Shown one piece after another: positions 1 to 64,000 of a stretch of 64,000 bases of DNA (position 1 is its first letter; every line of letters starts with the position of its first letter). Source of the DNA: Opitutus sp. GAS368 (GTDB taxonomy: Bacteria; Verrucomicrobiota; Verrucomicrobiia; Opitutales; Opitutaceae); contig NZ_LT629735.1 of the NCBI RefSeq assembly GCF_900104925.1, positions 248,001 through 312,000 on the forward strand, written 5' to 3'. The notes below the pieces were generated by a model that saw only the letters and a list, made by a program, of their open reading frames with translations, was not told the origin of the DNA and ran no database searches. The position numbers were made by a program, and so were the translations under genes.

Positions 1-231
1 ACTTCTTACTATCACTGGGAGGGCAAGCTCGAGTCGGCCGAAGAATTCCGGGTGTGGTTTAAATACCTGCCGGGCAACGCCTCGGCGCTCAGCGGCTGGG
101 TGCACAACCACCACCCCTTCGCCACGCCGCAATGGATTGAGCTCAGCGCCGAAAACGTGGGCGAAAAATACTTGTCATGGGCTATCGCCAACTCTACATC
201 CGCACCCTTCCAAAGCCCGAAACCACGTTAA
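1..231 (+). CDS. cutA: CutA1 divalent-cation tolerance protein, C-terminal part
   Basis: The reading frame is open from the window edge to a TAA, so only the last 76 residues are present and the start lies upstream. The translation contains YYHWEGKLES, VHNHHPFATPQWIEL and EKYLSWAIA, which match the CutA1 family (YYWEGK; HPYxTPE; YLxWL). CutA1 is a small trimeric cytoplasmic protein linked to copper/divalent-cation tolerance; its molecular role is not settled. The next gene starts 14 bp downstream, which suggests co-transcription. Family assignment is firm; function in this organism is inferred. Confidence 0.9.
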   Translation, partial: TSYYHWEGKLESAEEFRVWFKYLPGNASALSGWVHNHHPFATPQWIELSAENVGEKYLSWAIANSTSAPFQSPKPR

Positions 232-245
232 TCCAAACCACTTTT

Positions 246-401
246 ATGTCCCAACATCCCAGTCTCAAGTCCGGCGGCGGTCTCGTCGTGAAACGCAATG
301 TCCTCAAGCGCTTCGAGCGCGTGGCCCTGCTCAAGAAGCGCGGCCAGTGGAAGGCCGGCGACCGCGTCCAGGGCCTCCGCAAGACCAAGGCCGACGTTTA
401 A
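246..401 (+). CDS. Small basic protein of the Chlamydiae/Verrucomicrobia family
   Basis: A 51-aa lysine/arginine-rich protein starting MSQHPSLKSGG and containing VKRNVLKRFERVALLKKRG and a conserved end GLRKTKADV. The pattern matches a family of ~50-60 aa proteins that I recall as restricted to Chlamydiae and Verrucomicrobia; its size and charge suggest rRNA or ribosome binding, but the role is unproven. I chose the ATG at 246 because the family begins MS-H-S; the frame stays open upstream to 177, overlapping cutA. A strong terminator follows 20 bp after the stop. This is the best single taxonomic marker in the window. Confidence 0.85.
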   Translation: MSQHPSLKSGGGLVVKRNVLKRFERVALLKKRGQWKAGDRVQGLRKTKADV

Positions 402-420
402 TCGGCGAATTTTTCTGCCT

Positions 421-449
421 GGCGGGCGTCCCACACGCCCGCCTTTTTT
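421..449 (+). terminator. Rho-independent terminator after the small basic protein
   Basis: A perfect 9-bp stem, GGCGGGCGT (421-429) pairing with ACGCCCGCC (435-443), a 5-nt loop CCCAC, then six T (444-449). It ends the cutA/small-protein transcript just before the DedA gene. Confidence 0.92.
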
Positions 450-453
450 ATTT

Positions 454-1080
454 ATGCACGACTTCTTCAAGCCCCTTCTGGATTGGTATCTGCAGTCGCT
501 CGAAACGGGCGGTTACCCGCTGATCGTGCTGCTCATGTTCGTCGAAAGCACGTTCCTGCCGCTGCCAAGCGAGCTGATCATCCCGCCGGCCGCACACCTC
601 GCCTACACCAAGGGCAACATGAGCCTGACCGGCATCGTGCTCGCCGGCGCTCTCGGCTCCTGGCTCGGCGCCACCGCGATGTATTGGGTGTCCCGCTGGG
701 CCGGCCGGCCGTTCATCCTGAGGTATGGGAAATTTTTCCTCGTGACCGCCGAGAAGGTCGGGAAGGCCGAGCGCTGGTCCGCGGCCTACGGCAACTTCGG
801 CATCTTCGCCTCCCGCCTCCTGCCCGTCGTCCGCCATCTCATCGGCATCCCGGCCGGCATCGTGCGCATGGATTACTGGAAGTTCTCCCTGTGGACCATC
901 GTCGGCTCCGGCCTCTGGTGCGGCGTGCTCTGCTGGCTCGGCATCAAGGCCGGCCAGGACGAGGCGCTCATGAAGGGCGAGCTGCATGCGATCACCCTCT
1001 GGGGTGCGGCCATTCTCGGCGTCCTCGGCGTCATCTACTATTTCTTCGTTCACCGCCAGATGCAGGCGGGGAAAAAGTAA
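454..1080 (+). CDS. DedA/SNARE-associated family membrane protein
   Basis: 208 aa. The N-terminal part has FVESTFLPLPSELIIPPA (about residues 29-46), the DedA signature of an acidic residue followed by a re-entrant proline-rich loop. The second half has SRLLPVVRHLIGIPAG, the conserved arginine/proline motif. Several hydrophobic segments and a final helix near residues 180-200 indicate an inner-membrane protein. DedA proteins are proton-motive-force-linked and are implicated in polyprenyl-phosphate or phospholipid flipping. The ATG at 454 follows the terminator directly, so the promoter must overlap the terminator or transcription reads through. The frame is open back to 298, but that part overlaps the small basic gene. 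Confidence 0.9.
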   Translation: MHDFFKPLLDWYLQSLETGGYPLIVLLMFVESTFLPLPSELIIPPAAHLAYTKGNMSLTGIVLAGALGSWLGATAMYWVSRWAGRPFILRYGKFFLVTAEKVGKAERWSAAYGNFGIFASRLLPVVRHLIGIPAGIVRMDYWKFSLWTIVGSGLWCGVLCWLGIKAGQDEALMKGELHAITLWGAAILGVLGVIYYFFVHRQMQAGKK

Positions 1081-1109
1081 GCCCGCCCAGGCCGGCCGCG
1101 AGACTCTCC

Positions 1110-1166
1110 TGTAGCGCGCTCCATGAGCGCCGTCCCCCACCCCGGCGGTCACAGACCGCCGCCACA
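1110..1166. repeat. Intergenic palindromic element, GTAGCGGCGCTC family, copy 1
   Basis: Outer ends TGTAGCG...GCCACA enclose two hairpins, GCGCTC/GAGCGC and GGCGGTC/GACCGCC. It is degenerate relative to the copies at 2518-2575 and 23227-23276. It lies between the DedA gene and the PPi-phosphofructokinase gene. Confidence 0.75.
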
Positions 1167-1252
1167 GGTTCTCCGGATCCGCCGTCATGACACTAATCCC
1201 TGTTGCCTCAGGCCAGCCGGCCGTGGCAAATTTTCGGCTCAATTCCACACCC

Positions 1253-2485
1253 ATGAGCTCCCCGAAGAAGAAAGTCGCCATCCTCACCGCGGGCGGACAC
1301 GCCCCCTGCCTCAGCGCCGCCGTCGGCCAGCTCATCCTGCACTACACGAAGCAGTGCCCCGACTGGGAGATCATCTGCTACCGCTCCGGCTACAAGGGCC
1401 TGCTCCTCGGCGACAGCATCAAGGTCACGCCCGAGATCCGCGCGCAGGCCGGCGTGCTGAAGCAATACGGCGGCAGCGTCATCGGCAACAGCCGCGTCAA
1501 GCTCACCAACGTCAAGGACGCCGTGAAGCGCGGCCTCGTGAAGGAGGGCCAGCTGCCCCTCAACGTCGCGGCCGAGCAGCTCACGAAGGACGGCGTCGAC
1601 ATCCTCCACACCGTCGGCGGCGACGACACGAACACCACGGCCGCCGACCTCGCCGCCCATCTCCAGAAGAACAACTACCAGCTCAACGTCATCGGCCTGC
1701 CCAAGACGATCGACAACGACATCATCCCCATCCGCCAGAGCCTCGGCGCCGTCACCGCCGCCGAACAGGGCGCGCGCTTCTTCTCCAACGTCGTCACCGA
1801 ACTCGGCGCCAGCGCGCGCATGCTCATCGTCCACGAGGTCATGGGCCGCAATTGCGGCTGGCTCACCGCCGCCACCGCCCGCGCCTACCAGGCCAGCCTG
1901 GCCTCGAAACCGTGGGTCCCGGGCATCGGCCTCGCCAAGGAGCGCTACGGCGTCCACGCCATCTATATCCCCGAGCTCGCCCTCGACGTGGAGGCCGAGG
2001 CCAAGCGCCTCCGCGCCCTCATGGACAGGCAGGGCAACATCAATCTGTTTGTCAGCGAGGGCGCGGGCCTCGACAGCATCATCGCCGAGATGACCGCCCG
2101 CGGGGTCGCGATCGACCGCGACGCCTTCGGCCACGTCCGCCTCGACACCATCAACCCGGGCAAGTGGTTCGCCGAGCAATTCGCCAAGCTCATCGGCGCC
2201 GAGAAGACCCTCGTGCAGAAGAGCGGCTATTTCGCCCGCTCCGCCCCGGCCAACGACGAGGACTTCAAGCTCATCGACACCTGCGTCCTCAAGGCCGTCG
2301 AGTGCGCGAAGGCGGGCATCACCGGCCTGATCGGCCACGATGAGGAACGCGGCAACGAGCTGCGGGCCATCGAATTTCCCCGCATCAAGGGCGGCAAGGC
2401 CTTCGACACGACCCAACCGTGGTTCAAGGACCTGCTCAAGGAGATCGGCCAGCCGATGACGGCCACGGTCCACGTGGCGCACTGA
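1253..2485 (+). CDS. pfp: Pyrophosphate-dependent 6-phosphofructokinase
   Basis: 410 aa, PFK superfamily; interconverts fructose 6-phosphate and fructose 1,6-bisphosphate using PPi. Visible motifs are LTAGGHAPCLS at the N-terminus, GGDDTNTTA near residue 122 (the second Asp is typical of PPi enzymes, where ATP enzymes have Gly), the catalytic PKTIDND near residue 150, and VMGRNCGW. The frame is open from an ATG at 1187, but the first 22 residues look non-conserved, so I place the start at the ATG preceding SSPKKKVAILTAGG. No classical ATP-PFK is present in the window. Palindromic elements flank the gene on both sides, so it is probably monocistronic. Confidence 0.9.
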   Translation: MSSPKKKVAILTAGGHAPCLSAAVGQLILHYTKQCPDWEIICYRSGYKGLLLGDSIKVTPEIRAQAGVLKQYGGSVIGNSRVKLTNVKDAVKRGLVKEGQLPLNVAAEQLTKDGVDILHTVGGDDTNTTAADLAAHLQKNNYQLNVIGLPKTIDNDIIPIRQSLGAVTAAEQGARFFSNVVTELGASARMLIVHEVMGRNCGWLTAATARAYQASLASKPWVPGIGLAKERYGVHAIYIPELALDVEAEAKRLRALMDRQGNINLFVSEGAGLDSIIAEMTARGVAIDRDAFGHVRLDTINPGKWFAEQFAKLIGAEKTLVQKSGYFARSAPANDEDFKLIDTCVLKAVECAKAGITGLIGHDEERGNELRAIEFPRIKGGKAFDTTQPWFKDLLKEIGQPMTATVHVAH

Positions 2486-2517
2486 GGTGGAGGGCGACCT
2501 CCGGGCGCGCTTTTCCC

Positions 2518-2575
2518 GCAGCGGCGCTCTGTGAGCGCCGTTGGTCGAGCCCGGCGGTCATAGACCGCCGCTACA
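2518..2575. repeat. Intergenic palindromic element, GTAGCGGCGCTC family, copy 2
   Basis: Two hairpins (GGCGCTC/GAGCGCC and GGCGGTC/GACCGCC) inside outer GCAGCGG...CCGCTACA ends. Closely related to 23227-23276. It lies between pfp and the tRNA. Confidence 0.8.
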
Positions 2576-2628
2576 ACTCTGCACTTGAAAAGCCGCGCCG
2601 CCCGGGAAAGCTACCCGCTCGGTTACCT

Positions 2629-2703
2629 GCGAGCGTAGCACAATGGATAGTGTAGTAGCCTCCGAAGCTATTGATCTGGGTTCGATTCCCAGCGCTCGCA
2701 CCA
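2629..2703 (+). tRNA. tRNA-Arg(CCG)
   Basis: Acceptor stem GCGAGCG (2629-2635) pairs with CGCTCGC (2693-2699), and ACCA is encoded at 2700-2703. The D-stem is GCAC/GTGT. The anticodon arm has stem GTAGC/GCTAT and loop CTCCGAA, giving anticodon CCG (reads CGG). The T arm is CTGGG-TTCGATT-CCCAG. All four stems close. Confidence 0.95.
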
Positions 2704-2783
2704 GCCTTCGCTCCTTTGGAGCTACGGCTCGGCTAGCCAGCTGAAGCGAAGACTGTCGTCCGTAGGCTCTGCGAAGAACGGCC
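2704..2783. repeat. Palindromic intergenic element directly after the tRNA
   Basis: The left arm CTTCGCTCC...GGAGCTACGG corresponds imperfectly to the right arm CCGTAGGCTCTGCGAAG, with a smaller hairpin (GCTCC/GGAGC) inside the left arm. It starts at the base after the tRNA CCA. A related motif (AGCTCCGCTGGAGCGACGGC) occurs behind uvrA at 20974-20997. Confidence 0.6.
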
Positions 2784-2843
2784 TTTCGCGGTTGGTCAGG
2801 CTTTCCTACCCGGCCATTGCCAGTTCTGGATTTCCGGTAGGTC

Positions 2844-5171
2844 CTAGCCGTGCTGGCGGATATAGTCGTGGTGCTCGGCCAGCTTAGCCTTGAGCCGACG
2901 CTTCAAAGCCAGACCAGCCTCACCCGTCCGCGGGAGGCGGTCGATGGCGTCCATCACGAGGTGAAAGCGGTCCAAGTCGTTTAACACTGTCATGTCGAAC
3001 GGCGTGGTGATGGTGCCCTCCTCCTTGTAGCCGCGGACATGCAGGTTGCGGTGGTTGGTGCGGCGATAGGTCAGCCGGTGGATCAGCCACGGGTAGGCGT
3101 GAAAGGCGAAGATGACCGGCTTGTCCGTGGTGAACAGCTCGTCGAAGTCCCGGTCGCTCAAGCCGTGCGGGTGCTCGCTCTGCGGCTGCAGCCGCATGAG
3201 ATCCACCACGTTCACCACGCGGACTTTCAGGTCCGGCAGATGCTCGCGCAGGATCGAGACCGCAGCCAGCGTCTCGAGCGTGGGCACGTCACCGCAGCAG
3301 GCCATGACGACATCGGGCGCCGCTTCCCCCTCGTTGCCGGCCCACGACCAGATGCCAATGCCGTCGGCGCAATGCCGCGCGGCCGTCTCCATCGACAGCC
3401 ACTGCGGCGCCGGATGCTTGCCCGCGATCACCACGTTGACATAATGGCGGCTGCGCAGGCAGTGGTCCATCACCGAGAGCACGCAATTCGCGTCCGGCGG
3501 CAGGTAAACCCGCACGACCTCGGCCTTCTTGTTCACCACGACATCGAGAAATCCGGGGTCCTGATGGGTGAGACCGTTGTGGTCCTGGCGCCAGACGTGC
3601 GAGGCCAGCAGGTAGTTCAGCGAGGCGATCGGCCGTCGCCAGGGCAAACGCGACGTGACCTTCAGCCACTTGGCGTGCTGGTTGAACATCGAGTCGACGA
3701 TGTGAATGAACGCCTCGTAACAATTGAAGAGACCGTGCCGGCCGGTCAGCAGATAACCCTCCAGCCAACCCTCGCACTGGTGCTCGCTGAGCATTTCCAT
3801 CACTCGGCCGGTCGGCGCGAGGCCTTCGTCATTCGGCAGGGTCGCGGCGTTCCATTGGCGTTGCGTGACCTCCAGGACTGCTTCCAAGCCGTTGGACGCG
3901 GTCTCATCCGGGCCAAAGATCCGGAAATTCCGCTGCGCGTCATTGAGTTTCACGACGTCCCGCAAGAAACGCCCGAGCACATGCGTGTCGCCGATGCCGC
4001 GGATGCCCGGCGCCGGCACGTCGACCGCATAAGCGCGGAAGTCCGGCAGATGCAAATCGTGCAGCAAACGGCCGCCGTTGGCGTGTGGGTTGGCGCCCAT
4101 GCGCCGGTCGCCCTGGGGTGCCAACGCGGCCAGCTCCGCCTTCAGCCGGCCGGAAACATCGAACAGTTCCTCCGGCCGGTAGCTCCGCAGCCAGTCTTCC
4201 AGCAGCGGCAGGTGTGCGGGATGGGCCGCGGGTGATGACAGCGGCACCTGGTGCGAGTGAAAAGTGCCCTCGATCTGCACGCCGTCGACCGCCTTCGGTC
4301 CGGTCCAGCCCTTGGGCGAATCCAACACGATCATCGGCCAGCGCGGGCGCGTGCGGTTGCCGAGGACGCGGGCCTCGTGCTGGATCTGCCGGATCGCGGT
4401 CACCGCGGTATCCAGCGCCGCGGCCATCGCCGCGTGCATCGTGGCGGGCTCGGCGTGATACTCAACAAACCAGGGCGTCCATCCATAACCGCGGAACAGC
4501 TGCTCCAACTCCTCCCGCGTGATGCGGGCCAGCAGGGTCGGGTTGGCGATCTTGTAACCGTTGAGGTGCAGGATCGGCAGGACGGCGCCGTCGGCCACCG
4601 GATTGAGGAATTTGTTGGAGTGCCACGCCGTGGCCAGCGGTCCCGTCTCCGCTTCACCGTCACCGACCACGCAGGCCACGATCAGGGCGGGGTTATCGAA
4701 CACCGCTCCGAACGAATGGCTCAGCGAGTAACCCAGCTCGCCGCCCTCGTGGATCGAGCCGGGTGTTTCCGGCGACGCATGACTGGGTATTCCTCCCGGA
4801 AACGAAAATTGCAGGAAAAGCTTCTGCAGGCCGGTCTCGTCCTGGCTGATGTCCGGGTAGATCTCGCTGTAGGTGCCCTCCAGGTAAGTGTTGGCGACCA
4901 CAGCCGGCCCGCCGTGGCCCGGGCCGGAGACATAGATCATGTCCAGGTCGTATTCCCGGATGACCCGGTTCAGATGCGCGTAGATGAAATTCTGCCCCGG
5001 GGTCGTGCCCCAGTGGCCCAGCAGCATGTGCTTCACGTCCGTCAGCGCAAGCGGGCGCCGCAGCAACGGATTGCCACAGAGATAAATCTGCCCGACCGAG
5101 AGGTAGTTCGCCGCCCGCCAATAGGCGTCGATTTTGCGCAGCAGTTCCGGCGACAGTGGGTTGGCCTTCAT
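2844..5171 (-). CDS. xfp: Phosphoketolase (xylulose 5-P / fructose 6-P type)
   Basis: 775 aa, the usual family length (~790). The ThDP-dependent enzyme splits xylulose 5-P or fructose 6-P with phosphate into acetyl phosphate plus glyceraldehyde 3-P or erythrose 4-P. Motifs seen: [18 protein letters not shown] (about residue 82), [19 protein letters not shown] (about 168, diphosphate/Mg binding) and [17 protein letters not shown] (about 524). The frame is open further upstream to 5441, but that stretch overlaps ackA; the ATG at 5171 precedes KANPLSPE and shares 4 bp (ATGA) with the ackA stop, so the genes are translationally coupled. Substrate preference cannot be read from sequence. Confidence 0.95.
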
Positions 5172-6358
5172 GGTTTGATTCGACCGAGGTGCAGGAGCCG
5201 ACCGACCGACCGCGCGATCATGAGCTCCTCGTCGGTGCGAATGACCCGCACCTTGACGCGCCCCGCCGCGGCCGAGATCAGCGGGGCATTCTCCGCGTTG
5301 TGTCCCCGGTGCAGCGTGATCCCGAGAAAGCCAAGCCCGGCGCAGATCCGCTGCCGGATCACCGGGGCGTTCTCGCCGATACCCCCGGCGAAAACGAGCG
5401 TGTCCAGCCCGCCCAGCGCGGCGGCATAGGCGCCGATCCATTTCCTGGCCTGATAACAGAAAAGCGCCACGGCGTCCGCGGCCCGCGCGTCGCGGGTCTC
5501 CCGCGCGAGCAGGTCGCGCATATCGCCACTGGTGCCGGAGACGCCGAGCAAGCCGGACTCATGGTTCACCATCCGGTCAAATTGCGGAGGCGCCATCCGT
5601 TCGCTTCGGACCAGGAAAGAAAACAAACCGGGATCGAGGTCGCCCGACCGGGTGCCCATCATCAATCCCGCTGCGGGTGTGAAGCCCATGCTGGTGTCGA
5701 TGCTTTGGCCCCCGCGCATCGCCGTCAGGCTGGCACCGTTGCCGAGGTGCGCGAGGATCACGCGGCCCCGGGCCGCGGCGGGATCGAGCCGGGCGAGTTC
5801 CTCCCGCAAATAGGCATAGGATAAGCCGTGGAAGCCGTAACGTTCGACTCCCTGCGCGGCATAGCGCCGCGGGATCGCCAGCATCCGCGCCACCCGCGGC
5901 ATGCCGCGATGAAATGCCGTGTCGAAGCAGGCCACCTGTATCAAACGGGGATGGCGCCGCCGAAAGGTCTCCATCAAGCCGATCTCCCGCGGCAGATGCT
6001 CGGGATCATAGGGCGTGAGGCGCTTCAGTCCTGCGAGCAACCGCGGGGTGACCCGTTCGGGCTCGAAGTGTCGCAATCCGTGCACCACCCGATGCCCCAC
6101 CGTCTGCACCGACGCAAAGACCGGCTGGGCCTCCAGCCAATCCAGCAGGAACTCCTCCGGCGCGCGCCGGCCGGACAGGCGACGAACCTGCTCTCCACCC
6201 GCGGAATCGGTCGCAACCAGGCTCGGGCGGCTTGAGCCGATGCGGTCGAGCCTGCCCCTCAGCGCACACTCGGGCGTTTTTCCCGCCCTGTAGATCGCGA
6301 ACCGGATGCTCGAGGAGCCGCCGTTGAGCGTCAGGATGCGCGGCGCGTCCCGTTTCAT
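5168..6358 (-). CDS. ackA: Acetate kinase
   Basis: 396 aa. Contains the ASKHA motifs NGGSSSIRF (residues 12-20), [25 protein letters not shown] (about 203), [20 protein letters not shown] and [13 protein letters not shown]. It converts acetyl phosphate and ADP to acetate and ATP. It is the first gene of a two-gene unit with xfp (4-bp overlap), so the acetyl phosphate made by phosphoketolase goes straight to ATP formation. No phosphotransacetylase gene is adjacent. A perfect 18-bp palindrome lies about 130 bp upstream in the divergent intergenic region. Confidence 0.95.
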
Positions 6359-6490
6359 GGTTCAATTTTCGTGACAGATTCGCGCCACAGCGGTTCCGGC
6401 CTGCCCTGGGTGATCATAGCTCAGATTGCAGCCCCGGCGGCGGGAAGACAACAGACGAACGGACCCAAGCGGGTTACACCCCATAGTTTG

Positions 6491-6508
6491 TGCGGACTAT
6501 AGTCCGCA
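6491..6508. promoter_or_regulatory. Perfect 18-bp palindrome, possible operator
   Basis: TGCGGACTATAGTCCGCA is a perfect dyad without a loop and without a T tract, in the intergenic region between divergent ackA (start 6358) and the gene at 6521. Its position 13 bp before that start codon suits a repressor/activator site. The binding protein is unknown. Confidence 0.5.
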
Positions 6509-6520
6509 TCCTGCCCCAAC

Positions 6521-7267
6521 ATGACATCACTCTCCTCCTTGGATGCAGACCGCATCCCCGTCCAACCGTCGCCCCAGCTCATGTCCTCGCCCGTCCTCCT
6601 CACCGGTTCGCACCTGCGCACCTATGAGGCGATTTTCCGGCACCCGGCCGCGCAAAACCTGCAATGGCACGACGTCCTCGCCCTTTTCCGCCATATCGGA
6701 CAAGTCGAGGAGGAAACCAACGGCAACCTCAAAGTGACGCGCCACGGGCGGGTCCTCGTCCTCCACCCGCCCCGCAGCAAGGATGTCGGCGCCACTGAGG
6801 AGCTCATGGCGCTGCGACACTTTCTCGAGCGGTCGGCAGTCGCCACACCGGTCGCCCCGGTGCCGGATGGAGCGCACTGGCTGCTTGTCATTGATCACCA
6901 TGAAGCCCGCATTTTCCGCACGGAAATGGACGGAGCCCACCCGAAACGGATCCGGCCGCACCAGCCCGCCCATCTCAACCACACGCCCAACTCAAAGGAT
7001 TTCACCCGCGGCCAGGAAAAGCCCGATCCCACCACCTTCTTCGAACCCGTGGCGCAGGCGCTGGCCGCCGCCGGCCCCGTTCTCGTCTTCGGCCATGGCA
7101 AGGGCAACGCCAGTGAAATGGACCAGTTCATCGCGTGGGCGAAAGTCCACCACCCGGCGCTGGCCGGACGCATCATCGGCGCGCAAGTCGTGGACGACCA
7201 CCACCTGAACGAAAGCCAGCTGCTCGGGAAAGCCCGGGAATTCTACGCGCACGCCCCGCAGGTTTAG
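6521..7267 (+). CDS. Hypothetical protein: HicA-like N-terminus plus eRF1-like C-terminal domain
   Basis: 248 aa. Residues about 30-105 (LRTYEAIFRHPAAQNLQWHD, then GNLKVTRHGRVLVLHPP) resemble the HicA/YcfA double-stranded-RNA-binding fold. Residues about 115-245 (HWLLVIDHHEARIFR..., VLVFGHGKGNASEMDQF) resemble the bacterial eRF1/peptidyl-tRNA-hydrolysis-like domain found in stress-associated proteins. No catalytic GGQ loop is visible. An internal ATG at 6581 (SSPVLLTG) is an alternative start. The gene lies between ackA-xfp and cbpA-cbpM, so a stress or translation-quality role is possible but only inferred. Domain assignments are by eye. Confidence 0.55.
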   Translation: MTSLSSLDADRIPVQPSPQLMSSPVLLTGSHLRTYEAIFRHPAAQNLQWHDVLALFRHIGQVEEETNGNLKVTRHGRVLVLHPPRSKDVGATEELMALRHFLERSAVATPVAPVPDGAHWLLVIDHHEARIFRTEMDGAHPKRIRPHQPAHLNHTPNSKDFTRGQEKPDPTTFFEPVAQALAAAGPVLVFGHGKGNASEMDQFIAWAKVHHPALAGRIIGAQVVDDHHLNESQLLGKAREFYAHAPQV

Positions 7268-7297
7268 TTCCGGACCGGACCACGGTCACCGCACCTT

Positions 7298-8242
7298 ATG
7301 GCCGTCAAATTCCAGGACTATTACGCCATCCTCGGCGTGGACCGGACTGCCCCGGCGGAGGAGATCAAACTGGCTTTCCGAAAGCTGGCACGGATCCATC
7401 ACCCGGATGTCGCCCAGAACAAGGTCGCCGGTGAGGCGAAGTTCAAGGAGATCAACGAAGCCTACGAGGTGCTGGGCGACCCGGAGAAACGGAAGCGCTA
7501 TGACGAACTGGGTCCGGAGTGGGCGGCGGGCGGCGGCTCGCCTGGCCGGGCGCATCCTCCCGGCGACGAACCGGATTTCGAATTCGGCGGCACCGGCTTC
7601 AGTGATTTTTTTGAATCGTTCTTCAGCGGCCGGCCGGGGGGCTTTGGTTCCGCCCGCGGACCCGCGCCCGCCGACGGGTTTGTCCACCCCGGCCGCGACA
7701 TCGAGGCCGATCTGCTCGTCACGCTGGAGGAGGCGCTGCGCGGCTCGTCACGCCAGGTGACACTACGCCGGCCGGCCATGGACGGCGGGGCCGAAAGGAC
7801 GAACACCTACCAGGTGCGGATCCCGCCTGGCATGCGCGAGGGCCAGCGTATCCACCTGGCCGCCCAAGGCGGCCCGGGTTCCGGCGGTGCCCCGGCGGGC
7901 GACCTCTATCTGCGGGTGCGCTTTGCCCGGCATCCCGATCTTCGGGTGCAGGACGATGATCTCCATTGCGACCTCGACCTGGCGCCCTGGGAGGCAGTGC
8001 TTGGGGTGAAGGCCGCCATTCCCTCACTTGGTGGCACCCTCACACTCCGGGTCTCGCCCGGCACCACCGCGGGCACCCAACTGCGCGTGCGTGGCCAGGG
8101 TCTGCCCCGGGAGAATGGCAGCCGGGGCGAGCTCTTCGCCACGGTGCGGCTGCAGGTGCCGGCCACTGTCTCCGCCGAGGAACGCGCCCTCTGGGAAAAG
8201 CTGGCCGCAACCTCCCCTTTCAACCCCCGGAAACCATTATGA
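7298..8242 (+). CDS. cbpA: CbpA-type DnaJ co-chaperone (curved DNA-binding protein)
   Basis: 314 aa. J-domain at residues 1-70 with HPD at 35-37 (ARIHHPDV), then a Gly/Phe-rich linker (GGSPGRAHPPGDEPDFEFGG), then two C-terminal substrate-binding barrels (DIEADLLVTLEEAL...; DDLHCDLDLAPWEAVLG). It lacks the DnaJ zinc finger, which is the CbpA layout. It stimulates DnaK ATPase and in E. coli binds curved DNA. Its stop overlaps the start of the next gene by 4 bp (ATGA), the usual cbpA-cbpM coupling. Confidence 0.92.
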   Translation: MAVKFQDYYAILGVDRTAPAEEIKLAFRKLARIHHPDVAQNKVAGEAKFKEINEAYEVLGDPEKRKRYDELGPEWAAGGGSPGRAHPPGDEPDFEFGGTGFSDFFESFFSGRPGGFGSARGPAPADGFVHPGRDIEADLLVTLEEALRGSSRQVTLRRPAMDGGAERTNTYQVRIPPGMREGQRIHLAAQGGPGSGGAPAGDLYLRVRFARHPDLRVQDDDLHCDLDLAPWEAVLGVKAAIPSLGGTLTLRVSPGTTAGTQLRVRGQGLPRENGSRGELFATVRLQVPATVSAEERALWEKLAATSPFNPRKPL

Positions 8243-8568
8243 CGAATTTCATTTTCTACGTTAACCCCACTTTGACCCTGGCGTGCCGGCCGGCCGGCAC
8301 ACCCGCGCTCCATTCACTCGCTGCGGCCGCCGATCTCACCGGCGTGCATCCGGAGATCCTGCAGCACTACTGCCGCCTCGGACTGCTCGGCGCCCAAAGG
8401 GCCGGGAGTGAACCGACCTTCGACGACAACGCGCTCTACGAGGTGCGTCGCATCGAGCACTACCGCCGGCACCACGGGGTTACCCTGCAGGCGTTGCCGC
8501 TGTTCTGCGCCCTGTCGCGGGAGGTCGAACGCCTTCAGACCGAAGTTCGTTTCCTGCGCGGCCCCTGA
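8239..8568 (+). CDS. cbpM: CbpM-like chaperone modulator
   Basis: 109 aa with a MerR-like helix-turn-helix pattern (LAAAADLTGVHPEILQHYCR, then LGLLGAQR) and a C-terminal helix (LSREVERLQTEVRFLR). Its position directly after cbpA with a 4-bp ATGA overlap identifies it as the modulator that inhibits the CbpA J-domain and DNA binding. The N-terminal ~30 residues are longer than in E. coli CbpM. The ATG at 8239 is fixed by the overlap. Confidence 0.82.
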   Translation: MTNFIFYVNPTLTLACRPAGTPALHSLAAAADLTGVHPEILQHYCRLGLLGAQRAGSEPTFDDNALYEVRRIEHYRRHHGVTLQALPLFCALSREVERLQTEVRFLRGP

Positions 8569-8875
8569 GCACAATCCCCGACCGGGTTAGACCTTTAGGT
8601 TCCGGTTGAGACCCCGAACGAGGACGAGGTTGCCGAGGGCCGCAACACGAGCGCCCAGTTGGTCGACGAGGGCGCCAGCGAGGCCGAAAACAATCAGGTG
8701 CGGCAGGCCGCAAGGGCTGCCACGAAACAGGGTCCGCTCAGAGGATAAATTCCAATGCACCGGCACTGCCAGCCGGCCTGACTGAATGTACATTCAGGCC
8801 CCGTTAATGTCGGGTTCATCTTCGTGGGGCTTAATGGCGGCACCCCGTCGCCCTGTTGGCGGCTGCCACCACCCC
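8569..8875. other. Intergenic stretch before the MFS gene
   Basis: 307 bp without a convincing gene. A minus-strand frame at 8587-8793 reads LPHLIVFGLAGALVDQLG and could be the remnant of a membrane protein, but it has no recognised homology and its ATG lies inside the palindrome at 8782-8797. No repeat of the window's common families is present. Confidence 0.5.
8782..8797. promoter_or_regulatory. Perfect palindrome CTGAATGTACATTCAG, probable TetR-type operator
   Basis: A perfect 16-bp dyad in the upstream region of the MFS transporter, about 80 bp before its chosen start. TGAAT-N4-ATTCA dyads are typical TetR-family operators. No regulator gene is adjacent, so the partner would be encoded elsewhere. 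Confidence 0.55.
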
Positions 8876-10183
8876 ATGAAGCCAGCTCCCGCCGCCAACC
8901 CGGACGGTCAACCCGAAGGCGTGACCGCATTGGAAGCGGCCACCATCCGGCAGATTTCCATCCGGATCGTTCCCTTCCTGATTGTCTGTTATTTCTTTGC
9001 CTTCATCAGCCGCACCAATGCGGGACTCGCCGCCCTGCAGATGAACCAGGATGTCGGGCTTGCTCCGGCCGCGTTCGGCTTCGGCGGCAGCCTGTTTTTC
9101 GTCTCCTACACGCTCTGCGGAATTCCCGGCAACCTGGCGATGGTCCGGGTGGGCGCCCGGCTGTGGCTGGGCCTCATGATCGTCGCCCTCAGCCTGACCA
9201 GCCTCGCGATGGCGCTGGTGGAGGGAGCCAACTCGTTTTATGCCGTGCGCTTTCTGCTCGGCGCCGTCGAGGCCGGCTTCTTTCCGGGAGCGGTGCTCTA
9301 CCTCACCTACTGGTTTCCGCGGGCCTACCGGGCCCGGATCATCGCGGCCTTCATGGTCGCCATCCCGCTTTCGAGCTTCCTGGGCTCGCCGCTGTCCGCG
9401 GCCCTGCTCGGCCTCGAGGGCCGCGGGGGCCTGCATGGCTGGCAGTGGATGTTCCTGCTGGAGGCGCTGCCGATCGTGCTGCTGGGTGCGATGGCGTTCT
9501 TCCTCCTGCCCGACAGTCCCGCCTCCGCCCGCTGGCTCCGACCCGACCAGGTCCGGTGGCTGGCCGGTCGTCTCGCCGCGGAGAAGAAGGTCTCAATCCA
9601 ACGGGTTCCGCTGTGGAAGGTCCTGCTGGACGGACGCGTGCTCCTGCTCTCCCTCGGCTATGCGGCGGCGTCCGCGGCCAGCAATTCACTCTCCCTGTGG
9701 CAGCCGCAAATCATCCAGTCGTTCGGCCTGACCAATGCGCAGACAGGACTGCTCAACGCGGTGCCTTTCGGCCTGGGTCTCGTGGCCATGATCGTGTGGG
9801 GGCGACACTCGGACAGGACCGGCGAGCGCCTCCTGAGCACGGCGCTTCCGTTGCTGCTTTGTGCGATCAGCCTGAGCCTGACTCTCGTGACCAATTCACT
9901 GCCAGCCACCGTCGTGATCCTCTGTCTCGCCCTCATCGGCACGTATGCCATCAAAGGGCCGTTTTGGGCCCTGGCGGCCGACTGGATGTCGACCGAAACC
10001 GCGCCCACCGGCATCGCGGCGATCAACACCCTGGCGCATGTGGCCACTTTTGGCGCGATCTACCTGATCGGGGCGATCAAGTCATCCACCGGCAGCTATC
10101 CGCTGGCATTGCTGCCGCTGGTGGTGCTCGGCATCGCCGGTGCCAGCGGCCTGCTCCTGATGGGCCGGCGGAAGGAGGCGTAA
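8876..10183 (+). CDS. Major facilitator superfamily transporter (anion:cation symporter type)
   Basis: 435 aa with about twelve hydrophobic segments. Typical of the ACS/phthalate-permease-like branch: RIVPFLIVCYFFAFISRTNA in TM1, GxxSDRxGER-like loop (WGRHSDRTGERLL) and the G-V/E-A-G-F-F-P motif (LLGAVEAGFFPGAVLYLTYW). It probably imports a small organic acid; the substrate cannot be told. ATGs at 8786 and 8836 are also in frame, but the first lies in the operator palindrome; 8876 (KPAPAANP) gives the normal length. No catabolic genes adjoin it. Confidence 0.85.
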   Translation: MKPAPAANPDGQPEGVTALEAATIRQISIRIVPFLIVCYFFAFISRTNAGLAALQMNQDVGLAPAAFGFGGSLFFVSYTLCGIPGNLAMVRVGARLWLGLMIVALSLTSLAMALVEGANSFYAVRFLLGAVEAGFFPGAVLYLTYWFPRAYRARIIAAFMVAIPLSSFLGSPLSAALLGLEGRGGLHGWQWMFLLEALPIVLLGAMAFFLLPDSPASARWLRPDQVRWLAGRLAAEKKVSIQRVPLWKVLLDGRVLLLSLGYAAASAASNSLSLWQPQIIQSFGLTNAQTGLLNAVPFGLGLVAMIVWGRHSDRTGERLLSTALPLLLCAISLSLTLVTNSLPATVVILCLALIGTYAIKGPFWALAADWMSTETAPTGIAAINTLAHVATFGAIYLIGAIKSSTGSYPLALLPLVVLGIAGASGLLLMGRRKEA

Positions 10184-10192
10184 ACCGGCCGG

Positions 10193-10220
10193 AAAAAAGG
10201 CCGGCGGAATCGCCGGCCTT
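10193..10220 (-). terminator. Rho-independent terminator of lpd
   Basis: On the minus strand AAGGCCGGC pairs with GCCGGCCTT around a 6-nt loop, and the last two T of the stem plus four more give six T (complement of a10193-a10198). It lies 24 bp after the lpd stop. The stem could also help end the converging MFS transcript, but there is no T tract on that side. Confidence 0.85.
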
Positions 10221-10243
10221 CGGAGTGGAGCTGAGCGGACGGC

Positions 10244-11638
10244 TCAGATATGAATCGCCTGGCCCATCGTGGCCAGGGCGGCCTCGCCGAGGGCTTCGGA
10301 CAGCGTCGGGTGGGCGTGGATCGAGTGATGGATCTCGTCGACCGTGGCCTCGAGGTTCATCGCCAGGCCATACTCGGCAATGAGTTCGGTGGCCTCGTTG
10401 CCGATGATGTGCACGCCATAGATCTCGCCGGTCTTGGCGTCGGCGATGACCTTGACGAAACCCTCGGTGTCGCCCGCCGCCACGGCCTTGCCGACCGCGG
10501 TGAACGGGAACTTGCCGACCTTGTAGTCGAGTTTCTTTTCCTTGGCCTGCTTCTCCGTCAGGCCCGTGCTGGCGACCTGTGGCTGGCAATAGGTGCAGCC
10601 CGGGAAGATGCCGACCTGCTTCGGCTTGGTGACGCCGAACATGCCCTCGACCGCCTGGACGGCGCGGAACGAGGCGACGTGCGCGAGCCACGGCGGGCCC
10701 TGGATGTCGCCGGCGGCGTAGATGCCGGGCGTGCTGGTCTGGTAATTGTTGTCGACCTTCACGAAACCGCGGTCGAGCTCGAGCTTCACCTTGGCCGACG
10801 TCAGGCCGTCGAGCGCGGAGGTGATGCCGATGGCGACGAGCACGGTGTCGACCTCAAGCTCGATCTTGGCGCCGTCCTTCACGAGGTCGAGCTTCACGCT
10901 CTTGGCGCCGACGCGGATGTTCTCGCTCTTGGTGCCGGTGTGGACCGCGATGCCCTGCTTGGCGAAGCTGCGCTCGAGCACCTTGCTGATCTCCTCGTCC
11001 TCGATGGGAAGGATGTTGGGCAGCATCTCGATCAGGGTGACCTTCGTGCCGAAGGCGTTGAAGAAATAGGCGAACTCCACGCCGATGGCGCCGGCGCCGA
11101 TGATGGCCATGGTTTTCGGCGCCACCTTGGCGGCGAGCGCCTCGCGGGAGGTCATCACGCGCGTGCCGTCGACCGGCAGGCCCGGCAGCGGGCGCGGCTT
11201 CTGGCCGGTGCAGAGGAGAATGTTTTTCGTGCGGAGAAATTTGCCCTTATGCTCGCCCTCGGTGATCTCGACCATGCCCGGCACGGCGACGGAGCCCTTG
11301 CCGACGAAGTAGTCGACCTTGTTCTTCTTGAAGAGGAACTCGACGCCCTTGGCCATCGTCGCCGCGACGCCGCGCGAGCGCTCGACCACCTTGGCGAAAT
11401 CGAACGACGCGCCGGTGACGCTCAGGCCGTAGCTGTCGGCCTTCTGGATGGTGCGGTAGAGCTCGGCGCTCTTGAGCAGGGCCTTGGTCGGGATGCAGCC
11501 CCAGTTGAGGCAGGTGCCGCCGGCGCGCTCCATTTCGATCACGGCCACCTTCTTGCCGAGCTGCCCGGCGCGGATTGCGCCGACGTAGCCGGCGGGGCCG
11601 CCGCCGATGATCACCAAGTCGTAGATGTCGTCTGCCAT
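10244..11638 (-). CDS. lpdA: Dihydrolipoyl dehydrogenase
   Basis: 464 aa. FAD-binding GGGPAG (12-17), redox-active disulfide C43-LNWG-C48 in GGTCLNWGCIPTK, NAD-binding GAGAIGVEFAYFF, FAD motif TSTPGIYAAGDI, and the C-terminal catalytic HAHPTLSE (441-448). It reoxidises the lipoyl arm of pyruvate/2-oxoglutarate dehydrogenase or glycine cleavage complexes. No E1/E2 genes are next to it, so it may serve several complexes. It has its own terminator. Confidence 0.95.
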   Translation of the reverse strand: MADDIYDLVIIGGGPAGYVGAIRAGQLGKKVAVIEMERAGGTCLNWGCIPTKALLKSAELYRTIQKADSYGLSVTGASFDFAKVVERSRGVAATMAKGVEFLFKKNKVDYFVGKGSVAVPGMVEITEGEHKGKFLRTKNILLCTGQKPRPLPGLPVDGTRVMTSREALAAKVAPKTMAIIGAGAIGVEFAYFFNAFGTKVTLIEMLPNILPIEDEEISKVLERSFAKQGIAVHTGTKSENIRVGAKSVKLDLVKDGAKIELEVDTVLVAIGITSALDGLTSAKVKLELDRGFVKVDNNYQTSTPGIYAAGDIQGPPWLAHVASFRAVQAVEGMFGVTKPKQVGIFPGCTYCQPQVASTGLTEKQAKEKKLDYKVGKFPFTAVGKAVAAGDTEGFVKVIADAKTGEIYGVHIIGNEATELIAEYGLAMNLEATVDEIHHSIHAHPTLSEALGEAALATMGQAIHI

Positions 11639-11733
11639 AGGGGGAGTTTGTGAGCGGCGAAAGTCGCTCCCAGCCGTGACTTCGTCAAATTGAAACTGGG
11701 AGGACTGGGATGCCCAATCCCCAAGGCATCATT

Positions 11734-11842
11734 GCCGCAAAAAGGCCCAAAGAATAATAACCGAAGCGGCGTTCTTCCGTGCGCCTATAGGCGCGCTGAC
11801 CACAGGTTCGAAGCGCCAGGTCCTTTTGCGCCTTTTTGCGGC
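11734..11842. repeat. Inverted-repeat element GCCGCAAAAAGGC
   Basis: GCCGCAAAAAGGC (11734-11746) and its exact complement GCCTTTTTGCGGC (11830-11842) bound a ~109-bp element with an inner palindrome GCGCCTATAGGCGC. It occupies most of the 11639-11865 gap between lpd and the holin-like gene. Confidence 0.7.
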
Positions 11843-11865
11843 TAATCCCGCTTGGTTTGGGCGCC

Positions 11866-12270
11866 TCAGATATCGATCACATCGTCCCGCTTCGCCGGCC
11901 GGCCGGCCGGGACCTTCGGCGGGGTGAGCAGCCGGTTCATGATGAGGCTGGTCAGGCTGACGATCAGCGCCCCCAGCATGGCCGACCCGAAGCCGGCCAC
12001 ATGAAACCCGTCCACCAGCCGGCCCACGAAATAAAACAGCAGGGCGTTGATCAGCCATATGCCGATACCCAGGGTCAGGACGATGAAGGGCAGCGCGAAC
12101 AGCATCAGCACGGGTTTCACCGCCACGTTGAGGAAGCTGAGCAGCAGCACCACGACCAGCAGCGTGCTGCCGGTGTCGTAGCTGATGCCGGGCACGATCT
12201 TGGTGCTGAGTGCGACCCCGAGGGCCAGCACCAGCCACCGCACCAGCAGATTGACGAACGGATGGTTCAT
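11866..12270 (-). CDS. Phage-holin-4-type small membrane protein
   Basis: 134 aa with four hydrophobic segments: VNLLVRWLVLALGVALS, LLVVVLLLSFLNVAVKPVL, LPFIVLTLGIGIWLINALLF, and AMLGALIVSLTSLIMNRLL. The NxxxKPxL motif after TM2 is characteristic of the phage holin family IV proteins common on bacterial chromosomes (YvlD-like), where the function is unknown and probably not lytic. The frame is open to 12327, but the ATG at 12270 (NHPFVNLLVRWL) gives the family's usual start. Divergent from the glycosyltransferase. Confidence 0.8.
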   Translation of the reverse strand: MNHPFVNLLVRWLVLALGVALSTKIVPGISYDTGSTLLVVVLLLSFLNVAVKPVLMLFALPFIVLTLGIGIWLINALLFYFVGRLVDGFHVAGFGSAMLGALIVSLTSLIMNRLLTPPKVPAGRPAKRDDVIDI

Positions 12271-12313
12271 TGAATGATGGACTGCAACCTTTGCCGCGGG
12301 CTCCCGCGGAGCA

Positions 12314-13399
12314 ATGAAAATTCTCATCGTCCAGGACTACCTCCGCAGCGGCGGCACCGAGCGCCAATCCATCCTCATGGCCACGGCCTTTGCCAAGGCC
12401 GGGCACGAGGTCACCCTCCTCACCTTCCGGCCGCGCGGCGTGCTGGAACTCGACGGCGAGCAGCAGCCCTTCGCCTTCCGCTCGCTGCAGCCTTTCGACA
12501 CACGCCTCGACTGGTTCGCCCCCGGCCTGCTCAAGGCCGCCGAGGAAGCCGCCCCCGACCTCGTGCTTTGCATGGGCCGCATGGCGAACTGTTACGCGGG
12601 CTTCATCCAGGGCCGCTTGCCGCGGGCCGCGGTCATCTGCACCATGCGCACGGGCAAGCTGCTGCCCTGGCTCTTCGTCCGGTCGCTGAAGCTCTGCCGG
12701 CACATCATCGCCAACAGCCATGTCGCCAAGCGCGTGCTGACCGACGACCACGACATCCCGTCGCCCAAGGTCACGGTCATCCACAATTCCCTGCTCCGCT
12801 TCACCGACGAGACCGCGCCGCGCAACAACGCCCTGCGGCGTTACCACGGCGCCAACCCCACGACCGTGGTGCTGCTCAACGTCGCCATGTTCCGCCCGGA
12901 GAAAAACCAGCGCGAGCTCATCGAACTCTGCGCCAAGCTCCCGGGTTACCTGGACTGGCAGCTCTGGCTGGCGGGCGACGGCCCGGCGCGGAAGAAGTGC
13001 GAGCGCCTCGCCCACGACCTCGGCCTCGGCGCGCGGGTCAAGTTCCTCGGCTACCAGTCCGACCCCACCCAGCTTTACCTCGCCTCCGACCTCGCCGTGC
13101 TCGCCTCCCAGAGCGAGTCGCTCTCGAATTTCCTCATCGAGGCCCAGCTGCACGGCCTCCCCGCCGTGGCTTACGACATCGTGGGGGTCGGCGAATGCTT
13201 CGTGCCCGACAAGTCCGGCTGCCTCATCGCCAACCACGACCAGGCCGGCTTCATCGCGGCGCTCGACCGGCTCATCCGCCAGCCCGCGGAACGCCGGCGC
13301 TTCGCTCAGCACAGCCGCGACCACGCCCAGGCCAATTTTGTGCCCGAACGCCAGATGCAGGCGCACCTGAACCTGTTCCGCGAGCTGACGAAGGGGTGA
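12314..13399 (+). CDS. Glycosyltransferase, GT4-like (GT-B fold)
   Basis: 361 aa. Starts MKILIVQDYLRSGGTERQ, the usual GT4 N-terminus with the glycine-rich acceptor loop. The C-terminal half has VAMFRPEKNQ, LWLAGDGPARKK, VKFLGYQSD and SQSESLSNFLIEAQLHGLPAVAYDIVGVGE, the nucleotide-sugar-binding EX7E region. Probably acts in cell-envelope polysaccharide or lipopolysaccharide synthesis at the inner face of the membrane. GGAG lies just ahead of the ATG. It is alone, not in a polysaccharide cluster. Confidence 0.88.
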   Translation: MKILIVQDYLRSGGTERQSILMATAFAKAGHEVTLLTFRPRGVLELDGEQQPFAFRSLQPFDTRLDWFAPGLLKAAEEAAPDLVLCMGRMANCYAGFIQGRLPRAAVICTMRTGKLLPWLFVRSLKLCRHIIANSHVAKRVLTDDHDIPSPKVTVIHNSLLRFTDETAPRNNALRRYHGANPTTVVLLNVAMFRPEKNQRELIELCAKLPGYLDWQLWLAGDGPARKKCERLAHDLGLGARVKFLGYQSDPTQLYLASDLAVLASQSESLSNFLIEAQLHGLPAVAYDIVGVGECFVPDKSGCLIANHDQAGFIAALDRLIRQPAERRRFAQHSRDHAQANFVPERQMQAHLNLFRELTKG

Positions 13400-13403
13400 A
13401 CCC

Positions 13404-13465
13404 GGTGGAGGGCCCGCGTCCCTGCGGGCCGGGATTGGTTATGGCGTTCCAACGGCCCGCAGGGA
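13404..13465. repeat. Left part of a GGAGGGCCCG palindromic element, split by the IS
   Basis: Contains GGAGGGCCCGCGTCCCTGCG and CGGCCCGCAGGGA, matching the intact copy at 21035-21109. The missing end, CGCGGGCCCTCC, reappears at 14835 on the other side of the insertion sequence. Confidence 0.85.
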
Positions 13466-14831
13466 GGCGGAGTGACAGACATCGAGGACAGTTGAGGTGA
13501 CAGACATCGGAGACAGTTAGATCGGATCAGATCTTGATCGATCGGGGTGGGCGCGGGAGGGGCTGCGCCCCTCCCGCTTTGGATTGCAGGGGTTGACGCC
13601 AACGGGCGTGCCGGAGTCCGGCCGGATCGTGGGCGTGGAGGTGGCCGAGCAGATGGGGTCCGAAATAGACGGCGAGGACATCAGGGCGGACCAGGCGGGC
13701 GCCGAGTTCCTCCGCGATGAAGGCCTTGCCGATGAGCCGCTGGCGTTTGCGCCAGCGGTAGCGCCCCTTGGCGTCGAGGCGCACGCGCAGCCAGGTTTTC
13801 GGATAGGTCCAGCGAGGGACAGTGGCCGGCAGAACGCGCCGGCTGGCGCGGTAGAGTTCCGCCGGCGTGCGCAGTCCGCGTGCCTCATGGGGGCGGAGCT
13901 GGTTGTAATGGTGGCGCCAGCGCCCGAAGCGGCGCTGCTGGGCCGGCGGGTGGGCTGAAACCGGGGTGGCGGCGAACCGCTTCAGCACGCCATGCATCTG
14001 CTCGTGCGCCGCGTTATCCTGCGGGCAGCGGGGACGGCCATACTCCATCCGGATGCCCAGTTTGACCCAACCCGCGCTCAGGCGGGTCCAGCCGCGCGGG
14101 CCCCCGGCGCCAAACGGGGCCCCATTGTCCGTGCGGAGGGCCTTGGGCAGGCCGTAACGGCGGAACAACCTGCGCATCACCCGAGCGACCTCCGCTTCGC
14201 CGGGCTTGGACACATGCTGCACACACAGCACATAGCGACTCGCCACATCGCGCACGGTGAGGGCATGAACCTTCCGGCCGTCGGCGGTGCGGAACTGGCC
14301 CTTGAAGTCGAGCGACCAGACATCGTTCGCACAACGCCCCGCCAGGCGTCCGCGCAGGCGCAGGATCGGTCCCGGTCTGGCGCGCCGGGTTTGCCGGCGC
14401 ACCAGGCCGTGCGTCTGCAGCCAACGCGACAGCGTGCGCACGCACGGCAACTGCGAGCGGGGATACTCGCGGTGCAGCTTCCACCACAGCTTCTTCGGCC
14501 CGAAGCTCCGCTCCTGCAGGCGGGCCACGCGCAAACGTGCCTCCCAGCGCTCGCGCAGCCGGACGGCCGCCTGGGGCGTCCGGGCGCGCTCGGTGAGCGC
14601 CCGGCCTCCCCCGGCCCGAAACCGTTCCCACCAACGGTATCCGCAACTCCGGCTGATACCATGCAACCGACACAATGATGTGATACTGCGGCCGGAACCC
14701 GGCCGCTTGATCCACTCATCGATAAACCGACGCCGTGCTTGTTCCGTGACCGATGTCTTCCAGGGCATAGTGCCCCGAGAGTGTCACCGATGTCTGTCCT
14801 TCAAAGTGTCCTCGATGTCTGTCACCGAGCC
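13466..14831. mobile_element. IS481-family insertion sequence, 1366 bp
   Basis: The ends carry perfect inverted copies of GTGACAGACATCGAGGACA, each preceded by GGC-NNN; related subterminal copies of GTGACAGACATCG lie just inside both ends. One DDE transposase fills the element. Comparison with the intact host repeat (21035-21109) puts the insertion after ...CGCAGGGA and gives a 3-bp target duplication GGA at 13463-13465 and 14832-14834. The element looks intact and probably recent. Confidence 0.88.
13527..14768 (-). CDS. IS481-family DDE transposase
   Basis: 413 aa. The N-terminal helix-turn-helix (ARRRFIDEWIKRPGSGRSIT, SLCRLHGISRSCGYRWWERF) is followed by the rve integrase core with catalytic residues in the contexts SLDFKG, RTDNGAPF and AAHEQMH, and a C-terminal QLRPHEARGLRTPAELY motif typical of IS481 elements. 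The frame is uninterrupted, so the enzyme may be active. It lies inside the terminal inverted repeats at 13466-14831. Confidence 0.92.
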   Translation of the reverse strand: MPWKTSVTEQARRRFIDEWIKRPGSGRSITSLCRLHGISRSCGYRWWERFRAGGGRALTERARTPQAAVRLRERWEARLRVARLQERSFGPKKLWWKLHREYPRSQLPCVRTLSRWLQTHGLVRRQTRRARPGPILRLRGRLAGRCANDVWSLDFKGQFRTADGRKVHALTVRDVASRYVLCVQHVSKPGEAEVARVMRRLFRRYGLPKALRTDNGAPFGAGGPRGWTRLSAGWVKLGIRMEYGRPRCPQDNAAHEQMHGVLKRFAATPVSAHPPAQQRRFGRWRHHYNQLRPHEARGLRTPAELYRASRRVLPATVPRWTYPKTWLRVRLDAKGRYRWRKRQRLIGKAFIAEELGARLVRPDVLAVYFGPHLLGHLHAHDPAGLRHARWRQPLQSKAGGAQPLPRPPRSIKI

Positions 14832-14850
14832 GGACGCGGGCCCTCCAACT
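14832..14850. repeat. Right part of the split GGAGGGCCCG element
   Basis: GGA target duplication followed by CGCGGGCCCTCC, the missing end of the repeat whose left part is at 13404-13465. Confidence 0.85.
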
Positions 14851-14935
14851 TTACCCCTCCTGACAGCATTATGTCAGCAGGCTTGATCCGGGGCGCGTGC
14901 CGGTTTGCATTCCGCCCATTCGTCACCATTCAGTG

Positions 14936-17900
14936 ATGCCTCCCGTGCCGACCACCTCCGCCCCCGAGTCCATTCGCCTGCGCGGCGTCCGCCAGAACAA
15001 TCTCAAGGGCTTCGACCTCGACCTGCCGCTGGGCAAATTTGTTGTCGTCACCGGCCTGAGCGGCGCGGGCAAGTCCTCGCTGGTGTTCGACACGCTCCAC
15101 GCCGAGGGCCAGCGGCGCTACGTCGAGACCTTCAGCGCCTATACCCGGCAGTTCCTCGACCTGCTCGACAAGCCCAAGGTCGACTCGATCGAGAACATCC
15201 GGCCGTCCATCGCCATCGAGCAGTCCAACACGGTCAAGACCTCGCGCTCCACCGTCGGCACCATGACCGAGCTGACCGATTTCGCGAAGGTCTGGTTCAG
15301 CCACGTCGCCGACTGCTACGATCCCGCCACCGGCGAGAAGGTCGAGGACGACAACCCGCAGACGATCTGGGCGAAGACCCACGCCGCATTCCCGAGCGAA
15401 AGCTCGGGACATCCTTTGCCGGGCGACGGCCCGGACAAATCCCGGGCTGGCAGCAGCCAGCAACGGGGAGCCGCAACTCTCCTGCTCTGTTTCCGCATCG
15501 CCAAGCCCGACAACCTGAAGTGGACGGAAGTGCTCACCAGCATCAAGGGCCAGGGCTACACGCGCGTGCTCACGCCGGCGGCGCAACGCCGAACATCCAG
15601 GCTCCAACCTCCAACCTCCAGTGAAGAAACGGTGCTGCACAAGCTCGACGACTTGTTGGCCGCAAAGCCCGACTCCGCGCTCAAGAACGTCTCGCACCTG
15701 TTCGTCATTCAGGACCGTCTGCTGATCTCCGCTGAAAACAAATCCCGTTTTCTGGAAGCCTGCGAATCCGCCCTTCATTTCGGCAAGGGCGAGGTGTTCC
15801 TGTTCGCCAATCATAAATCTGAAATCGTAAATCATAAGTTTCTCGAAGCCGGCCACTACTCTCGCGGCCTGCACTCGCCGAAGACCGGCCGCACCTTCCG
15901 CGCCGCGTCGCCGGGACTGTTCTCCTTCAACTCCCCGCTCGGCGCCTGTCCGAAATGCCGGGGCTTCGGCCGCGTCATCGACATCGACTACCGCCTCGCC
16001 ATCCCCGACCACTCGCTGTCCATCGCCGAGGGCGCCATCCGGCCGTGGGAGGGCGAGATCTACGGTGAGTCCAAGAAGGACCTGATGCAGTTCGCCAAGA
16101 AGGTGGGCCTGCCGGTCAATGTCCCCTTCGCCGCGCTCACGCCGGCCCAGAAGACCTTCGTGCTCGACGGCTCGCCGGGTTACGACGGCGAGACCAACCA
16201 CTGGCCGAAATACTGGTATGGGCTCAAGGGCTTCTTCCGCTACCTGGAGAAGACGACCTACAAGATGCACGTGCGGGTCTTCCTCTCGCGTTACCGGGCC
16301 TACAATCCCTGTCCCGACTGCCACGGCGCCCGCCTCCAGCCCGACGCGCTCTGCTGGAAATGGCGCGGCCGCACGCTCCCCGAACTCTATCAACTGCCCA
16401 TCAGCGAACTGCTGGCCGCGGTCTCGAGCGACACCACGCTCGCCAGCCGCGCCTCCGGCCACGAGGCACACAGTGCCTCGATTGCCCACGACTCCATCGT
16501 CACCCGCCTGCGCTACCTCGCCCAGGTCGGCCTCGGTTACCTGACGCTCGACCGCACTTCGCGCACGCTTTCCGGCGGCGAGGTCCAGCGCGTCAACCTC
16601 ACCTCCTGCCTTGGCACCTCGCTCGTCGACACGCTCTTCGTCCTCGACGAGCCGTCCGTCGGCCTGCACCCGCGCGACATCGACCGGCTGCTCGGCATCA
16701 TCCGCACGCTCACTGACACCGGCAACACGGTCGTCGTCGTCGAGCACGACGAGGCGATGATCCGCGCCGCCGACCATGTGATCGAGGTCGGCCCCGAGCC
16801 CGGCGCCCGCGGCGGCCACATCGTGTTCCAAGGCACGGTCGGCGGCATGCTGGCCTCGCCCACGAGCATCACCGGCGCCTACTTTTCGGGCCGCCAGCGG
16901 ATCGACGCCCCGGCGCAACGCCGCCCGGTCGACTGGAGGCGGGACTACCAGTCCCGCGGGTTGCCAACAGCGGACCCCATGCCTCGCGGGACTGATAGTC
17001 CCGCCTCCATAAAACCAGTCGCCAAGTGGCTTTCGTTTAAGAACGCTTCCAAGCACAACGTCCGCAATCTTTCCTTCCGCCTGCCACTGCAGCGCCTGGT
17101 CTGCCTCTCCGGCGTGTCTGGCTCGGGCAAGTCCACGCTCCTCGACAATGTCATCTGCCAGGGCTTGCTCACGCAGCGCAGTCTGATGACCGAGGATCCG
17201 GCCGAGATCGAGGCGGTGAAGTCCGACCTGACCTTCTCCGAGGTCGTGCTGGTCGACCAGTCGCCGCTCAGCCGCACGCCGCGCTCCAACCCTGCACTCT
17301 ACTGCGAGGCTTGGGAACTCATCCGCGAGCTCTACGCGACCGTGCCCGCCGCGCAGGAGGCCGGCTTCAACGCCTCCAGCTTCTCCTTCAACAGCGGCGA
17401 CGGCCGCTGCGACAACTGCCAGGGCCTTGGCAGCGAGCGCGTGGAGATGCAGTTCCTCTCCGACGTCTTCGTCCCCTGCCCCATCTGCGAGGGCAAGCGC
17501 TTCAAACCCGAGGTGCGCGCCATCACCTGGAACGGCCACTCCGTCGCCGACCTCCTCGCCACAACCGTCGGCGATTCGCTCGCCATCTTTGCCGATCATC
17601 CCGAGATCCACCGCCGGCTCGCCGCGCTCGACGAGGTCGGCCTCGGTTACCTGCCGCTCGGCCAGCCGCTCAACACCCTTTCCGGTGGCGAGTCCCAGCG
17701 CCTGAAGCTGGTCCGCTATCTCAGTGACTTCACCGACGAAGCAACGACCATCGCGCAAGGCGCCCTGCTCTTGCTCGACGAGCCCACCACCGGTCTGCAT
17801 CGCCACGACGTGAAGCGCCTGCTGGCCGTGCTGCAGCGCATCGTGGACCGCGGCCACAGCATTGTCCTCATCGAGCACAACCTCGACGTCCTCAAGTCCG

Positions 17901-20900
17901 CCGACTGGATCCTCGAGGTCGGCCCCGACGCCGGCGCGCAGGGCGGCCGCATCATCGCCGAGGGCCCGCCGGAGGAAATCGTCCGCACCGACACCGCCAC
18001 GTCGCCTTTCCTTCGTCACGCGCTGGCTGCGACCGAGCCGATGCTCGCCGCCGCCGAGGATGCCGCGCCCTATCAGGCAGCCATCGCGATGAACCCCGGC
18101 GAGCTGACCGTGCTCGGCGCCCGCGAGAACAACCTCAAGAACATCTCCGTCTCCATCCCGCACCGGCAGCTCTCGGTTGTCACCGGCGTGTCGGGCTCGG
18201 GCAAGTCCACCCTCGCCTTCGACATCATCTTTGCCGAGGGCCAGCGCCGCTTCATGGAGTCCATGTCGCCTTACGCCCGGCAGTTTGTCGAACAGCTGCC
18301 GCGCCCCGACATCGACCGGCTCAGCGGCATTCCGCCGACCGTCGCCATCGAGCAGCGCGTCACCCGTGGCTCGCGCAAGTCCACCGTCGCGACCATCACC
18401 GAGGTCGCCCAATACCTCCGCCTGCTCTACGCCCGCCTCGGCATCCAGCACCATCCCGAGACCGGCCGGGCCGTCACGCCCCTCTCGCCCGGCCAGCTGC
18501 GCCTGCTGCTCGACAAGATCCTCGCCACGCCCAAGGCGAAAAAGGCCAGGCACCTCTACCTCTGCGCCCCGCTGATCCGCGGCCGCAAGGGCCACCACGA
18601 GCCCATCGCCAAGTGGATCGGGAAACAGGGCTACGAGCTCATGCGCGCTGACGGCCGGCTGCTCCGCGTCGATACCTTCCAGAAACTCGACCGCTACAAG
18701 GAACACGATGTCGAGGTCGTGGTTGCCGACCTGAAGCGCGGCAAAGCCGCACAGCTTACAGCAAAAAGCTTAAAGCTTAAAGCCGACGAAGCGCTGAAAA
18801 CAGCGCTTCGTCTCGGCAAGGGCTCCTGCTTTCTTTTAACTCCGGCCGGAGAAATCCTGTCCTGGTTCTCGTCGACCCGCACCGACATCCTCAGCGGCGA
18901 GTCCTTCCCCGAGCTCGACCCGAAGCATTTCTCCTTCAATTCGCCGAAGGGTTGGTGCCCGACCTGCCGCGGCCACGGCCGCATCTACGACTGGATGCTG
19001 ACGCCCGACGAGGATGATGAGCGCTCCGACGAGGTCGCCGACGCCCTGCGCACGTTTGATCCCGACGACGTCTCCTCGCACGGCAAAGCCTGCCCCACCT
19101 GCCACGGCGAACGCCTCAACCGCATCGCCCGCGCCGTGCGGTTGCCCCTAAAAGGTAGGGCGAGTCGTCCCCGACGAGCTGCGGCTCATCCGGAGGATTC
19201 GCCCTACCGTGCAACCTCCATCTCCCTGCCCGAGCTGACCAAGCTCACGCCCGACGACCTGCTCGCGACTCTCCGCAACCTCCAGCTCGAGGCGCGCGGC
19301 AAGCTCATCACCCAGGACATCGTCCCACAGATCGAGGAACGCCTGCGCTTCCTCGGCCAGGTTGGCCTCGACTACCTGCAACTCGACCGCTCCACCGAAA
19401 CCCTGTCCGGTGGCGAGGCCCAGCGCATCCGGCTCGCCGCCCAGCTCGGCTCCAATCTTTCCGGCGTCCTCTATGTCCTCGACGAGCCGTCCATCGGCCT
19501 GCACGCCCGCGACAACGACCGGTTGATCGATACGCTCCTCTCGCTCCGCGACAAGGGCAACACGGTGCTCGTCGTCGAGCACGACGACGTCGTCATGGAA
19601 CGCGCCGATCGCATCATCGATCTCGGTCCCGGCGCCGGCATCCACGGCGGCACGGTGCTCGCCAACGAAAGCCCCGCCGGCATCAAGCAGAACGCCGCCT
19701 CGTTGACCGGTCTCTTCCTGGCCAGGGGCATTCCGCATCCGCTGCGCGGCGAATACCGCGATGTAGGGGCGCCGCTTGACGGCGCCCGCGGGCGTCCACA
19801 AGGGACGCCCCTACAAAAAACCGACTGGCTCGAACTGAGCGGCGCCCGTTACCGCAACCTGCAGGACCTCACCCTGCGCCTGCCCCTCGGCCGGCTGACG
19901 CTGGTTTGCGGCCCGAGCGGCGCCGGCAAGTCCACCCTTTTCCGCGACCTGCTGCACCCGGCCGTCTCGTGCGCCATCAAAAAGAAAAAAACCAGGCTCA
20001 CCGGCCGGGATTTCGTGCGCTTGGCCGGATTTGAATCTGATGGAGACGCGGCGACCCCGCCGCGAGCGGACGTTCGCGGGCGGGGTCGCCCGCGCTCCAG
20101 TGCAGAGCCTTTCCTCACCCTCACCGGCGCGAACCACTTCCGCACCGTCGTCGAGGTGGACCAGTCGCCCATTGGCAAGACGCCGCGCTCCACGCCGGCC
20201 ACCTACCTCGGCATCTTCGACCTCATCCGGCAGTTCTTCGCCTCGCTGCCCGAGGCCAAGATGCGCGGCTACAGCGCCAGCCGGTTCTCGTTCAATGTCG
20301 CCGGCGGCCGCTGCGAGACCTGCTCCGGGGCCGGCCGCATCAAGCTCGAGATGGCATTCATGCCCGACTCCTACCTGCCCTGCGACGCCTGCGGCGGCTC
20401 GCGCTTCGGCCCGGAACTCGCCGACATCGCGTGGAAGGGCAAGACCATCGGGGAGGTGTTGAAGCTCTCCTTCGACGAGGCCGCGGTGTTTTTCGACTTC
20501 CACTCGCAGCTCTCGCAGGTCTGCAAACTGATGGTCGATTGCGGCCTCGGTTACCTGACGCTCGGCCAGAGCAGCCCGTCGCTCTCCGGCGGCGAGGCCC
20601 AGCGCCTCAAGCTTGTCACGGAACTCACCAAGGGCCTGGCCACCTACAAGGAGCGCTCGCACAACATCGCCGTCCGGAACCTCTACCTGCTCGAGGAGCC
20701 GACGATCGGTCTGCACCTGAGCGACTGCGAGAAACTCATCCGGGTGCTGCACAGTCTCGTGGACCAGGGCCACACCGTGGTCGTCATCGAACACCACCTC
20801 GACCTGCTCGCGGAGGCCGATTATATCGTCGAACTCGGGCCCAACGGCGGCCCTACCGGCGGCGAAATCATGTATCAGGGTCCGCTGGCCGGCCTGCTCA

Positions 20901-20953
20901 GGGTGCGGAAAAGCCCAACGGCTCCGTATCTGCGCGCCAAACTGAAAACGTAG
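14936..20953 (+). CDS. uvrA: Double-length UvrA (four ABC modules), excinuclease ABC subunit A
   Basis: 2005 aa, about twice a usual UvrA (~940). Four Walker A loops are seen: GLSGAGKSS (40), GVSGSGKST (~726 and ~1083), GPSGAGKST (~1658). There are four LSGGE signatures (~544, 914, 1489, 1882), and four zinc-module regions with CxxCxG pairs such as [27 protein letters not shown] and CETCSGAGR. So two complete UvrA units are fused head-to-tail, as in Chlamydia. It detects DNA lesions and loads UvrB. About seven stretches are palindromic or AT-rich insertions translated in frame (listed separately). The frame opens at 14897, but the ATG at 14936 fits. The IS lies 105 bp upstream and may affect expression. 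Confidence 0.93.
15391..15408. repeat. Hairpin insertion inside uvrA (CCCGAGC/GCTCGGG)
   Basis: CCCGAGC-GAAA-GCTCGGG, a perfect 7-bp stem, opens a low-similarity loop encoded by about 15390-15472 ([15 protein letters not shown]...) between two conserved UvrA segments (DNPQTIW and LCFRIAKP). Further short hairpins follow in the same stretch. Confidence 0.6.
15809..15841. repeat. AT-rich word inserted in uvrA
   Basis: A GC-poor stretch encoding [11 protein letters not shown] within GC-rich uvrA. It contains AATCGTAAATCATAA (15823-15837), which occurs exactly again in the intergenic gap at 55476-55490. Confidence 0.65.
16934..17009. repeat. 76-bp palindromic element inside uvrA
   Basis: TGGAGGCGGGACTA (16934-16947) pairs perfectly with TAGTCCCGCCTCCA (16996-17009), and an inner stem CAGTCCCGCG/CGCGGGACTG lies within. 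It is translated in frame between the two halves of the first UvrA unit. No second copy is in the window. Confidence 0.85.
18752..18811. repeat. AAGCTTAAAGC words plus hairpin inside uvrA
   Basis: Repeated AAGCTTAAAGCTTAAAGC is followed by a perfect 11-bp hairpin ACGAAGCGCTG-AAAA-CAGCGCTTCGT (18786-18811). Encodes [18 protein letters not shown], which is low-complexity beside conserved UvrA sequence. Confidence 0.6.
19154..19208. repeat. GGTAGGGCGA element inside uvrA (orientation 1)
   Basis: Outer stem GGTAGGGCGAGTC / GATTCGCCCTACC with inner hairpins (TCGTC/GACGA, ATCC/GGAT). Its reverse complement is nearly identical to the element inside mnmA at 38662-38726. Translated in frame as [19 protein letters not shown]. 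Confidence 0.88.
19762..19815. repeat. TGTAGGGGCG element inside uvrA, 54 bp
   Basis: Ends TGTAGGGG...CCCCTACA enclose hairpins GGCGCCG/CGGCGCC and GGGCGTCC/GGGACGCCC. The length is exactly 18 codons. Related to the intergenic copy at 37522-37572. Confidence 0.9.
20041..20099. repeat. TGGAGACGCG palindromic element inside uvrA
   Basis: TGGAG...CTCCA ends, then GGCGACCCCGCC / GGCGGGGTCGCC (12-bp perfect) and an inner CGCGA/TCGCG. Encodes [20 protein letters not shown] in the fourth ABC module. Confidence 0.85.
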
Positions 20954-20998
20954 CGCAACGCGCTTGCCGCGCCATAGCTCCGCTGGAGCGACGGCGGG

Positions 20999-21034
20999 AC
21001 CGCGCCCTATCTGCGGGAGAAGCTGAAACGGTAA
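20999..21034 (+). other. Vestigial copy of the uvrA C-terminal end
   Basis: In the same frame as uvrA, 45 bp after its stop, stands a second tail encoding TAPYLREKLKR-stop, parallel to the real end [11 protein letters not shown]-stop. The spacer contains AGCTCCGCTGGAGCGACGGC, related to the intergenic element behind the tRNA. It suggests that a repeat insertion displaced the original end of the gene. Confidence 0.7.
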
Positions 21035-21109
21035 TTGGAGGGCCCGTGTCCCTGCGGGCCGTTCGGACGGCATAACCAATTCCCGGCCCGCAGGGACGCG
21101 GGCCCTTCA
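21035..21109. repeat. Intact GGAGGGCCCG palindromic element
   Basis: GGAGGGCCCGTGTCCCTGCG faces CGCAGGGACGCGGGCCC across a short centre containing CATAACCAAT. It is the reference for the IS-interrupted copy (13404/14835) and for a half copy at 55426-55454. Confidence 0.85.
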
Positions 21110-21203
21110 CCAATCCTACCCAATGGTCCAGGGCAGGTTCGGCACGATCTCTCGGCGCCGGCCCGCCGGAACCGGCCGGTGGCTCGCCTGTCGCAATTCA
21201 CCC

Positions 21204-22049
21204 ATGATCGGTGTTTTGCTTCGAGTACATGATCGCATGGCGGACCTGGCGGTCTGCGTCGACCTGATCCGGAAATACTGGAACCGGGACCGCTACCATC
21301 TCGTGGTCGTCTCGAATGGCCGGCCCGCGGGGCATCGACTGCCGGAGTCCGTCAGGGCGGCCGCCGACCGCTGCGTGGAACTGGAGCGCAACTCCGGGCA
21401 TCTCCAGGGCAACGCGCAATTGGTTCAGGCGGGGCTGGGGCATATCCCGGCCGAATGCCGCTACACCGTGTTGCTCGAAGCCGACACCTGGGTCTTCTCG
21501 GACGCGCTGGTGCAAAAATATGTCCGCCGGCTGGCGGCCGCGAACGCCGTCTGGGCCAGCGCCGAGTGGATCGAAAAGCGCTGGTCGCTGGGCCTGGATT
21601 TCGCAGTCGTGGAGACCGCCTACCTGCAGGGTAATCCGCAAACGTTCAACTACACCACCGACGCAGAATCGTGGGTCTGCCACCGCCTGCGGGCCGAGGG
21701 CCGGCGCTTCATCTACATCACTGAGAACATGCCCGTGCATCAGCCGAAGTGTCTGAAGTTTTTTGGTCAACGCCATGGTGGACGGTTCCGCAGCTTTCCC
21801 CGCGCCGGCATGGTCACGCACCACCTCGAGGATCTGCCGCACGGCCTGGAAACCAAGCAATACCTCGCGAACGTCTGTCTCGGCCGCCGGGAATTTCCCC
21901 TCGGCGACGAGCCAACCATTCGCCGCGAACATCGGCGGCTCCGGATGTTGATGACCCTGGCCGCCTGCGTGCCGCGCTCCCGTTGGTATCGGTCCAAGCA
22001 GAGGGGTGTCCCGGCGGACGCCCCGTCCCTGCGGACGGCCGGGCAATAG
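21204..22049 (+). CDS. Hypothetical protein, possible glycosyltransferase
   Basis: 281 aa. Residues MIGVLLRVHDRMADLAVCVD and VVVSNGRP suggest a GT-A-like nucleotide-binding N-terminus, and YTVLLEADTWVF contains a DxD-like acidic EAD that could hold a metal and nucleotide-sugar. The rest (ESWVCHRLRAEGRRFIYITE) is unfamiliar. The frame is open from 21123, but that part overlaps no conserved sequence; the ATG at 21204 begins the recognisable fold. No neighbours of a sugar pathway; function unassigned. Confidence 0.5.
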   Translation: MIGVLLRVHDRMADLAVCVDLIRKYWNRDRYHLVVVSNGRPAGHRLPESVRAAADRCVELERNSGHLQGNAQLVQAGLGHIPAECRYTVLLEADTWVFSDALVQKYVRRLAAANAVWASAEWIEKRWSLGLDFAVVETAYLQGNPQTFNYTTDAESWVCHRLRAEGRRFIYITENMPVHQPKCLKFFGQRHGGRFRSFPRAGMVTHHLEDLPHGLETKQYLANVCLGRREFPLGDEPTIRREHRRLRMLMTLAACVPRSRWYRSKQRGVPADAPSLRTAGQ

Positions 22050-22080
22050 AAGCCGAAAGGCGAAGATATCTTTCCGCGCC

Positions 22081-23217
22081 CTACCCCGCCGCCAACGGCA
22101 GGCTCGGGGCGATCCCGAGGCTGAGGCCCGCCTCGCTAACGCCGCCCGTCTCGCGCTCCATCCACGCGGCAAAGGCGATCATGCCGGCATTGTCGCCGGT
22201 GTGCTGTGGCAGCGCGCGGAAGAAGGGTAGATTCTGCGCCTGCGCGACCTTCGCCAGCTCGGCTTGCAGGGTCTGGTTGTTCGCGACGCCACCCGACAAG
22301 CCGAAGCTGCGGTAGGCATTGGATGCCTCACTGTAGGGCGGGGTCTCCGCACCCCGCCTTGCCGCCGCCGCCACGTCCGACTTAGGCGGGATACGGTGGT
22401 CCCGCCCTACAAAATTCCGCTCCAGCGCCAGGCCGGACTTGCGCACGAGCGCATTGAATACCGCCGCCTGGTAGCTGGCGCAGAGGTCGGCCTTGCGTCG
22501 CTCGATGTCAGCCGGCGCCATTTTTTGCAACTGGTAGCGCAGGCTGGTTTTCAATCCCGAGAAACTGAACTCCAGCGACGACCGCTGGGCGACAGCCTTG
22601 GGAAACTCGAACGCCGCCGCATTGCCCGTCGCCGCCAGCTTCTCGACCTGCGGCCCGCCGGGATAACCCAGCCCGAGCAGCTTGGCACCCTTGTCGAGCG
22701 CCTCGCCGGCGGCGTCGTCCATGGTCGAGGCCAGCAGTGTGATGCACCGCAACTCGTCGATGCTGAAAAGCGCCGTGTTGCCGCCGGACACGAGGAGTCC
22801 GAGGTGCGGCAAAAGTTTTTCGAATCCCTCCGCGAAGTCCGCCGGCCCCGCCGCCTGCAGGGCGATGAACGGCGAGAAGGCGTGCGCCCGGAGATGATTC
22901 ACCCCGACAACCGGCACGCCCCACGCCAGGCCGAGGCTCTTCGCCGCGGCCAGGCCCATCGCGAGGCACGCGGCCAGGCCCGGGCCGTTGGTGACAGCGA
23001 TCTGCGTGATCCTTTCCGCCGGCACGGCGGCCAGCGCCCGGGCCAGCAGCGGACCGAAGTGCGACAGGTGCTCCCGGCTGGCCAGGTCGGGCACGACGCC
23101 GCCATAGGCCTCGTGCAGGGTGATCTGGCTGTGCACCCACTCGCCCACGAGACCACGCGCCGGATCGAAGACGGCCACCGCCGTCTCGTCGCAGGAACTT
23201 TCGAGGGCGAGGATCAT
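22081..23217 (-). CDS. tsaD: tRNA N6-threonylcarbamoyladenosine transferase TsaD
   Basis: 378 aa, longer than the usual ~340. Starts ILALESSCDETAVAV, with NGPGLAACLAMGL, metal-binding HLRAH (about 106-110), VSGGNTAL, and GLSGGVANNQTL/DNAGMIAFAAW at the C-terminus. It transfers the threonylcarbamoyl group to A37 of ANN-decoding tRNAs. The extra length comes from residues about 269-295 (FVGRDHRIPPKS...RRGAETPPYS), encoded by a palindromic element at 22332-22411 inserted in a loop before the conserved GLSGGV strand. Confidence 0.95.
   Translation of the reverse strand: MILALESSCDETAVAVFDPARGLVGEWVHSQITLHEAYGGVVPDLASREHLSHFGPLLARALAAVPAERITQIAVTNGPGLAACLAMGLAAAKSLGLAWGVPVVGVNHLRAHAFSPFIALQAAGPADFAEGFEKLLPHLGLLVSGGNTALFSIDELRCITLLASTMDDAAGEALDKGAKLLGLGYPGGPQVEKLAATGNAAAFEFPKAVAQRSSLEFSFSGLKTSLRYQLQKMAPADIERRKADLCASYQAAVFNALVRKSGLALERNFVGRDHRIPPKSDVAAAARRGAETPPYSEASNAYRSFGLSGGVANNQTLQAELAKVAQAQNLPFFRALPQHTGDNAGMIAFAAWMERETGGVSEAGLSLGIAPSLPLAAG
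22332..22411. repeat. TGTAGGGCGGG element inside tsaD
   Basis: Ends TGTAGGGCGGG...CCCGCCCTACA with an inner GCGGGGTCTCCGCACCCCGC hairpin. Same family as 26421-26500 at the murJ 3' end. It stays open in the tsaD frame. Confidence 0.9.
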
Positions 23218-23226
23218 GGGGTATGC

Positions 23227-23276
23227 TGTAGCGGCGCTCTATGAGCGCCGGACGGCGGTCGCAGACCGCCGCTACA
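23227..23276. repeat. Intergenic palindromic element, GTAGCGGCGCTC family, copy 3 (best)
   Basis: The cleanest copy: TGTAGC...GCTACA closes two perfect hairpins, GGCGCTC-TAT-GAGCGCC and GGCGGTC-GCA-GACCGCC, so the single strand can fold as a three-way junction. Lies between ctpA and tsaD. Confidence 0.9.
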
Positions 23277-23299
23277 GGAGAACTTTGCTTTGTCGCTTA

Positions 23300-24559
23300 T
23301 CATTGCCCTCTCGCGGCCAGCACGCCCGTCAGGACCTCGGTGGCGGCGTTGAGCTGGGCGTCCTCGATCCGCGTGAAGCCGAAACGCTCGTTGAATTCCG
23401 CCGGCGCCGTGAGGTCCGGCCGCGACTGCTGCAGGCGGATCTTGCTCTCGTCGTCCGCCGAGACCTCCACCTCGACCTGCGGCTGGATGCCCTTCTCGTG
23501 GATGGTGATGCCGCTGGGCGTGTAGTAGCGCGCGGTGGTGAGCTTCAGGCCCTCGCCGTTCTGCAGTGCGATGACACTCTGGACGGACCCCTTGCCGAAG
23601 CTCTTCTCGCCGACGATGACGGCCCGCTTCGTGTCCTTCATGGCCCCCGAGACGATCTCGGCCGCGCTGGCCGTGCCGCCATTGACCAGGATGGCCATCG
23701 GATACCTGCGCGACGCGTGGCCGCCGTCCGCGTTGAAGTTCTCGCGCGACTCCGGAGTGCGGCCCTGCGTGTAGACGATGAGCTCGCCCTTCTCGAAAAA
23801 CTCGTTGCAGACGTCGATGGCCGCGTCGACCAGGCCGCCCGGGTTGTTGCGCAGGTCGATCACCAGCCCGCGCAGGCCCTGCTTCTCCAGGCCCACCAGC
23901 GCCGCCTGGAATTCCTTGCCGGTGCGCTCGCTGAACTGCGTGATCTGCAGGTAGCCGAGGCCGCCGGGCAGCATGGTCGCGTTGCGCACGCTCTCGAGGC
24001 GGATGCGAGCGCGCAGGAGCGGAAAGTCGAGCGTCTGCTTCGTGGACGGCCGGAAGATCGTGACCGTCACGAGCGTGTCCGGCTCGCCGCGCACGAGCTT
24101 CACCGTCTTTTCGATGGTGGGATTCTCGATGGACTTGCCGTCGATCTTCAGCAGGCGGTCGCCGCGCCGGAGGCCGGCGTGCTCGGCCGGGGTGCCGGCG
24201 ATGGGCGTGATGATGACGATCTGGTTGTCGCGCATCTCCACCTGGATGCCGACGCCGCCGAAGGCGTTGGTCATCTCCTCCTCGGTCTCCTGGTAGGCAT
24301 CGGCCCGCAGAAACTGGGAATGCGGGTCGAGCTGGCTCAGCAGGCCGTCGAGGGCCGCGCGGGTAAGGTCGTCGTAGCTGGCGGAGGCGTCGCCCACGTA
24401 GTTTTCCTTCACCAGCTGCAGCACCTCGCGGAAATACTTCACGTTGCGGTCGCGGTCGCGGTCCGGCCACCAGCTGGGCGCGCCGCTGCGGGCCGCGATC
24501 TGGGCGAGCCCGTAGCCGGCAAAGACGGCGGTGGCGATGAGCAGGAAGCGTTTAAGCAT
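23300..24559 (-). CDS. ctpA: C-terminal processing peptidase, S41 family
   Basis: 419 aa. An N-terminal membrane anchor/signal (LKRFLLIATAVFAGYGLAQI), a helical region (FREVLQLVKENYVGD), a PDZ domain (GGVGIQVEMRDNQIVIITPI; GLRRGDRLLKIDG) and the S41 catalytic core with the Ser in NGGTASAAEIV (about 290) and the Lys in GEKSFGKGSVQ (about 315). It trims C-termini of envelope proteins in the periplasm. The frame extends upstream to 24631, but the ATG at 24559 starts the signal sequence; the next gene is divergent from 24594. Confidence 0.93.
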   Translation of the reverse strand: MLKRFLLIATAVFAGYGLAQIAARSGAPSWWPDRDRDRNVKYFREVLQLVKENYVGDASASYDDLTRAALDGLLSQLDPHSQFLRADAYQETEEEMTNAFGGVGIQVEMRDNQIVIITPIAGTPAEHAGLRRGDRLLKIDGKSIENPTIEKTVKLVRGEPDTLVTVTIFRPSTKQTLDFPLLRARIRLESVRNATMLPGGLGYLQITQFSERTGKEFQAALVGLEKQGLRGLVIDLRNNPGGLVDAAIDVCNEFFEKGELIVYTQGRTPESRENFNADGGHASRRYPMAILVNGGTASAAEIVSGAMKDTKRAVIVGEKSFGKGSVQSVIALQNGEGLKLTTARYYTPSGITIHEKGIQPQVEVEVSADDESKIRLQQSRPDLTAPAEFNERFGFTRIEDAQLNAATEVLTGVLAARGQ

Positions 24560-24593
24560 GACTTTAGGTGGCCACAAATGGTTGAGTTGGCAA

Positions 24594-25580
24594 ATGGCTT
24601 CCTCGTCCGACTTTTTTGAAATCTTCGCCACCGAGCCCGGGGTGGCGGCCGGGGTGCCTTTTGCCCGCTACATGGAGCTGGCGATGTATCACCCGGCGGC
24701 GGGCTACTACACGCGGGACTTCAAGCGCGTCGGGCGGGACGAAAAGGCGGATTTTTTCACCGCCACGACGTTCAGCCCGGTCTTCGGCGAGCTGGTGGTC
24801 GCCGCCGCCGCCAAGCTGCTCGCGCCGGCGAAAGCCGCCGACTACACCTTCGTCGAGGTCGCCGCCGAGCCCGGCGCCGGCATCCTGCGCGACCTGCCGC
24901 ACCCCTTTGCGGGCTACCAGACCATCTCCTACGGCCAGCCGTTCGTTTTCCCGGCCCAGAGCGTGGTTTTCTCCAACGAGCTGTTCGATGCCCAACCCTT
25001 CCACCGCGTGGTCTGGCGCGAGGGCCGCTGGCGCGAGCTCGGCGTGGCGCTGCACGGCCGCCACCTGCGCGAGGTGGAACTGCCGGAGTTCTCGCCCGCG
25101 CTGGCCGCCTACGCCGACCGGTTGCCAAAGACGGCGGATGAAAACTACCACATTGACCTGCCCATCGGGACGGTGCCGATCCTGGAGCGCCTCGTCGGGC
25201 CGAAGTGGTCCGGCCTGTTCCTCGCCTTCGACTACGGCAAGTTCTGGGCCGAACTCGCCGAACATGCGCCCGCCGGCACCTTGCGCACCTATCACCGCCA
25301 GAAAATGGGCTCCGACCTCTACGCCCGGCCGGGCAAGCAGGACATCACCGGCCACGTCTGCTGGGATTGGCTGGAGGATGGCCTTGTCCGGTCCGGCTTT
25401 GGCGAGACCCGGGTCGACTCCCAGGAGAGTTTCTTCATGAATCAGGCCAGCGAAGCGCTCGCGGCCATCACGAAGGCCGAGGCCAGCAGTTTCAGCCCGC
25501 GGAAAAGGATGGTCATGCAGCTGCTCCATCCCGCCAACATGGGACAGAAGTTTCAGGCCCTGCACGCTTTACGCAAGTAA
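24594..25580 (+). CDS. MidA/NDUFAF7-like SAM-dependent methyltransferase
   Basis: 328 aa. PFARYMELAMYHPAAGYYTRDF, then TATTFSPVFGELVVAAAAKL, then VEVAAEPGAG and VFSNELFDAQPFHRV, match the PF02636 family (PF.xYMxxxLYHPxxGYY; FGExxA; NELxDAxP). The mitochondrial member methylates an arginine of complex I; the bacterial role is not established. The start at 24594 excludes an upstream ATG (24531) that would overlap ctpA. Divergent from ctpA with only 34 bp between, so the promoters overlap. Confidence 0.82.
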   Translation: MASSSDFFEIFATEPGVAAGVPFARYMELAMYHPAAGYYTRDFKRVGRDEKADFFTATTFSPVFGELVVAAAAKLLAPAKAADYTFVEVAAEPGAGILRDLPHPFAGYQTISYGQPFVFPAQSVVFSNELFDAQPFHRVVWREGRWRELGVALHGRHLREVELPEFSPALAAYADRLPKTADENYHIDLPIGTVPILERLVGPKWSGLFLAFDYGKFWAELAEHAPAGTLRTYHRQKMGSDLYARPGKQDITGHVCWDWLEDGLVRSGFGETRVDSQESFFMNQASEALAAITKAEASSFSPRKRMVMQLLHPANMGQKFQALHALRK

Positions 25581-25665
25581 GGCCCGCAAATCACGGTTGG
25601 TCAAAATTCCCTTGCTAAGGCGAAGAGCGGACCTTTACTCCTCAACCTTTAACTCAAGAAACACC

Positions 25666-25896
25666 ATGGCACGAATTTGCGCTATCACCGGTAAACGCCC
25701 GACCAAGGGCAAGATCATCAACCGCAAGGGTCAGTCCAAGAAGAGCGGCGGCATCGGCACGCACGTCACCAGCATGACGACCCGCCTCTTCCGCCCGAAC
25801 CTGCAGTGGATCAAGGTCAAGCTCCCCAACGGCGGCACCAAGCGCATGTGGGTCTCGGTCAAGGCCATCAAGGCCGGCCTCGTGCAGAAGGCCTGA
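25666..25896 (+). CDS. rpmB: Large ribosomal subunit protein bL28
   Basis: 76 aa: MARICAITGKRPTKGKIINR, HVTSMTTRLFRPNLQWIKVK, VSVKAIKAGLVQKA. Full bL28 length, no zinc-binding cysteine pair beyond the single C in RICAITG. The ATG at 25666 is the family start although the frame opens earlier. Followed 20 bp later by a strong terminator, so it is a single-gene transcript or the end of one starting upstream. Confidence 0.96.
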   Translation: MARICAITGKRPTKGKIINRKGQSKKSGGIGTHVTSMTTRLFRPNLQWIKVKLPNGGTKRMWVSVKAIKAGLVQKA

Positions 25897-25915
25897 GTTC
25901 GCCCTCCCTTTTCGA

Positions 25916-25943
25916 CCCGCAGCCGCAAGCTGCGGGTTTTTTT
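25916..25943 (+). terminator. Rho-independent terminator of rpmB
   Basis: Stem CCCGCAGC/GCTGCGGG (8 bp perfect), loop CGCAA, then seven T (25937-25943). Confidence 0.95.
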
Positions 25944-25958
25944 GTGGGTGGGGTCAGA

Positions 25959-26072
25959 GGTGGCACACGGCCTCCGGACGAGTTGGTAGGGCGCGGACTC
26001 CGCTCCGCGCCCATCGCGGTAGGGGCCAGTGCCCCCAACGGCCCAGGGCGCTTGAAGGCAAGCGCCCCTACC
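25959..26072. repeat. Composite of three palindromic fragments
   Basis: A half of the GGTGGAACC-type element (ACACGGCCTCCGGACGAGTT, near 25968), then GGTAGGGCGCGGACTCCGC (about 25985), then a complete GGTAGGGGCC...GCGCCCCTACC element at 26018-26072. The last one's sequence nearly equals the reverse complement of 45286-45340. Confidence 0.8.
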
Positions 26073-26104
26073 TGCCAACTGAGGTCCGGCGACGAGCGCC
26101 GACC

Positions 26105-26383
26105 CTATAACAGATCCGCGAACTCTTTGTGCCGCTCGATGAACCGCGCCACGTAGGAACACTGCGGAACAACCTTCCGCCCCGCCGCCCGCGCCTCCGC
26201 CAGCGCCGTCCGCACGAGTTTCTCCGCGATGCCCCGGCCGCGCAGCTCCGGCGGCACGAGGGTGTGGGTGAAGACCATTTTCCCATCGGCCAGCTCGTAT
26301 TCGCAGATGGATCGGTGACCGTCCACCACCGCCTCGTAGCGGTGGGCGGCGACGTTGTGCGTCACGGTGACTGATTCGAACAT
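26105..26383 (-). CDS. Small GNAT-like N-acetyltransferase (YjdJ/NATD1 type)
   Basis: 92 aa. The acetyl-CoA loop is visible in HTLVPPELRGRGIAEKLVRT (Q/RxxGxG/A: RGRGIA), preceded by ADGKMVFTHT and followed by VVPQCSYVARFIERHKEFADLL. This is the compact COG2388 family, whose substrate is unknown. Convergent with rpmB and separated from murJ by 76 bp holding a repeat. Confidence 0.85.
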   Translation of the reverse strand: MFESVTVTHNVAAHRYEAVVDGHRSICEYELADGKMVFTHTLVPPELRGRGIAEKLVRTALAEARAAGRKVVPQCSYVARFIERHKEFADLL

Positions 26384-26420
26384 GCGACCACTATTGCGCC
26401 GGCGACCCGGCTGTCAAAAT

Positions 26421-26500
26421 TGTAGGGCGGGATCACCGCATCCCGCCTCGACCGGGTTGTCATTTCGTGCGAAGGCGGGATGCGGTGATCCCGCCCTGCA
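26421..26500. repeat. TGTAGGGCGGG element overlapping the murJ 3' end
   Basis: TGTAGGGCGGGATCACCGCA faces TGCGGTGATCCCGCCCTGCA. The right half forms the last codons and stop of murJ, so MurJ ends in element-encoded residues (LQGGITASRLRTK). Same family as the element in tsaD. Confidence 0.9.
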
Positions 26501-28076
26501 GCTTCGCCCGGATCTTCCCCCACAGCGCACCCAGCTCCTCGCGACCCTCGATCTTCAGCGCCCACAGCAGCGCGCCATACACGGCGCAGGCCGCCGGGAT
26601 CAGGCCGGCCACGATCACGAGATCCTGCGCCTTGCCCGTCAGCGGCAGCCGCGCCGCCAGCTTTGCGCCGCCCCACACCACTCCGCCCATCAGCGCGCTG
26701 GCCATGGCAATCTTGCCCAGGCTCGGCACCACCGGAGCGAAGGCGAGCCCGCCCATCCGCCGGGTCAGCCGCGTCTGCAGGAACCAAGCCTGCGCCAGCA
26801 CGGCGAGGTTGCTCGCCGCCGCCAGGCCCGCGGTGGAAAACCAGTGCATCAGCACCACGCTCAGGACGATGTTCACCACAAAACTCAGCACCGCGGCGCG
26901 CACCGGCGTGGCGGTGTCCCTCAACGCGTAGAAACCCCGCAGCGCCATCGTGGTGAACGACAGGAACGGCAGCCCGAGCGCATAGACCGCGAGGATGGGC
27001 GTCATCAACGCCGTGTCGGCGGCGGTGAAGTGCCCGCGCTGGAACAGCAGCCGCGTAATCGGCTCACTGAGCAGCGCCAGGCCGACGGCGGCGGGCACGT
27101 TGATGATCATCACCAGCCGCAGGCCCTTGTGATAATCCGCCGCCAGGGCCGTCCAGTCCTGCTTGGCGGCGTGCCGGGCGATCAGCGGAAAGACCACCGT
27201 GGCGATCGCCGCGGCGAACACGCCGATCGGCAGCTCCATCACCCGGGTGGAGAGGTTCAGCACCTGCACGGCACTGTCGTTGAGCGACAGGCCGATGAAC
27301 CGGGAGACCGAGATGTTGACGAGGTAGATCGCCGAGCCGATGACGGTCGGCGCCATCAGCCGCACGATCTCGCGCAGACGATCGTCCGGCGAAAGATCGA
27401 AACGCGGCCGCCAGCCCTCGGCCCACAGCACGCCCGCGGGCACCGCCATCTGCAGGAAACCGCCGACCAGCACGCCGGCGCACAGCCAGTTCATCCGCAC
27501 CGCATCGCCCAGCGCCCACCAGGCCCCCAGCGCGAGGGCCCCGATGACGGCGAGGTTCAGCCAGACGGGCGAGAGCGCCGGCTCGCTGAAGCGCCCGAGG
27601 ACCTGGCAGGCCGCGCTGAAGGCCGCCGCCAGACAGACAAAGACCATGTAGGGAAATAGGATCACGGCCAGGTCCGCGCCCAGCAGCAGGCGCTCGACCG
27701 TCGCCGGTTCCAGGCCACCCCCGCCAGTGAGTCGCGCCACGGCGGGAGCGTTGGCCATGACCAGCATCGCTAGCACCACGAGGCCGGTCGTCACCACGAA
27801 CAACCAGCTCGCCACCTTGCTCACCAGCTCGAAGGCGGCGGCCCGGTGCTTTTGTTCCAACTCGTGCGCCATCGTGGGCACGAAGGCCGCGGTGAGCGCC
27901 CCTTCACCCAGCAGCCGGCGGAACACGTTGGGCAGCGTGAAAGCGGAGGCGTAAGCCGAAGCCAGCGCCCCGGTGCCGAACACGGCGGCGATGCAGATTT
28001 CCCGCACCAGCCCGAGCACGCGCGATAACACGGTCGCCGTGGCAACCACGCTGATGTTTTTCAGGTTCTGCGACAC
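26460..28076 (-). CDS. murJ: Lipid II flippase MurJ
   Basis: 538 aa with about fourteen hydrophobic segments. The N-terminus SVVATATVLSRVLGLVREICIAAVFG, then FTLPNVFRRLLGEGALTAAFVP, is diagnostic for MurJ (MVN family). It flips undecaprenyl-linked lipid II to the periplasmic side. Located away from the dcw cluster at 50-64 kb. Its last residues are encoded by a palindromic repeat (26421-26500), so the native C-terminus was probably replaced. Confidence 0.95.
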   Translation of the reverse strand: MSQNLKNISVVATATVLSRVLGLVREICIAAVFGTGALASAYASAFTLPNVFRRLLGEGALTAAFVPTMAHELEQKHRAAAFELVSKVASWLFVVTTGLVVLAMLVMANAPAVARLTGGGGLEPATVERLLLGADLAVILFPYMVFVCLAAAFSAACQVLGRFSEPALSPVWLNLAVIGALALGAWWALGDAVRMNWLCAGVLVGGFLQMAVPAGVLWAEGWRPRFDLSPDDRLREIVRLMAPTVIGSAIYLVNISVSRFIGLSLNDSAVQVLNLSTRVMELPIGVFAAAIATVVFPLIARHAAKQDWTALAADYHKGLRLVMIINVPAAVGLALLSEPITRLLFQRGHFTAADTALMTPILAVYALGLPFLSFTTMALRGFYALRDTATPVRAAVLSFVVNIVLSVVLMHWFSTAGLAAASNLAVLAQAWFLQTRLTRRMGGLAFAPVVPSLGKIAMASALMGGVVWGGAKLAARLPLTGKAQDLVIVAGLIPAACAVYGALLWALKIEGREELGALWGKIRAKLQGGITASRLRTK

Positions 28077-28086
28077 GGAGGGGAAA

Positions 28087-28159
28087 GGTGAAACCCGGCC
28101 ACCGGACGGGTTATTTCAGCTCGCTCCAAGGCAAACCCGTCCGGCGGCCGGGTTCCACC
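28087..28159. repeat. GGTGGAACCCGGCC-type palindromic element
   Basis: GGTGAAACCCGGCCACCGGA faces CCGGCGGCCGGGTTCCACC. It lies between murJ and the next gene. A related copy is at 31355-31426, and halves occur near 25968 and at 45341-45367. Confidence 0.8.
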
Positions 28160-28179
28160 ACGGGGCGCACGCATGTTTA

Positions 28180-28905
28180 TTACTGCGCGACGAACTTCAG
28201 CGCCGTCCCCTCGATGGTGATGCTGGCGAGCTTCGCCCAGGCGCTGTGTATCTCGTCGGGCACCTTGACGCGGGAAATCAGGTGGCTCATGAGCGGGCCG
28301 GAAACGGCGGGCAGCAGGTGCACCGGGCAGGAGCCGAGGTAGACCGTGTCGGGCAAATAGACGACCGAGTCGCCGGACTTCTTGAAGGTGCCGGTGGTAA
28401 CGACCGTGATCTCGTAGGTCAGGCCATACCAGTTGAGCAGACACTTGCCGCCGATCTGCAGCTTGCCGTCGACGACCTTGAAGTTGGGCCGGCCGGGATT
28501 GAAGATGCCGTCGGTGGCGGGCTTCGGGGCGTCCGCGGGCGCCGCGGCGGGTTTCGCGCCGGGTTTGGCCGGGGGCGGAGGCGGCGGGGCGGTGGGCACG
28601 GCCAGGGTGGCGGCCCACGCATTGAGCTCTTCCTCGACGAGACTGAGCGAGAAGGTCGGGTTGCTCAGGAACTGCTTCTGCTTGGCCTGCCAGTTCTTGC
28701 TCTTGGCGCCGCCCTCGTTGCCCGGGATGTAATACACCACGCTGCGCGACACCTCCTTGGGCAGCTCCTTCACCTGCGACACCGGCTTGAACACGAGGTA
28801 GACGCAGGCGGCGAGCACGCCGACAATGAGGCCGAGCACGGCCCCGAGGGCGACTTCCGTCATGCTCGGACCGTAGAGCGCTTTTTCCAGTTTTTTGTCA
28901 GCCAT
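28180..28905 (-). CDS. Membrane-anchored hypothetical protein
   Basis: 241 aa. One transmembrane helix near the N-terminus (EVALGAVLGLIVGVLAACVY), then a soluble domain, a Pro/Ala/Lys-rich spacer (TAPPPPPPAKPGAKPAAA) and a C-terminal domain of about 110 residues with KVVDGKLQIGGKCLLN. No family recognised. It sits between fmdB and murJ, 10 bp after fmdB, so the two are probably one transcript. It could be an envelope-tethered structural protein. Confidence 0.6.
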   Translation of the reverse strand: MADKKLEKALYGPSMTEVALGAVLGLIVGVLAACVYLVFKPVSQVKELPKEVSRSVVYYIPGNEGGAKSKNWQAKQKQFLSNPTFSLSLVEEELNAWAATLAVPTAPPPPPPAKPGAKPAAAPADAPKPATDGIFNPGRPNFKVVDGKLQIGGKCLLNWYGLTYEITVVTTGTFKKSGDSVVYLPDTVYLGSCPVHLLPAVSGPLMSHLISRVKVPDEIHSAWAKLASITIEGTALKFVAQ

Positions 28906-28915
28906 GGGCGGGGAT

Positions 28916-29176
28916 TTATTTGGCGACCGGGGCGGCCGCAGACTTGGTTTCAGGTGACTTGGCAGCGGGCTTGGGATCGGGTGTGCCGGACTTCTTCTTG
29001 TAGTCGGTGATGTAAAAGCCGGAGCCCTTGAAAATCAACCCCGCACCGCCGCCGACCTGGCGTTTGAGGGCGGGCTTCTTGCAGGCGGGACACTGCTTCA
29101 GCGGCGCGTCCTTCATCGACTGGAAGGCTTCCATTTCGTGGCCGCATTTGGTGCAGACGTATTCGTAGGTGGGCAT
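28916..29176 (-). CDS. FmdB-type zinc-ribbon protein
   Basis: 86 aa. Starts MPTYEYVCTKCGHEMEAFQS with a second pair CPAC, the CxxC...CxxC zinc ribbon of the FmdB family of putative regulatory proteins, followed by GGGAGLIFKGSGFYITDYKK and a Lys/Ala-rich tail. The function of the family is not settled. Divergent from the prenyl synthase gene; 10 bp upstream of the membrane-anchored hypothetical. Confidence 0.88.
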   Translation of the reverse strand: MPTYEYVCTKCGHEMEAFQSMKDAPLKQCPACKKPALKRQVGGGAGLIFKGSGFYITDYKKKSGTPDPKPAAKSPETKSAAAPVAK

Positions 29177-29310
29177 CCGGAAAAGTGGCGTCAGATATGA
29201 TTCGGCCCCGGGGACTTGGCGAGTCTGTTCTTGGCCCCCACCCCGCCGGAATGCCTGCCGGAGCGGCTTGACCCCAGGCCGCTTAGCGCGTTGAGGTCAA
29301 CGCGCCCGCC

Positions 29311-30240
29311 ATGGAATTTACCGCCCAGTTACAGGCCTACCGCCAGCGCACCGAGCAGGGCCTGGCCGCGTTGGTGCCCGCCGCCACCACCCGGCCGGCC
29401 CGCCTGCACGCCGCCATGCGCTACAGCCTCGAGGCCGGCGGCAAACGGCTCCGGCCCGTCCTCACCCTCGCCGCCTGCGACCTTTTCACCGGGACCGGCG
29501 AAAAGGCATCTCAAATCTCAAATTTGAAACCCCAGATTGCCACCGCCGATCCGCTTCCCGCCGCGGTGGCCATTGAGTGCATCCATACCTACTCGCTCAT
29601 CCATGACGACCTACCGTGCATGGACAACGACGACCTCCGTCGCGGCCGACCCACCGCGCACAAGCAGTTCGACGAAGCCACCGCCCTGCTCGCCGGCGAC
29701 GCGCTGCTTACCCTCGCCTTCCAGCTCATCGGCCGGCACTATGTCGGCGCCACCGCCCTCTGTGCCGCCCTCACCCGCGAGATCGCCGACGCCGCCGGCA
29801 GCGAACGCCTCATCGGCGGCCAAATGGAGGACCTGCTCGCCGAAAAGAAAACCAACGCCACCGCGGCCGAGCTTGAGTTCATCCATCTCAACAAGACGGC
29901 CGCCATGCTCACCGCGTCACTCGTGGCCGGCGGCCTTTGCGGCGGCGCAACGGAGGCGCAACTCGCCACGCTGCGCGCCGCCGGCCGCCACCTTGGCCTG
30001 GCGTTCCAGATCATCGACGACATTCTCGACGCCACCGCCGACACGGCGACGCTCGGCAAGACCGCCGGCAAGGACGCCAAGGCCGGCAAGACCACCTACG
30101 TGAAGCTCCACGGCCTCGAGGCTTCGCGCCGCCACGCCCACGAGCAGTCCGACGCCGCGAAAACCGCTCTCGCCCGCCTGCCCGGCGGCGCGCCGTTCCT
30201 CGTCACCCTTGTCGAGAACATGGCCGCGAGGTCGAGTTGA
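29311..30240 (+). CDS. ispA: Farnesyl/geranylgeranyl diphosphate synthase (IspA type)
   Basis: 309 aa. First aspartate-rich motif in HDDLPCMDNDDLRRG (DDxxxxD), second in FQIIDDILDATAD, and GGKRLRPVL at the N-terminus. The spacing DDLPCMDND is that of bacterial FPP synthase. It condenses IPP with allylic diphosphates, feeding undecaprenyl phosphate and quinones. An AT-rich piece (encoding ASQISNLKPQ, about 29508-29538) sits in the loop after the first helices and looks like an insertion. Confidence 0.9.
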   Translation: MEFTAQLQAYRQRTEQGLAALVPAATTRPARLHAAMRYSLEAGGKRLRPVLTLAACDLFTGTGEKASQISNLKPQIATADPLPAAVAIECIHTYSLIHDDLPCMDNDDLRRGRPTAHKQFDEATALLAGDALLTLAFQLIGRHYVGATALCAALTREIADAAGSERLIGGQMEDLLAEKKTNATAAELEFIHLNKTAAMLTASLVAGGLCGGATEAQLATLRAAGRHLGLAFQIIDDILDATADTATLGKTAGKDAKAGKTTYVKLHGLEASRRHAHEQSDAAKTALARLPGGAPFLVTLVENMAARSS

Positions 30241-30251
30241 ACCGTCCAGAA

Positions 30252-30322
30252 TGTAGGGTCGTTGCTTGCGACGACCTCGAGCCCGATACGCCGAAGAGGT
30301 CGTCGCAAGCGACGACCCTACG
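30252..30322. repeat. TGTAGGGTCG element (intergenic)
   Basis: TGTAGGGTCGTTGCTTGCGA faces TCGCAAGCGACGACCCTAC. Same family as the element inside mnmA at 38052-38103 and those at 42379-42449 and 56487-56540. It separates ispA from the converging gene. Confidence 0.88.
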
Positions 30323-30331
30323 TGGTTGAGT

Positions 30332-31315
30332 TCACTTCGCGCTGATCGCCAGTCCATCTAGCAGCTCGGCGATGTCGCCGCTCACGGTGCCGTAGTCCAC
30401 GTCCTTGGCCCAGCCGCGCAGCTGCACCGCGCCCTCCTTGCCGCTGTAGAAATAGCCGTGGTTCACGTAGGTGGTGTTCTGGACGCGGGCGACGAACTCC
30501 AGTTCGGTCATCGGTGTCGTCCCGCGCAGCTTCGACCCGCGCTTGCGGACCGTGACGCTCTCCGCCCCCTCCCGCGCCGTGTTGATCACCGCCGCCTCGA
30601 TGCTGCCCTCGACGAGCTGCGCCTCGGCGATGAACTGGGCCTCGGCCTTCTCGTCGATCCGCAGGAAGTTGACGATGCCCGGGTCGGTGTCGGCGGGGTC
30701 GCGATACCAGCGGGTGGCGTCATAGCGCAGCCGAAAACGGCCCGCGACCAGCTCGCGGAAGCGCTCCTTTTCCTGCACGACCAGCACGTCGGTGTAGTCG
30801 GGCTTCAGCTGGATGCTCCGGAAGAATTCCTCGGCGCGGGTGGCGCCGGTGCCCGTCTCCGGCCACTCGGCGCTAAAGAGGTAGAGCGTAGACCCGATCA
30901 CGATCAACCGCACCTCGCGAATCGTCCGTTCCCGCTTCTGCGCGATGACGAGCCGCTCGCCCTCGAAGGATCCGAGCGAGAACTTGTCCCGCAGCTTCAC
31001 CTCGCCCGGACGCGACTTGAGCATGTCGGTCATGGATTTGACATACAGGCCCGTCTCCTCGCCCGGCAGCATGGCCATCGGATAGGAGAAACGGACGAGG
31101 AAGGTGCGCTCGCCGGCCTGCTCGGTGAAGAAGCGCTGCGCCTTGATGTCGCCCTGCGGCGAGGGCGTCAGGATGCCGTCCGTGCCCGGGGCCACGGGCA
31201 GCTTGGCCTCGATGGCCCAGCCGGGCGGGGAAAACGTCTGCTCCGCCGCCCGGGCCGCACCGGCCCAGAACAAAAGAAGACAGAGAAGGCCGATCAGGCG
31301 CCGCATGCCCTTCAT
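30332..31315 (-). CDS. Secreted hypothetical protein
   Basis: 327 aa with a clear signal peptide (RRLIGLLCLLLFWAGAARAAE, cleavage about residue 22-23). Two repeated-looking halves follow: one ending YLFSAEWPETGTGATRAEEF and one containing RFRLRYDATRWYRDPADTD, which resemble DUF-type secreted proteins that measure error function-like SIQL segments. No enzymatic motif or metal site is seen. Alone between two palindromic elements. Function unknown. Confidence 0.6.
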   Translation of the reverse strand: MKGMRRLIGLLCLLLFWAGAARAAEQTFSPPGWAIEAKLPVAPGTDGILTPSPQGDIKAQRFFTEQAGERTFLVRFSYPMAMLPGEETGLYVKSMTDMLKSRPGEVKLRDKFSLGSFEGERLVIAQKRERTIREVRLIVIGSTLYLFSAEWPETGTGATRAEEFFRSIQLKPDYTDVLVVQEKERFRELVAGRFRLRYDATRWYRDPADTDPGIVNFLRIDEKAEAQFIAEAQLVEGSIEAAVINTAREGAESVTVRKRGSKLRGTTPMTELEFVARVQNTTYVNHGYFYSGKEGAVQLRGWAKDVDYGTVSGDIAELLDGLAISAK

Positions 31316-31354
31316 CTAATCGGAGGAGTTTCCGGGGCGGCAAGCTTGCAAACG

Positions 31355-31426
31355 GGTGGAACGCGGCCTCCGGACGCGTTTTGCCCGACGCAAATCCAAC
31401 AACCCGCCCGGAGGTCGGGTTCCACC
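31355..31426. repeat. GGTGGAACGCGGCC-type palindromic element
   Basis: GGTGGAACGCGGCCTCCGGA faces CCGGAGGTCGGGTTCCACC. It lies between tpiA and the secreted hypothetical. Confidence 0.85.
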
Positions 31427-31442
31427 TTTCAATTGCCACCCT

Positions 31443-32210
31443 TTACTTCGCGGCGTCGGCGGCCTTGACCAGGTCGATGAACGACCGGGCCTCGAGCGAG
31501 GCGCCGCCGATCAGGCCGCCGTCAATATCCTTCTCAGCGAGCAGCTCGGCCGCGTTGGCGGGCTTCATCGAGCCGCCGTAGAGGATGCGGACCTTCTGCG
31601 CCAGCGTCGTGCCGTAGAGCTTCGTGAGCAGGTCGCGGATGAAGGCGTGGACCTCCTGCGCTTGCGCCGTGGTGGCGACCTTGCCGGTGCCGATGGCCCA
31701 GACGGGCTCGTAGGCGATGATCACCGTGGTGATCTGCTCGGGCTTCACGCCCGCCAGGCCGCCCTCGACGTGCCGCTGCACGACCGCGAGGGTCGAACCC
31801 GCCTCGCGCTCGGCGAGCGTCTCGCCGACGCACAGGATAGGCTTCAGCTCGTGGGCCAGCGCGGCGAGCACCTTCTTGTTGATGAAGGCATCGGTCTCGC
31901 CGCAATACGTGCGGCGCTCGCTGTGGCCGAGGATGACATGAGTGACGTAGAGGGTGCGCAGCATCTCCGCCGAGACCTCGCCGGTGTAGGCGCCGCTCTT
32001 CTCCGGGTGCATGTTCTGGCCGCCCAGCTTGACCGCCTGGCCCTCGAGGACGTGGGCGACGGCCGCCAGCGCCGTGAACGGCGGGCAGAGCACGATGTCG
32101 ACCGAGGTCTCCCGGCCGACCTCCCCGATGATATCCTTGGCGAGCGCCACGGCCTCGGTGGCCGTCTTGTTCATTTTCCAGTTACCGGCGATGACTTTCT
32201 TGCGAAACAT
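31443..32210 (-). CDS. tpiA: Triose-phosphate isomerase
   Basis: 255 aa. Substrate lysine in GNWKMN (9-14), HSERR (about 99) with the catalytic histidine, catalytic glutamate in AYEPVWAIGTG (about 168), and the phosphate loop YGGSMKPANA. Interconverts DHAP and glyceraldehyde 3-P. Third gene of gap-pgk-tpiA on the minus strand; a short inverted repeat (32221-32294) lies between it and pgk. Confidence 0.97.
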   Translation of the reverse strand: MFRKKVIAGNWKMNKTATEAVALAKDIIGEVGRETSVDIVLCPPFTALAAVAHVLEGQAVKLGGQNMHPEKSGAYTGEVSAEMLRTLYVTHVILGHSERRTYCGETDAFINKKVLAALAHELKPILCVGETLAEREAGSTLAVVQRHVEGGLAGVKPEQITTVIIAYEPVWAIGTGKVATTAQAQEVHAFIRDLLTKLYGTTLAQKVRILYGGSMKPANAAELLAEKDIDGGLIGGASLEARSFIDLVKAADAAK

Positions 32211-32220
32211 TGTAGATCAG

Positions 32221-32294
32221 TTTCACAGGAGGAAACAGAGGCCACGGAGAAAAAGACAGTCTTTTCTCTGTTCCCTCCGTTCTCTCCTGTGAAA
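32221..32294. repeat. TTTCACAGGAG inverted-repeat element
   Basis: TTTCACAGGAG (32221-32231) and CTCCTGTGAAA (32284-32294) enclose purine-rich GAGGAAACAGAGG / CTCTGTTCCCTCC arms. Fills the pgk-tpiA gap. Confidence 0.75.
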
Positions 32295-33566
32295 TTAATT
32301 TTCCAGGAACGCGACGCCCGGCAGCACCTTGCCCTCGAGGAACTCGAGGCTGGCGCCGCCGCCGGTGGAGCAGTGCGTGACCTTGTCGGCCACCTTGAAC
32401 TTCTTGGCGGCCGTGGCGGTGTCGCCGCCGCCCACGACGGTCGTCGCGCCGGCCGCGGTGGCCGCGGCAACGGCGGCGGCCATGGCCTTCGTGCCCTCGG
32501 CGAACTTATCGACCTCGAACACGCCCGGGGGTCCGTTCCAGATGATGGTCTTGGCGCGGCCGATCACCTGCGCGAACAGCTCGCGCGACTTCGGGCCCGC
32601 ATCGAGGCCCATCCAGCCGGCCGGGATGCCCGACTTGTCGTCGGAGACGCCGGTCTGCACGGCAGCGATGTCGGCCGGCGAACCCGGGAAACGGTCGGCG
32701 GTGATGAAGTCCACGGGCAGCGCGATCTTCACGCCTTTGGCCTTGGCTTTGTCGAAAAGTTCCTGCGCGATCTTGGCGCCCTCGGCGTCGAAGAGCGAGT
32801 TGCCGATGGCCATGCCCTCAAGGACCTTCTTGAACGTGAAGGACATGCCGCCGCCGATGATGATCTCGTCGGCCTTCTCCAGGAGGTTGTTGATCAGGGG
32901 AATCTTGTCGGCGATTTTCGCGCCGCCGAGGATGGCGAGCAGCGGGCGCTTCGGGTGGTCGAGCACCGCGGCGAAGGCCTTGAGCTCGGCCTCCATGAGG
33001 AAACCGGCCGCCTTGTCCTTGAGGTTGATGCCGACCATCGAGCTGTGCGCGCGGTGGGCCGTGCCGAAGGCGTCGTTCACGTAGACATCGCCGAGCCTGG
33101 ACAACGATTCGCGGAACGCGACCACCTTGGCCGGATCGGCCGTGACCTTGGTCTCGGTGCCGTCGGCCTGCTTGATCTTCACCTTCCCCTCTTCCTCGAG
33201 GTAGAAGCGCAGGTTTTCCAGCAGCAGCACGTGGCCGGGCTTGAGGGCCTTGGCTTGCTCCTCGACCTGCAGGCCGATGCAATCATCCGCGAAGCTGACG
33301 GGCTGGCCCAGGAGCTTCTCCAGCTCCACGGCGACGGGCTTGAGCGAGAACCTGGCGATCTTCTGGCCGTCGGGCCGGCCGAGGTGGGACATCAGGATGA
33401 CGGAAGCGCCCTGCGCCAGGGCGTATTTGATCGTCGGCAGCGCGGCGGCGATGCGCTGGTTGTTGGTGATGGCGCCGGTGACCTTGTCCTGCGGGACGTT
33501 GAAGTCGACGCGCAGGAGGACGCGCTTGCCGGCGAGGGCGAGGTCGCGGATGGATTTGAATTTCAT
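32295..33566 (-). CDS. pgk: Phosphoglycerate kinase
   Basis: 423 aa, slightly longer than typical (~390). [10 protein letters not shown] (21-25 DFNVP), [37 protein letters not shown], and nucleotide loop [11 protein letters not shown]. Transfers the acyl phosphate of 1,3-bisphosphoglycerate to ADP. Middle gene of the gap-pgk-tpiA group. Confidence 0.97.
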
Positions 33567-33680
33567 GAAGGACTGAAGAGCTGAAAGACTGAAGGGCTGA
33601 AATGGAAAAGGCCGAAGGTCGAAGGACTGGCTGTTGGTTCAGCTTTTCAGTCCTTCAGCCTTTCAGCCTTTGGTTTTGAG
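33567..33680. repeat. GGCTGAAAGACTGAAG-type inverted repeats
   Basis: Arrays of GAAGGACTGAAGAGCTGAAA on one side and TCAGTCCTTCAGCCTTTCAG on the other form a long imperfect hairpin in the gap between gap and pgk. Heptad-like units (xGCTGAA) recur. Confidence 0.75.
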
Positions 33681-33691
33681 TCGCGCGCGAC

Positions 33692-34888
<1,197 letters not shown>

Positions 34889-34891
34889 TCA

Positions 34892-34944
34892 GGTAGGGGC
34901 TGTTGCCCTCAACACCCCGGGCGCTTGGGGCAAGCGCCCCTACC
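34892..34944. repeat. GGTAGGGGCT element (intergenic)
   Basis: GGTAGGGGCTGTTGCCC faces GGGGCAAGCGCCCCTACC, related to 26018-26072 and 45286-45340. It lies between gap and the GH13 gene. Confidence 0.85.
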
Positions 34945-34989
34945 CCGATTCCTCGTCTCTTCAGGTTTCAGGCTTCAGGTTTCTCTTCC

Positions 34990-37467
34990 TCACCACTCCG
35001 CCGTCCACAGGCTGCAACCCAGCGCCGGAATGAAAAGATCCGACTCCACGGCCTGGCCGGGCGGGCGCCCGCCATCGTGGTAGAAGCACTCGTGGTCCGC
35101 CAATAGCTCCCAGCCCTGCGCTGCCAGGTCCCCCACCGGCACTGTGGTGTCGTCGGTGTGCGGGTTGACGGCAAACATCAGTCGCGTGCGTCCCTGGCTG
35201 CCGTCGGCGTTGTAGACCGCCACGAGGGCCGGGCCGCCGGGCCGGATGAAGCACCGGAAGAACCCCTCGCTCGCCCGGCTGAAGTGCCGGAGCAGCCGCC
35301 CGCGCTCCGACCGCCGGAATGCGATCCAGGCGGCAAAGTAGGCGTGCGTCGCCGGGTAGCGCGCGATCCGGTGGTAATCGAGGGCGTTGAGATCGCCCCG
35401 CAGGTAGGTGTTGTTCACGCCGTATTTCGACCGCAGGAAGTCCTGCCCCTCGGCCAGCAGCGGGATGCCGACCGACATGAGCAGGATCGCCGCCATCAGG
35501 TGCGTGCGCTGCCGGTCGTTCTGCGTCGGGTGGAAGCCGTTGAAGTCGCCGTTCTCCGTGATCATGTCCAGCCACGTGCGGTCGTCGTGCGACTCGGTGT
35601 AGTTGACGGTCTGCGCCGGCCAGAAGGCGAAGTGCCAGGGCGAGCCCTTGAGGAAATACTCCATGCGGTCCGCCGCGCCCCGGCCGTGCACGTAGTCGCG
35701 CAGGAAGTTCCGGTAACCGTCGTTCCACGACGCGTAACCGGTCGGCCGCAGCGCCGCGGCGATGTGCCCGCGGAAGCTCCACGGCTCGGCGATGAGGATG
35801 ACGTCGGGCTTCACCCGCTTCACCGCCGCCTCGATGTCGCGCAGCACGTCCACGCCGATGAGCTCCGCCAGGTCGAAGCGGAAGCCGTCCACGCCGTAGA
35901 CCTCGATGTAGTGCAGCAGGCTGTCGATGATCAGGCGCTTGGCCATGGCCGAGCGGCAGCGCAGGTCGTTGCCGCAGCCGCTCCAGTTCTCGAGCGCCCC
36001 CTCGTCGTCGAGCTCGAAGTAATAGAGCTTGTCGATGAACAGCAGGTGCGCCGGCTCGCCGACGTGGTTGTAGACGACGTCGAGCACGACCGCCATGCCC
36101 TGCTGGTGGAACGCCGCGACCAGTTCCTGGAACTCCTTCACCCCCGAGGCGCGCGGGCCGTCGAGCGCGAAGCCGCTCGCCGGGGCGAAGTAGTTCGCCG
36201 TCATGTAGCCCCACTGGTATTCCTGGCGGGTCTTGTTGTCGAACTCGTGCACCGGCTGCAGCTCGACGCAGTTCACGCCGAGCTTCTTCAGGTAAAAGTC
36301 CGGGTGCCGCACCCATTTGGTCAGGCCGGTGAAGCCGAGGCGTTCCTCGGCGCTGAGGCTGCCCGGCGCCTGCGCCGCGAGGTCGCGCACGTGCCCCTCC
36401 GCCATCACCAGGTCCTGCCACGACGGCGTGGCGAAACTGCGGTCGGCCCGCCCCACCCAGGCCGGATCCAGCACGATGCCCGGGCCCTCGCGGCCGACCG
36501 CGGCCTGCGCGTAGGGATCGAGGATCCGCTGGTTGGGGTGGAAATACCCGAACACGTCGCGCGGGCCGCTGACGGAATACCAGTAATACCAGCCGTGCAG
36601 GTTGCGGTCGAGGTGCGCCTCCCATACGCCGCGCCAGCCGCCGGCCTCTTCGCGCCGGTCGAGCTCGTAGCCGAAGGCCTTGTCCAGCTCCTCCAGCTTT
36701 TCGCAGAGGAAGAGCCGCACGTGCTTCGCACGCGGGGCAAACAGCCGGAAGGTCGTCTCGCCGCGGCGCACGATCGCGCCCAGCGGCAGGTCGCTGCGCA
36801 GCTCGCAGAAGAATTTCCCGAGCCGCACCCGCGTCTTCGGCGCCTCCTTGCCGTCGCGCACGTGGACGACCGAGTAGGCCTGGTTGAGCAGCACCGGCTC
36901 CGTCGTCGTGAACTCGAACAGGTTGCGCCCCGTCCGGTGGCGGAGCAGCGCGCGGTTGAAGTGGCCCTTGCCGTCGGGCACGAGGTTCGTCGCCTCGCGG
37001 GGCAGCTCGAGCCAGCGGTTGTCGCCCGTGACGAACTTGAACTGCTGCGGCGGTTCGGTGAGCAGCGCGGCGCCGGCCTTGCGCAGCAGCCACGCGGCCC
37101 GGCCGTTTACCTCGCCGGGTTCCAGCGCCCAGTCGGCCTGGCCGACCGCCTGCTCCCAGCCGTTGAAGTCGCCCGCCACATAGACGGGCATCTTGCCGAA
37201 TTCGACCCAGCTGTGCTCCGCCGGATCGAGCACGAAGACCACCTGCCCGGCCTCGTCCACGTAATAGGCCGCCTCGTCGGCGTAGAGCGACGGCGCCGCG
37301 GGCCGGAGGTCGGCGAAGGCGAAACCATGGTCGCCCGGCGCCAGCAGCGGCAGCGAGGCGCCCGTCCAGTCGGCGTCGAGCTCGATGATGCCGCCCGAGG
37401 TCGAACTCAGCCAGGCCCGGGCGATGCGCTGGGCTTGTTCGACGGTGAAAGGGGCGCGGGTGTTCAC
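34990..37467 (-). CDS. Glycoside hydrolase family 13, pullulanase/debranching type
   Basis: 825 aa. Catalytic Asp in [12 protein letters not shown] (about 530), acid/base Glu in LIAEPWSF (about 556), and TESHDDRTW (about 625). [11 protein letters not shown] resembles the YNHxG(E/K) motif of pullulanases, and the ~350 N-terminal residues contain CBM48-like modules ([30 protein letters not shown]). It should cleave alpha-1,6 branches of glycogen-type glucans in the cytoplasm; no signal peptide is seen. Substrate preference is inferred. Stands alone, near the glycolytic cluster. Confidence 0.88.
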
Positions 37468-37521
37468 GGCAGGGCACTATTCCAGCACTTGCCGCGCCAC
37501 CGCAAGCGCGCGCTTTATCTC

Positions 37522-37572
37522 ATAGGGGCGTCGCTTGACGACGCCCGGGCGCGGTCAAGCCACGCCCCTACA
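37522..37572. repeat. ATAGGGGCGTCGC element (intergenic)
   Basis: ATAGGGGCGTCGCTTGACG faces TCAAGCCACGCCCCTACA. Same family as the element inside uvrA at 19762-19815. Confidence 0.8.
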
Positions 37573-37647
37573 TCTAGAATCCGACGAAGTTTGGCTTTTG
37601 CGCTTTTTGGGCTTTTTGTGGCCAGCCACTCCTCCAATCCTTCAACC

Positions 37648-38835
37648 ATGTCCAAGGAACGCATCCTCGTCGCCATGTCCGGCGGCGTCGACAGCAGTGT
37701 CGCCGCCCTCCTGCTCAAGCAGCAGGGGCACGACATTGTCGGCGCCTACATGAAGAACTGGATCAACGAGGACAACGTCATCGGCCACTGCCCGTGGATG
37801 CAGGACATCGACGACGCCCGCGCCGTGACCGACCGGATCGGCATCGAGTTCCGCGTCGTCAATCTGATGGCGGACTACCGCCGCCTCGTCGTGGACTACC
37901 TGCTCGACGGCTACCAGCGCGGCCTCACGCCCAATCCGGACGTGATGTGCAACCGCGAGATGAAGTTCGGCGTGTTCGCCAAATACGCCCAAGCCGAGGG
38001 CTTCGCCGCCGTCGCCACCGGGCACTATGCGCGGCGGGTGGAGGCCTCCACTGTAGGGTCGGCGCTTGCGCCGACCTTGGCGGCCGCAAGCAGCCGCCCT
38101 ACAACCTTCGCCCTGTTGGAAGGCCTGGACAAGAACAAGGACCAGTCCTACTTCCTCGCCCTGCTCTCGCAGGCACAACTCGCCGCAGCGCGTTTTCCCA
38201 TTGGCCACCTCACCAAGCCCGAGCTCCGCGCGCTCGCCGCCGACGCCAAGCTGCCCACCGCCGGGAAGAAGGACAGCCAGGGCATCTGCTTCATCGGCGA
38301 GGTGAAGATGGCGGACTTCCTTAAAACTTACGTGCCGGACCACCCGGGCCCGATCGTCCGCGCCACCGACGGCAAGGTCATCGGCGAGCACCGCGGTCTG
38401 CACTATTACACCATCGGTCAGCGCCGTGGCATCCGCATCCCGTCCAACACCGACGACAAGGCCTATGTCGTCACTGGCAAGCGTCCGGACGACCACGCGT
38501 TGCTCGTCGCGTTCGACGGCCCCGATGCCCCCGGCCTGTGGGCGAACGAGTGCCGCGTGCACGGCGTCAGCTTCATCGGTGAGCCGGTCAGGGAAACACG
38601 ACGGATCGAGTGCAAGGTCCGCTACCGCGACCCGCGGGTCTTTATCGAGTTCACGCCTGCTGGTAGGGCGAATCCTCCGGATGAGCCGTCGACCGACCGC
38701 GGCTCGTCGGGACGACTCGCCCTACCTCAAACGGCCTCGGTCAAGTTCGAGCAACCCCAGCGCGCCCTCGCCCCCGGCCAGATCATGGCGCTCTACGACG
38801 GAGAAAAACTCCTCGGCGGTGGGGTGTTCGCCTGA
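37648..38835 (+). CDS. mnmA: tRNA-specific 2-thiouridylase MnmA
   Basis: 395 aa, longer than E. coli MnmA (368). PP-loop SGGVDSS (11-17), catalytic cysteine in MCNRE (about 100), second active cysteine in GICFIG (about 214), [14 protein letters not shown]. It activates U34 with ATP and inserts sulfur. Two insertions are translated in frame: residues about 135-152 ([18 protein letters not shown], from the element at 38052-38103) and about 339-360 ([20 protein letters not shown], from 38662-38726). The frame extends far upstream, but the ATG at 37648 gives the family start. Confidence 0.95.
38052..38103. repeat. TGTAGGGTCGG element inside mnmA
   Basis: TGTAGGGTCGGCGCTTGCGCCGACC hairpin opens the element and CCGCCCTACA closes it. 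Same family as the intergenic copy at 56487-56540. Read in the mnmA frame. Confidence 0.9.
38662..38726. repeat. GGTAGGGCGA element inside mnmA (orientation 2)
   Basis: GGTAGGGCGAATCCTCCGGA to TCGTCGGGACGACTCGCCC. Its ends match the reverse complement of the uvrA element (19154-19208), with ~10 extra bases in the centre. Confidence 0.92.
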
Positions 38836-38932
38836 ACCGGCGAACTTCGCACATTTTTTCGACAAGCCTGCTTGCCAGCCTGCGCCGCCTCCGGCTGAAT
38901 CCCGGCGCCATCTGTTTGCCGCACACCACACT

Positions 38933-41035
38933 ATGACCGAACCAAAGCTGGAAGCGCCCGGGAGGATTCCCCTCCACTGGCAGATGTTCATCCTGTCATT
39001 TACCGCGCTCTTCCTCGAGCTGATGGTGATCCGGTGGGTGCCTTCCGTCGTGCGGCTGGTCGCCTACTACGCCAACCTGATGCTTCTGAGTTCGTTTCTC
39101 GGCCTCGGCATCGGCGCAATGGCCAGCGCCCGGAAATGGCGCCTCTTCGGCTGGGTGCCGCTGCTGCTGGCCCTCTACATCGGCACGCTGCTGCTCTGTC
39201 GCCAGCTGGCCATCGGCTCCAGCGGCGCGGAGATGCGCTTTGGCGCGGTGGACCTGCAACTGGTGAATTTCTCCATCCTCTTCGGGCTTTTTGTTGTGAA
39301 CGCGCTGGTCTTTGTCCCAATCGGCCAGCAGATGGGCCAGCTCTTCGGCGCCCTGCCCCGCCTGTCGGCCTACGCGTGGGACCTCGGCGGCAGCCTGTGC
39401 GGCACGCTGTGCTTCGGCCTGTTCTCGTTGCTCCATTTTTCCCCGGTGCTGGGCATGGGCGGCGTCATGCTGCTCTACCTCGGTCTCACGCCGTGGCGGC
39501 GCTGGGCGTGGAGCGTGCCCGTGCTGGCGCTCGTGCTGTTCGGCATGGCCGCCGCCAATGACCGCGCCACCCGCTGGTCGCCCTATTATCACATCGTGGT
39601 GCGCGACCTGGCGACGAAGGAGGCCCTGACCGAGGCGCCGCCGGGCCTGGCCACGATGCAGGACCCGCCTCTCTTCGTCGTCAGCGTCAACCAGGACTTC
39701 TACCACATCGACGGCTCGCAGAATCCGGCACGCTACAGCCCGGGTTCGCATGCCGGGGAACTGGCCGCGAAGCAAAAGGCCCAGTATCGCGTCCCCTACA
39801 TCCTGAGCGGCCCGCGCCAGCGGGTCTTGGTCGTGGGCGCCGGCGGCGGCGCGGACGTGCAGGGCGCCCTGGCGGCCGGCGCCAGCTACATCGACGCGGT
39901 GGAAATCGACCCGATCGTCGCCGACATCTCGCGCCACTTCAATGCGGACGCGCCCTACGCCGATCCGCGCGTCCACCTGCACGTCGATGACGCCCGCTCC
40001 TTCATTTCTCAAGCGCAGCCGGGCTACGACCTCGTCACGTTTGGTTACCTCGATTCGCAGGCGCTGTTCAGTTCCATGAGCAATCTGCGGCTGGACGGCT
40101 TCGTCTACACGACCGAGAGCATCCGCTCCGCCTACGGGCTGCTGAACGACCAGGGTGTCCTCATGCTGTCCTTCGGCTACGGCCAGCACTTCGTGTTGCT
40201 GAAACTTTATCGCATGGTCGTCGAGGCGACGGGTCGCGTCCCCATCTTCTACACCGGCCCGGGCCACGTGGTGTTCTGCGTGCCCAAGGGCCGGCTCCCG
40301 GCTCCGCCACCGCCGGTCATCAACGGCCTTGAGCTGTCCATGATGCCCGCCATGCCAAAGGTCGATCCCGCCACCGACGACTGGCCCTTCCTCTATCTCG
40401 CGCGGCGGACCGTGCCCACCGACTACCTGATCGTGATCGGCGGCCTGCTCCTCGTGTCCCTGCTCTCGGTCGGCGCGCTGCGCGGCCGCTCGTTCGGGCG
40501 CAGCGACGCCCATTTCGCCCTGCTTGGCATGGGCTTCCTCCTGCTCGAGACGAAAAGCATCACCGACTGTTCGCTCTATTTCGGCGCCACCTGGCTGGTG
40601 ACGCTGCTCGTGGTCACGGGCGTCCTGCTGATGGTGCTCGCGTCCAACCTCGTGGCCAGCCGCGTGCCGCGCTTCTCACTATGGTTTTACGTGCCGCTGT
40701 TCGCCGCGCTGGCACTGCTCTGCTTCGTGCCGCGCGAATCGATCCTCGCGTTCGGCTTCGTCGGCCGTCTGGCGTGGACGCTCTTCGCCGTGCCGCTGCC
40801 GGTGTTCTTCGCCGGCCTGATTTTCTCAACCGGTTTCCGCGAGTCCGCGAACCCCGCGGCCCTGTTCGGCGCCAACCTGATCGGCGCCATGGTCGGCGGC
40901 TTCGCCGAATACCTCGGCATGGCCGTCGGCAGCCAGCACCTCTCCTACCTCGTCATCGCCGCCTACGCCGGCAGCTTGCTCTGCCTGCTCACCGACAAGC
41001 GCGGCGCCGCCGCACCGGCGACCGCCCCCGCCTGA
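38933..41035 (+). CDS. Membrane spermidine-synthase-like protein
   Basis: 700 aa. About seven N-terminal hydrophobic segments (FILSFTALFLELMVIRWVP...), a central Rossmann methyltransferase/aminopropyltransferase-like domain (VLVVGAGGGADVQGALAAGA, AVEIDPIV, HVDDARSF), then about six more hydrophobic segments. The soluble part matches spermidine synthase-like proteins that lack a transport or polyamine function assigned. The ATG at 38933 (TEPKLEAPG) is used; the frame is open 507 bp earlier inside mnmA. Role in the envelope is unknown. Confidence 0.8.
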   Translation: MTEPKLEAPGRIPLHWQMFILSFTALFLELMVIRWVPSVVRLVAYYANLMLLSSFLGLGIGAMASARKWRLFGWVPLLLALYIGTLLLCRQLAIGSSGAEMRFGAVDLQLVNFSILFGLFVVNALVFVPIGQQMGQLFGALPRLSAYAWDLGGSLCGTLCFGLFSLLHFSPVLGMGGVMLLYLGLTPWRRWAWSVPVLALVLFGMAAANDRATRWSPYYHIVVRDLATKEALTEAPPGLATMQDPPLFVVSVNQDFYHIDGSQNPARYSPGSHAGELAAKQKAQYRVPYILSGPRQRVLVVGAGGGADVQGALAAGASYIDAVEIDPIVADISRHFNADAPYADPRVHLHVDDARSFISQAQPGYDLVTFGYLDSQALFSSMSNLRLDGFVYTTESIRSAYGLLNDQGVLMLSFGYGQHFVLLKLYRMVVEATGRVPIFYTGPGHVVFCVPKGRLPAPPPPVINGLELSMMPAMPKVDPATDDWPFLYLARRTVPTDYLIVIGGLLLVSLLSVGALRGRSFGRSDAHFALLGMGFLLLETKSITDCSLYFGATWLVTLLVVTGVLLMVLASNLVASRVPRFSLWFYVPLFAALALLCFVPRESILAFGFVGRLAWTLFAVPLPVFFAGLIFSTGFRESANPAALFGANLIGAMVGGFAEYLGMAVGSQHLSYLVIAAYAGSLLCLLTDKRGAAAPATAPA

Positions 41036-41147
41036 CTCCAAACCTGATCGTGGTCCTCGACGCCGGCGGGCAAGTTCCCGGAAGCGGCGTGTTCGCAGGA
41101 AACTCGGGCGTTGCACAAACAGCCATCGATCCGTTCTCTGCTCAGTC

Positions 41148-41876
41148 ATGAGCGATGACCACCAGGTCGCGGTTCGGACCTGCCAGCGCCTCGCGCTGGG
41201 CGCGGGAGTTCTCCTGGCCGGCCTGGCGGCCTTGCATGGTGAAACACCAAAGCCTGCCGTCGCGGAGGAGGCCGGTGCCGTCGCCTATGGATTGATCGTC
41301 GACAATACGCCCGCGATGCGGAGCTGCCTCAACGAGGCGATGGCCACGGGCCGGGCGTTCGTCGAAAGCAACGGACCCGCGGACGAGGCCTTCGTCATCA
41401 CGTTCTCCAGCCGGGACAACCTCACCCTCGAACAACGCCTCACCCGCAGGAAGAGCTCCCTGACGCGGGCACTGGATAACATGCATATCCAGGGCGGTCC
41501 GGCCGACCTGCTCGATGCAGTCTACCTGGCCGGGGAGACGCTGGCCGAGTATGAAAAAGACACCCGGACGGCGGCGCAGGATCACGCGCTGATCCTGCTC
41601 ACCGTGGGCGCGAACGAAGACAGTTTTTATCACCTCGAGCAGGTCCTGACCATGCTGCACGAGAAGCGCACCAAGGTTTTTGTGATTGGTTTTCCCCGGG
41701 CGTTGAAATCAGCCGACGGAAAGACGGAGGAAGCGGCCGGAAAACTCCTGGACCGGCTCGCCGGCGAGTCAGGCGGCCAGGCATATTTTCCCGCTTCCGA
41801 GGGAGAAACCGCCAAAGCGGTTGAAGCGATTCTGACCGGACTTCGCGCCCGACAGGCAGACCGCAAAAATGACTGA
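41148..41876 (+). CDS. VWA-domain protein with degenerate MIDAS
   Basis: 242 aa. A likely signal peptide (LALGAGVLLAGLAALHGETP) precedes a von Willebrand A fold: GLIVDNTPAMRS in place of DxSxS, ADEAFVITFSSRDNLTLEQ, a conserved GPADLLDAVYLA and HALILLTVGANEDS. The first metal-site serine is replaced (DNTPAM), so metal binding may be weak. Resembles acidobacterial VWFA-related secreted proteins. It may bind partners at the cell surface. No operon partners are visible. Confidence 0.75.
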   Translation: MSDDHQVAVRTCQRLALGAGVLLAGLAALHGETPKPAVAEEAGAVAYGLIVDNTPAMRSCLNEAMATGRAFVESNGPADEAFVITFSSRDNLTLEQRLTRRKSSLTRALDNMHIQGGPADLLDAVYLAGETLAEYEKDTRTAAQDHALILLTVGANEDSFYHLEQVLTMLHEKRTKVFVIGFPRALKSADGKTEEAAGKLLDRLAGESGGQAYFPASEGETAKAVEAILTGLRARQADRKND

Positions 41877-41913
41877 ATAACCCGCTCGACCACCGGCACG
41901 CAAACCACTGCGC

Positions 41914-42130
41914 ATGAAGAAACTCGGCCTCTGTCTGCTCATGGCGGTGCTCGCGCTGCAGATCGCGGCCGGTGACGACCATCCTCATGGCCGGCTTCTG
42001 GGGCTGGTTCGAGGCGAAGGCGGGCATCGAGGCGCTGGGCCACTCGGGCCCGGCCGACTGGTGCTACGGCGTCACCTATGCGGTTGTCCTGCTCCTCGGC
42101 CTCGCCGGGCTGTTGCCGCGGCGGACGTAG
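41914..42130 (+). pseudogene. Frameshifted small two-helix membrane protein
   Basis: The first part reads MKKLGLCLLMAVLALQIAAG. The second half is in another frame from about 41973 and reads TILMAGFWGWFEAKAGIEAL and YAVVLLLGLAGLL before TAG at 42128-42130. Joined by one frameshift they give a ~70-aa protein with two hydrophobic segments. Either a pseudogene or a sequencing error near 41972; the original frame runs on to 42264 as low-quality sequence. Confidence 0.6.
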
Positions 42131-42168
42131 GATCCGGCTGCACGGTAGAGCGGTTTAACCTGAAGGGT

Positions 42169-42248
42169 AGCCGCGAAAGAACGCAGAGAACACAAAGAAG
42201 CGCCGCCTGCTTGGGTTGTCTTCGCGCCCCTTGCGTTCTTTCGCGGCT
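42169..42248. repeat. AGCCGCGAAAGAACGCA inverted repeat
   Basis: AGCCGCGAAAGAACGCA (42169-42185) and its exact complement TGCGTTCTTTCGCGGCT (42232-42248), with ~46 bp between. A type often seen between genes of Verrucomicrobia. Confidence 0.8.
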
Positions 42249-42378
42249 GGAAATCCGGTTCTGATCCGGCTGCGATTTTCCTTAAAATGCCAAGGACCGA
42301 ACTCGACGACCGCGCAAAAATGCGTGACGCCGCGCCCGGTGAGCGACGCCATGTCTGGATGGTGTCCTAATTCGAAAA

Positions 42379-42449
42379 TGCAGGGTCGCCGCTTGTCGGC
42401 GGACCGTTCGGAAGCGTAGCGCGGCCCGGCGACAAGCGCCGGCCCTACA
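42379..42449. repeat. TGCAGGGTCGCCGC element (intergenic)
   Basis: TGCAGGGTCGCCGCTTGTCG faces GGCGACAAGCGCCGGCCCT, a divergent member of the TGTAGGGTCG family. The 42131-42537 gap holds only this and the previous repeat. Confidence 0.8.
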
Positions 42450-42537
42450 TTCGAAGAAAAGGCTCATCAGTCACAAGGAACCCAATTAGGCCACTGCCCA
42501 TGCTTGATAAATCCTATGCTTCGGCTAGTCGTAGTTC

Positions 42538-42741
42538 ATGACTTCCTCGCAGCTCACCAAAAGTGTGCTCGCTCTGCCTGAACCAGAAAGACTGGAGCTG
42601 GCGCGCCGGATTGTCGCGAGCATCGCGACGGAAAAACAGCAGGCCGCCCTGCTGGCGGCAGGGGTCAAGCGGCTTGAAGCCGTGGTCAGCGGACAAATCA
42701 ACGGGCTGACGGAACGCGAGTTCCGGCAAGCCCTGCGATGA
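42538..42741 (+). CDS. Type II antitoxin (addiction-module family)
   Basis: 67 aa. SVLALPEPERLELARRIVAS resembles the unstable addiction-module antitoxins (PF09720) that pair with RelE/ParE toxins. The stop shares 4 bp (ATGA) with the toxin start at 42738. Acts by wrapping the toxin and repressing the operon. Family assignment by eye plus context. Confidence 0.75.
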   Translation: MTSSQLTKSVLALPEPERLELARRIVASIATEKQQAALLAAGVKRLEAVVSGQINGLTEREFRQALR

Positions 42742-43055
42742 ATATCCGCTACCATCCGGATTTTCCCAGCGACATCAACCGCCAGACCGCAGTCTATGGC
42801 GGCATCTCGCCGCGGCTTGGCCAGCGGTTCCGGGAGGAGGTGGACCAGGCGATGGCCGCCATCATCGCCGAACCGGCCGGTGCAGGTCATTTTGTGAACA
42901 CCGGCTCCAAGATCGTCAGGGAGGTGCGCCGCAGAAATCTGTCCTCCTTTCCCTTTTTCATTCTCTACGGTCTTGCGCCGGACTGGCTGGTCTTCGGTTC
43001 ACTCATTCCCAGCACCTCCGATCCCGTAAAATGGTTGGAGCGCTTTCCCGCGTGA
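42738..43055 (+). CDS. RelE/ParE-family toxin
   Basis: 105 aa. MNIRYHPDFPSDI, YGGISPRLGQRFREEVDQAM and FPFFILYGLAPDWLVFGSLI follow the RelE/ParE pattern (YHPxAxxD; FxxExxxA; RYxIxY with hydrophobic strands). A ribosome-dependent mRNase or gyrase inhibitor; sequence alone does not tell which. Coupled to the antitoxin by a 4-bp overlap. Confidence 0.8.
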   Translation: MNIRYHPDFPSDINRQTAVYGGISPRLGQRFREEVDQAMAAIIAEPAGAGHFVNTGSKIVREVRRRNLSSFPFFILYGLAPDWLVFGSLIPSTSDPVKWLERFPA

Positions 43056-43088
43056 CGCGGTGCCCGGGTTCGCGACAATGGCGGCGCC

Positions 43089-45284
43089 ATGAACGGCCTC
43101 TTCGCCCGCCTCCGGCATTACCTGGAGGAACAGCGCCTCCAACCCGATATCAACCGCGGGTTGCGGGCGACCGTCGGCTTCATGGGGGCGTTCCTCACGG
43201 CCGCGTGGTGGCACCTGCCGATCGAGGCGTCGTTCGCCGCCATCGCCGCGCAGAACATCGCGATGCTGGACATCCGCGGCTCCTACCCGCTCCGCCTGAG
43301 CCTGCTGCTGACCATGTCCTTGATCGTCGCGGGCTCGTGCTGGCTCGGCGGCATGGCGGGCGGCCACCTGCCCTCCGCCCTGGCAGCCATGGGACTCATC
43401 ATCGTGCTGGGCGGGGTCTGGCGCCACCTCAGCCCCGACTACGGCATGTCGCTGGCGATCAACTCCGCGTTCCTCCTGATGCTCGCGCTGGCGCAGGCCG
43501 GCGGTGAGACGGCCGCCAACCAGCATTTCCTCGCGGGGCTCGGCGGCGGCCTGTGGGGCGTGTTCGTGCAGGTGTCGCTTTGGCCGTTCCGCGCCCAGCA
43601 CCCGCTGCGCCGGGCCGTGGCCGACACCTGGCTCGCCCTTTCCGACCTGCTCGCCGCCCTGGCGCCCGAGGAAACGCCCGACCCGGCCGCCCGTCATCGA
43701 CGCATCGCGGCGCAGGAGGCGCTGCTGCGCACGGCGCTCGACCAAACCACCGCCACCCTCGCCGCCGCCCATGCCGGCAAGCAGCGCCCGCACCTGCGCG
43801 AACTGGACGAACTCAACCAGGCCGCCGCGCGCTTCGCGACCCGGCTCGTCGCCTTCAACACCGCCCTCGAAACCCTGATGGCCCGGCCGGACTTCCCGGC
43901 GCTGGCGCCCAGCTTCGGCCCGGTGCTCACCTCCCTGACGAACCTAGCGCGCAACACGGCCGTCACGATCGTGTCGCGCCAGCCCTCGCACCTCATCGCC
44001 GCCGAGGTCCGGCTGCGCCGGCTCGGCAACCTCCTCCAGGCGCTGCAGGACCGCGTGCTGACGCAGACCGACCGGGCGCCCGACGCCGTCCAGCTGACTT
44101 TCATCCTGCAGCAGATCGCCGGCCTCATCCCGTCGCTCGGGGTCACGCTCCGCGCGACGGTGGACCGGGCGAACGAGCACGCGGCGTTCTCTGTCGAGCT
44201 GTTCGACCTGCACACGTGGACCTTGCGCCCGCTGGCCTCGGCCCTGAATTTCTCGTGGCGGCCCGATCCCGCGCTCGTGCGCTTCATCGCCCGGCTCACC
44301 GTGCTGGAGGTGGCCGGCGTGGCGGCCTTCAAGCTGCTCGACCTGGCCCACGGCTACTGGCTGCCGCTGACCGTGCTCGTCGTCCTGCAGCCCGACTACG
44401 GCTCCACCCGGCTGCGGGCGGGGCAACGCGTGGCCGGCACGCTCGCGGGCAGCGTGCTGGCGAGCCTGCTGCTGTGGCTGGCGCTGCCCCCGGCGGCGCT
44501 GATCAGCGCGATGGCCGTGACCATGTTCGCCTTCGCGTTCTTCCTGAAGCGCAACTACGGCTACGCGGTCTTCTTCATCACCCTGTTCGTGGTGCTCATC
44601 ACGGAGACGTCGGCCAAGGTCACGCTGGGCTTCACCGTCGAGCGGCTCGCGGCGACGGCGGCGGGCGGGCTGCTCGCGCTGCTGGCGGCGCAGCTGTTCT
44701 GGCCGGCGTGGGAGCGGAAATTTTTTCCCGGCATCCTGGCCCGTGCCCTGCGCGCCAACCGCGATTACGTGCGCCTGCTCGGCGACCGCCTGATGCACGG
44801 CGGCGGCTACGACGCCGGGGCCATCGCGCTCAAGCGCGCCGCGGAAAAGGCCAACAGCACCGTTTTCTCGTCGCTGCAGCGCATGTCCGGCGACCCCAAG
44901 GCCCAGCAGGAAGGCATCGAGGCCGCGGGCACGCTTGCCAACGGCAACCAACGGTTGACCCGTGCGTTCACCGTCGTCGCGCTCCACCTCACCCCGGGCC
45001 GCGCCCTGCAGCGCCCGGAAATCGGCCGGTTTGTGACGACGGCGGTCGAGACCTTCGAAGCCCTCGCCGGCAGCGCGGAGACCGGGCGGACCGACGTCGC
45101 GCTCCTCACGGCGTTGCGGACGGCCCTCGACGCACTCGCCCTCAGCTCGCCCCCGGCGGCGTCCCCGCTCGAGCACAGCGCCTACGGCCAGTTCGCCCGC
45201 TGCGCCACCGAGCTCAGCGCCATGCTGCTCGCAGCGCAGGCCGCCCAGGCGGAGAGTACGCCGCCGTTTCCGGTGGCTGTATGA
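43089..45284 (+). CDS. FUSC-family inner-membrane transporter
   Basis: 731 aa with hydrophobic clusters at residues ~20-160 and ~390-540, split by a soluble loop of ~180 residues, the YccS/AaeB two-lobe layout. PLTVLVVLQPDYGSTRLRAG and QRVAGTLAGSVLASLLLWLA match the FUSC signature (LQPxxxxTxxRxxxRVxGTxxG). Probably exports aromatic or fusaric-acid-like compounds. No membrane fusion protein is adjacent. Starts 34 bp after the toxin gene. Confidence 0.88.
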   Translation: MNGLFARLRHYLEEQRLQPDINRGLRATVGFMGAFLTAAWWHLPIEASFAAIAAQNIAMLDIRGSYPLRLSLLLTMSLIVAGSCWLGGMAGGHLPSALAAMGLIIVLGGVWRHLSPDYGMSLAINSAFLLMLALAQAGGETAANQHFLAGLGGGLWGVFVQVSLWPFRAQHPLRRAVADTWLALSDLLAALAPEETPDPAARHRRIAAQEALLRTALDQTTATLAAAHAGKQRPHLRELDELNQAAARFATRLVAFNTALETLMARPDFPALAPSFGPVLTSLTNLARNTAVTIVSRQPSHLIAAEVRLRRLGNLLQALQDRVLTQTDRAPDAVQLTFILQQIAGLIPSLGVTLRATVDRANEHAAFSVELFDLHTWTLRPLASALNFSWRPDPALVRFIARLTVLEVAGVAAFKLLDLAHGYWLPLTVLVVLQPDYGSTRLRAGQRVAGTLAGSVLASLLLWLALPPAALISAMAVTMFAFAFFLKRNYGYAVFFITLFVVLITETSAKVTLGFTVERLAATAAGGLLALLAAQLFWPAWERKFFPGILARALRANRDYVRLLGDRLMHGGGYDAGAIALKRAAEKANSTVFSSLQRMSGDPKAQQEGIEAAGTLANGNQRLTRAFTVVALHLTPGRALQRPEIGRFVTTAVETFEALAGSAETGRTDVALLTALRTALDALALSSPPAASPLEHSAYGQFARCATELSAMLLAAQAAQAESTPPFPVAV

Positions 45285-45285
45285 C

Positions 45286-45340
45286 GGTAGGGGCGCTTGC
45301 CCTCAAGCGCCTTGGGCCGTCGGGGGCAACGGCCCCTACC
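45286..45340. repeat. GGTAGGGGCGC element (intergenic)
   Basis: GGTAGGGGCGCTTGCCCTCA faces CGGGGGCAACGGCCCCTACC; matches 26018-26072 in opposite orientation. A half of the GGTGGAACC-type element follows at 45341-45367. Confidence 0.9.
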
Positions 45341-45396
45341 AACCCGTCCGGAGGCCGGGTTCCACCTCACACGGCAAAGCGCGATCACTTGGATAA

Positions 45397-45590
45397 CCAC
45401 TAATGGGTTTCGCCAATGGCGAAACTACTCTCACCCCTTCGACTTATCGTCTCCAGTGTCGGGTCTGAGAAGCCGGCTGATCGCCGACTAAAGTAATGCC
45501 TGCGATCAGCAGGCCCCAAAGCCAACTGGCGGCGACAATTCGTCGCCGCACACAAACAAGGATTTATCCCTTGATGAATCCCATTAGTGG
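45397..45590. mobile_element. 194-bp MITE-like element with CCACTAATGGG ends
   Basis: CCACTAATGGG (45397-45407) and CCCATTAGTGG (45580-45590) are exact inverted ends; the repeat extends to ACCACTAATGGG. Inner hairpins GTTTCGCC-AAT-GGCGAAAC and GGCGAC-AATTC-GTCGCC. No coding capacity except a 26-aa frame. Fits a non-autonomous transposon or decayed IS. Confidence 0.55.
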
Positions 45591-45600
45591 TCAACCCATC

Positions 45601-46230
45601 TCAGGAGCCCAGCTTCGCCAGCACCAGGCTGACGGCGAAGGCGATGAACACCAGGCCCAGCGCCCGGTCGATCCAGTGGCCGTGCTGGAGGAAACGCCGC
45701 CGGACCTCCTCTCGGGTGAACACGACGGACACGAAGCTGAACCACGCCATCGTCGCAGCGGTCATCCACAGGCCGTAGCCCACCTGCACGAGCTTCGGCG
45801 TCGTGGCGCTGACGGCCAGGGCGAAGAGCGAGATGAAAAACAACGCCACCTTCGGGTTGAGCAGGTTCACCACAAACCCGGTGGTCCACGCCGCCCGGTC
45901 GTCCGGCGCCGCGGCCGCCGAGAGATCGACATCGCCGGTGCGGGTCCTCGTCCGCAGGGCCTGCACCCCCACCCAGGCCAGGTAGGCCGCGCCGAGATAC
46001 TGGACCGCGGCCAGCGCGGCAGGTGAGTTTTTCAGGAAGAAGCCCAGCCCGAGAATGCAGTAGGCGATGTGGAACGACAGGCCGCAACCGATGCCGATGC
46101 TGCTCCAGATCGCGGCGCGCCGGCCATGGGCCAGGCTTTGGCGGAGCACGAGCGCGAAGTCCGGCCCGGGGCTGGCCACCGCCAGGGCGTGGGCGATGAC
46201 GATCGTGAGGAACTCAGGCCAGTAATTCAT
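45601..46230 (-). CDS. LysE/RhtB-family exporter
   Basis: 209 aa, about six hydrophobic segments. AVASPGPDFALVLRQSLAHG and GCGLSFHIAYCILGLG near the N-terminus are the LysE family signature (PGPxxxxVxxxxxxxGxxxG). Presumably exports amino acids or homoserine lactones. Its ORF begins just upstream of MITE-like DNA and a purine-rich intergenic repeat. Confidence 0.85.
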   Translation of the reverse strand: MNYWPEFLTIVIAHALAVASPGPDFALVLRQSLAHGRRAAIWSSIGIGCGLSFHIAYCILGLGFFLKNSPAALAAVQYLGAAYLAWVGVQALRTRTRTGDVDLSAAAAPDDRAAWTTGFVVNLLNPKVALFFISLFALAVSATTPKLVQVGYGLWMTAATMAWFSFVSVVFTREEVRRRFLQHGHWIDRALGLVFIAFAVSLVLAKLGS

Positions 46231-46352
46231 TTCCCCGCGGATTGCGCGGATGGACGCGGATAAATCGTTCTCGTTCTCCTACTCTTTCTCATTCTCGCGC
46301 TTTCAGAAGAAGAGAACGATTAGGATTACGAGAATGAGAACGATGAGCACCC
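46231..46352. repeat. Oligonucleotide inverted repeats between lysE-like gene and pilB
   Basis: CCGCGGATTGCGCGGATGGA followed by CGTTCTCGTTCTCC...GAGAATGAGAACG, two kinds of heptad-style repeat arms forming imperfect hairpins. No gene. Confidence 0.7.
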
Positions 46353-48092
46353 TCACCGCTCCTTGGCGCCCTCGCGCAGCTCCATGTCCTGCGGGACGGT
46401 GCTGATGGCCTCGGCGAGCGTGGTAAGGCCTTCCTTCACCTTGAACAGGCTGTCCTGATGCAGGGTCTTCATGCCGCTCCGCATGCAGATGCGCTTCAAC
46501 TCGGCGGTCTCGGCCTCCTTGTTGATGGCCTCGATGAGTTCCTCGTTGTTGACGAGCAATTCGTGGATGCCGACGCGGCCCTTGTAGCCGGTGCTGTTGC
46601 ACTTCGAGCAGCCCTTGGCGCTGGCCTTGTAGATCTGGCCGCTCCAGCCGACGGCGCGCATGAGCATGTCCTTCTCCCGGCCGTCCGGCTCGTAGGCGAC
46701 GCGGCAGACCTTGCAGACGCGGCGCATGAGGCGCTGGGCGCATACGGCGACAAGCGAGGAGGAGATCATGAAGGGCTCGATGCCCATGTCCGTCAGGCGC
46801 GCGATCGTGCTCGGGGCGTCGTTGGTGTGCAGCGTGGAGATGAGCATGTGGCCGGTGAGCGCGGCCTCGACGGCGATGTTCGCCGTCTCCTTGTCGCGGA
46901 TTTCGCCCACGAGGATGATGTCGGGGTCCTGGCGGAGGAACGCGCGGAGGGCGGCGGCAAAGGTCAGGCCGATCTGCCGGTGCATCTGCATCTGGTTGAT
47001 GCCGGGCAGCGTGTATTCGATCGGGTCCTCGGCGGTGCGGATGACGACGTCGGGCGTGTTCACCTCGTTGAGCGCCGAGTAGAGGGTCATCGACTTGCCG
47101 GAGCCGGTCGGGCCGCAGTGCAGGATCATGCCGTAGGGCTGGCGGATGCACTCGCGGTATTTGCGAAGGTTGTCCTCGGTGAAGCCCAGCGCGGGCAGCG
47201 GCAGCGTGGACTTCTGCTTGTCGAGGATGCGCATCACCACGCCCTCGCCGTAGTTGAGCGGCGCGGTGGAGACGCGGAGGTCGACGTCGATGTTCTTCTT
47301 GTTATACTGCTTGAAGACGATGCGGCCGTCCTGCGGCAGGCGGCGTTCCGCGATGTCGAGGTTGCACATGATCTTCAGGCGCGCGACGAGCGCGCCGGCG
47401 ACCTTGGCGGGCAGGCGGAGCTTTTCCTGCGTCAGGCCGTCGATGCGGTAGCGGACGACGACTTCCTTCTCCCACGGCTCGACGTGGATGTCGGACGTGC
47501 CGGCGAAATAGGCGTCCTCGATGATGCGGTTGGCGAGCTGGATGATGGGGGCCGAGTCCTCGTTCTCCAGGTCCTCGTCCTTGATCTCCGTCTCCTCGTC
47601 GGCGAACTGGGTGCCGAGCTGGTCGACCACGTCGGAGAACTGCACCTCGTCATGAACCTGGTCCTTCTTTAGTTTCTCGCGGATGTCGGCCTCGCGGCCG
47701 AGGAGACGGACGACGCGCTGGCCGGTCTTGTCCTGGATTTTCGTCGCGACCGTCGTGTCGAACGGGTTCGCAAAGGCCACGAGCAGGAAGTCGCCGACCT
47801 GCCCGACCGGCAGGATCATGTTCTTCTGGCAAAACTCGAGGTCGATCTTCTCAAAGGTATTGGTGTGAACCTTGTAGCGGGCAACGTTGAACGGCGCCAA
47901 GCCCAGCGCGCGGCACTTGGCCAGCAGCAGCTGAAACACCGTGATGTGGTGGTCCGCCTGGAGGATCGAATCAAGCTGGTCGCCGGTCGGCTCGTCGGGC
48001 CGCGCCAGCAACACGCCCTTGGCCTCGGTGGAGAGTTTCCCCATCTCCTCGAGCTTGTCGATGATCTGCGTCTGGGTGCGGCCGAGGGGCAT
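46353..48092 (-). CDS. pilB: PilB/GspE-type assembly ATPase
   Basis: 579 aa. N-terminal GspE_N/MshEN-like region (residues ~1-150), then [13 protein letters not shown], Walker A GPTGSGKS (about 328), AspBox/Walker [15 protein letters not shown] (about 388), HisBox [13 protein letters not shown], and a zinc-binding C-terminal CKVC...[12 protein letters not shown]. It is the cytoplasmic hexameric ATPase for type IV pilus extension or type II secretion; the tetracysteine favours GspE/PilB. Other pilus genes are not in the window. The neighbour upstream carries another N-domain. Confidence 0.9.
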
Positions 48093-48119
48093 GGCTTATC
48101 GCATTGGCTTGATCTGGGC

Positions 48120-48207
48120 TGTCATCCTGAGCGAAGCGAAGGATCCACACGTCCAACCGTGGCGCCACGCTCGCGGCCGTGGATTCTTCGCTGCGCTCAG
48201 AATGACA
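48120..48207. repeat. TGTCATCCTGAGCGAAGCGA palindromic repeat
   Basis: TGTCATCCTGAGCGAAGCGA faces TTCGCTGCGCTCAGAATGACA, the widely shared TGTCATTCTGAGCG... palindromic repeat known from many bacteria. It separates pilB from the next gene. Confidence 0.9.
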
Positions 48208-48241
48208 GTATCGTTACGGGAGAACATTTTCGAAATACTCC

Positions 48242-48883
48242 TTAGTTGGCGGCCGGGGGCTTGGTGCCACCGGGCACGGGAAACGGGGCGACGCTGCCGC
48301 CGACCGGGGCGCGGGAGCCGCCGTGGGGCGAACCGCTGCCGCCGGGTCCGGGCACGGGAAACGGCGCCCGCGTGCTGCGCGCGCCGGTCTTGCCCTCGCC
48401 GCGCTCGGCGTGGACGCGATCGAGGAAGTCCGCGATGATGTCCATGGTCGTGGCCTGCCAGATGATCTGGCCGCCGAGCTTCTTCTCCCAGTAGGAGCGG
48501 ACGGCCGGGCTCAGGTAATAGGCGGTCGCGACAAAGTGAAAATCCTCCTCGCGGTCGAAGGGCACGCTCCAGGTCGCCCAGCAGGCGTCGAGGTCGAGGT
48601 CCTTCCGCACGTCGTCCGGCACGTCGTAGCCGCGCAGGTCGACGACGCCGACGCCGTGGTCGTCCACCACGTGGTGCAGCACGTCCTCCTCCTTGAGCAC
48701 CTTCTTCTCATAGACGAGGATGCTGAGCACGGAACTCTGCCGCACCTGGCCGGTGGCCGCCACCTCCAGCAGGCGTTCGTTCGCTGCCTCCAGATCCTCA
48801 AATTTCACGAGGTTGTGCTCGATAAGGGCCGAACCGAGCAACCGGTTCGCGCGCATCAGCAGGGGGCGGTATTCCGTCATCAT
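48242..48883 (-). CDS. MshEN/GspE N-domain-like protein
   Basis: 213 aa. RANRLLGSALIEHNLVKFED, LEAANERLLEVAATGQVRQS and an FVATAYYLSP segment resemble the N-terminal c-di-GMP-binding (MshEN) or GspE_N domain, without an ATPase core. The C-terminal tail is low-complexity with PFPVPG repeats (48330-48300 region). It lies just before pilB and probably acts with it. Function inferred from similarity and context. Confidence 0.6.
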   Translation of the reverse strand: MMTEYRPLLMRANRLLGSALIEHNLVKFEDLEAANERLLEVAATGQVRQSSVLSILVYEKKVLKEEDVLHHVVDDHGVGVVDLRGYDVPDDVRKDLDLDACWATWSVPFDREEDFHFVATAYYLSPAVRSYWEKKLGGQIIWQATTMDIIADFLDRVHAERGEGKTGARSTRAPFPVPGPGGSGSPHGGSRAPVGGSVAPFPVPGGTKPPAAN

Positions 48884-48891
48884 GGCGGACG

Positions 48892-49932
48892 TTAACTTAC
48901 GGAGGCGGCCCGCCTTGGCGATTTCTTTTCTTTGGGCCGCAGCTTGCGCACCCGCTTGAGCAGTTCCTTCCGCAGTTTGGGAATACCCACCTCGGAGAGG
49001 CAGGAGATCGGGATGATATCCACCTTCGGGTAGCGGGTCTTGAATTTCTTTAGGTTCACCACCGCGGCGTCCTCGTCCATCTTGTTCGCGGCGATGACGC
49101 GCGGCTTGTCGAGCAGGGCCGGGTCGTAGAGCTCCAGTTCCTTCAACAGCTGCTTGTAGTCGGTGCGCGGGTCGCGGTTGTCCGTGCCCGCCAGGTCGAT
49201 GATGATGAGGAGCAGCTTGCAGCGCTCGATGTGCTTGAGGAAGCGGTGGCCCAGGCCCTTGTTCTCGCTGGCGCCGGCGATGAGGCCGGGGACGTCGGCG
49301 AGCACGATGCGCTCGTATTCCTCGGGATACTCGATGACGCCGATCTGCGGCTGGAGCGTGGTGAACGGGTAGGCGGCGACCTTCGGGCGCGCCTTGGTGA
49401 TGAGGGTGGTCAGCGACGACTTGCCGGCGTTGGGGAAGCCGACGAGGCCGACGTCGGCCATGCTTTTCAGCTCAAGCCGGAATTCGCCGGTCTCGCCCGG
49501 CTCGCCCGGGCCGGTCTTGCGCGGGGCGCGCGTGACGGAGGACTTGAAGCGGGTGTTGCCGAAGCCGCCCTTGCCGCCCTTGAGCAGCACGAACTCCTCG
49601 CCGTCGCGAAGGATCTCGACGACCTTCTCGCCGGTGTCGAGGCGGTGCACCACGGTGCCGAGCGGCACGCGGAGGATGGCGGGCCGGCCCTCGCGGCCGT
49701 TGCAATCGGCGCCCTGACCGTGCTCGCCGCGCTCGCCGTTCCAGTGCGGCTTGAACTTGAAGTCGACGAGGTTGTTCTGGTCGTCGTCGCCGCGCAGGAC
49801 CACGTCGCCCCCCTTGCCGCCATCGCCGCCGTTGGGCCCGCCCCACGGCTCGTATTTTTCCCGCCGGAAGCTGGAGCAGCCGCGGCCGCCGTCGCCCGCG
49901 CGCGCCTTGATGGAGGTCTCGTCGATAAACAT
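48892..49932 (-). CDS. obg: Obg/CgtA GTPase
   Basis: 346 aa. Obg fold (DGGRGCSSFRREKYEPWGGP with Gly-rich loops), then GTPase motifs GFPNAGKSSL (about 162), DVPGLIAGAS and AANKMDED. Obg monitors ribosome assembly and the stringent response. The C-terminal end (LRPKEKKSPRRAASVS) is short and basic, with no OCT domain. Start 49932 is the family ATG. Confidence 0.95.
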   Translation of the reverse strand: MFIDETSIKARAGDGGRGCSSFRREKYEPWGGPNGGDGGKGGDVVLRGDDDQNNLVDFKFKPHWNGERGEHGQGADCNGREGRPAILRVPLGTVVHRLDTGEKVVEILRDGEEFVLLKGGKGGFGNTRFKSSVTRAPRKTGPGEPGETGEFRLELKSMADVGLVGFPNAGKSSLTTLITKARPKVAAYPFTTLQPQIGVIEYPEEYERIVLADVPGLIAGASENKGLGHRFLKHIERCKLLLIIIDLAGTDNRDPRTDYKQLLKELELYDPALLDKPRVIAANKMDEDAAVVNLKKFKTRYPKVDIIPISCLSEVGIPKLRKELLKRVRKLRPKEKKSPRRAASVS

Positions 49933-50003
49933 GGGAATATGACTCTAGGCTTGGGCGCCCGCGTAAAGCGCAATCGGCAGGTGCTTTTGCGCCGTCCACC
50001 GCA

Positions 50004-50159
50004 TTAGCGCTTCGCCCGCTCCACCTTATGGTTGAAACTTGGTTCAAAGTTAACCGGGCCGATCAGCTTGATCACCTCACACTGCCGTAAGGTGAGGATG
50101 CTCCGCACTTTGTCGTCCTTGGGCGAAAACGGATTGGAAATGAGCAATCTTTTGAGCAC
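50004..50159 (-). CDS. Possible small protein or remnant (51 aa)
   Basis: A minus-strand frame from GTG 50159 to TAA 50004 encodes LLISNPFSPKDDKVRSILTL, then CEVIKLIGPVNFEPSFNHKV. Composition looks protein-like, but no start with a ribosome site is seen and a TGA lies just before. It may be a decayed gene next to the toxin-antitoxin pair. No homology recognised. Confidence 0.3.
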   Translation of the reverse strand: MLKRLLISNPFSPKDDKVRSILTLRQCEVIKLIGPVNFEPSFNHKVERAKR

Positions 50160-50209
50160 TTGGACACTCTGTGTCCGCTTACCTGTCCGTCAAGCAGTCG
50201 GTCCCTGCT

Positions 50210-50515
50210 CTATTCTAGTCGTTCACGCCAAGCTGGGCGGTCGCGCCCGTGATGGATGACCGCAAATACGACGAGTTGCTCGCCATCGATCAGATAAAGC
50301 ACGCGGTGTGGAAACTTGCGCAGCAATGCCCTTCGGACACCGGTCTCGATATCGATGACCACTTGCGATGTTGGTTGCGCCTCGATCCGGGCAAACACCA
50401 CACCGACGGCGAGCAGGAATTGTTCAGCCGCAAAGATGCTCCGCTCGCGATACCAAGCGGCCGCCTGCGCAATATCAGCCCTGGCCTCCGGCGTCAGAAT
50501 GAGCTTGGCCGTCAC
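50210..50515 (-). CDS. RelE/ParE-family toxin, second pair
   Basis: 101 aa. TAKLILTPEARADIAQAAAW, RRALLRKFPHRVLYLIDGEQ and LVVFAVIHHGRDRPAWRERL follow the ParE pattern closely (DIxxAxxWY; R(K)FPYxVxY; V(L)AVxHxxRxPxxW). Partner antitoxin overlaps by 4 bp. Related to, but clearly diverged from, the toxin at 42738. Confidence 0.88.
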   Translation of the reverse strand: MTAKLILTPEARADIAQAAAWYRERSIFAAEQFLLAVGVVFARIEAQPTSQVVIDIETGVRRALLRKFPHRVLYLIDGEQLVVFAVIHHGRDRPAWRERLE

Positions 50516-50730
50516 AGCCCGAGCTGTTTGCGAATATCAGCCTCGGCCACGAACCACGCCACACTGGCGCCAGGGTTCTGGCGATAAGCCGCCACCCGCT
50601 CGCCAATCAGACGCTTTTCCTCGGGGGTGAGCGGCGAGGACGCATCGATGTCGTCCAGCCGAGCGCGAACCGCCTCGCGCTCCGCCGGCGTGAGCCGGGG
50701 CAGTTGATCGAGAATTTCCGTCGTGCTCAT
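50512..50730 (-). CDS. Antitoxin of the second pair
   Basis: 72 aa. MSTTEILDQLPRLTPAEREAVRARLDDI is the addiction-module pattern (LxxLPxLTxxERxxLxxxL). Upstream of and overlapping the toxin by 4 bp. It binds the toxin; with its partner it probably autoregulates. Confidence 0.8.
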   Translation of the reverse strand: MSTTEILDQLPRLTPAEREAVRARLDDIDASSPLTPEEKRLIGERVAAYRQNPGASVAWFVAEADIRKQLGL

Positions 50731-50939
50731 GGTGCCATTTCTAGCCGAAAACGCATTTCGCGCAAGCCTTAGGCCAAAGTTCTATCGGCATATAAACCTA
50801 ATTTAATGATCTCATAGTCTGGGATCGGCATAAATTAAGCGCCGTCTGTGGCCCTAAACGGCAGACTGACAGTTGGCCAAACCCTACGATGCGTCAAATT
50901 CCATCCGGCCGGGTTAACCCCGACTTCGCTTTCCTCCAC
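50731..50939. other. AT-richer gap between antitoxin and ftsZ
   Basis: 209 bp without a gene. The first half is distinctly AT-rich (TAAACCTAATTTAATGA) and contains ATCGGCATA twice. No palindrome of the window's families except a short GGCCGGGTTAACC. May hold the toxin-antitoxin promoter. Confidence 0.5.
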
Positions 50940-52232
50940 TCAGACCGACACCTTGATCCCCTTGCGCAGGTAGGTCGGCACGTCGAGGTCCTGCCCCTCG
51001 AAAAGGATGCGGTCGGACTTGTCGAAGGCGCCGCGGTTCTCGGCCGGGACGCCGCCCTGGAAGCCGAATTCCTCCTGCGTGGGCTTCGCGGGGTGCACGC
51101 CGGCCGGGGCCGCCGGGCGCGGGGCCACGGGGCTGACGGAGGTCTTGACGTTCTGGTTGCTCTCCGGCGCCAGCGAGGTCGCGGTGGGCGCGGCGGTGCG
51201 CTCGGAAGGCTTCCGGGCCGGCACGGGCGCCGGGCGCCGGACGAAATTGCGGCTGCCGAGATCGGTCGTGCCGATGAGGCAGATCTCGACGCGGCCCGCC
51301 AGCGCCTCGTCGATCGCGGCGCCCATGACGACGTGCGCCTCGCGGCCGAACTCCTCGGTGAGGGCGGACATCAGCTCGTTGACCTTGGTCAGGCTGAGGT
51401 CGGCGCCGCCGGTGATGTTGACCAGCAGGCGGTCGGCCTTGCGGGCGTATTCCGGCGTGTGGAGCAGCGGGCACTGCTTGAGGTCGGCGAGCGCGGCCGC
51501 CGCGGGGTTGTCCCCGGTGCCGACGCCGAGACCGAAGAGGGTTTTCCCGCCGCGGTGCTGGAAGACCTGGCGCAGCGCGGTGAAGTCGACGTTGATGAGG
51601 CCGGTGCGCGAGAGCATGCCCCAGATGGACTTCACGCCGCGGCCGATCCACTCGTCGGCGCGGGCGAAGGAGTCGAGCACGCTGGTCTGCTCGGTGCCCT
51701 CCTGCAGGAGCATGTCGTTGGCCAGCGGGATGACGGCGTCGCACACGCGGCGCAGCTCGGCCAGGGCCTCCTCGGCCTGCTTGCGGCGGCGGCCGCCCTC
51801 GAAGCTGAACGGGAGCGTGACAAACGCGATGACCGTGGCGCCCGCCTCGGCGGCGATCTCCGCGACGGCCGGCGTGGCGCCGGAACCCGTGCCGCCGCCG
51901 AGCCCGGCGACGAGGAAGATGAGGTCGGTGCCCTTGACGATCTCGGCGATCTTGTCGGCATCGGCCTCCGCGGCCTTGCGGCCGAGCTCGGGGTCGCCGC
52001 CGGCGCTGAGGCCGCGGGTGAGCGAGGTGCCGATGAGGATCTTGTCCTGCACGGGCGAGGTGCTCAGGGCCTTGAGGTCGGTGTTGATGACCGCCAGCTG
52101 GAGGCGGTCGAGGTTCTCCATCTTGAGGCGGTCGACGGCGTTGGAGCCGCCGCCGCCCACGCCGATGAGCTTGATGCCGACGTTGCGGTCGGTCAGGGCC
52201 TCGAGGGGCAGTTCGTTCGGGGGCAGGCTCAT
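50940..52232 (-). CDS. ftsZ: Cell-division GTPase FtsZ
   Basis: 430 aa. GTP-binding GGGTGSG (about 108), N-terminal GVGGGGSNAV, NTDLKAL, FVTLPFSFEG, and a C-terminal conserved peptide VPTYLRKGIKVSV. The linker (~50 residues, rich in Pro/Ala/Thr) is normal. Forms the Z-ring. Last gene of the cluster, 2 bp after ftsA on the minus strand. Confidence 0.98.
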   Translation of the reverse strand: MSLPPNELPLEALTDRNVGIKLIGVGGGGSNAVDRLKMENLDRLQLAVINTDLKALSTSPVQDKILIGTSLTRGLSAGGDPELGRKAAEADADKIAEIVKGTDLIFLVAGLGGGTGSGATPAVAEIAAEAGATVIAFVTLPFSFEGGRRRKQAEEALAELRRVCDAVIPLANDMLLQEGTEQTSVLDSFARADEWIGRGVKSIWGMLSRTGLINVDFTALRQVFQHRGGKTLFGLGVGTGDNPAAAALADLKQCPLLHTPEYARKADRLLVNITGGADLSLTKVNELMSALTEEFGREAHVVMGAAIDEALAGRVEICLIGTTDLGSRNFVRRPAPVPARKPSERTAAPTATSLAPESNQNVKTSVSPVAPRPAAPAGVHPAKPTQEEFGFQGGVPAENRGAFDKSDRILFEGQDLDVPTYLRKGIKVSV

Positions 52233-52234
52233 GG

Positions 52235-53446
52235 TCAGGAGGCGGCGAAGATTTTCGTGAGGTTGCTCAGCAGGCCGGTCTTGCGGCGCGGCGGCACGGC
52301 GTGCTCGTGGGCGGTGCGGAGGCCAAACTGGAAGACGCCCAGCACGGTGCTGAACATCGGGTCCTGCAGCTCCTCCTTCACCCAGCCCGGCGGCTCGCCG
52401 CGGCGGGCCGGCAGCCCGAAGACGCGGGTGGCTGCCTCCTCAAGGCCCGGCAGCTTGGCGCTGCCGCCGGCGAGGATGACGCCCGCGCCGCAGTGCTCCG
52501 CCACGAAGGCCGGGCCGAGCTTGGCGCGGACGACCTCGAGCAGCTCGAGCGTGCGGGCCGCGGCGATGGTCTCGATCGCCACCCTGGGCAGCTGGCGGTC
52601 GCCGAAGGAGGCGTCGCCGTTGAGCCAGACCTTGTCGGCCTTGTCCCGGGTGAGGGTCGTCGCGCGCGCGTGGCGCAGCTTGAGCATCTCCGCCTGGGCG
52701 GTGGTGACGCGCAGGCCGATGCTGAGGTCGTTGGTCAGGTGGTCGCCGGCGACCGGCAGCGTGCCGGTGACGAGCACATGGCCGTCGCGGTAAAGCACGT
52801 AGTCGGTGACACCCTTGCCGATGTCGATCACCAGGACGCCCTGCGAACGCTCCTCGGCGCTGGTCAGCAGCGAGCCGGTGGCGAGGCTGGCGAGGACGAG
52901 CTCGCGCACCTCCAGGTGGTAGCCGCCGACGACGTGGATGTTGTCGCTGATCTTGCTCTCGGGCCCGTGGACGATCCAGTAGCCGACCTCGAGGCGGCGG
53001 CCCGACAGGTGCTCGGGGTCCGGCACGGCGCGGCCGTCGAGACGGAAGGGGCGGCGGATCTCGTGGATGCGCGAGCGGCCCGCGGGCAGCTCCTTTTCCT
53101 TGGCCAGGTCGCAGACGGAGGCGATGTCGAGCTGCGTCACGGTGTTGTCGGCGGACTTCACGTTGACCGAGGCCTCATTGTAGAAGGCGTCGAGGTGACC
53201 GCCGGTCTGGGCGAGCCAGACCTCCTCGATGCGGGCGCCGGCGCGCTTCTCGGCCATCTCGAGGGCGTGGTGGGTCGCCTCGCAGGCGGCCTTGTAGTCC
53301 ACGACCTCGCCCTTCATCACGCCGCGCGAGGGCGCGACGCCGACGCCGATGATGTTGAGGCTGCGCCCGCGGGTGATCTCACCCACGAGCACGGCGATTT
53401 TGCCGGTGCCGATTTCGACGGCGGCGACGATTCTGCTAGAACTCAC
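52235..53446 (-). CDS. ftsA: Cell-division actin-like protein FtsA
   Basis: 403 aa. VAAVEIGTGKIAVLVGEIT at the N-terminus, VIDIGKGVTDYVLYRDGHVL, ILAGGSAKLPGLEE, and VTTAQAEMLK in the 1C/2B region. An amphipathic C-terminal helix anchor is present only as a short LLSNLTKIF. Tethers FtsZ to the membrane. Overlaps ftsQ by 11 bp. Confidence 0.96.
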   Translation of the reverse strand: MSSSRIVAAVEIGTGKIAVLVGEITRGRSLNIIGVGVAPSRGVMKGEVVDYKAACEATHHALEMAEKRAGARIEEVWLAQTGGHLDAFYNEASVNVKSADNTVTQLDIASVCDLAKEKELPAGRSRIHEIRRPFRLDGRAVPDPEHLSGRRLEVGYWIVHGPESKISDNIHVVGGYHLEVRELVLASLATGSLLTSAEERSQGVLVIDIGKGVTDYVLYRDGHVLVTGTLPVAGDHLTNDLSIGLRVTTAQAEMLKLRHARATTLTRDKADKVWLNGDASFGDRQLPRVAIETIAAARTLELLEVVRAKLGPAFVAEHCGAGVILAGGSAKLPGLEEAATRVFGLPARRGEPPGWVKEELQDPMFSTVLGVFQFGLRTAHEHAVPPRRKTGLLSNLTKIFAAS

Positions 53447-54419
53447 GTTTGGGTTTCCGTTGTGAAGGTTGGAGGGAGAAGGAAGGGGGGGCGGGCGCGA
53501 CGGCCAGCGCGGCGGGCGGACCCGACAGCCGCACGGGCACCTGGCCTTCGAGCGAGAGATTCACCGACTGGAGCACCGGCGCGGCCTCGAGGCCGTGGGC
53601 GGCGTCGATCACGTAGTCGAGCTGCGCGACCTGCTTGAAGAAGTCGCGCTTCCGGCTGAAGACGATCTCGGGGATGTCCTGCGCCTTCACCACGATCTCG
53701 TCGCGCTCGGCGAGCCGGGCCAGCGACACGATCAGCCACTCGCGGTAGAGGTGCGGGGCCTGGAGCTGTGCGGTCGAGAGGAGGGCGGACACGTCGGCCA
53801 TGCCGGCGACCGGCTCGAACCCGTTGCCGGACTTCACGAGACGGATGCCGTCGAGCCAGGGCAGCCCGGCCAGCATGGTTTTGTCGTAGTTCAGCCCGTC
53901 GTAGACGGTGCCGTCCTTCGCCACGAGCAGCTGCTTGGCCGCTCCGTCCGTGTCGGCCGCCTGCACCCGCGCCACGGGGGTGCGTTCCTGCAGCGTGACG
54001 ACCAGCGTGTCGGGAAAATTGCGGGTCAGCACGGCGACGCGCACCTGGCCGTTGGTGAGCAGCCGGTCTCGCAGCGCCGGCAGATCCAGCGTCATCAGGC
54101 TGGCTTCCTTCGGCAAAGTGAGCTTCCCCGCGACCCAGTCCCGGGTCAGCACGCCGTCGGTGAGGAGGACGACGTCGCGCACCCGTTCGCTGTGCAACGC
54201 CGTGGCGAGGGCGGCGCGGTCGGTGGACCAGGAGCGGGCGAACTCGTAGATGCCCCAGCCGGAGCCGGCAACCACGACGGACAGCGCCCCGGCTTTCGTC
54301 CACGCGGCCAGCCGGCGGCGGCGGCCCCGGCGCGACATGGCCGGCGCGCTCACTTCCTGGCGGATGTTGCGCCAGGAGCGGCCCGGAGGCGGAGCGATGA
54401 TGTCGGAAGCGGGATTCAT
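53436..54419 (-). CDS. ftsQ: Cell-division protein FtsQ
   Basis: 327 aa. A single N-terminal transmembrane helix (ALSVVVAGSGWGIYEFA) followed by a POTRA-like domain (VRDVVLLTDGVLTRDWV; TLDLPALRDRLLTNGQVRVAVLTRNFPDTLVV) and a beta domain. Position between ddl and ftsA supports the call. The frame is open to 55058 inside ddl; the ATG at 54419 overlaps the ddl stop by 4 bp. Confidence 0.88.
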   Translation of the reverse strand: MNPASDIIAPPPGRSWRNIRQEVSAPAMSRRGRRRRLAAWTKAGALSVVVAGSGWGIYEFARSWSTDRAALATALHSERVRDVVLLTDGVLTRDWVAGKLTLPKEASLMTLDLPALRDRLLTNGQVRVAVLTRNFPDTLVVTLQERTPVARVQAADTDGAAKQLLVAKDGTVYDGLNYDKTMLAGLPWLDGIRLVKSGNGFEPVAGMADVSALLSTAQLQAPHLYREWLIVSLARLAERDEIVVKAQDIPEIVFSRKRDFFKQVAQLDYVIDAAHGLEAAPVLQSVNLSLEGQVPVRLSGPPAALAVAPAPPSFSLQPSQRKPKREF

Positions 54420-55348
54420 TTGCGCAGCGCGGAAGCCTGGGCGAATCGTTCCACGGCGGGGACCACCATCTCGCGGCACAGCGCGATAAAATCCAGCCCC
54501 ACGCAACGCGCACTCATCGGCAACAGGCTCGTCTCTTTCATGCCGGGCAACGTGTTGATTTCGAGCAAATAAAGTTCGCCGTCGTTCGACAGCATGAAGT
54601 CGATGCGCGCGTAGTCGCGGCAGCCGCAGGCGGCGAAGGCGGTTTCGGCGGCGCCGCGAATCCGCGTCGCCAGTTCGTCGGAGATCTGCGCCGGGGCGAA
54701 ATACTCGGTGAGGCCCTTGGTGTATTTGCTGGTGTAGTCGAAGACGCCCGACTTCGGCACGATCTCCACCACGCCCATCCCGCGGCCGCGCAGCAGACCG
54801 ACGGTGAACTCGCGGCCGAGGATGCGCTCCTCGGCGATCCATTCGCCCTGCCGGATCCCGCTCAGGGCGATCTCCATTCCGACCTTGGAAGTAACGATCT
54901 GCAGGCCGACGCTGCTGCCCTGGCAGTTGGGCTTGAGCACGACCTGCTCGCCGAACTCCGTGGTCAGCGCCGCCGCGGTCGGCTTGGCCGACGCCTGGAA
55001 CACCCGGCCCGGCGCCACCTGCACGCCCTGGGCCGACACGCTCTGCCGCGTGCGCCACTTGTCGAAGGTGAGGTCGCTGGCCTTGGCGTCGCAGCCGGCG
55101 TAGGCCACGCCGGCTTGCTCCAGGAGGCGCTGCATGCCGCCGTCCTCGCCGAACACGCCGTGCAGGGTCGAGCAGACGATGTGCTTCGCCGGGTCGAGCC
55201 CCTCGGGCAGGGCGTCTGTCTCGATGGGGAAGAACTGCGTGGGATGCGTGTAGGCCATGGCCAGCGCCACGGCTTTGCCGGAACCCAGGGAAACCTCGCG
55301 CTCGGGCGACGTGCCGCCTGCGAAAACAGCGATGACAGGGGTGCTCAT
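54416..55348 (-). CDS. ddl: D-alanine--D-alanine ligase
   Basis: 310 aa. VFAGGTSPEREVSLGSGKAV, the ATP-grasp loop, VVLKPNCQGSSVGLQIV, RIDFMLSNDGELYLLEINTLPGM. Makes D-Ala-D-Ala for the UDP-MurNAc-pentapeptide. Starts with ATG 55348 just 12 bp after a 50-bp perfect palindrome in the gap to murB. Confidence 0.96.
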   Translation of the reverse strand: MSTPVIAVFAGGTSPEREVSLGSGKAVALAMAYTHPTQFFPIETDALPEGLDPAKHIVCSTLHGVFGEDGGMQRLLEQAGVAYAGCDAKASDLTFDKWRTRQSVSAQGVQVAPGRVFQASAKPTAAALTTEFGEQVVLKPNCQGSSVGLQIVTSKVGMEIALSGIRQGEWIAEERILGREFTVGLLRGRGMGVVEIVPKSGVFDYTSKYTKGLTEYFAPAQISDELATRIRGAAETAFAACGCRDYARIDFMLSNDGELYLLEINTLPGMKETSLLPMSARCVGLDFIALCREMVVPAVERFAQASALRK

Positions 55349-55360
55349 GACCTGCCTCCC

Positions 55361-55410
55361 TGTAGGTCGGGGTTTATCCCCGACATGTCGGGGATAAACC
55401 CCGACCTACA
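55361..55410. repeat. 50-bp perfect palindrome
   Basis: From TGTAGGTCGGGGTTTATC to GATAAACCCCGACCTACA the two 25-base halves are exact reverse complements with no loop. It lies between murB and ddl inside the dcw cluster, 12 bp before the ddl start. Confidence 0.95.
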
Positions 55411-55425
55411 AAACACGGCCACCAT

Positions 55426-55490
55426 CCCGGCCCGCCGGGACGCGGGCCCTTCAGCGGCGGTTCCGCCCGATCGAAAATCGTAAATCATAA
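55426..55490. repeat. Half GGAGGGCCCG element and AT-rich word
   Basis: CCCGGCCCGCCGGGACGCGG (about 55426-55445) equals one arm of the 21035-21109 element. It is followed by AATCGTAAATCATAA (55476-55490), shared with a stretch in uvrA. Confidence 0.75.
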
Positions 55491-55499
55491 ATCGCAAAT

Positions 55500-56477
55500 T
55501 CACAGGACGTCCCTCCATTCCTGCCCGTAGAGCAGCACCTCGGGCTCGAGGTCGATGCCGCGGGCGTCCTTCACCCGGGCGCGGATCTTGCGGACGAGCC
55601 CGATGATGTCGGCGCTGGTCGCGTGGCCGCGGTTGACAATGAAATTGGCGTGCACGGCCGAGACCTCGGCGTCCCCCACCCGCTCGCCCTTGAGCCCGGC
55701 CTCGTCGATGAGCCGGCCGGCGGAAGTGCCCGGCGGATTCTTGAAGATGCAACCGGCGCTCGGCTCGCGCGGCTGGGACTCGACCCGCTTCTTCTGGTAG
55801 ACGTCGATTTGCCGGCGGATATCCGTCGGCCCGGCGCTGGCGGCGGGTTGTAGGACGGCGCCGAGTGCGATGGCCTCGTGCAGCTCGGCGCAATGCCGGT
55901 AATCCACGTGCATCGCCGCCTTCGGCATCACGCGCAGCTCGCCGGCGAAGCTCATCAGCTCCACCTCGGCGACGACATCGAACATCCAGCCGCCCATGGC
56001 GCCGGCGTTCATGCGCAGCGCGCCACCGACGTTGCCCGGGATGCCCTCGAGAAACTCAAAGCCCTTGCAGCCCGCCTTCGTCGCGAGGCCGCAGAGGTTC
56101 TTCAACCGCAACCCGGCCCCCACGCAAATGCGGCCGTCGGGCTGCGGCTCGAACTTCTGCCAGTGCTCGTGCGCCAGGCTGAGGACGAGCCCATCGACCC
56201 CGGCGTCGGGGATCACCAGGTTGGAGCCACGGCCGAGCATCAGCACCGGCAGGCCGCGGCGGTGCGCCGCGACGAGCAGGTGGCGCAGTTCCCCGACGCT
56301 GGCCGGCTCGGCGTAGACCCGGGCGGGGCCCCCGACGCGCATCGTCGTCTTCGGGCCGAGCATCTCGCGCTCGGCGAACCTGGTCGCCGGCGTGAGCAAC
56401 GGACGGACGGCCGCGACGAATTCATTCCACGCGGCCTCGCGCAAATCCAGGTCCGGGATTTTGGATATGGCGCTCAT
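55500..56477 (-). CDS. murB: UDP-N-acetylenolpyruvoylglucosamine reductase MurB
   Basis: 325 aa. FAD-binding pattern TTMRVGGPARVYAEPASVGE, VLMLGRGSNLVIPDAG, GIPGNVGGALRMNAGAMGGW, and a C-terminal SAGCIFKNPPGTSAGRLIDEAGLKG plus conserved VHANFIVNRG. The pattern SAGCIFKNP fits the type II (short) MurB. Reduces UDP-GlcNAc-enolpyruvate to UDP-MurNAc. Between murG and ddl. Confidence 0.95.
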   Translation of the reverse strand: MSAISKIPDLDLREAAWNEFVAAVRPLLTPATRFAEREMLGPKTTMRVGGPARVYAEPASVGELRHLLVAAHRRGLPVLMLGRGSNLVIPDAGVDGLVLSLAHEHWQKFEPQPDGRICVGAGLRLKNLCGLATKAGCKGFEFLEGIPGNVGGALRMNAGAMGGWMFDVVAEVELMSFAGELRVMPKAAMHVDYRHCAELHEAIALGAVLQPAASAGPTDIRRQIDVYQKKRVESQPREPSAGCIFKNPPGTSAGRLIDEAGLKGERVGDAEVSAVHANFIVNRGHATSADIIGLVRKIRARVKDARGIDLEPEVLLYGQEWRDVL

Positions 56478-56486
56478 CTGCTGAAA

Positions 56487-56540
56487 TGTAGGGTCGGCGC
56501 TAGTCGCCGGACCGGTCCGCCGGCAAGCGGCGACCCTACA
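56487..56540. repeat. TGTAGGGTCGG element in the dcw cluster
   Basis: TGTAGGGTCGGCGCTAGTCG faces CAAGCGGCGACCCTACA, matching the element inside mnmA (38052-38103). Sits between murG and murB. Confidence 0.9.
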
Positions 56541-56559
56541 AGGAGCTGCCGGGATGCGC

Positions 56560-57696
56560 TCATGGGGCGGAGGCGGCCGGCGTCGGCCGCAGGTGGCCCG
56601 GCGGCGGCGTGCCGGACGCGAGGCTCTCCAGATCGTGCACGATCGTGTCGATGCTGTTCTCCTGCGACATGCGGTGCAGGTTCAGGCGGAATTTGTTCAG
56701 CAGCCAGTCGTTGAAGATGACGTCGATCACCTCCTGGTGCAGGCCGGCCAGCGCGTGGTCGGCCACCACCACGCCGCCGCCCTGCTGCTCGAAATACGTG
56801 GCGTTGACCCACTGGTGGTTGTCGGCGGCGTGCGGATAGGGCATCAGGACGGCCGGCGTCTCGCAGCGGACGAGCTCGGCCAGCGTGCCGGCGCCGGCGC
56901 GGCTGAGCACGAGGTCGGCGGCCGACATCAGCACGCCCACGCGGTCGGAGAAGGCGACGAACGTGCTGCGGACCGCCTGGCCGCTCTTGCCGTGCAGCTC
57001 GCGCACGCCCTCGCTGCCCTTGCCGAGGCCGGTGACGCAGTAAACCTGGACGCCCTCGTGCGCGAGCGCCGCGAGGTTCTGCTCCGCCCACTGGTTGAGA
57101 TTGCCCGAGCCCTGGCTGCCGCCGAGGATCACCAGCAGCTTCTGCGCGGGATCCAGGCCGAGCCGGGCGCGGGCCTCGTCGCGCGGCAGGCGGGTGATCT
57201 CGTTGCGCACCGGCAGACCGGTATGACGGACCATGACCCCGCGGATGCCCGGCAAGCGGACGCCCGGAGGCAGATAAAGGCGGGCGGCGAAGCGCGAGAG
57301 CACGCGGATGGCGAGGCCCGGCACGCGGTTGGCCTCGTGAAGGGCGACCGGGATGCCGCGCAGGCGGCCCGCCAGGACCACGCCGGCGTTGGTGAAACCG
57401 CCGAAGCCGATGATCGCGTCGGGCCGCGTCGCCCGCATGAAACGCAGGCTGAAGAGCAGGCCCTGCGTCTGCTTCCAGTGGAAGCGCAGGTGGACGTCGG
57501 GCCGCCAGCCGAAGGGCGCGCTCGGCACGCGCTCGGCGGGCAGGTGCGGGTATTTCTCCACCAGGCGGGTGTCCACCTTCTTGTGGCTGATGAAGAGCGT
57601 GACGGTGTGGCCGCGCGCGACCAGTGCCTCGGCCAGCGCGATACCCGGCGAGAGGTGGCCGCCGGTGCCGCCGCAGGCGATGATGAACCTACTCAC
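56560..57696 (-). CDS. murG: UDP-N-acetylglucosamine transferase MurG
   Basis: 378 aa. ACGGTGGHLSPGIALAEAL, GFGGFTNAGVVLAG, HEANRVPGLA, and GGSQGSGNLNQW, SRAGAGTLAELVRCETPAVLMPYPHAAD. Transfers GlcNAc to lipid I to make lipid II at the inner face of the membrane. Follows ftsW after ~100 bp of repeat. Confidence 0.97.
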   Translation of the reverse strand: MSRFIIACGGTGGHLSPGIALAEALVARGHTVTLFISHKKVDTRLVEKYPHLPAERVPSAPFGWRPDVHLRFHWKQTQGLLFSLRFMRATRPDAIIGFGGFTNAGVVLAGRLRGIPVALHEANRVPGLAIRVLSRFAARLYLPPGVRLPGIRGVMVRHTGLPVRNEITRLPRDEARARLGLDPAQKLLVILGGSQGSGNLNQWAEQNLAALAHEGVQVYCVTGLGKGSEGVRELHGKSGQAVRSTFVAFSDRVGVLMSAADLVLSRAGAGTLAELVRCETPAVLMPYPHAADNHQWVNATYFEQQGGGVVVADHALAGLHQEVIDVIFNDWLLNKFRLNLHRMSQENSIDTIVHDLESLASGTPPPGHLRPTPAASAP

Positions 57697-57711
57697 GGAG
57701 TCACCTCCGTG

Positions 57712-57790
57712 AGAAACGCCAAATCACAAATGCCAAAGACCAAAGAACCCGCGGCTGGTTTTGGCGTCTGGCGTTTGGCGTTTTGAGATT
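57712..57790. repeat. AAACGCCAAATC inverted repeat
   Basis: GAAACGCCAAATCACAAATG and GGCGTCTGGCGTTTGGCG form an imperfect hairpin between murG and ftsW. Confidence 0.65.
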
Positions 57791-57796
57791 TAGCAG

Positions 57797-58951
57797 TCAC
57801 GCGATCACCTCGGTTAATGAACGTTTTCTGACCAGCGGCTTCGGCCGCTCCCAGGTGCGCTGGGAATTGATGATGACGCCGACCAGCAGGCCCATCAGGA
57901 GCAGGTTCGACCCGCCCGCGCTGATGAACGGCAGCGACATGCCCTTCGAAGGCAGCAGGCTGGTGACGACGCCGAGATTGATGATCGCCTGGAGGGTGAT
58001 GAGCAGCACACAGCCTGTGACCAGCAAAAACTGGAACAGGTTCGGCGCGCGGCGCACGTGCATCAGGCCCGCGACAAAGATCGTCACGAACAGGGCGACG
58101 GTGAGCAGCGTGAAGATGAGGCCCATTTCCTCGCCCATGATGGCGAAGATGTAGTCGGTGTGCGCCTCGGGCAGGAACGCGTTCTGCTGGCGGCCGTTGC
58201 CGAGGCCGACGCCGTCCACGCCGCCGGCGGCGAACGCCAGCAGCGCCTGCCACGGCTGGTAGCCGGTGCCCTGGCGGTTGGCCTCGGGGTCGAGAAAGGA
58301 CAGCACGCGCTGCAGGCGCACGGGATTGTTGGCCACGAGCACGATGAAGCCCAGCAACGCGGTCCCGATGCACGGCAGCAGGAACTTCAGCCGCGCCCCG
58401 GCGAGGTAGAGCAGGATGACGCCGATCGCGCCGAGCAGCATCGCCGCGCCGAAGTCCGGCTCGACGATCGCCAGCAGCGCGAAGACCCCGATCCACGCCA
58501 GCGGCAGCACGAAGCCGCGCCAGAAGTCATGGAGCCGGCTCTGGTTGACCGCCAGGTAGTGCGCGAGCGAGAAGATCAGCGCGAACTTGGCGAACTCCGT
58601 CATCTGCAGGCCGAGGCCGCCGATTCCGAGCCAGCGATGGCTGCCGTTGACCGGGTGCGTGAACAGCACCAGCACGAGCGAGACGAGCGAGACCGCCGCG
58701 ACCACCCAGGCGAACCGGCGCAGGTGCTCGAGGTCGGCGATGGCCACCAGCCAGCCGGCGCCGATGGCGAGCGCGAGGAAGATGAACTGCTTGTAGAGGT
58801 AGGCGTAGGGCCCGCCCTTGATGGGCGAGCTCGCGCTGAACAGCACCACGAGCCCAAGCGAGACCAAGGCCGCCACACAGACGACAATGACACTCGCGGG
58901 GGTGATCGTGAGAGGTCGGCGAAGAACAGCGGCGCTCGGCGAACCCACCAT
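57797..58951 (-). CDS. ftsW: Lipid II polymerase FtsW
   Basis: 384 aa with ten hydrophobic segments of the SEDS family. VLFSASSPIKGGPYAYLYKQ, GIGGLGLQMTEFAKFALIFS, IVEPDFGAAMLLG, VGLGNGRQQNAFLPEAHTDYIFAIMGEEMG, PSKGMSLPFISAGGSNLLLMGL. Glycosyltransferase that polymerises lipid II at the septum. Between murG and the LysM protein. Confidence 0.96.
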   Translation of the reverse strand: MVGSPSAAVLRRPLTITPASVIVVCVAALVSLGLVVLFSASSPIKGGPYAYLYKQFIFLALAIGAGWLVAIADLEHLRRFAWVVAAVSLVSLVLVLFTHPVNGSHRWLGIGGLGLQMTEFAKFALIFSLAHYLAVNQSRLHDFWRGFVLPLAWIGVFALLAIVEPDFGAAMLLGAIGVILLYLAGARLKFLLPCIGTALLGFIVLVANNPVRLQRVLSFLDPEANRQGTGYQPWQALLAFAAGGVDGVGLGNGRQQNAFLPEAHTDYIFAIMGEEMGLIFTLLTVALFVTIFVAGLMHVRRAPNLFQFLLVTGCVLLITLQAIINLGVVTSLLPSKGMSLPFISAGGSNLLLMGLLVGVIINSQRTWERPKPLVRKRSLTEVIA

Positions 58952-58963
58952 GGCGGGGACGGT

Positions 58964-59887
58964 TTAGTTCTTCGGCGGCGTGGGCTTGGCGTCTTCCACC
59001 TTGATCGTCGGCACCTCGGTGCCGGCGTTCTTCAGACCCGAATCGAGATCCTGGCCGGGCGGCGGCGGGGCGATTTCAAAGTGCGGGGTGGCGGCCGGCG
59101 TGGCCGTGGCGGTCTCGGGGGGCGCCGCCTTGGTCGTGCCGCCCTTGGCGGTCGACGCGGCGGTGGTCGTGCCCTTCGTGCCGACGGCCTTGAAGCCGGG
59201 GATGATGAGCTGCTGGCCGGCGCGGACCTTGGAGGGGTCGGTGATGTTGTTGGCCGCGGCGAGTTCGCCGAGGGTCACCTGGTATTTGCGCGCGATGATG
59301 CCGAGGCTCTCGCCGACGGCGACGGTGTGCTTCACGACCTCGCCGTTCGCGGGCTTGGCGGCGGCGGACGTCGCCTGGGTGAGCGTGCCGAGATCGCGCG
59401 GCTTGTCCGTGGCGGGAGCCGGCGCGGCGCCGGGCTTGCCCGGGATGATGAGCTTCTTGCCCGGCTGCAACGCGGCCCCGACGGGCAGGTTGTTGGCCTT
59501 GGCCAGCTCGGCGACGGTCAGGTGATTCTTTTTCGCGATGGTCCAGAGGCTGTCCCCCTTGCCCACCGTGTAGGTGCTGACGGGAGCGACCTCGGCGGTG
59601 GCCTTGGCGGGCATGATCGCGACGGCGTTGGCGGAACCGGGGCGGGTCGGCGCGGCGTGGCCGGCCGGCGAGGCCGGATTGTAACCGACGGTGCTTGTGC
59701 CCAGGTCAACCGGCTGCGGGGCCGTCGGGGTGAACGTCACGGGCTCGACCGCGGCGCCGGTGGGCATGGTGGCATCAGGCGTGGGAATGTTGCGCGGGCC
59801 GGACTGGCAGCCGGGGCTGGCAAAAATGAAGATAAACGCGAGCAGGTGCACGGCGACGACTGCTCCGAAGATCTGGAGGATTTTCAT
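58964..59887 (-). CDS. LysM-domain envelope protein in the dcw cluster
   Basis: 307 aa. N-terminal membrane helix or lipoprotein-like signal (FGAVVAVHLLAFIFIFASPGC, with a possible lipobox cysteine), a Pro/Thr/Ala-rich stretch, and two LysM domains at about residues 104-150 (TYTVGKGDSLWTIAKKNHLT) and 184-232 (KHTVAVGESLGIIARKYQVT), then a Pro-rich tail. LysM binds peptidoglycan. Between ftsW and the small ORFs, in the place where murD stands in many dcw clusters, so it may be a division-linked peptidoglycan-binding protein. Confidence 0.8.
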   Translation of the reverse strand: MKILQIFGAVVAVHLLAFIFIFASPGCQSGPRNIPTPDATMPTGAAVEPVTFTPTAPQPVDLGTSTVGYNPASPAGHAAPTRPGSANAVAIMPAKATAEVAPVSTYTVGKGDSLWTIAKKNHLTVAELAKANNLPVGAALQPGKKLIIPGKPGAAPAPATDKPRDLGTLTQATSAAAKPANGEVVKHTVAVGESLGIIARKYQVTLGELAAANNITDPSKVRAGQQLIIPGFKAVGTKGTTTAASTAKGGTTKAAPPETATATPAATPHFEIAPPPPGQDLDSGLKNAGTEVPTIKVEDAKPTPPKN

Positions 59888-59936
59888 GGCGATATATGAG
59901 GGCTGAGGTGGGAGATTTGCTATCTAAAAATGGGAG

Positions 59937-59956
59937 TTATTCACAGCTTTTCCACA
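59937..59956. promoter_or_regulatory. Pair of DnaA-box-like sites
   Basis: TTATTCACA (59937-59945) and TTTTCCACA (59948-59956) both fit TTWTNCACA and lie in the same orientation 2 bp apart, about 50 bp before the LysM gene. Could let DnaA affect the dcw genes; chance is possible. Confidence 0.35.
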
Positions 59957-60234
59957 ATGATCGGGAGGGCCTGCCGCCCCATCCCGGCGCCGGCTGGCTG
60001 GCCCGGAAAGGCGATGCCGGCTGGCGTGGGTGGTGTTGCCCGATGGCTTGGCAGATCATGGCGCGGACGATCCCACTCAGACACCTTCCGCGGGCTGGCG
60101 TTCGGGCTGGCGCCCCAAACGCGCGCAAGCGTCGCGGAAAGGTAAGTGTCGTGGGTGATCGGCATGAAAGAAAGAGCAGGTGTTCGCTGACAGCAAATTT
60201 AGGTAAGGTTCCGATTGATAGTATAAAGAACCTG
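59957..60234. other. Gap between the LysM gene and the small ORFs
   Basis: About 280 bp without a convincing gene. A 74-aa minus-strand frame (59941-60165, MPITHDTYLSATLARVWGAS) has no homology. From 60176 an inverted repeat with an AT-rich centre begins (see 60176-60249). Probably holds the promoter of the LysM-ftsW part of the cluster. Confidence 0.45.
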
Positions 60235-60249
60235 TCAGCGAACTCCTGC
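60176..60249. repeat. GCAGGNGTTCGCTGACAG inverted repeat with AT-rich centre
   Basis: The 18-bp arms 60176-60193 and 60232-60249 are reverse complements with one mismatch. Between them lies a ~38-bp AT-rich segment (AAATTTAGG...GATAGTATAAAG). The right arm overlaps the end of the small ORF at 60235. Confidence 0.7.
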
Positions 60250-60417
60250 GAAAGTCTTGGCGGTGCGCACCAGCGGGCCCTCGGGGACCGCCTGCCCCTT
60301 GCGGAGGCGGCGCAGCTTGGAAAGGGAGCGGACGATCGGCTGCCGCAGCAGGATGAGGCTGGTGCGGGTGACGTCGCGGAAACTGGGCGTGGCTTCGAAG
60401 TTGTAGTCGATGGGCAT
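60235..60417 (-). CDS. Small hypothetical protein in the dcw cluster (60 aa)
   Basis: MPIDYNFEATPSFRDVTRTS, then LILLRQPIVRSLSKLRRLRK, a basic amphipathic centre. Nine bases separate it from the small membrane ORF upstream. No family recognised; it could assist MraY or the division complex. Conservation in relatives would decide. Confidence 0.55.
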   Translation of the reverse strand: MPIDYNFEATPSFRDVTRTSLILLRQPIVRSLSKLRRLRKGQAVPEGPLVRTAKTFAGVR

Positions 60418-60426
60418 GGGAAAGGC

Positions 60427-60564
60427 TCAGGACCGCAGCCCAAGCACGATGAAGGTGGCGAAGACGCAGGCCCAGACGCCGACGGCGATCAGGGTGCCGG
60501 GGGGAAAAGCCGGGCGGGAAGCAGTGACGGAGGGCAAGGGTTGTTCGGCGGGATCATCCAGCAT
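60427..60564 (-). CDS. Small single-helix membrane protein (45 aa)
   Basis: MLDDPAEQPLPSVTASRPAF leads to one transmembrane helix (GTLIAVGVWACVFATFIVLG) and a two-residue tail. Size and layout recall small bitopic division proteins, but there is no leucine zipper as in FtsL. 36 bp after the mraY stop on the minus strand. Unannotated by length in most gene callers. Confidence 0.6.
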   Translation of the reverse strand: MLDDPAEQPLPSVTASRPAFPPGTLIAVGVWACVFATFIVLGLRS

Positions 60565-60600
60565 GGTGTGAGGGGGTTGAAGTGAAGACGGGTGGGAAAA

Positions 60601-61716
60601 TCAGCGGAGCTTGAGCGTTGCCAGCCCGGCCAGGGCGAAGCCGAGCGAGAGGACCCAGAAGCGCAGGACGACCTTCGTCTCCGGCCAGCCGCGCTTCTGG
60701 AAATGGTGGTGGATCGGCGCCATGAGGAAGAGCCGACGGCCCGTGCCGGTGCGGCGTTTCGTCCACTTGAACCAGCCGACCTGGAGGATGACCGAAAGCG
60801 CCTCCAGCACGAAGACCCCGCCGACAATCACCAGGGTGAGCGGCTGATGGATCATGAAGGCCATGACGCCGATGAGGCCGCCGAGGGCGAGCGAACCGGT
60901 GTCGCCCATGAACACCTCGGCCGGGTGCGAGTTGAACCAGAGGAAAGCCATGCACGCGCCGATCAGCGCGCCGCAGATCACGGTGAGCTCGCTCGTGCCC
61001 GGCACGTAGCTGATGAGCAGGTATTGGGCGGCGATGCTGTTGTCCGCGACGTAAGCCATGATGCCGAACACCAGCGCGACGGTGATCGTGCAGCCGACCG
61101 CCAGGCCGTCGAGGCCGTCGGTCAGGTTGATGGCGTTGCTGAAGCCGACGATCCAGAGGTAGATCAGCACCAGCAGCAGCCACCACGGCATATAGGGAAT
61201 GAGCGCGGTCTTGAGGAAGGGCACCCAGAGCTCGCGGATCTTGGCCGAGCTCTGCGGGTGCCAGAGCAGCACGCCGAGCGCCACCAGCGTGGCGAGCGAT
61301 TGCCAGGCGATCTTTTCCCAGGAGCGGATGCCGTCCTTGTTCTTGTGCACGACCTTCAGGTAGTCGTCGCGCCAGCCCGGCACCGTCAGGGCCGTGTAGA
61401 CGAAAAGGGCGACGACCGTCCAGACGTTCGGCTCGGCCCAGAGCGCGGAGCTGGCGAAGACCGCGATGAAAATGATGAGCCCGCCCATCGTCGGCGTGTG
61501 CTTCTTGTCGAAGTAGGTCGCGCCCAGCGCCCCGGTGCGCTCGTCGATGTAACCGTGGCCGAACTTCAGCGCGCGGAAGCGGCCGATGAGCCATGGGCCG
61601 ACGAGAAAGCCGATCACCAGCGCCGTGCCCGTCGCCATGACGGCGCGGAAGAGGTGCGACCCAAAGAGTCGCAGGGGGCCCCAGAGGTGCGCGTAGTTGG
61701 CGAGATAGCTAAGCAT
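60601..61716 (-). CDS. mraY: Phospho-N-acetylmuramoyl-pentapeptide transferase MraY
   Basis: 371 aa. Ten hydrophobic segments; FDKKHTPTMGGLIIF, VPGWRDDYLKVVHKNK, NAINLTDGLDGLAVGC, FNSHPAEVFMGDTGSLALGG, APIHHHFQKRGWPETKVV. Transfers phospho-MurNAc-pentapeptide to undecaprenyl phosphate to make lipid I. The ATG at 61716 starts LSYLANYAHLWG; the frame is open to 61980 without conservation. Overlaps the stop of the small ORF by 8 bp. Confidence 0.97.
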   Translation of the reverse strand: MLSYLANYAHLWGPLRLFGSHLFRAVMATGTALVIGFLVGPWLIGRFRALKFGHGYIDERTGALGATYFDKKHTPTMGGLIIFIAVFASSALWAEPNVWTVVALFVYTALTVPGWRDDYLKVVHKNKDGIRSWEKIAWQSLATLVALGVLLWHPQSSAKIRELWVPFLKTALIPYMPWWLLLVLIYLWIVGFSNAINLTDGLDGLAVGCTITVALVFGIMAYVADNSIAAQYLLISYVPGTSELTVICGALIGACMAFLWFNSHPAEVFMGDTGSLALGGLIGVMAFMIHQPLTLVIVGGVFVLEALSVILQVGWFKWTKRRTGTGRRLFLMAPIHHHFQKRGWPETKVVLRFWVLSLGFALAGLATLKLR

Positions 61717-61903
61717 GGCGGGCCTGGATCTGCTGGAGGGTCTGCCAGATGCCCGCGCGCGGGCACGGCGCCGGCGTGCGGCGCGGCCATTCGCACCAGC
61801 GCGGCTCGAAGGGCGGCGTGGAGCCGGTGTCCGTCTTCGCCGGCACCGGACGGGTGGCCATGAGCCGGGCGGCCGCGGAGGTGGGGCTGAAATTAGTGCG
61901 CAT
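61709..61903 (-). CDS. Small hypothetical protein upstream of mraY (64 aa)
   Basis: MRTNFSPTSAAARLMATRPV to ...QTLQQIQARHA. It overlaps mraY by 8 bp and the preceding small ORF by 11 bp, so it lies in a chain of overlapping genes. Rich in Pro/Arg/Trp; no motif recognised. The coupling argues it is translated. Confidence 0.55.
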   Translation of the reverse strand: MRTNFSPTSAAARLMATRPVPAKTDTGSTPPFEPRWCEWPRRTPAPCPRAGIWQTLQQIQARHA

Positions 61904-62096
61904 GGGGCAGGGCTTTGGGGCCGGTCGCGGACCACAGGCTCCCGCGGGCCGCCGGCCGGCCGCGCGACAACATCGCGCACCAGCGGCTGTTCTTGAGCTG
62001 GATGGCGGCGAGGTGCTGGGTGTAACGGCGCAGCGCCTCGTCGCGCGCGGCGACGAACCGGCCGGCCTGGGCGGAGGGAGCGGGATCAGTGGGCAT
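61893..62096 (-). CDS. Small hypothetical protein after murF (67 aa)
   Basis: MPTDPAPSAQAGRFVAARDE, then ALRRYTQHLAAIQLKNSRWC: an amphipathic helical region and a basic tail. It overlaps the murF end by 11 bp and the next small ORF by 11 bp. No family recognised. Confidence 0.55.
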   Translation of the reverse strand: MPTDPAPSAQAGRFVAARDEALRRYTQHLAAIQLKNSRWCAMLSRGRPAARGSLWSATGPKALPHAH

Positions 62097-63459
62097 GGGC
62101 GGGAGCGTGCGGATCGAGCACGGTTTCGAGTTGGTAGCGGCGGCTGCCTTTCAGGAAGACGGCACCCTTGAAGCCGGCGAGGCGCTCGCGCACCGGCGCG
62201 ACGTCGGCGATGACGGCGACCTGGGCCGGATCGTTGCCGTTTTCGAGCAGGCCCTCGCGGAGCGCGGCGGCCTGACTGCCGAGGGCGAAGAGGAAGTCGC
62301 CGCGCCGGAGGTGCAGCAGCCGGCCGAGCGAGCGGTGATAGGTGGCCGAGTCGGCGCCGAGTTCCTCCATCGAGCCGAGCACGTAGAGCCGCGGCAGGTC
62401 GGCCGGCACCGCCCCGTTGAATGCGTCGATCGCGTCGGTCATCGCGGCCGGGTTGGCGTTGTAGAAATCGCAATACACCGTGGCCTCGCCGCTCTGGCGG
62501 AGTTCGCCGCGCCACTTCGAGGGCGCCCAGTTTTCCAAGCGGGTCTGCAAAGCCGCGTCCTTCACGCCCAGCTCGGAAGCGAGCGTCAGGGCCAGCGCCG
62601 CGTTCTGCGCCATGCCGGCCGAGACGCGGCGGAGGACAAAGCGGCGGCGGCCCTCGAACGTCACCTCGGTGCGCTCGGGGCGATGGAAGACGCTGAATTT
62701 CACGGTGCGGGCCGGCACCTTGGCCGGGCCCTCGCTCTCCGGCACCAGCACGAGCGGGTTGGCCAGCGTCCGGAACGGCTCGTGGGCCCAGCAGGAAACG
62801 GGAAACACGGCGAGGCCGCCGGCGCGGTTGGCCGCGGGCAGCCGGGCCTTCTCGGCCGCCACGCCCGCCAGCGAGCCGAGTTTCTCGAGGTGCGCCGGCG
62901 CCACGAGAGTGACGACGCTGTGGTCGGGCTCGATCATCTCGGCCAGGCCGGCCATCTCGCCGGGCAGGCTGATGCCGGCCTCGATGACGGCCGCGCGATG
63001 CGCGGCGTCGAGCCGCGTGAGCGTCAGCGGGACGCCGATGTGATTGTTCAGGTTGCCCTCGGTCGCGAGGACGTCGGGGCTGCCGCCGAGCAGCAGCGCC
63101 AGCAGGTCCTTCGTCGAGGTCTTGCCCACGCTGCCGGTCACGCCGACCACGGTGCCGTGGAATTCGCGGCGGTGTTCGCGGGCGATGCGCTGGAAGGCGC
63201 CGAGCGGGTCGGCCGTCACCAGTTGCGGCAGCGTCGTCCCGGTGACCTCGCGGCCGACGAGCGCGGCGACCGCCCCACCCTGCTGCGCGCCCTTGAGAAA
63301 ATCATGGCCGTCGCGCCGGTCCGTCCGGAGCGCGACAAACACCTGCCCCGCGCTCAGCGTGCGCGTGTCCTGGTTGAAGCCCGTGACCGCCCCGCCGGGA
63401 ATGCGGGTCCAAGACCCGCCGGTCCACGTGGCGAGTTTTTCTGGGGAGAAGGCGGGCAT
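62086..63459 (-). CDS. murF: UDP-MurNAc-tripeptide--D-Ala-D-Ala ligase MurF
   Basis: 457 aa. ATP-binding GVTGSVGKTSTKDLL, GNLNNHIGVPLTL, GISLPGEMAGLAEMI, YNANPAAMTDAIDAF, LGSMEELGADSATYHRSLG. Adds D-Ala-D-Ala to the tripeptide. 10 bp after murE; its stop overlaps the small ORF. Confidence 0.96.
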   Translation of the reverse strand: MPAFSPEKLATWTGGSWTRIPGGAVTGFNQDTRTLSAGQVFVALRTDRRDGHDFLKGAQQGGAVAALVGREVTGTTLPQLVTADPLGAFQRIAREHRREFHGTVVGVTGSVGKTSTKDLLALLLGGSPDVLATEGNLNNHIGVPLTLTRLDAAHRAAVIEAGISLPGEMAGLAEMIEPDHSVVTLVAPAHLEKLGSLAGVAAEKARLPAANRAGGLAVFPVSCWAHEPFRTLANPLVLVPESEGPAKVPARTVKFSVFHRPERTEVTFEGRRRFVLRRVSAGMAQNAALALTLASELGVKDAALQTRLENWAPSKWRGELRQSGEATVYCDFYNANPAAMTDAIDAFNGAVPADLPRLYVLGSMEELGADSATYHRSLGRLLHLRRGDFLFALGSQAAALREGLLENGNDPAQVAVIADVAPVRERLAGFKGAVFLKGSRRYQLETVLDPHAPAHAH

Positions 63460-63469
63460 AGTCGGGAGC

Positions 63470-64000
63470 TCAGGCGGGTTTGATGCTCTTGATGCCGATC
63501 AGCTCGCGGACGACCTGGCGGTCGTCGAACGGCACGATGGTGTCGGCGAGTTCCTGGTAATTCTCGTGGCCCTTGCCGGCGATCAGCAGGCAGTCGCCCG
63601 CACGGGCGGCGTCGAGCGCCAGGCTGATGGCGCGGCGACGGTCCTCGGTGAAGGTGATCTTCGCTGCGTCCGTCACCCCGGCCTGCATGTCGCCGAAGAT
63701 CCGGCCGAGCGCCTCGCCGCGCGGGTTGTCGGCCGTGGCCCAGGCATGATCGGCGAACTCCTGCACGGCGCCGGTCATCAGCGGGCGCTTGCTGCGGTCG
63801 CGGTTGCCGCCGCAGCCGAACACCACGAACAGCCGGCCCGGCGTGATGGCGCGGAGCATGCCGAGGGCGTTGTGCAGCGCGTCGTCGGTGTGCGCATAGT
63901 CCACGAGGACATTGAAGGGCTGGCCTTCCTCGATCCGCTCCATGCGGCCCGGGACGCCGCCGAAACTCTTGAGCCGCGCGGCGATGACCGACGGATCGCG
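63470..64000 (-). CDS. murE: UDP-MurNAc-tripeptide synthetase MurE, C-terminal part
   Basis: The frame continues past the window edge, so only the last ~176 residues are present. FGGVPGRMERIEEGQPFNVL, VDYAHTDDALHNALGMLRAI, GCGGNRDRSKRPLMTG, and TADNPRGE, the DNPR motif of enzymes that add meso-diaminopimelate rather than lysine, plus AGKGHENYQ. So the cell wall is probably of the meso-DAP type. Beyond the window the cluster presumably continues with ftsI and mraW. Confidence 0.93.
   Translation of the reverse strand, partial: RDPSVIAARLKSFGGVPGRMERIEEGQPFNVLVDYAHTDDALHNALGMLRAITPGRLFVVFGCGGNRDRSKRPLMTGAVQEFADHAWATADNPRGEALGRIFGDMQAGVTDAAKITFTEDRRRAISLALDAARAGDCLLIAGKGHENYQELADTIVPFDDRQVVRELIGIKSIKPA

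Follow-up and report, generated by a model that had tools for sequence, protein, structure and literature searches.

REPINs and other repeats in frame within a double-length uvrA gene of Opitutus sp. GAS368

The double-length uvrA gene of the environmental bacterium Opitutus sp. GAS368 carries REPINs and other repeats in frame, and it probably acts as a sink in which RAYT-driven insertion is filtered by the tolerance of protein loops. Within the window, a 64,000-nucleotide stretch of this genome (GC content 66%), the gene occupies 14936..20953 (+) as an open frame of 2005 amino acids; it is a non-canonical paralogue composed of two UvrA halves, in place of the approximately 950 amino acids of a single-length UvrA. 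For comparison, 80 loci were fetched from relatives, 12 of which had broken or short frames and were left out, and the remaining 68 full-length proteins were aligned. Candidate stretches were those at which over half of the 68 relatives show a gap (mean gap 0.59 to 0.99 in the protein alignment), and by this comparison eight of them are real in-frame insertions: seven listed in a sequence-only reading of this DNA, plus one at 15584-15628 that it had overlooked. Two more short runs, at aa 244-245 and aa 1363, passed the same gap filter. The claim that one uvrA holds about seven such stretches was thus upheld by the open frame, the inverted repeats and the relatives' gaps. Most relatives lack exactly these stretches, the exceptions being L001 (at 15412) and L032 and L066 (at 19154), and five of the stretches recur in the genome, many of their copies intergenic, as that reading had anticipated.

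Four of the inserts are REPINs (two REP hairpins in inverted orientation) and belong to dispersed families, three of which flank REP-associated tyrosine transposase-type genes. Inverted repeats were detected at all four sites, and each REP pair folds into one hairpin or clover. The insert at 16934..17009 (+) is GGAG-tagged (TGGAGGCGGGACT...AGTCCCGCCTCCA) and has about 23 full-length places in the genome, while that at 19154..19208 (+) is GTAG-tagged (GGTAGGGCGAGTCGTCC...CGCCCTACC; 46 match rows, about 40 distinct places). The GTAG-tagged insert at 19762..19815 (+) has a clover fold (TGTAGGGGCG...CGCCCCTACA; 58 match rows, about 34 distinct places), and the insert at 20041..20099 (+) is GGAG-tagged (TGGAGACGCGG...CGCGCTCCA; 43 match rows, about 38 distinct places including half copies). 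These counts, which place each family at roughly 23 to 40 sites, come from both-strand rows merged by hand and from a limited number of scored candidates. Fold z-scores for the single strand were -7.7 (16934), -4.5 (19154), -5.1 (19762) and -5.5 (20041), and none of 200 shuffles folded as well in any of the four cases. REPs of the 16934, 19154 and 19762 types flank L112, L113 and the RAYT-like L111, respectively; L112 and L113 scored 88.3 and 90.4 bits against NCBIfam NF047646 (cut-off 80), and L111 fell below the cut-off at 69.4. No RAYT locus was found alongside the 20041 family, which counts against the sink.

The REPINs are predominantly extragenic, with intergenic shares in the sample of 6/8 (16934), 12/17 (19762), 7/11 (20041) and 10/19 (19154), figures that are approximate because genes were called by a simple codon-usage script; the half-intergenic 19154 family again weighs against the sink. 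In the 16934 family, the uvrA copy was the only one of 21 examined to lie wholly within a called gene, and one further copy was intragenic in the sample. Two elements had been said to have kin elsewhere in the window, and both do: the 19154 family has a copy at 38662..38726 (-), within an 869-aa frame lacking a Pfam match, and the 19762 family has an intergenic copy at 37523..37572 (-) and a further copy at 56487-56540. It had also been proposed that the insertions survive in surface loops. In a structure predicted for the protein's second half (mean pLDDT 74.8), three of the four inserts are modelled as disordered (19154, 19762 and 20041, pLDDT below 50 over most of each, mostly coil), in agreement with this proposal, whereas the word at 18748 has a pLDDT of 62-75 and continues into a helix.

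The insert at about aa 154-178 contains a copy of an element that is structured, with strong covariation, and genus-restricted. This two-hairpin copy (15412..15470, +) encodes a 17-residue peptide and has a fold z-score of -5.2, again unmatched by 200 shuffles. Two-sided compensatory changes were seen at 12 of 19 pairs over 16 copies, the genome contains 42 matches at E<=0.1, and the element is present in 18/20 same-genus genomes and in 0/17 others. Relative L001 bears it at the same place and L005 has an apparent remnant, while copies inside called genes are oriented 12 sense to 1 antisense. The 5' part of the insert, a GAGCGAAAGCTCGGGA mini-hairpin (15388..15411, +), has one weak genome match (E 0.027) and yielded no second copy in a 29% sample. 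Ten loci carrying the 15412 element gave no Rfam match to it at E<=0.5, and an Rfam scan of 14800-21100 found nothing above the gathering score; a lysine riboswitch candidate at 18737-18838 (-), scoring 28 bits where the gathering score is 30, was taken as a chance match, like the other sub-threshold Rfam matches in uvrA. No transposase was found for the element, a further point against the sink. An IS200 transposase pair (L106/L107) was rejected as its partner: the copies share 563 bp and a separate 29-bp match, and the element lies outside the 563 bp.

The remaining three inserts are period-7 words: an AACCTCC-type array at 15584..15628 (+), an AATCATA-type AT-rich word at 15806..15842 (+), resembled by arrays at the same loop in L068 and L004, and a TTAAAGC-type AT-rich word at 18748..18787 (+). 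Between them the three had seven-base period scores of 9.5, 13 and 13.5, and for each none of 2000 shuffles scored as high. The sequence-only reading was correct that the stretch at 15809 is an AT-rich in-frame extra, but this stretch does not fold (z +0.6) and its excess is modest, at nine residues against a median of five in relatives. Near 18752, the extra sequence is confined to the AT-rich word; a perfect hairpin at 18785..18812 (+), which had been counted with it, is native UvrA and was ruled out as an insertion, as relatives share the 12-residue segment that it encodes. With blastn, no dispersed copies of 15584-15628 or 15806-15842 were found, and 18748-18812 gave one weak match outside uvrA (E 0.004). 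The density of strong period-7 arrays in relatives is 11.8 times higher in the double-length gene than in flanking DNA, but the window's own arrays lie below the threshold of 16 behind the 62 strong arrays, which counts against the sink. There is close to an even chance that such words were not inserted at all and instead grew in place, by slippage of seven-base units inside permissive linkers. Only period 7 and its harmonic 14 are seen, the units vary by species and by loop, and polymerase slippage is an idea relayed for heptamers in the part of PMC4692102 drawn on here. Against this, the recurrence of the units CAGGTTT and GAGGACG at many places in the same genome suggests dispersal of some kind, although 9/22 of these arrays lie in one 20-kb stretch.

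Across the relatives, 249 inserts were found in 22 gaps lying between 1831 core columns; 62/69 proteins bear them, and 14 gaps are used by at least five proteins. Relatives use the same loops for other repeat families, and single families recur in different loops and species, FAM1 entering loops 762, 1406 and 1613 (with three copies in L072), FAM2 loops 1271, 1406, 1428 and 1613, and FAM6 loops 153, 292 and 1701. Because many relatives show length variation at these positions, because 144/249 inserts have no match elsewhere and because the 18785-18812 hairpin is indeed native, the stretches might be regarded as ordinary variable UvrA linkers that are palindromic by chance. This is very improbable overall and already refuted for the five of the eight window inserts that belong to dispersed families; moreover, inverted-repeat scores of at least 12 occurred in 18/249 inserts and 0/249 control segments (31 and 12, respectively, at a score of at least 9), and period-7 runs of at least 10 in 63 inserts and seven controls. 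Matches outside uvrA were found for 79/249 inserts and 25/249 controls; the latter figure, and the limitation of matches away from an insert's own loop to 105/249 inserts, count against the sink. Alternatively, the elements could be aimed at the gene or its DNA, for instance via single-stranded DNA at the replication fork, so that site reuse would reflect target choice. In the window and in L032 and L066, the 19154 family sits at an identical nucleotide, and the 15412 element tracks the GC-skew arms at 33/42 places (23/30 once clusters were thinned); but the point of entry into a single loop differs from family to family and every REPIN family has many intergenic copies, and targeting is accordingly given little weight. 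Favoring the sink, the 19154 element is identical to the L032 uvrA copy at 54/55 bases (98%), while the 300-base flanks are about 83% alike, and the eight tips branching nearer to the window have no copy at that site, other inserts being carried by two of these tips; support for the node that splits the window from L032 is weak (0.565), which counts against the sink. Neither a target-site duplication nor a clean empty site came to light, again a point against it.

The gene is not the sole uvrA of the genome, which also contains a canonical 997-aa UvrA frame (1115 bits); the sequence-only reading's description of it as an essential repair gene is for this reason unproven. The canonical paralogue is free of internal copies of the tested elements, apart from an 18-base weak match. 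Although the canonical and double-length sets were drawn from different genome lists, strong period-7 arrays numbered 0 across 30 canonical UvrA loci (85,695 bases) versus 62 in 458,146 bases, and inserts per 1000 core columns per protein were 0.90 in 13 same-genus canonical proteins versus 3.28 in 14 window-clade proteins. Of the host genes of repeats, 12/31 process DNA or RNA, compared with 1/30 length-matched block-free genes (Fisher P 0.001), with the qualifications that classes were assigned after the names had been seen and that hosts were scanned by NCBIfam or Pfam, controls by Pfam only. LacI and LytTR regulators were excluded from this count, and one of 32 hosts was left out since its region, L162, resembled tandem paralogues. 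The nucleic-acid hosts include UvrA, SMC, RecD2, DnaE, PolX, an AlkZ-like glycosylase and an SNF2 helicase. In the neighbouring tsaD, a GTAG-type REP pair lies in frame at 22332..22411 (-) and is absent from the TsaD of L005, L033, L004 and L068. The host bias counts against the preferred explanation, because simple tolerance predicts no such bias, and it favors the speculation in PMC3733652 that inserts in genes for repair and replication owe their retention to changing repair and creating mutators. That outcome is nevertheless doubtful, given that the canonical UvrA is essentially free of the elements, that RNA-modification and metabolic enzymes are also hosts, and that inserts avoid core columns, an avoidance that is partly by construction, since inserts were defined between such columns. 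Somewhat less doubtful, though still unlikely, is that dispersed elements are preferentially retained in nucleic-acid-handling proteins as useful basic, Ser/Pro/Gln-rich segments, the double-length UvrA being a standing workshop that tries out transposon-borne and period-7 linkers, and the two-hairpin element, with its sense bias, a mobile unit adapted to translation.

The sink is the most likely cause of the pattern. Transposases acting in trans would paste hairpin-bearing single-stranded units over the chromosome, and selection would remove most hits in genes. Some 14 linkers of the double-length UvrA may tolerate up to about 35 extra residues, and through this tolerance in-frame, stop-free copies would survive and decay slowly. 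As the protein is an extra beside the canonical UvrA, constraint is probably relaxed further, and a benefit to the cell would not be needed. Among 864 genes, uvrA ranks first for internal repeat blocks (five seen, 0.58 expected), but its per-gene excess (P 3e-4) is lost after correction for 864 genes, which counts against the sink.

Opitutus terrae, which we take to belong to the same bacterial family as the window genome, provides a published parallel. According to the part of the 2013 account drawn on here, both of its uvrA genes are interrupted by REPs, other repair genes are hit too, intragenic REPs occur in several species with the GTAG number highest in O. terrae, and neutral linkers and mutator effects are both discussed (PMC3733652). 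The core phenomenon is therefore already known and is not confined to Rickettsiales, contradicting the sequence-only reading, which held it to be rare outside that order. New here are the number and variety of inserts, loop reuse, the period-7 arrays, the structured element and the paralogue control. The same part of that account describes two insertions per uvrA, REPs only, compared with eight inserts of three classes here and 22 gaps in 69 proteins, and does not include period-7 arrays, a genus-restricted structured element or a paralogue control.

Folding inverted REP pairs and a RAYT with REPs of the matching type on its flanks are shared with known REPINs and RAYTs, which the sections cited describe as extragenic, whereas the REPINs here are translated (PMC3116915; PMC2817692). 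Two families here carry GGAG instead of the GTAG tag of known REPs, outside the degeneracies listed in PMC3733652, and copy numbers are in the tens, compared with the more than 100 quoted for REPs (PMC2817692, in the part cited). Rickettsia palindromic elements are likewise translated in frame in conserved proteins and, in the sole assayed case reported in the cited part of PMC2229807, the protein kept its activity; compared by length and context only, they measure 105-146 bp versus 54-76 bp here. Unlike them, three families here are RAYT-linked, in a genome of high GC content. Over-represented tandem seven-base units are known as heptamer repeats in Nostoc, Xanthomonas and Beggiatoaceae, mainly intergenic in the passages cited (PMC4692102; PMC4679880), while in the relatives studied here one gene carries them at a higher density than its flanking DNA does.

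The analysis also brings out a period-7 repeat class and a structured element, and it cautions that REPs of this group are often intragenic. Intragenic mobile repeats normally turn up in small numbers, whereas here more than 200 inserts of several classes occupy few sites in dozens of genomes. With so many inserts and an insert-poor paralogue as control, neutral versus adaptive building of protein segments becomes directly testable.

The uvrA gene at 14936-20953 of the window (G000:C1:248001-312000, from the single contig of this 4.15-Mb genome) encodes a double-length UvrA of 2005 aa, and its nearest relatives by uvrA locus are in records named Opitutus and Lacunisphaera. A whole-genome search found the canonical UvrA as a 997-aa single-length frame at 3794668-3797496, and the window gene is therefore not the sole uvrA. 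An IS481-like transposase (13527-14768, minus strand; 176 bits, under the family cut-off of 224) lies upstream of the window gene.

The window UvrA was aligned with proteins from 68 of 80 relatives' uvrA loci, those with a single open frame 1750 aa or longer; a stretch was counted as an insertion if over half of these relatives had a gap there. Extra stretches were found at aa 154-178, 216-227, 295-298, 670-697, 1274-1279, 1408-1424, 1614-1623 and 1706-1720, with two tiny further ones at aa 244-245 and 1363; DNA alignments to nine close relatives were concordant with the eight. The sequence-only reading had listed about seven insertions, and at all seven places over half of the 68 relatives proved to have a gap, but its count missed an eighth extra stretch, 15584-15628. 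Its place at 18752 is likewise extra, although the perfect hairpin there (18785-18812) is native: it was rejected as an insertion because it encodes a 12-residue segment present in relatives.

Four of the inserts, at 16934-17009, 19154-19208, 19762-19815 and 20041-20099, are inverted pairs of hairpin repeats (fold z-scores -7.7 to -4.5) and are REPINs in the sense of PMC3116915. They gave 70, 46, 58 and 43 genome match rows, respectively, many being both strands of one place, which by our own tally correspond to about 23 full-length places and about 40, 34 and 38 places. Copies of the elements also exist intergenically: in a systematic genome sample of 1.264 Mb, copies lay between called genes in 6 of 8, 10 of 19, 12 of 17 and 7 of 11 cases, respectively. 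Among 21 copies of the 16934 family with 1.5 kb of flanks, only the uvrA copy was wholly within a called gene; the systematic sample contributed one more. The terminal tag is GTAG in two families and GGAG in the other two, and GGAG does not appear among the variants that PMC3733652 gives in its section 5.

The genome holds nine Y1-transposase matches, seven of which were scanned. NF047646, the REP-associated tyrosine transposase (RAYT) model, was the sole match for five of the seven; its cut-off was passed by the loci L110, L112 and L113 and not reached by L108, L111 and L114, while L106 is an IS200 transposase. Repeats of the 16934, 19154 and 19762 types flank L112, L113 and L111, respectively. 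A repeat-rich island, L190 (G000:C1:3389821-3409820), carries three 16934-type REPINs, two-hairpin elements and an IS200 copy. In a groundwater Opitutia genome, a uvrA insert (L055:9823-9844) reads GTGGGAGCGAGCTTGCTCGCGA, which we take to resemble a Pseudomonas REP, making a cross-phylum REP family possible.

The insert at 15412-15470 belongs to a separate family with two hairpins common to 16 aligned genome copies. Changes on both sides occur in 12 of 19 pairs, and the covariation score of 0.359 (shuffles: 0.115) was equalled by none of 500 shuffles. Its R1 model found 42 places in the genome at E<=0.1 and matched 18 of 20 same-genus relatives versus 0 of 17 others; Rfam gave no match in ten loci bearing the element. 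The best 30 of the 42 places comprise 12 sense in called genes, 1 antisense, 15 intergenic and 2 at edges. Orientation followed the GC-skew arm in 33 of 42 places (P 3e-4), in 23 of 30 after clusters were thinned (P 0.005) and in 13 of 15 classified intergenic places, as expected of an element that uses single-stranded DNA at the fork to move. Among the 80 relatives' loci, 7 of 8 matches, from 6 loci, were inside uvrA.

The remaining inserts are AT-rich words of period 7 at 15584, 15806 and 18748 (scores 13, 9.5 and 13.5, each unequalled in 2000 shuffles). Across the UvrA proteins, inserts were defined as at least 8 aa over the tenth-percentile length; period-7 runs scoring at least 10 occurred in 63 of 249 inserts versus 7 of 249 control segments, and other periods from 4 to 12 in 0 or 1 insert each. 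Strong runs (at least 16, a threshold above the window's own arrays) numbered 62 per 458,146 uvrA bases versus 7 per 608,865 flanking bases in the 80 loci, an 11.8-fold difference in density (P 4e-16), with the 62 stemming from 29 loci and not all independent. The own-genome sample held 22 strong period-7 runs, 9 of them in the 20-kb L190, versus 0 to 6 for other periods.

The 249 inserts are spread over 62 of 69 UvrA proteins and occupy 22 gaps between 1831 core columns, fourteen of which are used by at least five proteins. A match away from their own loop was found for 105, and outside uvrA for 79 versus 25 of 249 control segments. Single families recur across loops and species. Loops 762, 1406 and 1613 contain the 19762 family, of which one protein, L072, has three copies; loops 1271, 1406, 1428 and 1613 contain the 19154 family, and loops 153, 292 and 1701 the 15412 family. 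Loop 1613 by itself holds GTAGGGGCG, GTGGAACG and GTGGGAGCGAGC types. The window and L032 share the position of the 19154 element to the nucleotide; their two copies agree at 54 of 55 bases, versus about 83% in the 300-base flanks. In the core tree, eight tips are nearer to the window than L032 (node support 0.565), and the element is absent at its site from all eight; L055 and L072 have other inserts. Separate insertions or transfer fit better than descent. In loop 666 of L059, the insert reads CHSERSEES, a peptide that a repeat in other phyla often encodes. In a model of the second half of UvrA (mean pLDDT 74.8, pTM 0.73), four of the eleven segments below 50 (model residues 374-380, 386-390, 579-593 and 669-685), mostly coil, fall at the 19154, 19762 and 20041 inserts, where the loops are predicted to be disordered; the 18748 word (block mean pLDDT 62-75) continues into a helix.

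Inside the canonical UvrA, the tested elements gave nothing beyond a weak match of 18 bases, and no strong period-7 run occurred in 85,695 bases of 30 canonical loci, some partial. Inserts per 1000 core columns were 0.67 in 27 canonical versus 1.97 in 69 double-length proteins, and 0.90 (13 proteins) versus 3.28 (14 proteins) in the nearest group, the genomes of the two sets not being exactly the same. A 19154-type REPIN (L201:4385-4439; G000:C1:3797552-3797606) begins where the canonical gene ends and provides its stop codon through the GTAG, as PMC3733652 notes that GTAG REPs tend to do.

Against a repeat library drawn from intergenic DNA of the genome sample, 864 genes were scanned, and uvrA had the most internal repeat blocks (5 versus 0.58 expected; P 3e-4, which would fail correction for 864 genes). 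Blocks with a palindrome or period 7 marked 32 of the 864 genes, or 31 once one in a paralogue array was dropped. Twelve of the 31 handle DNA or RNA (UvrA, SNF2 helicase, SMC, RecD2, RlmD, PolX, TsaD, DnaE, RsmB/F, QueA, AlkZ-like glycosylase and TcdA) versus 1 of 30 length-matched genes without blocks (Fisher P 0.001; 0.0025 without uvrA), in classes sorted by the author and not blind. This bias agrees with PMC3733652, which remarks that replication and repair genes hold many of the intragenic REPs. The neighboring tsaD (22081-23217) has an in-frame GTAG-type REP pair at 22332-22411 (minus strand); at this site TsaD of L005, L033, L004 and L068 has none, related inserts occur in L001 and L072, and L055 and L032 have other inserts.

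The suggestion that in-gene palindromic elements are rare outside Rickettsiales does not hold, as PMC3733652 describes both O. terrae uvrA genes as carrying double REP insertions; the central phenomenon is therefore already in print. Flexible linkers and mutator effects are both discussed there, as are REPs at about the same recB site in two Xanthomonas species. Among open-licence papers, no report was found of period-7 arrays translated in UvrA, of cross-species loop reuse in UvrA or of the two-hairpin element. Most likely, REPINs are spread over the chromosome by RAYTs; a separate process would spread the two-hairpin element, and the period-7 arrays may come from dispersal or slippage. We infer both this mobilization and the neutrality of the inserts. 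Most hits in genes would be purged by selection, and in-frame, stop-free inserts would stay in the extra, double-length UvrA because its many linkers tolerate them.
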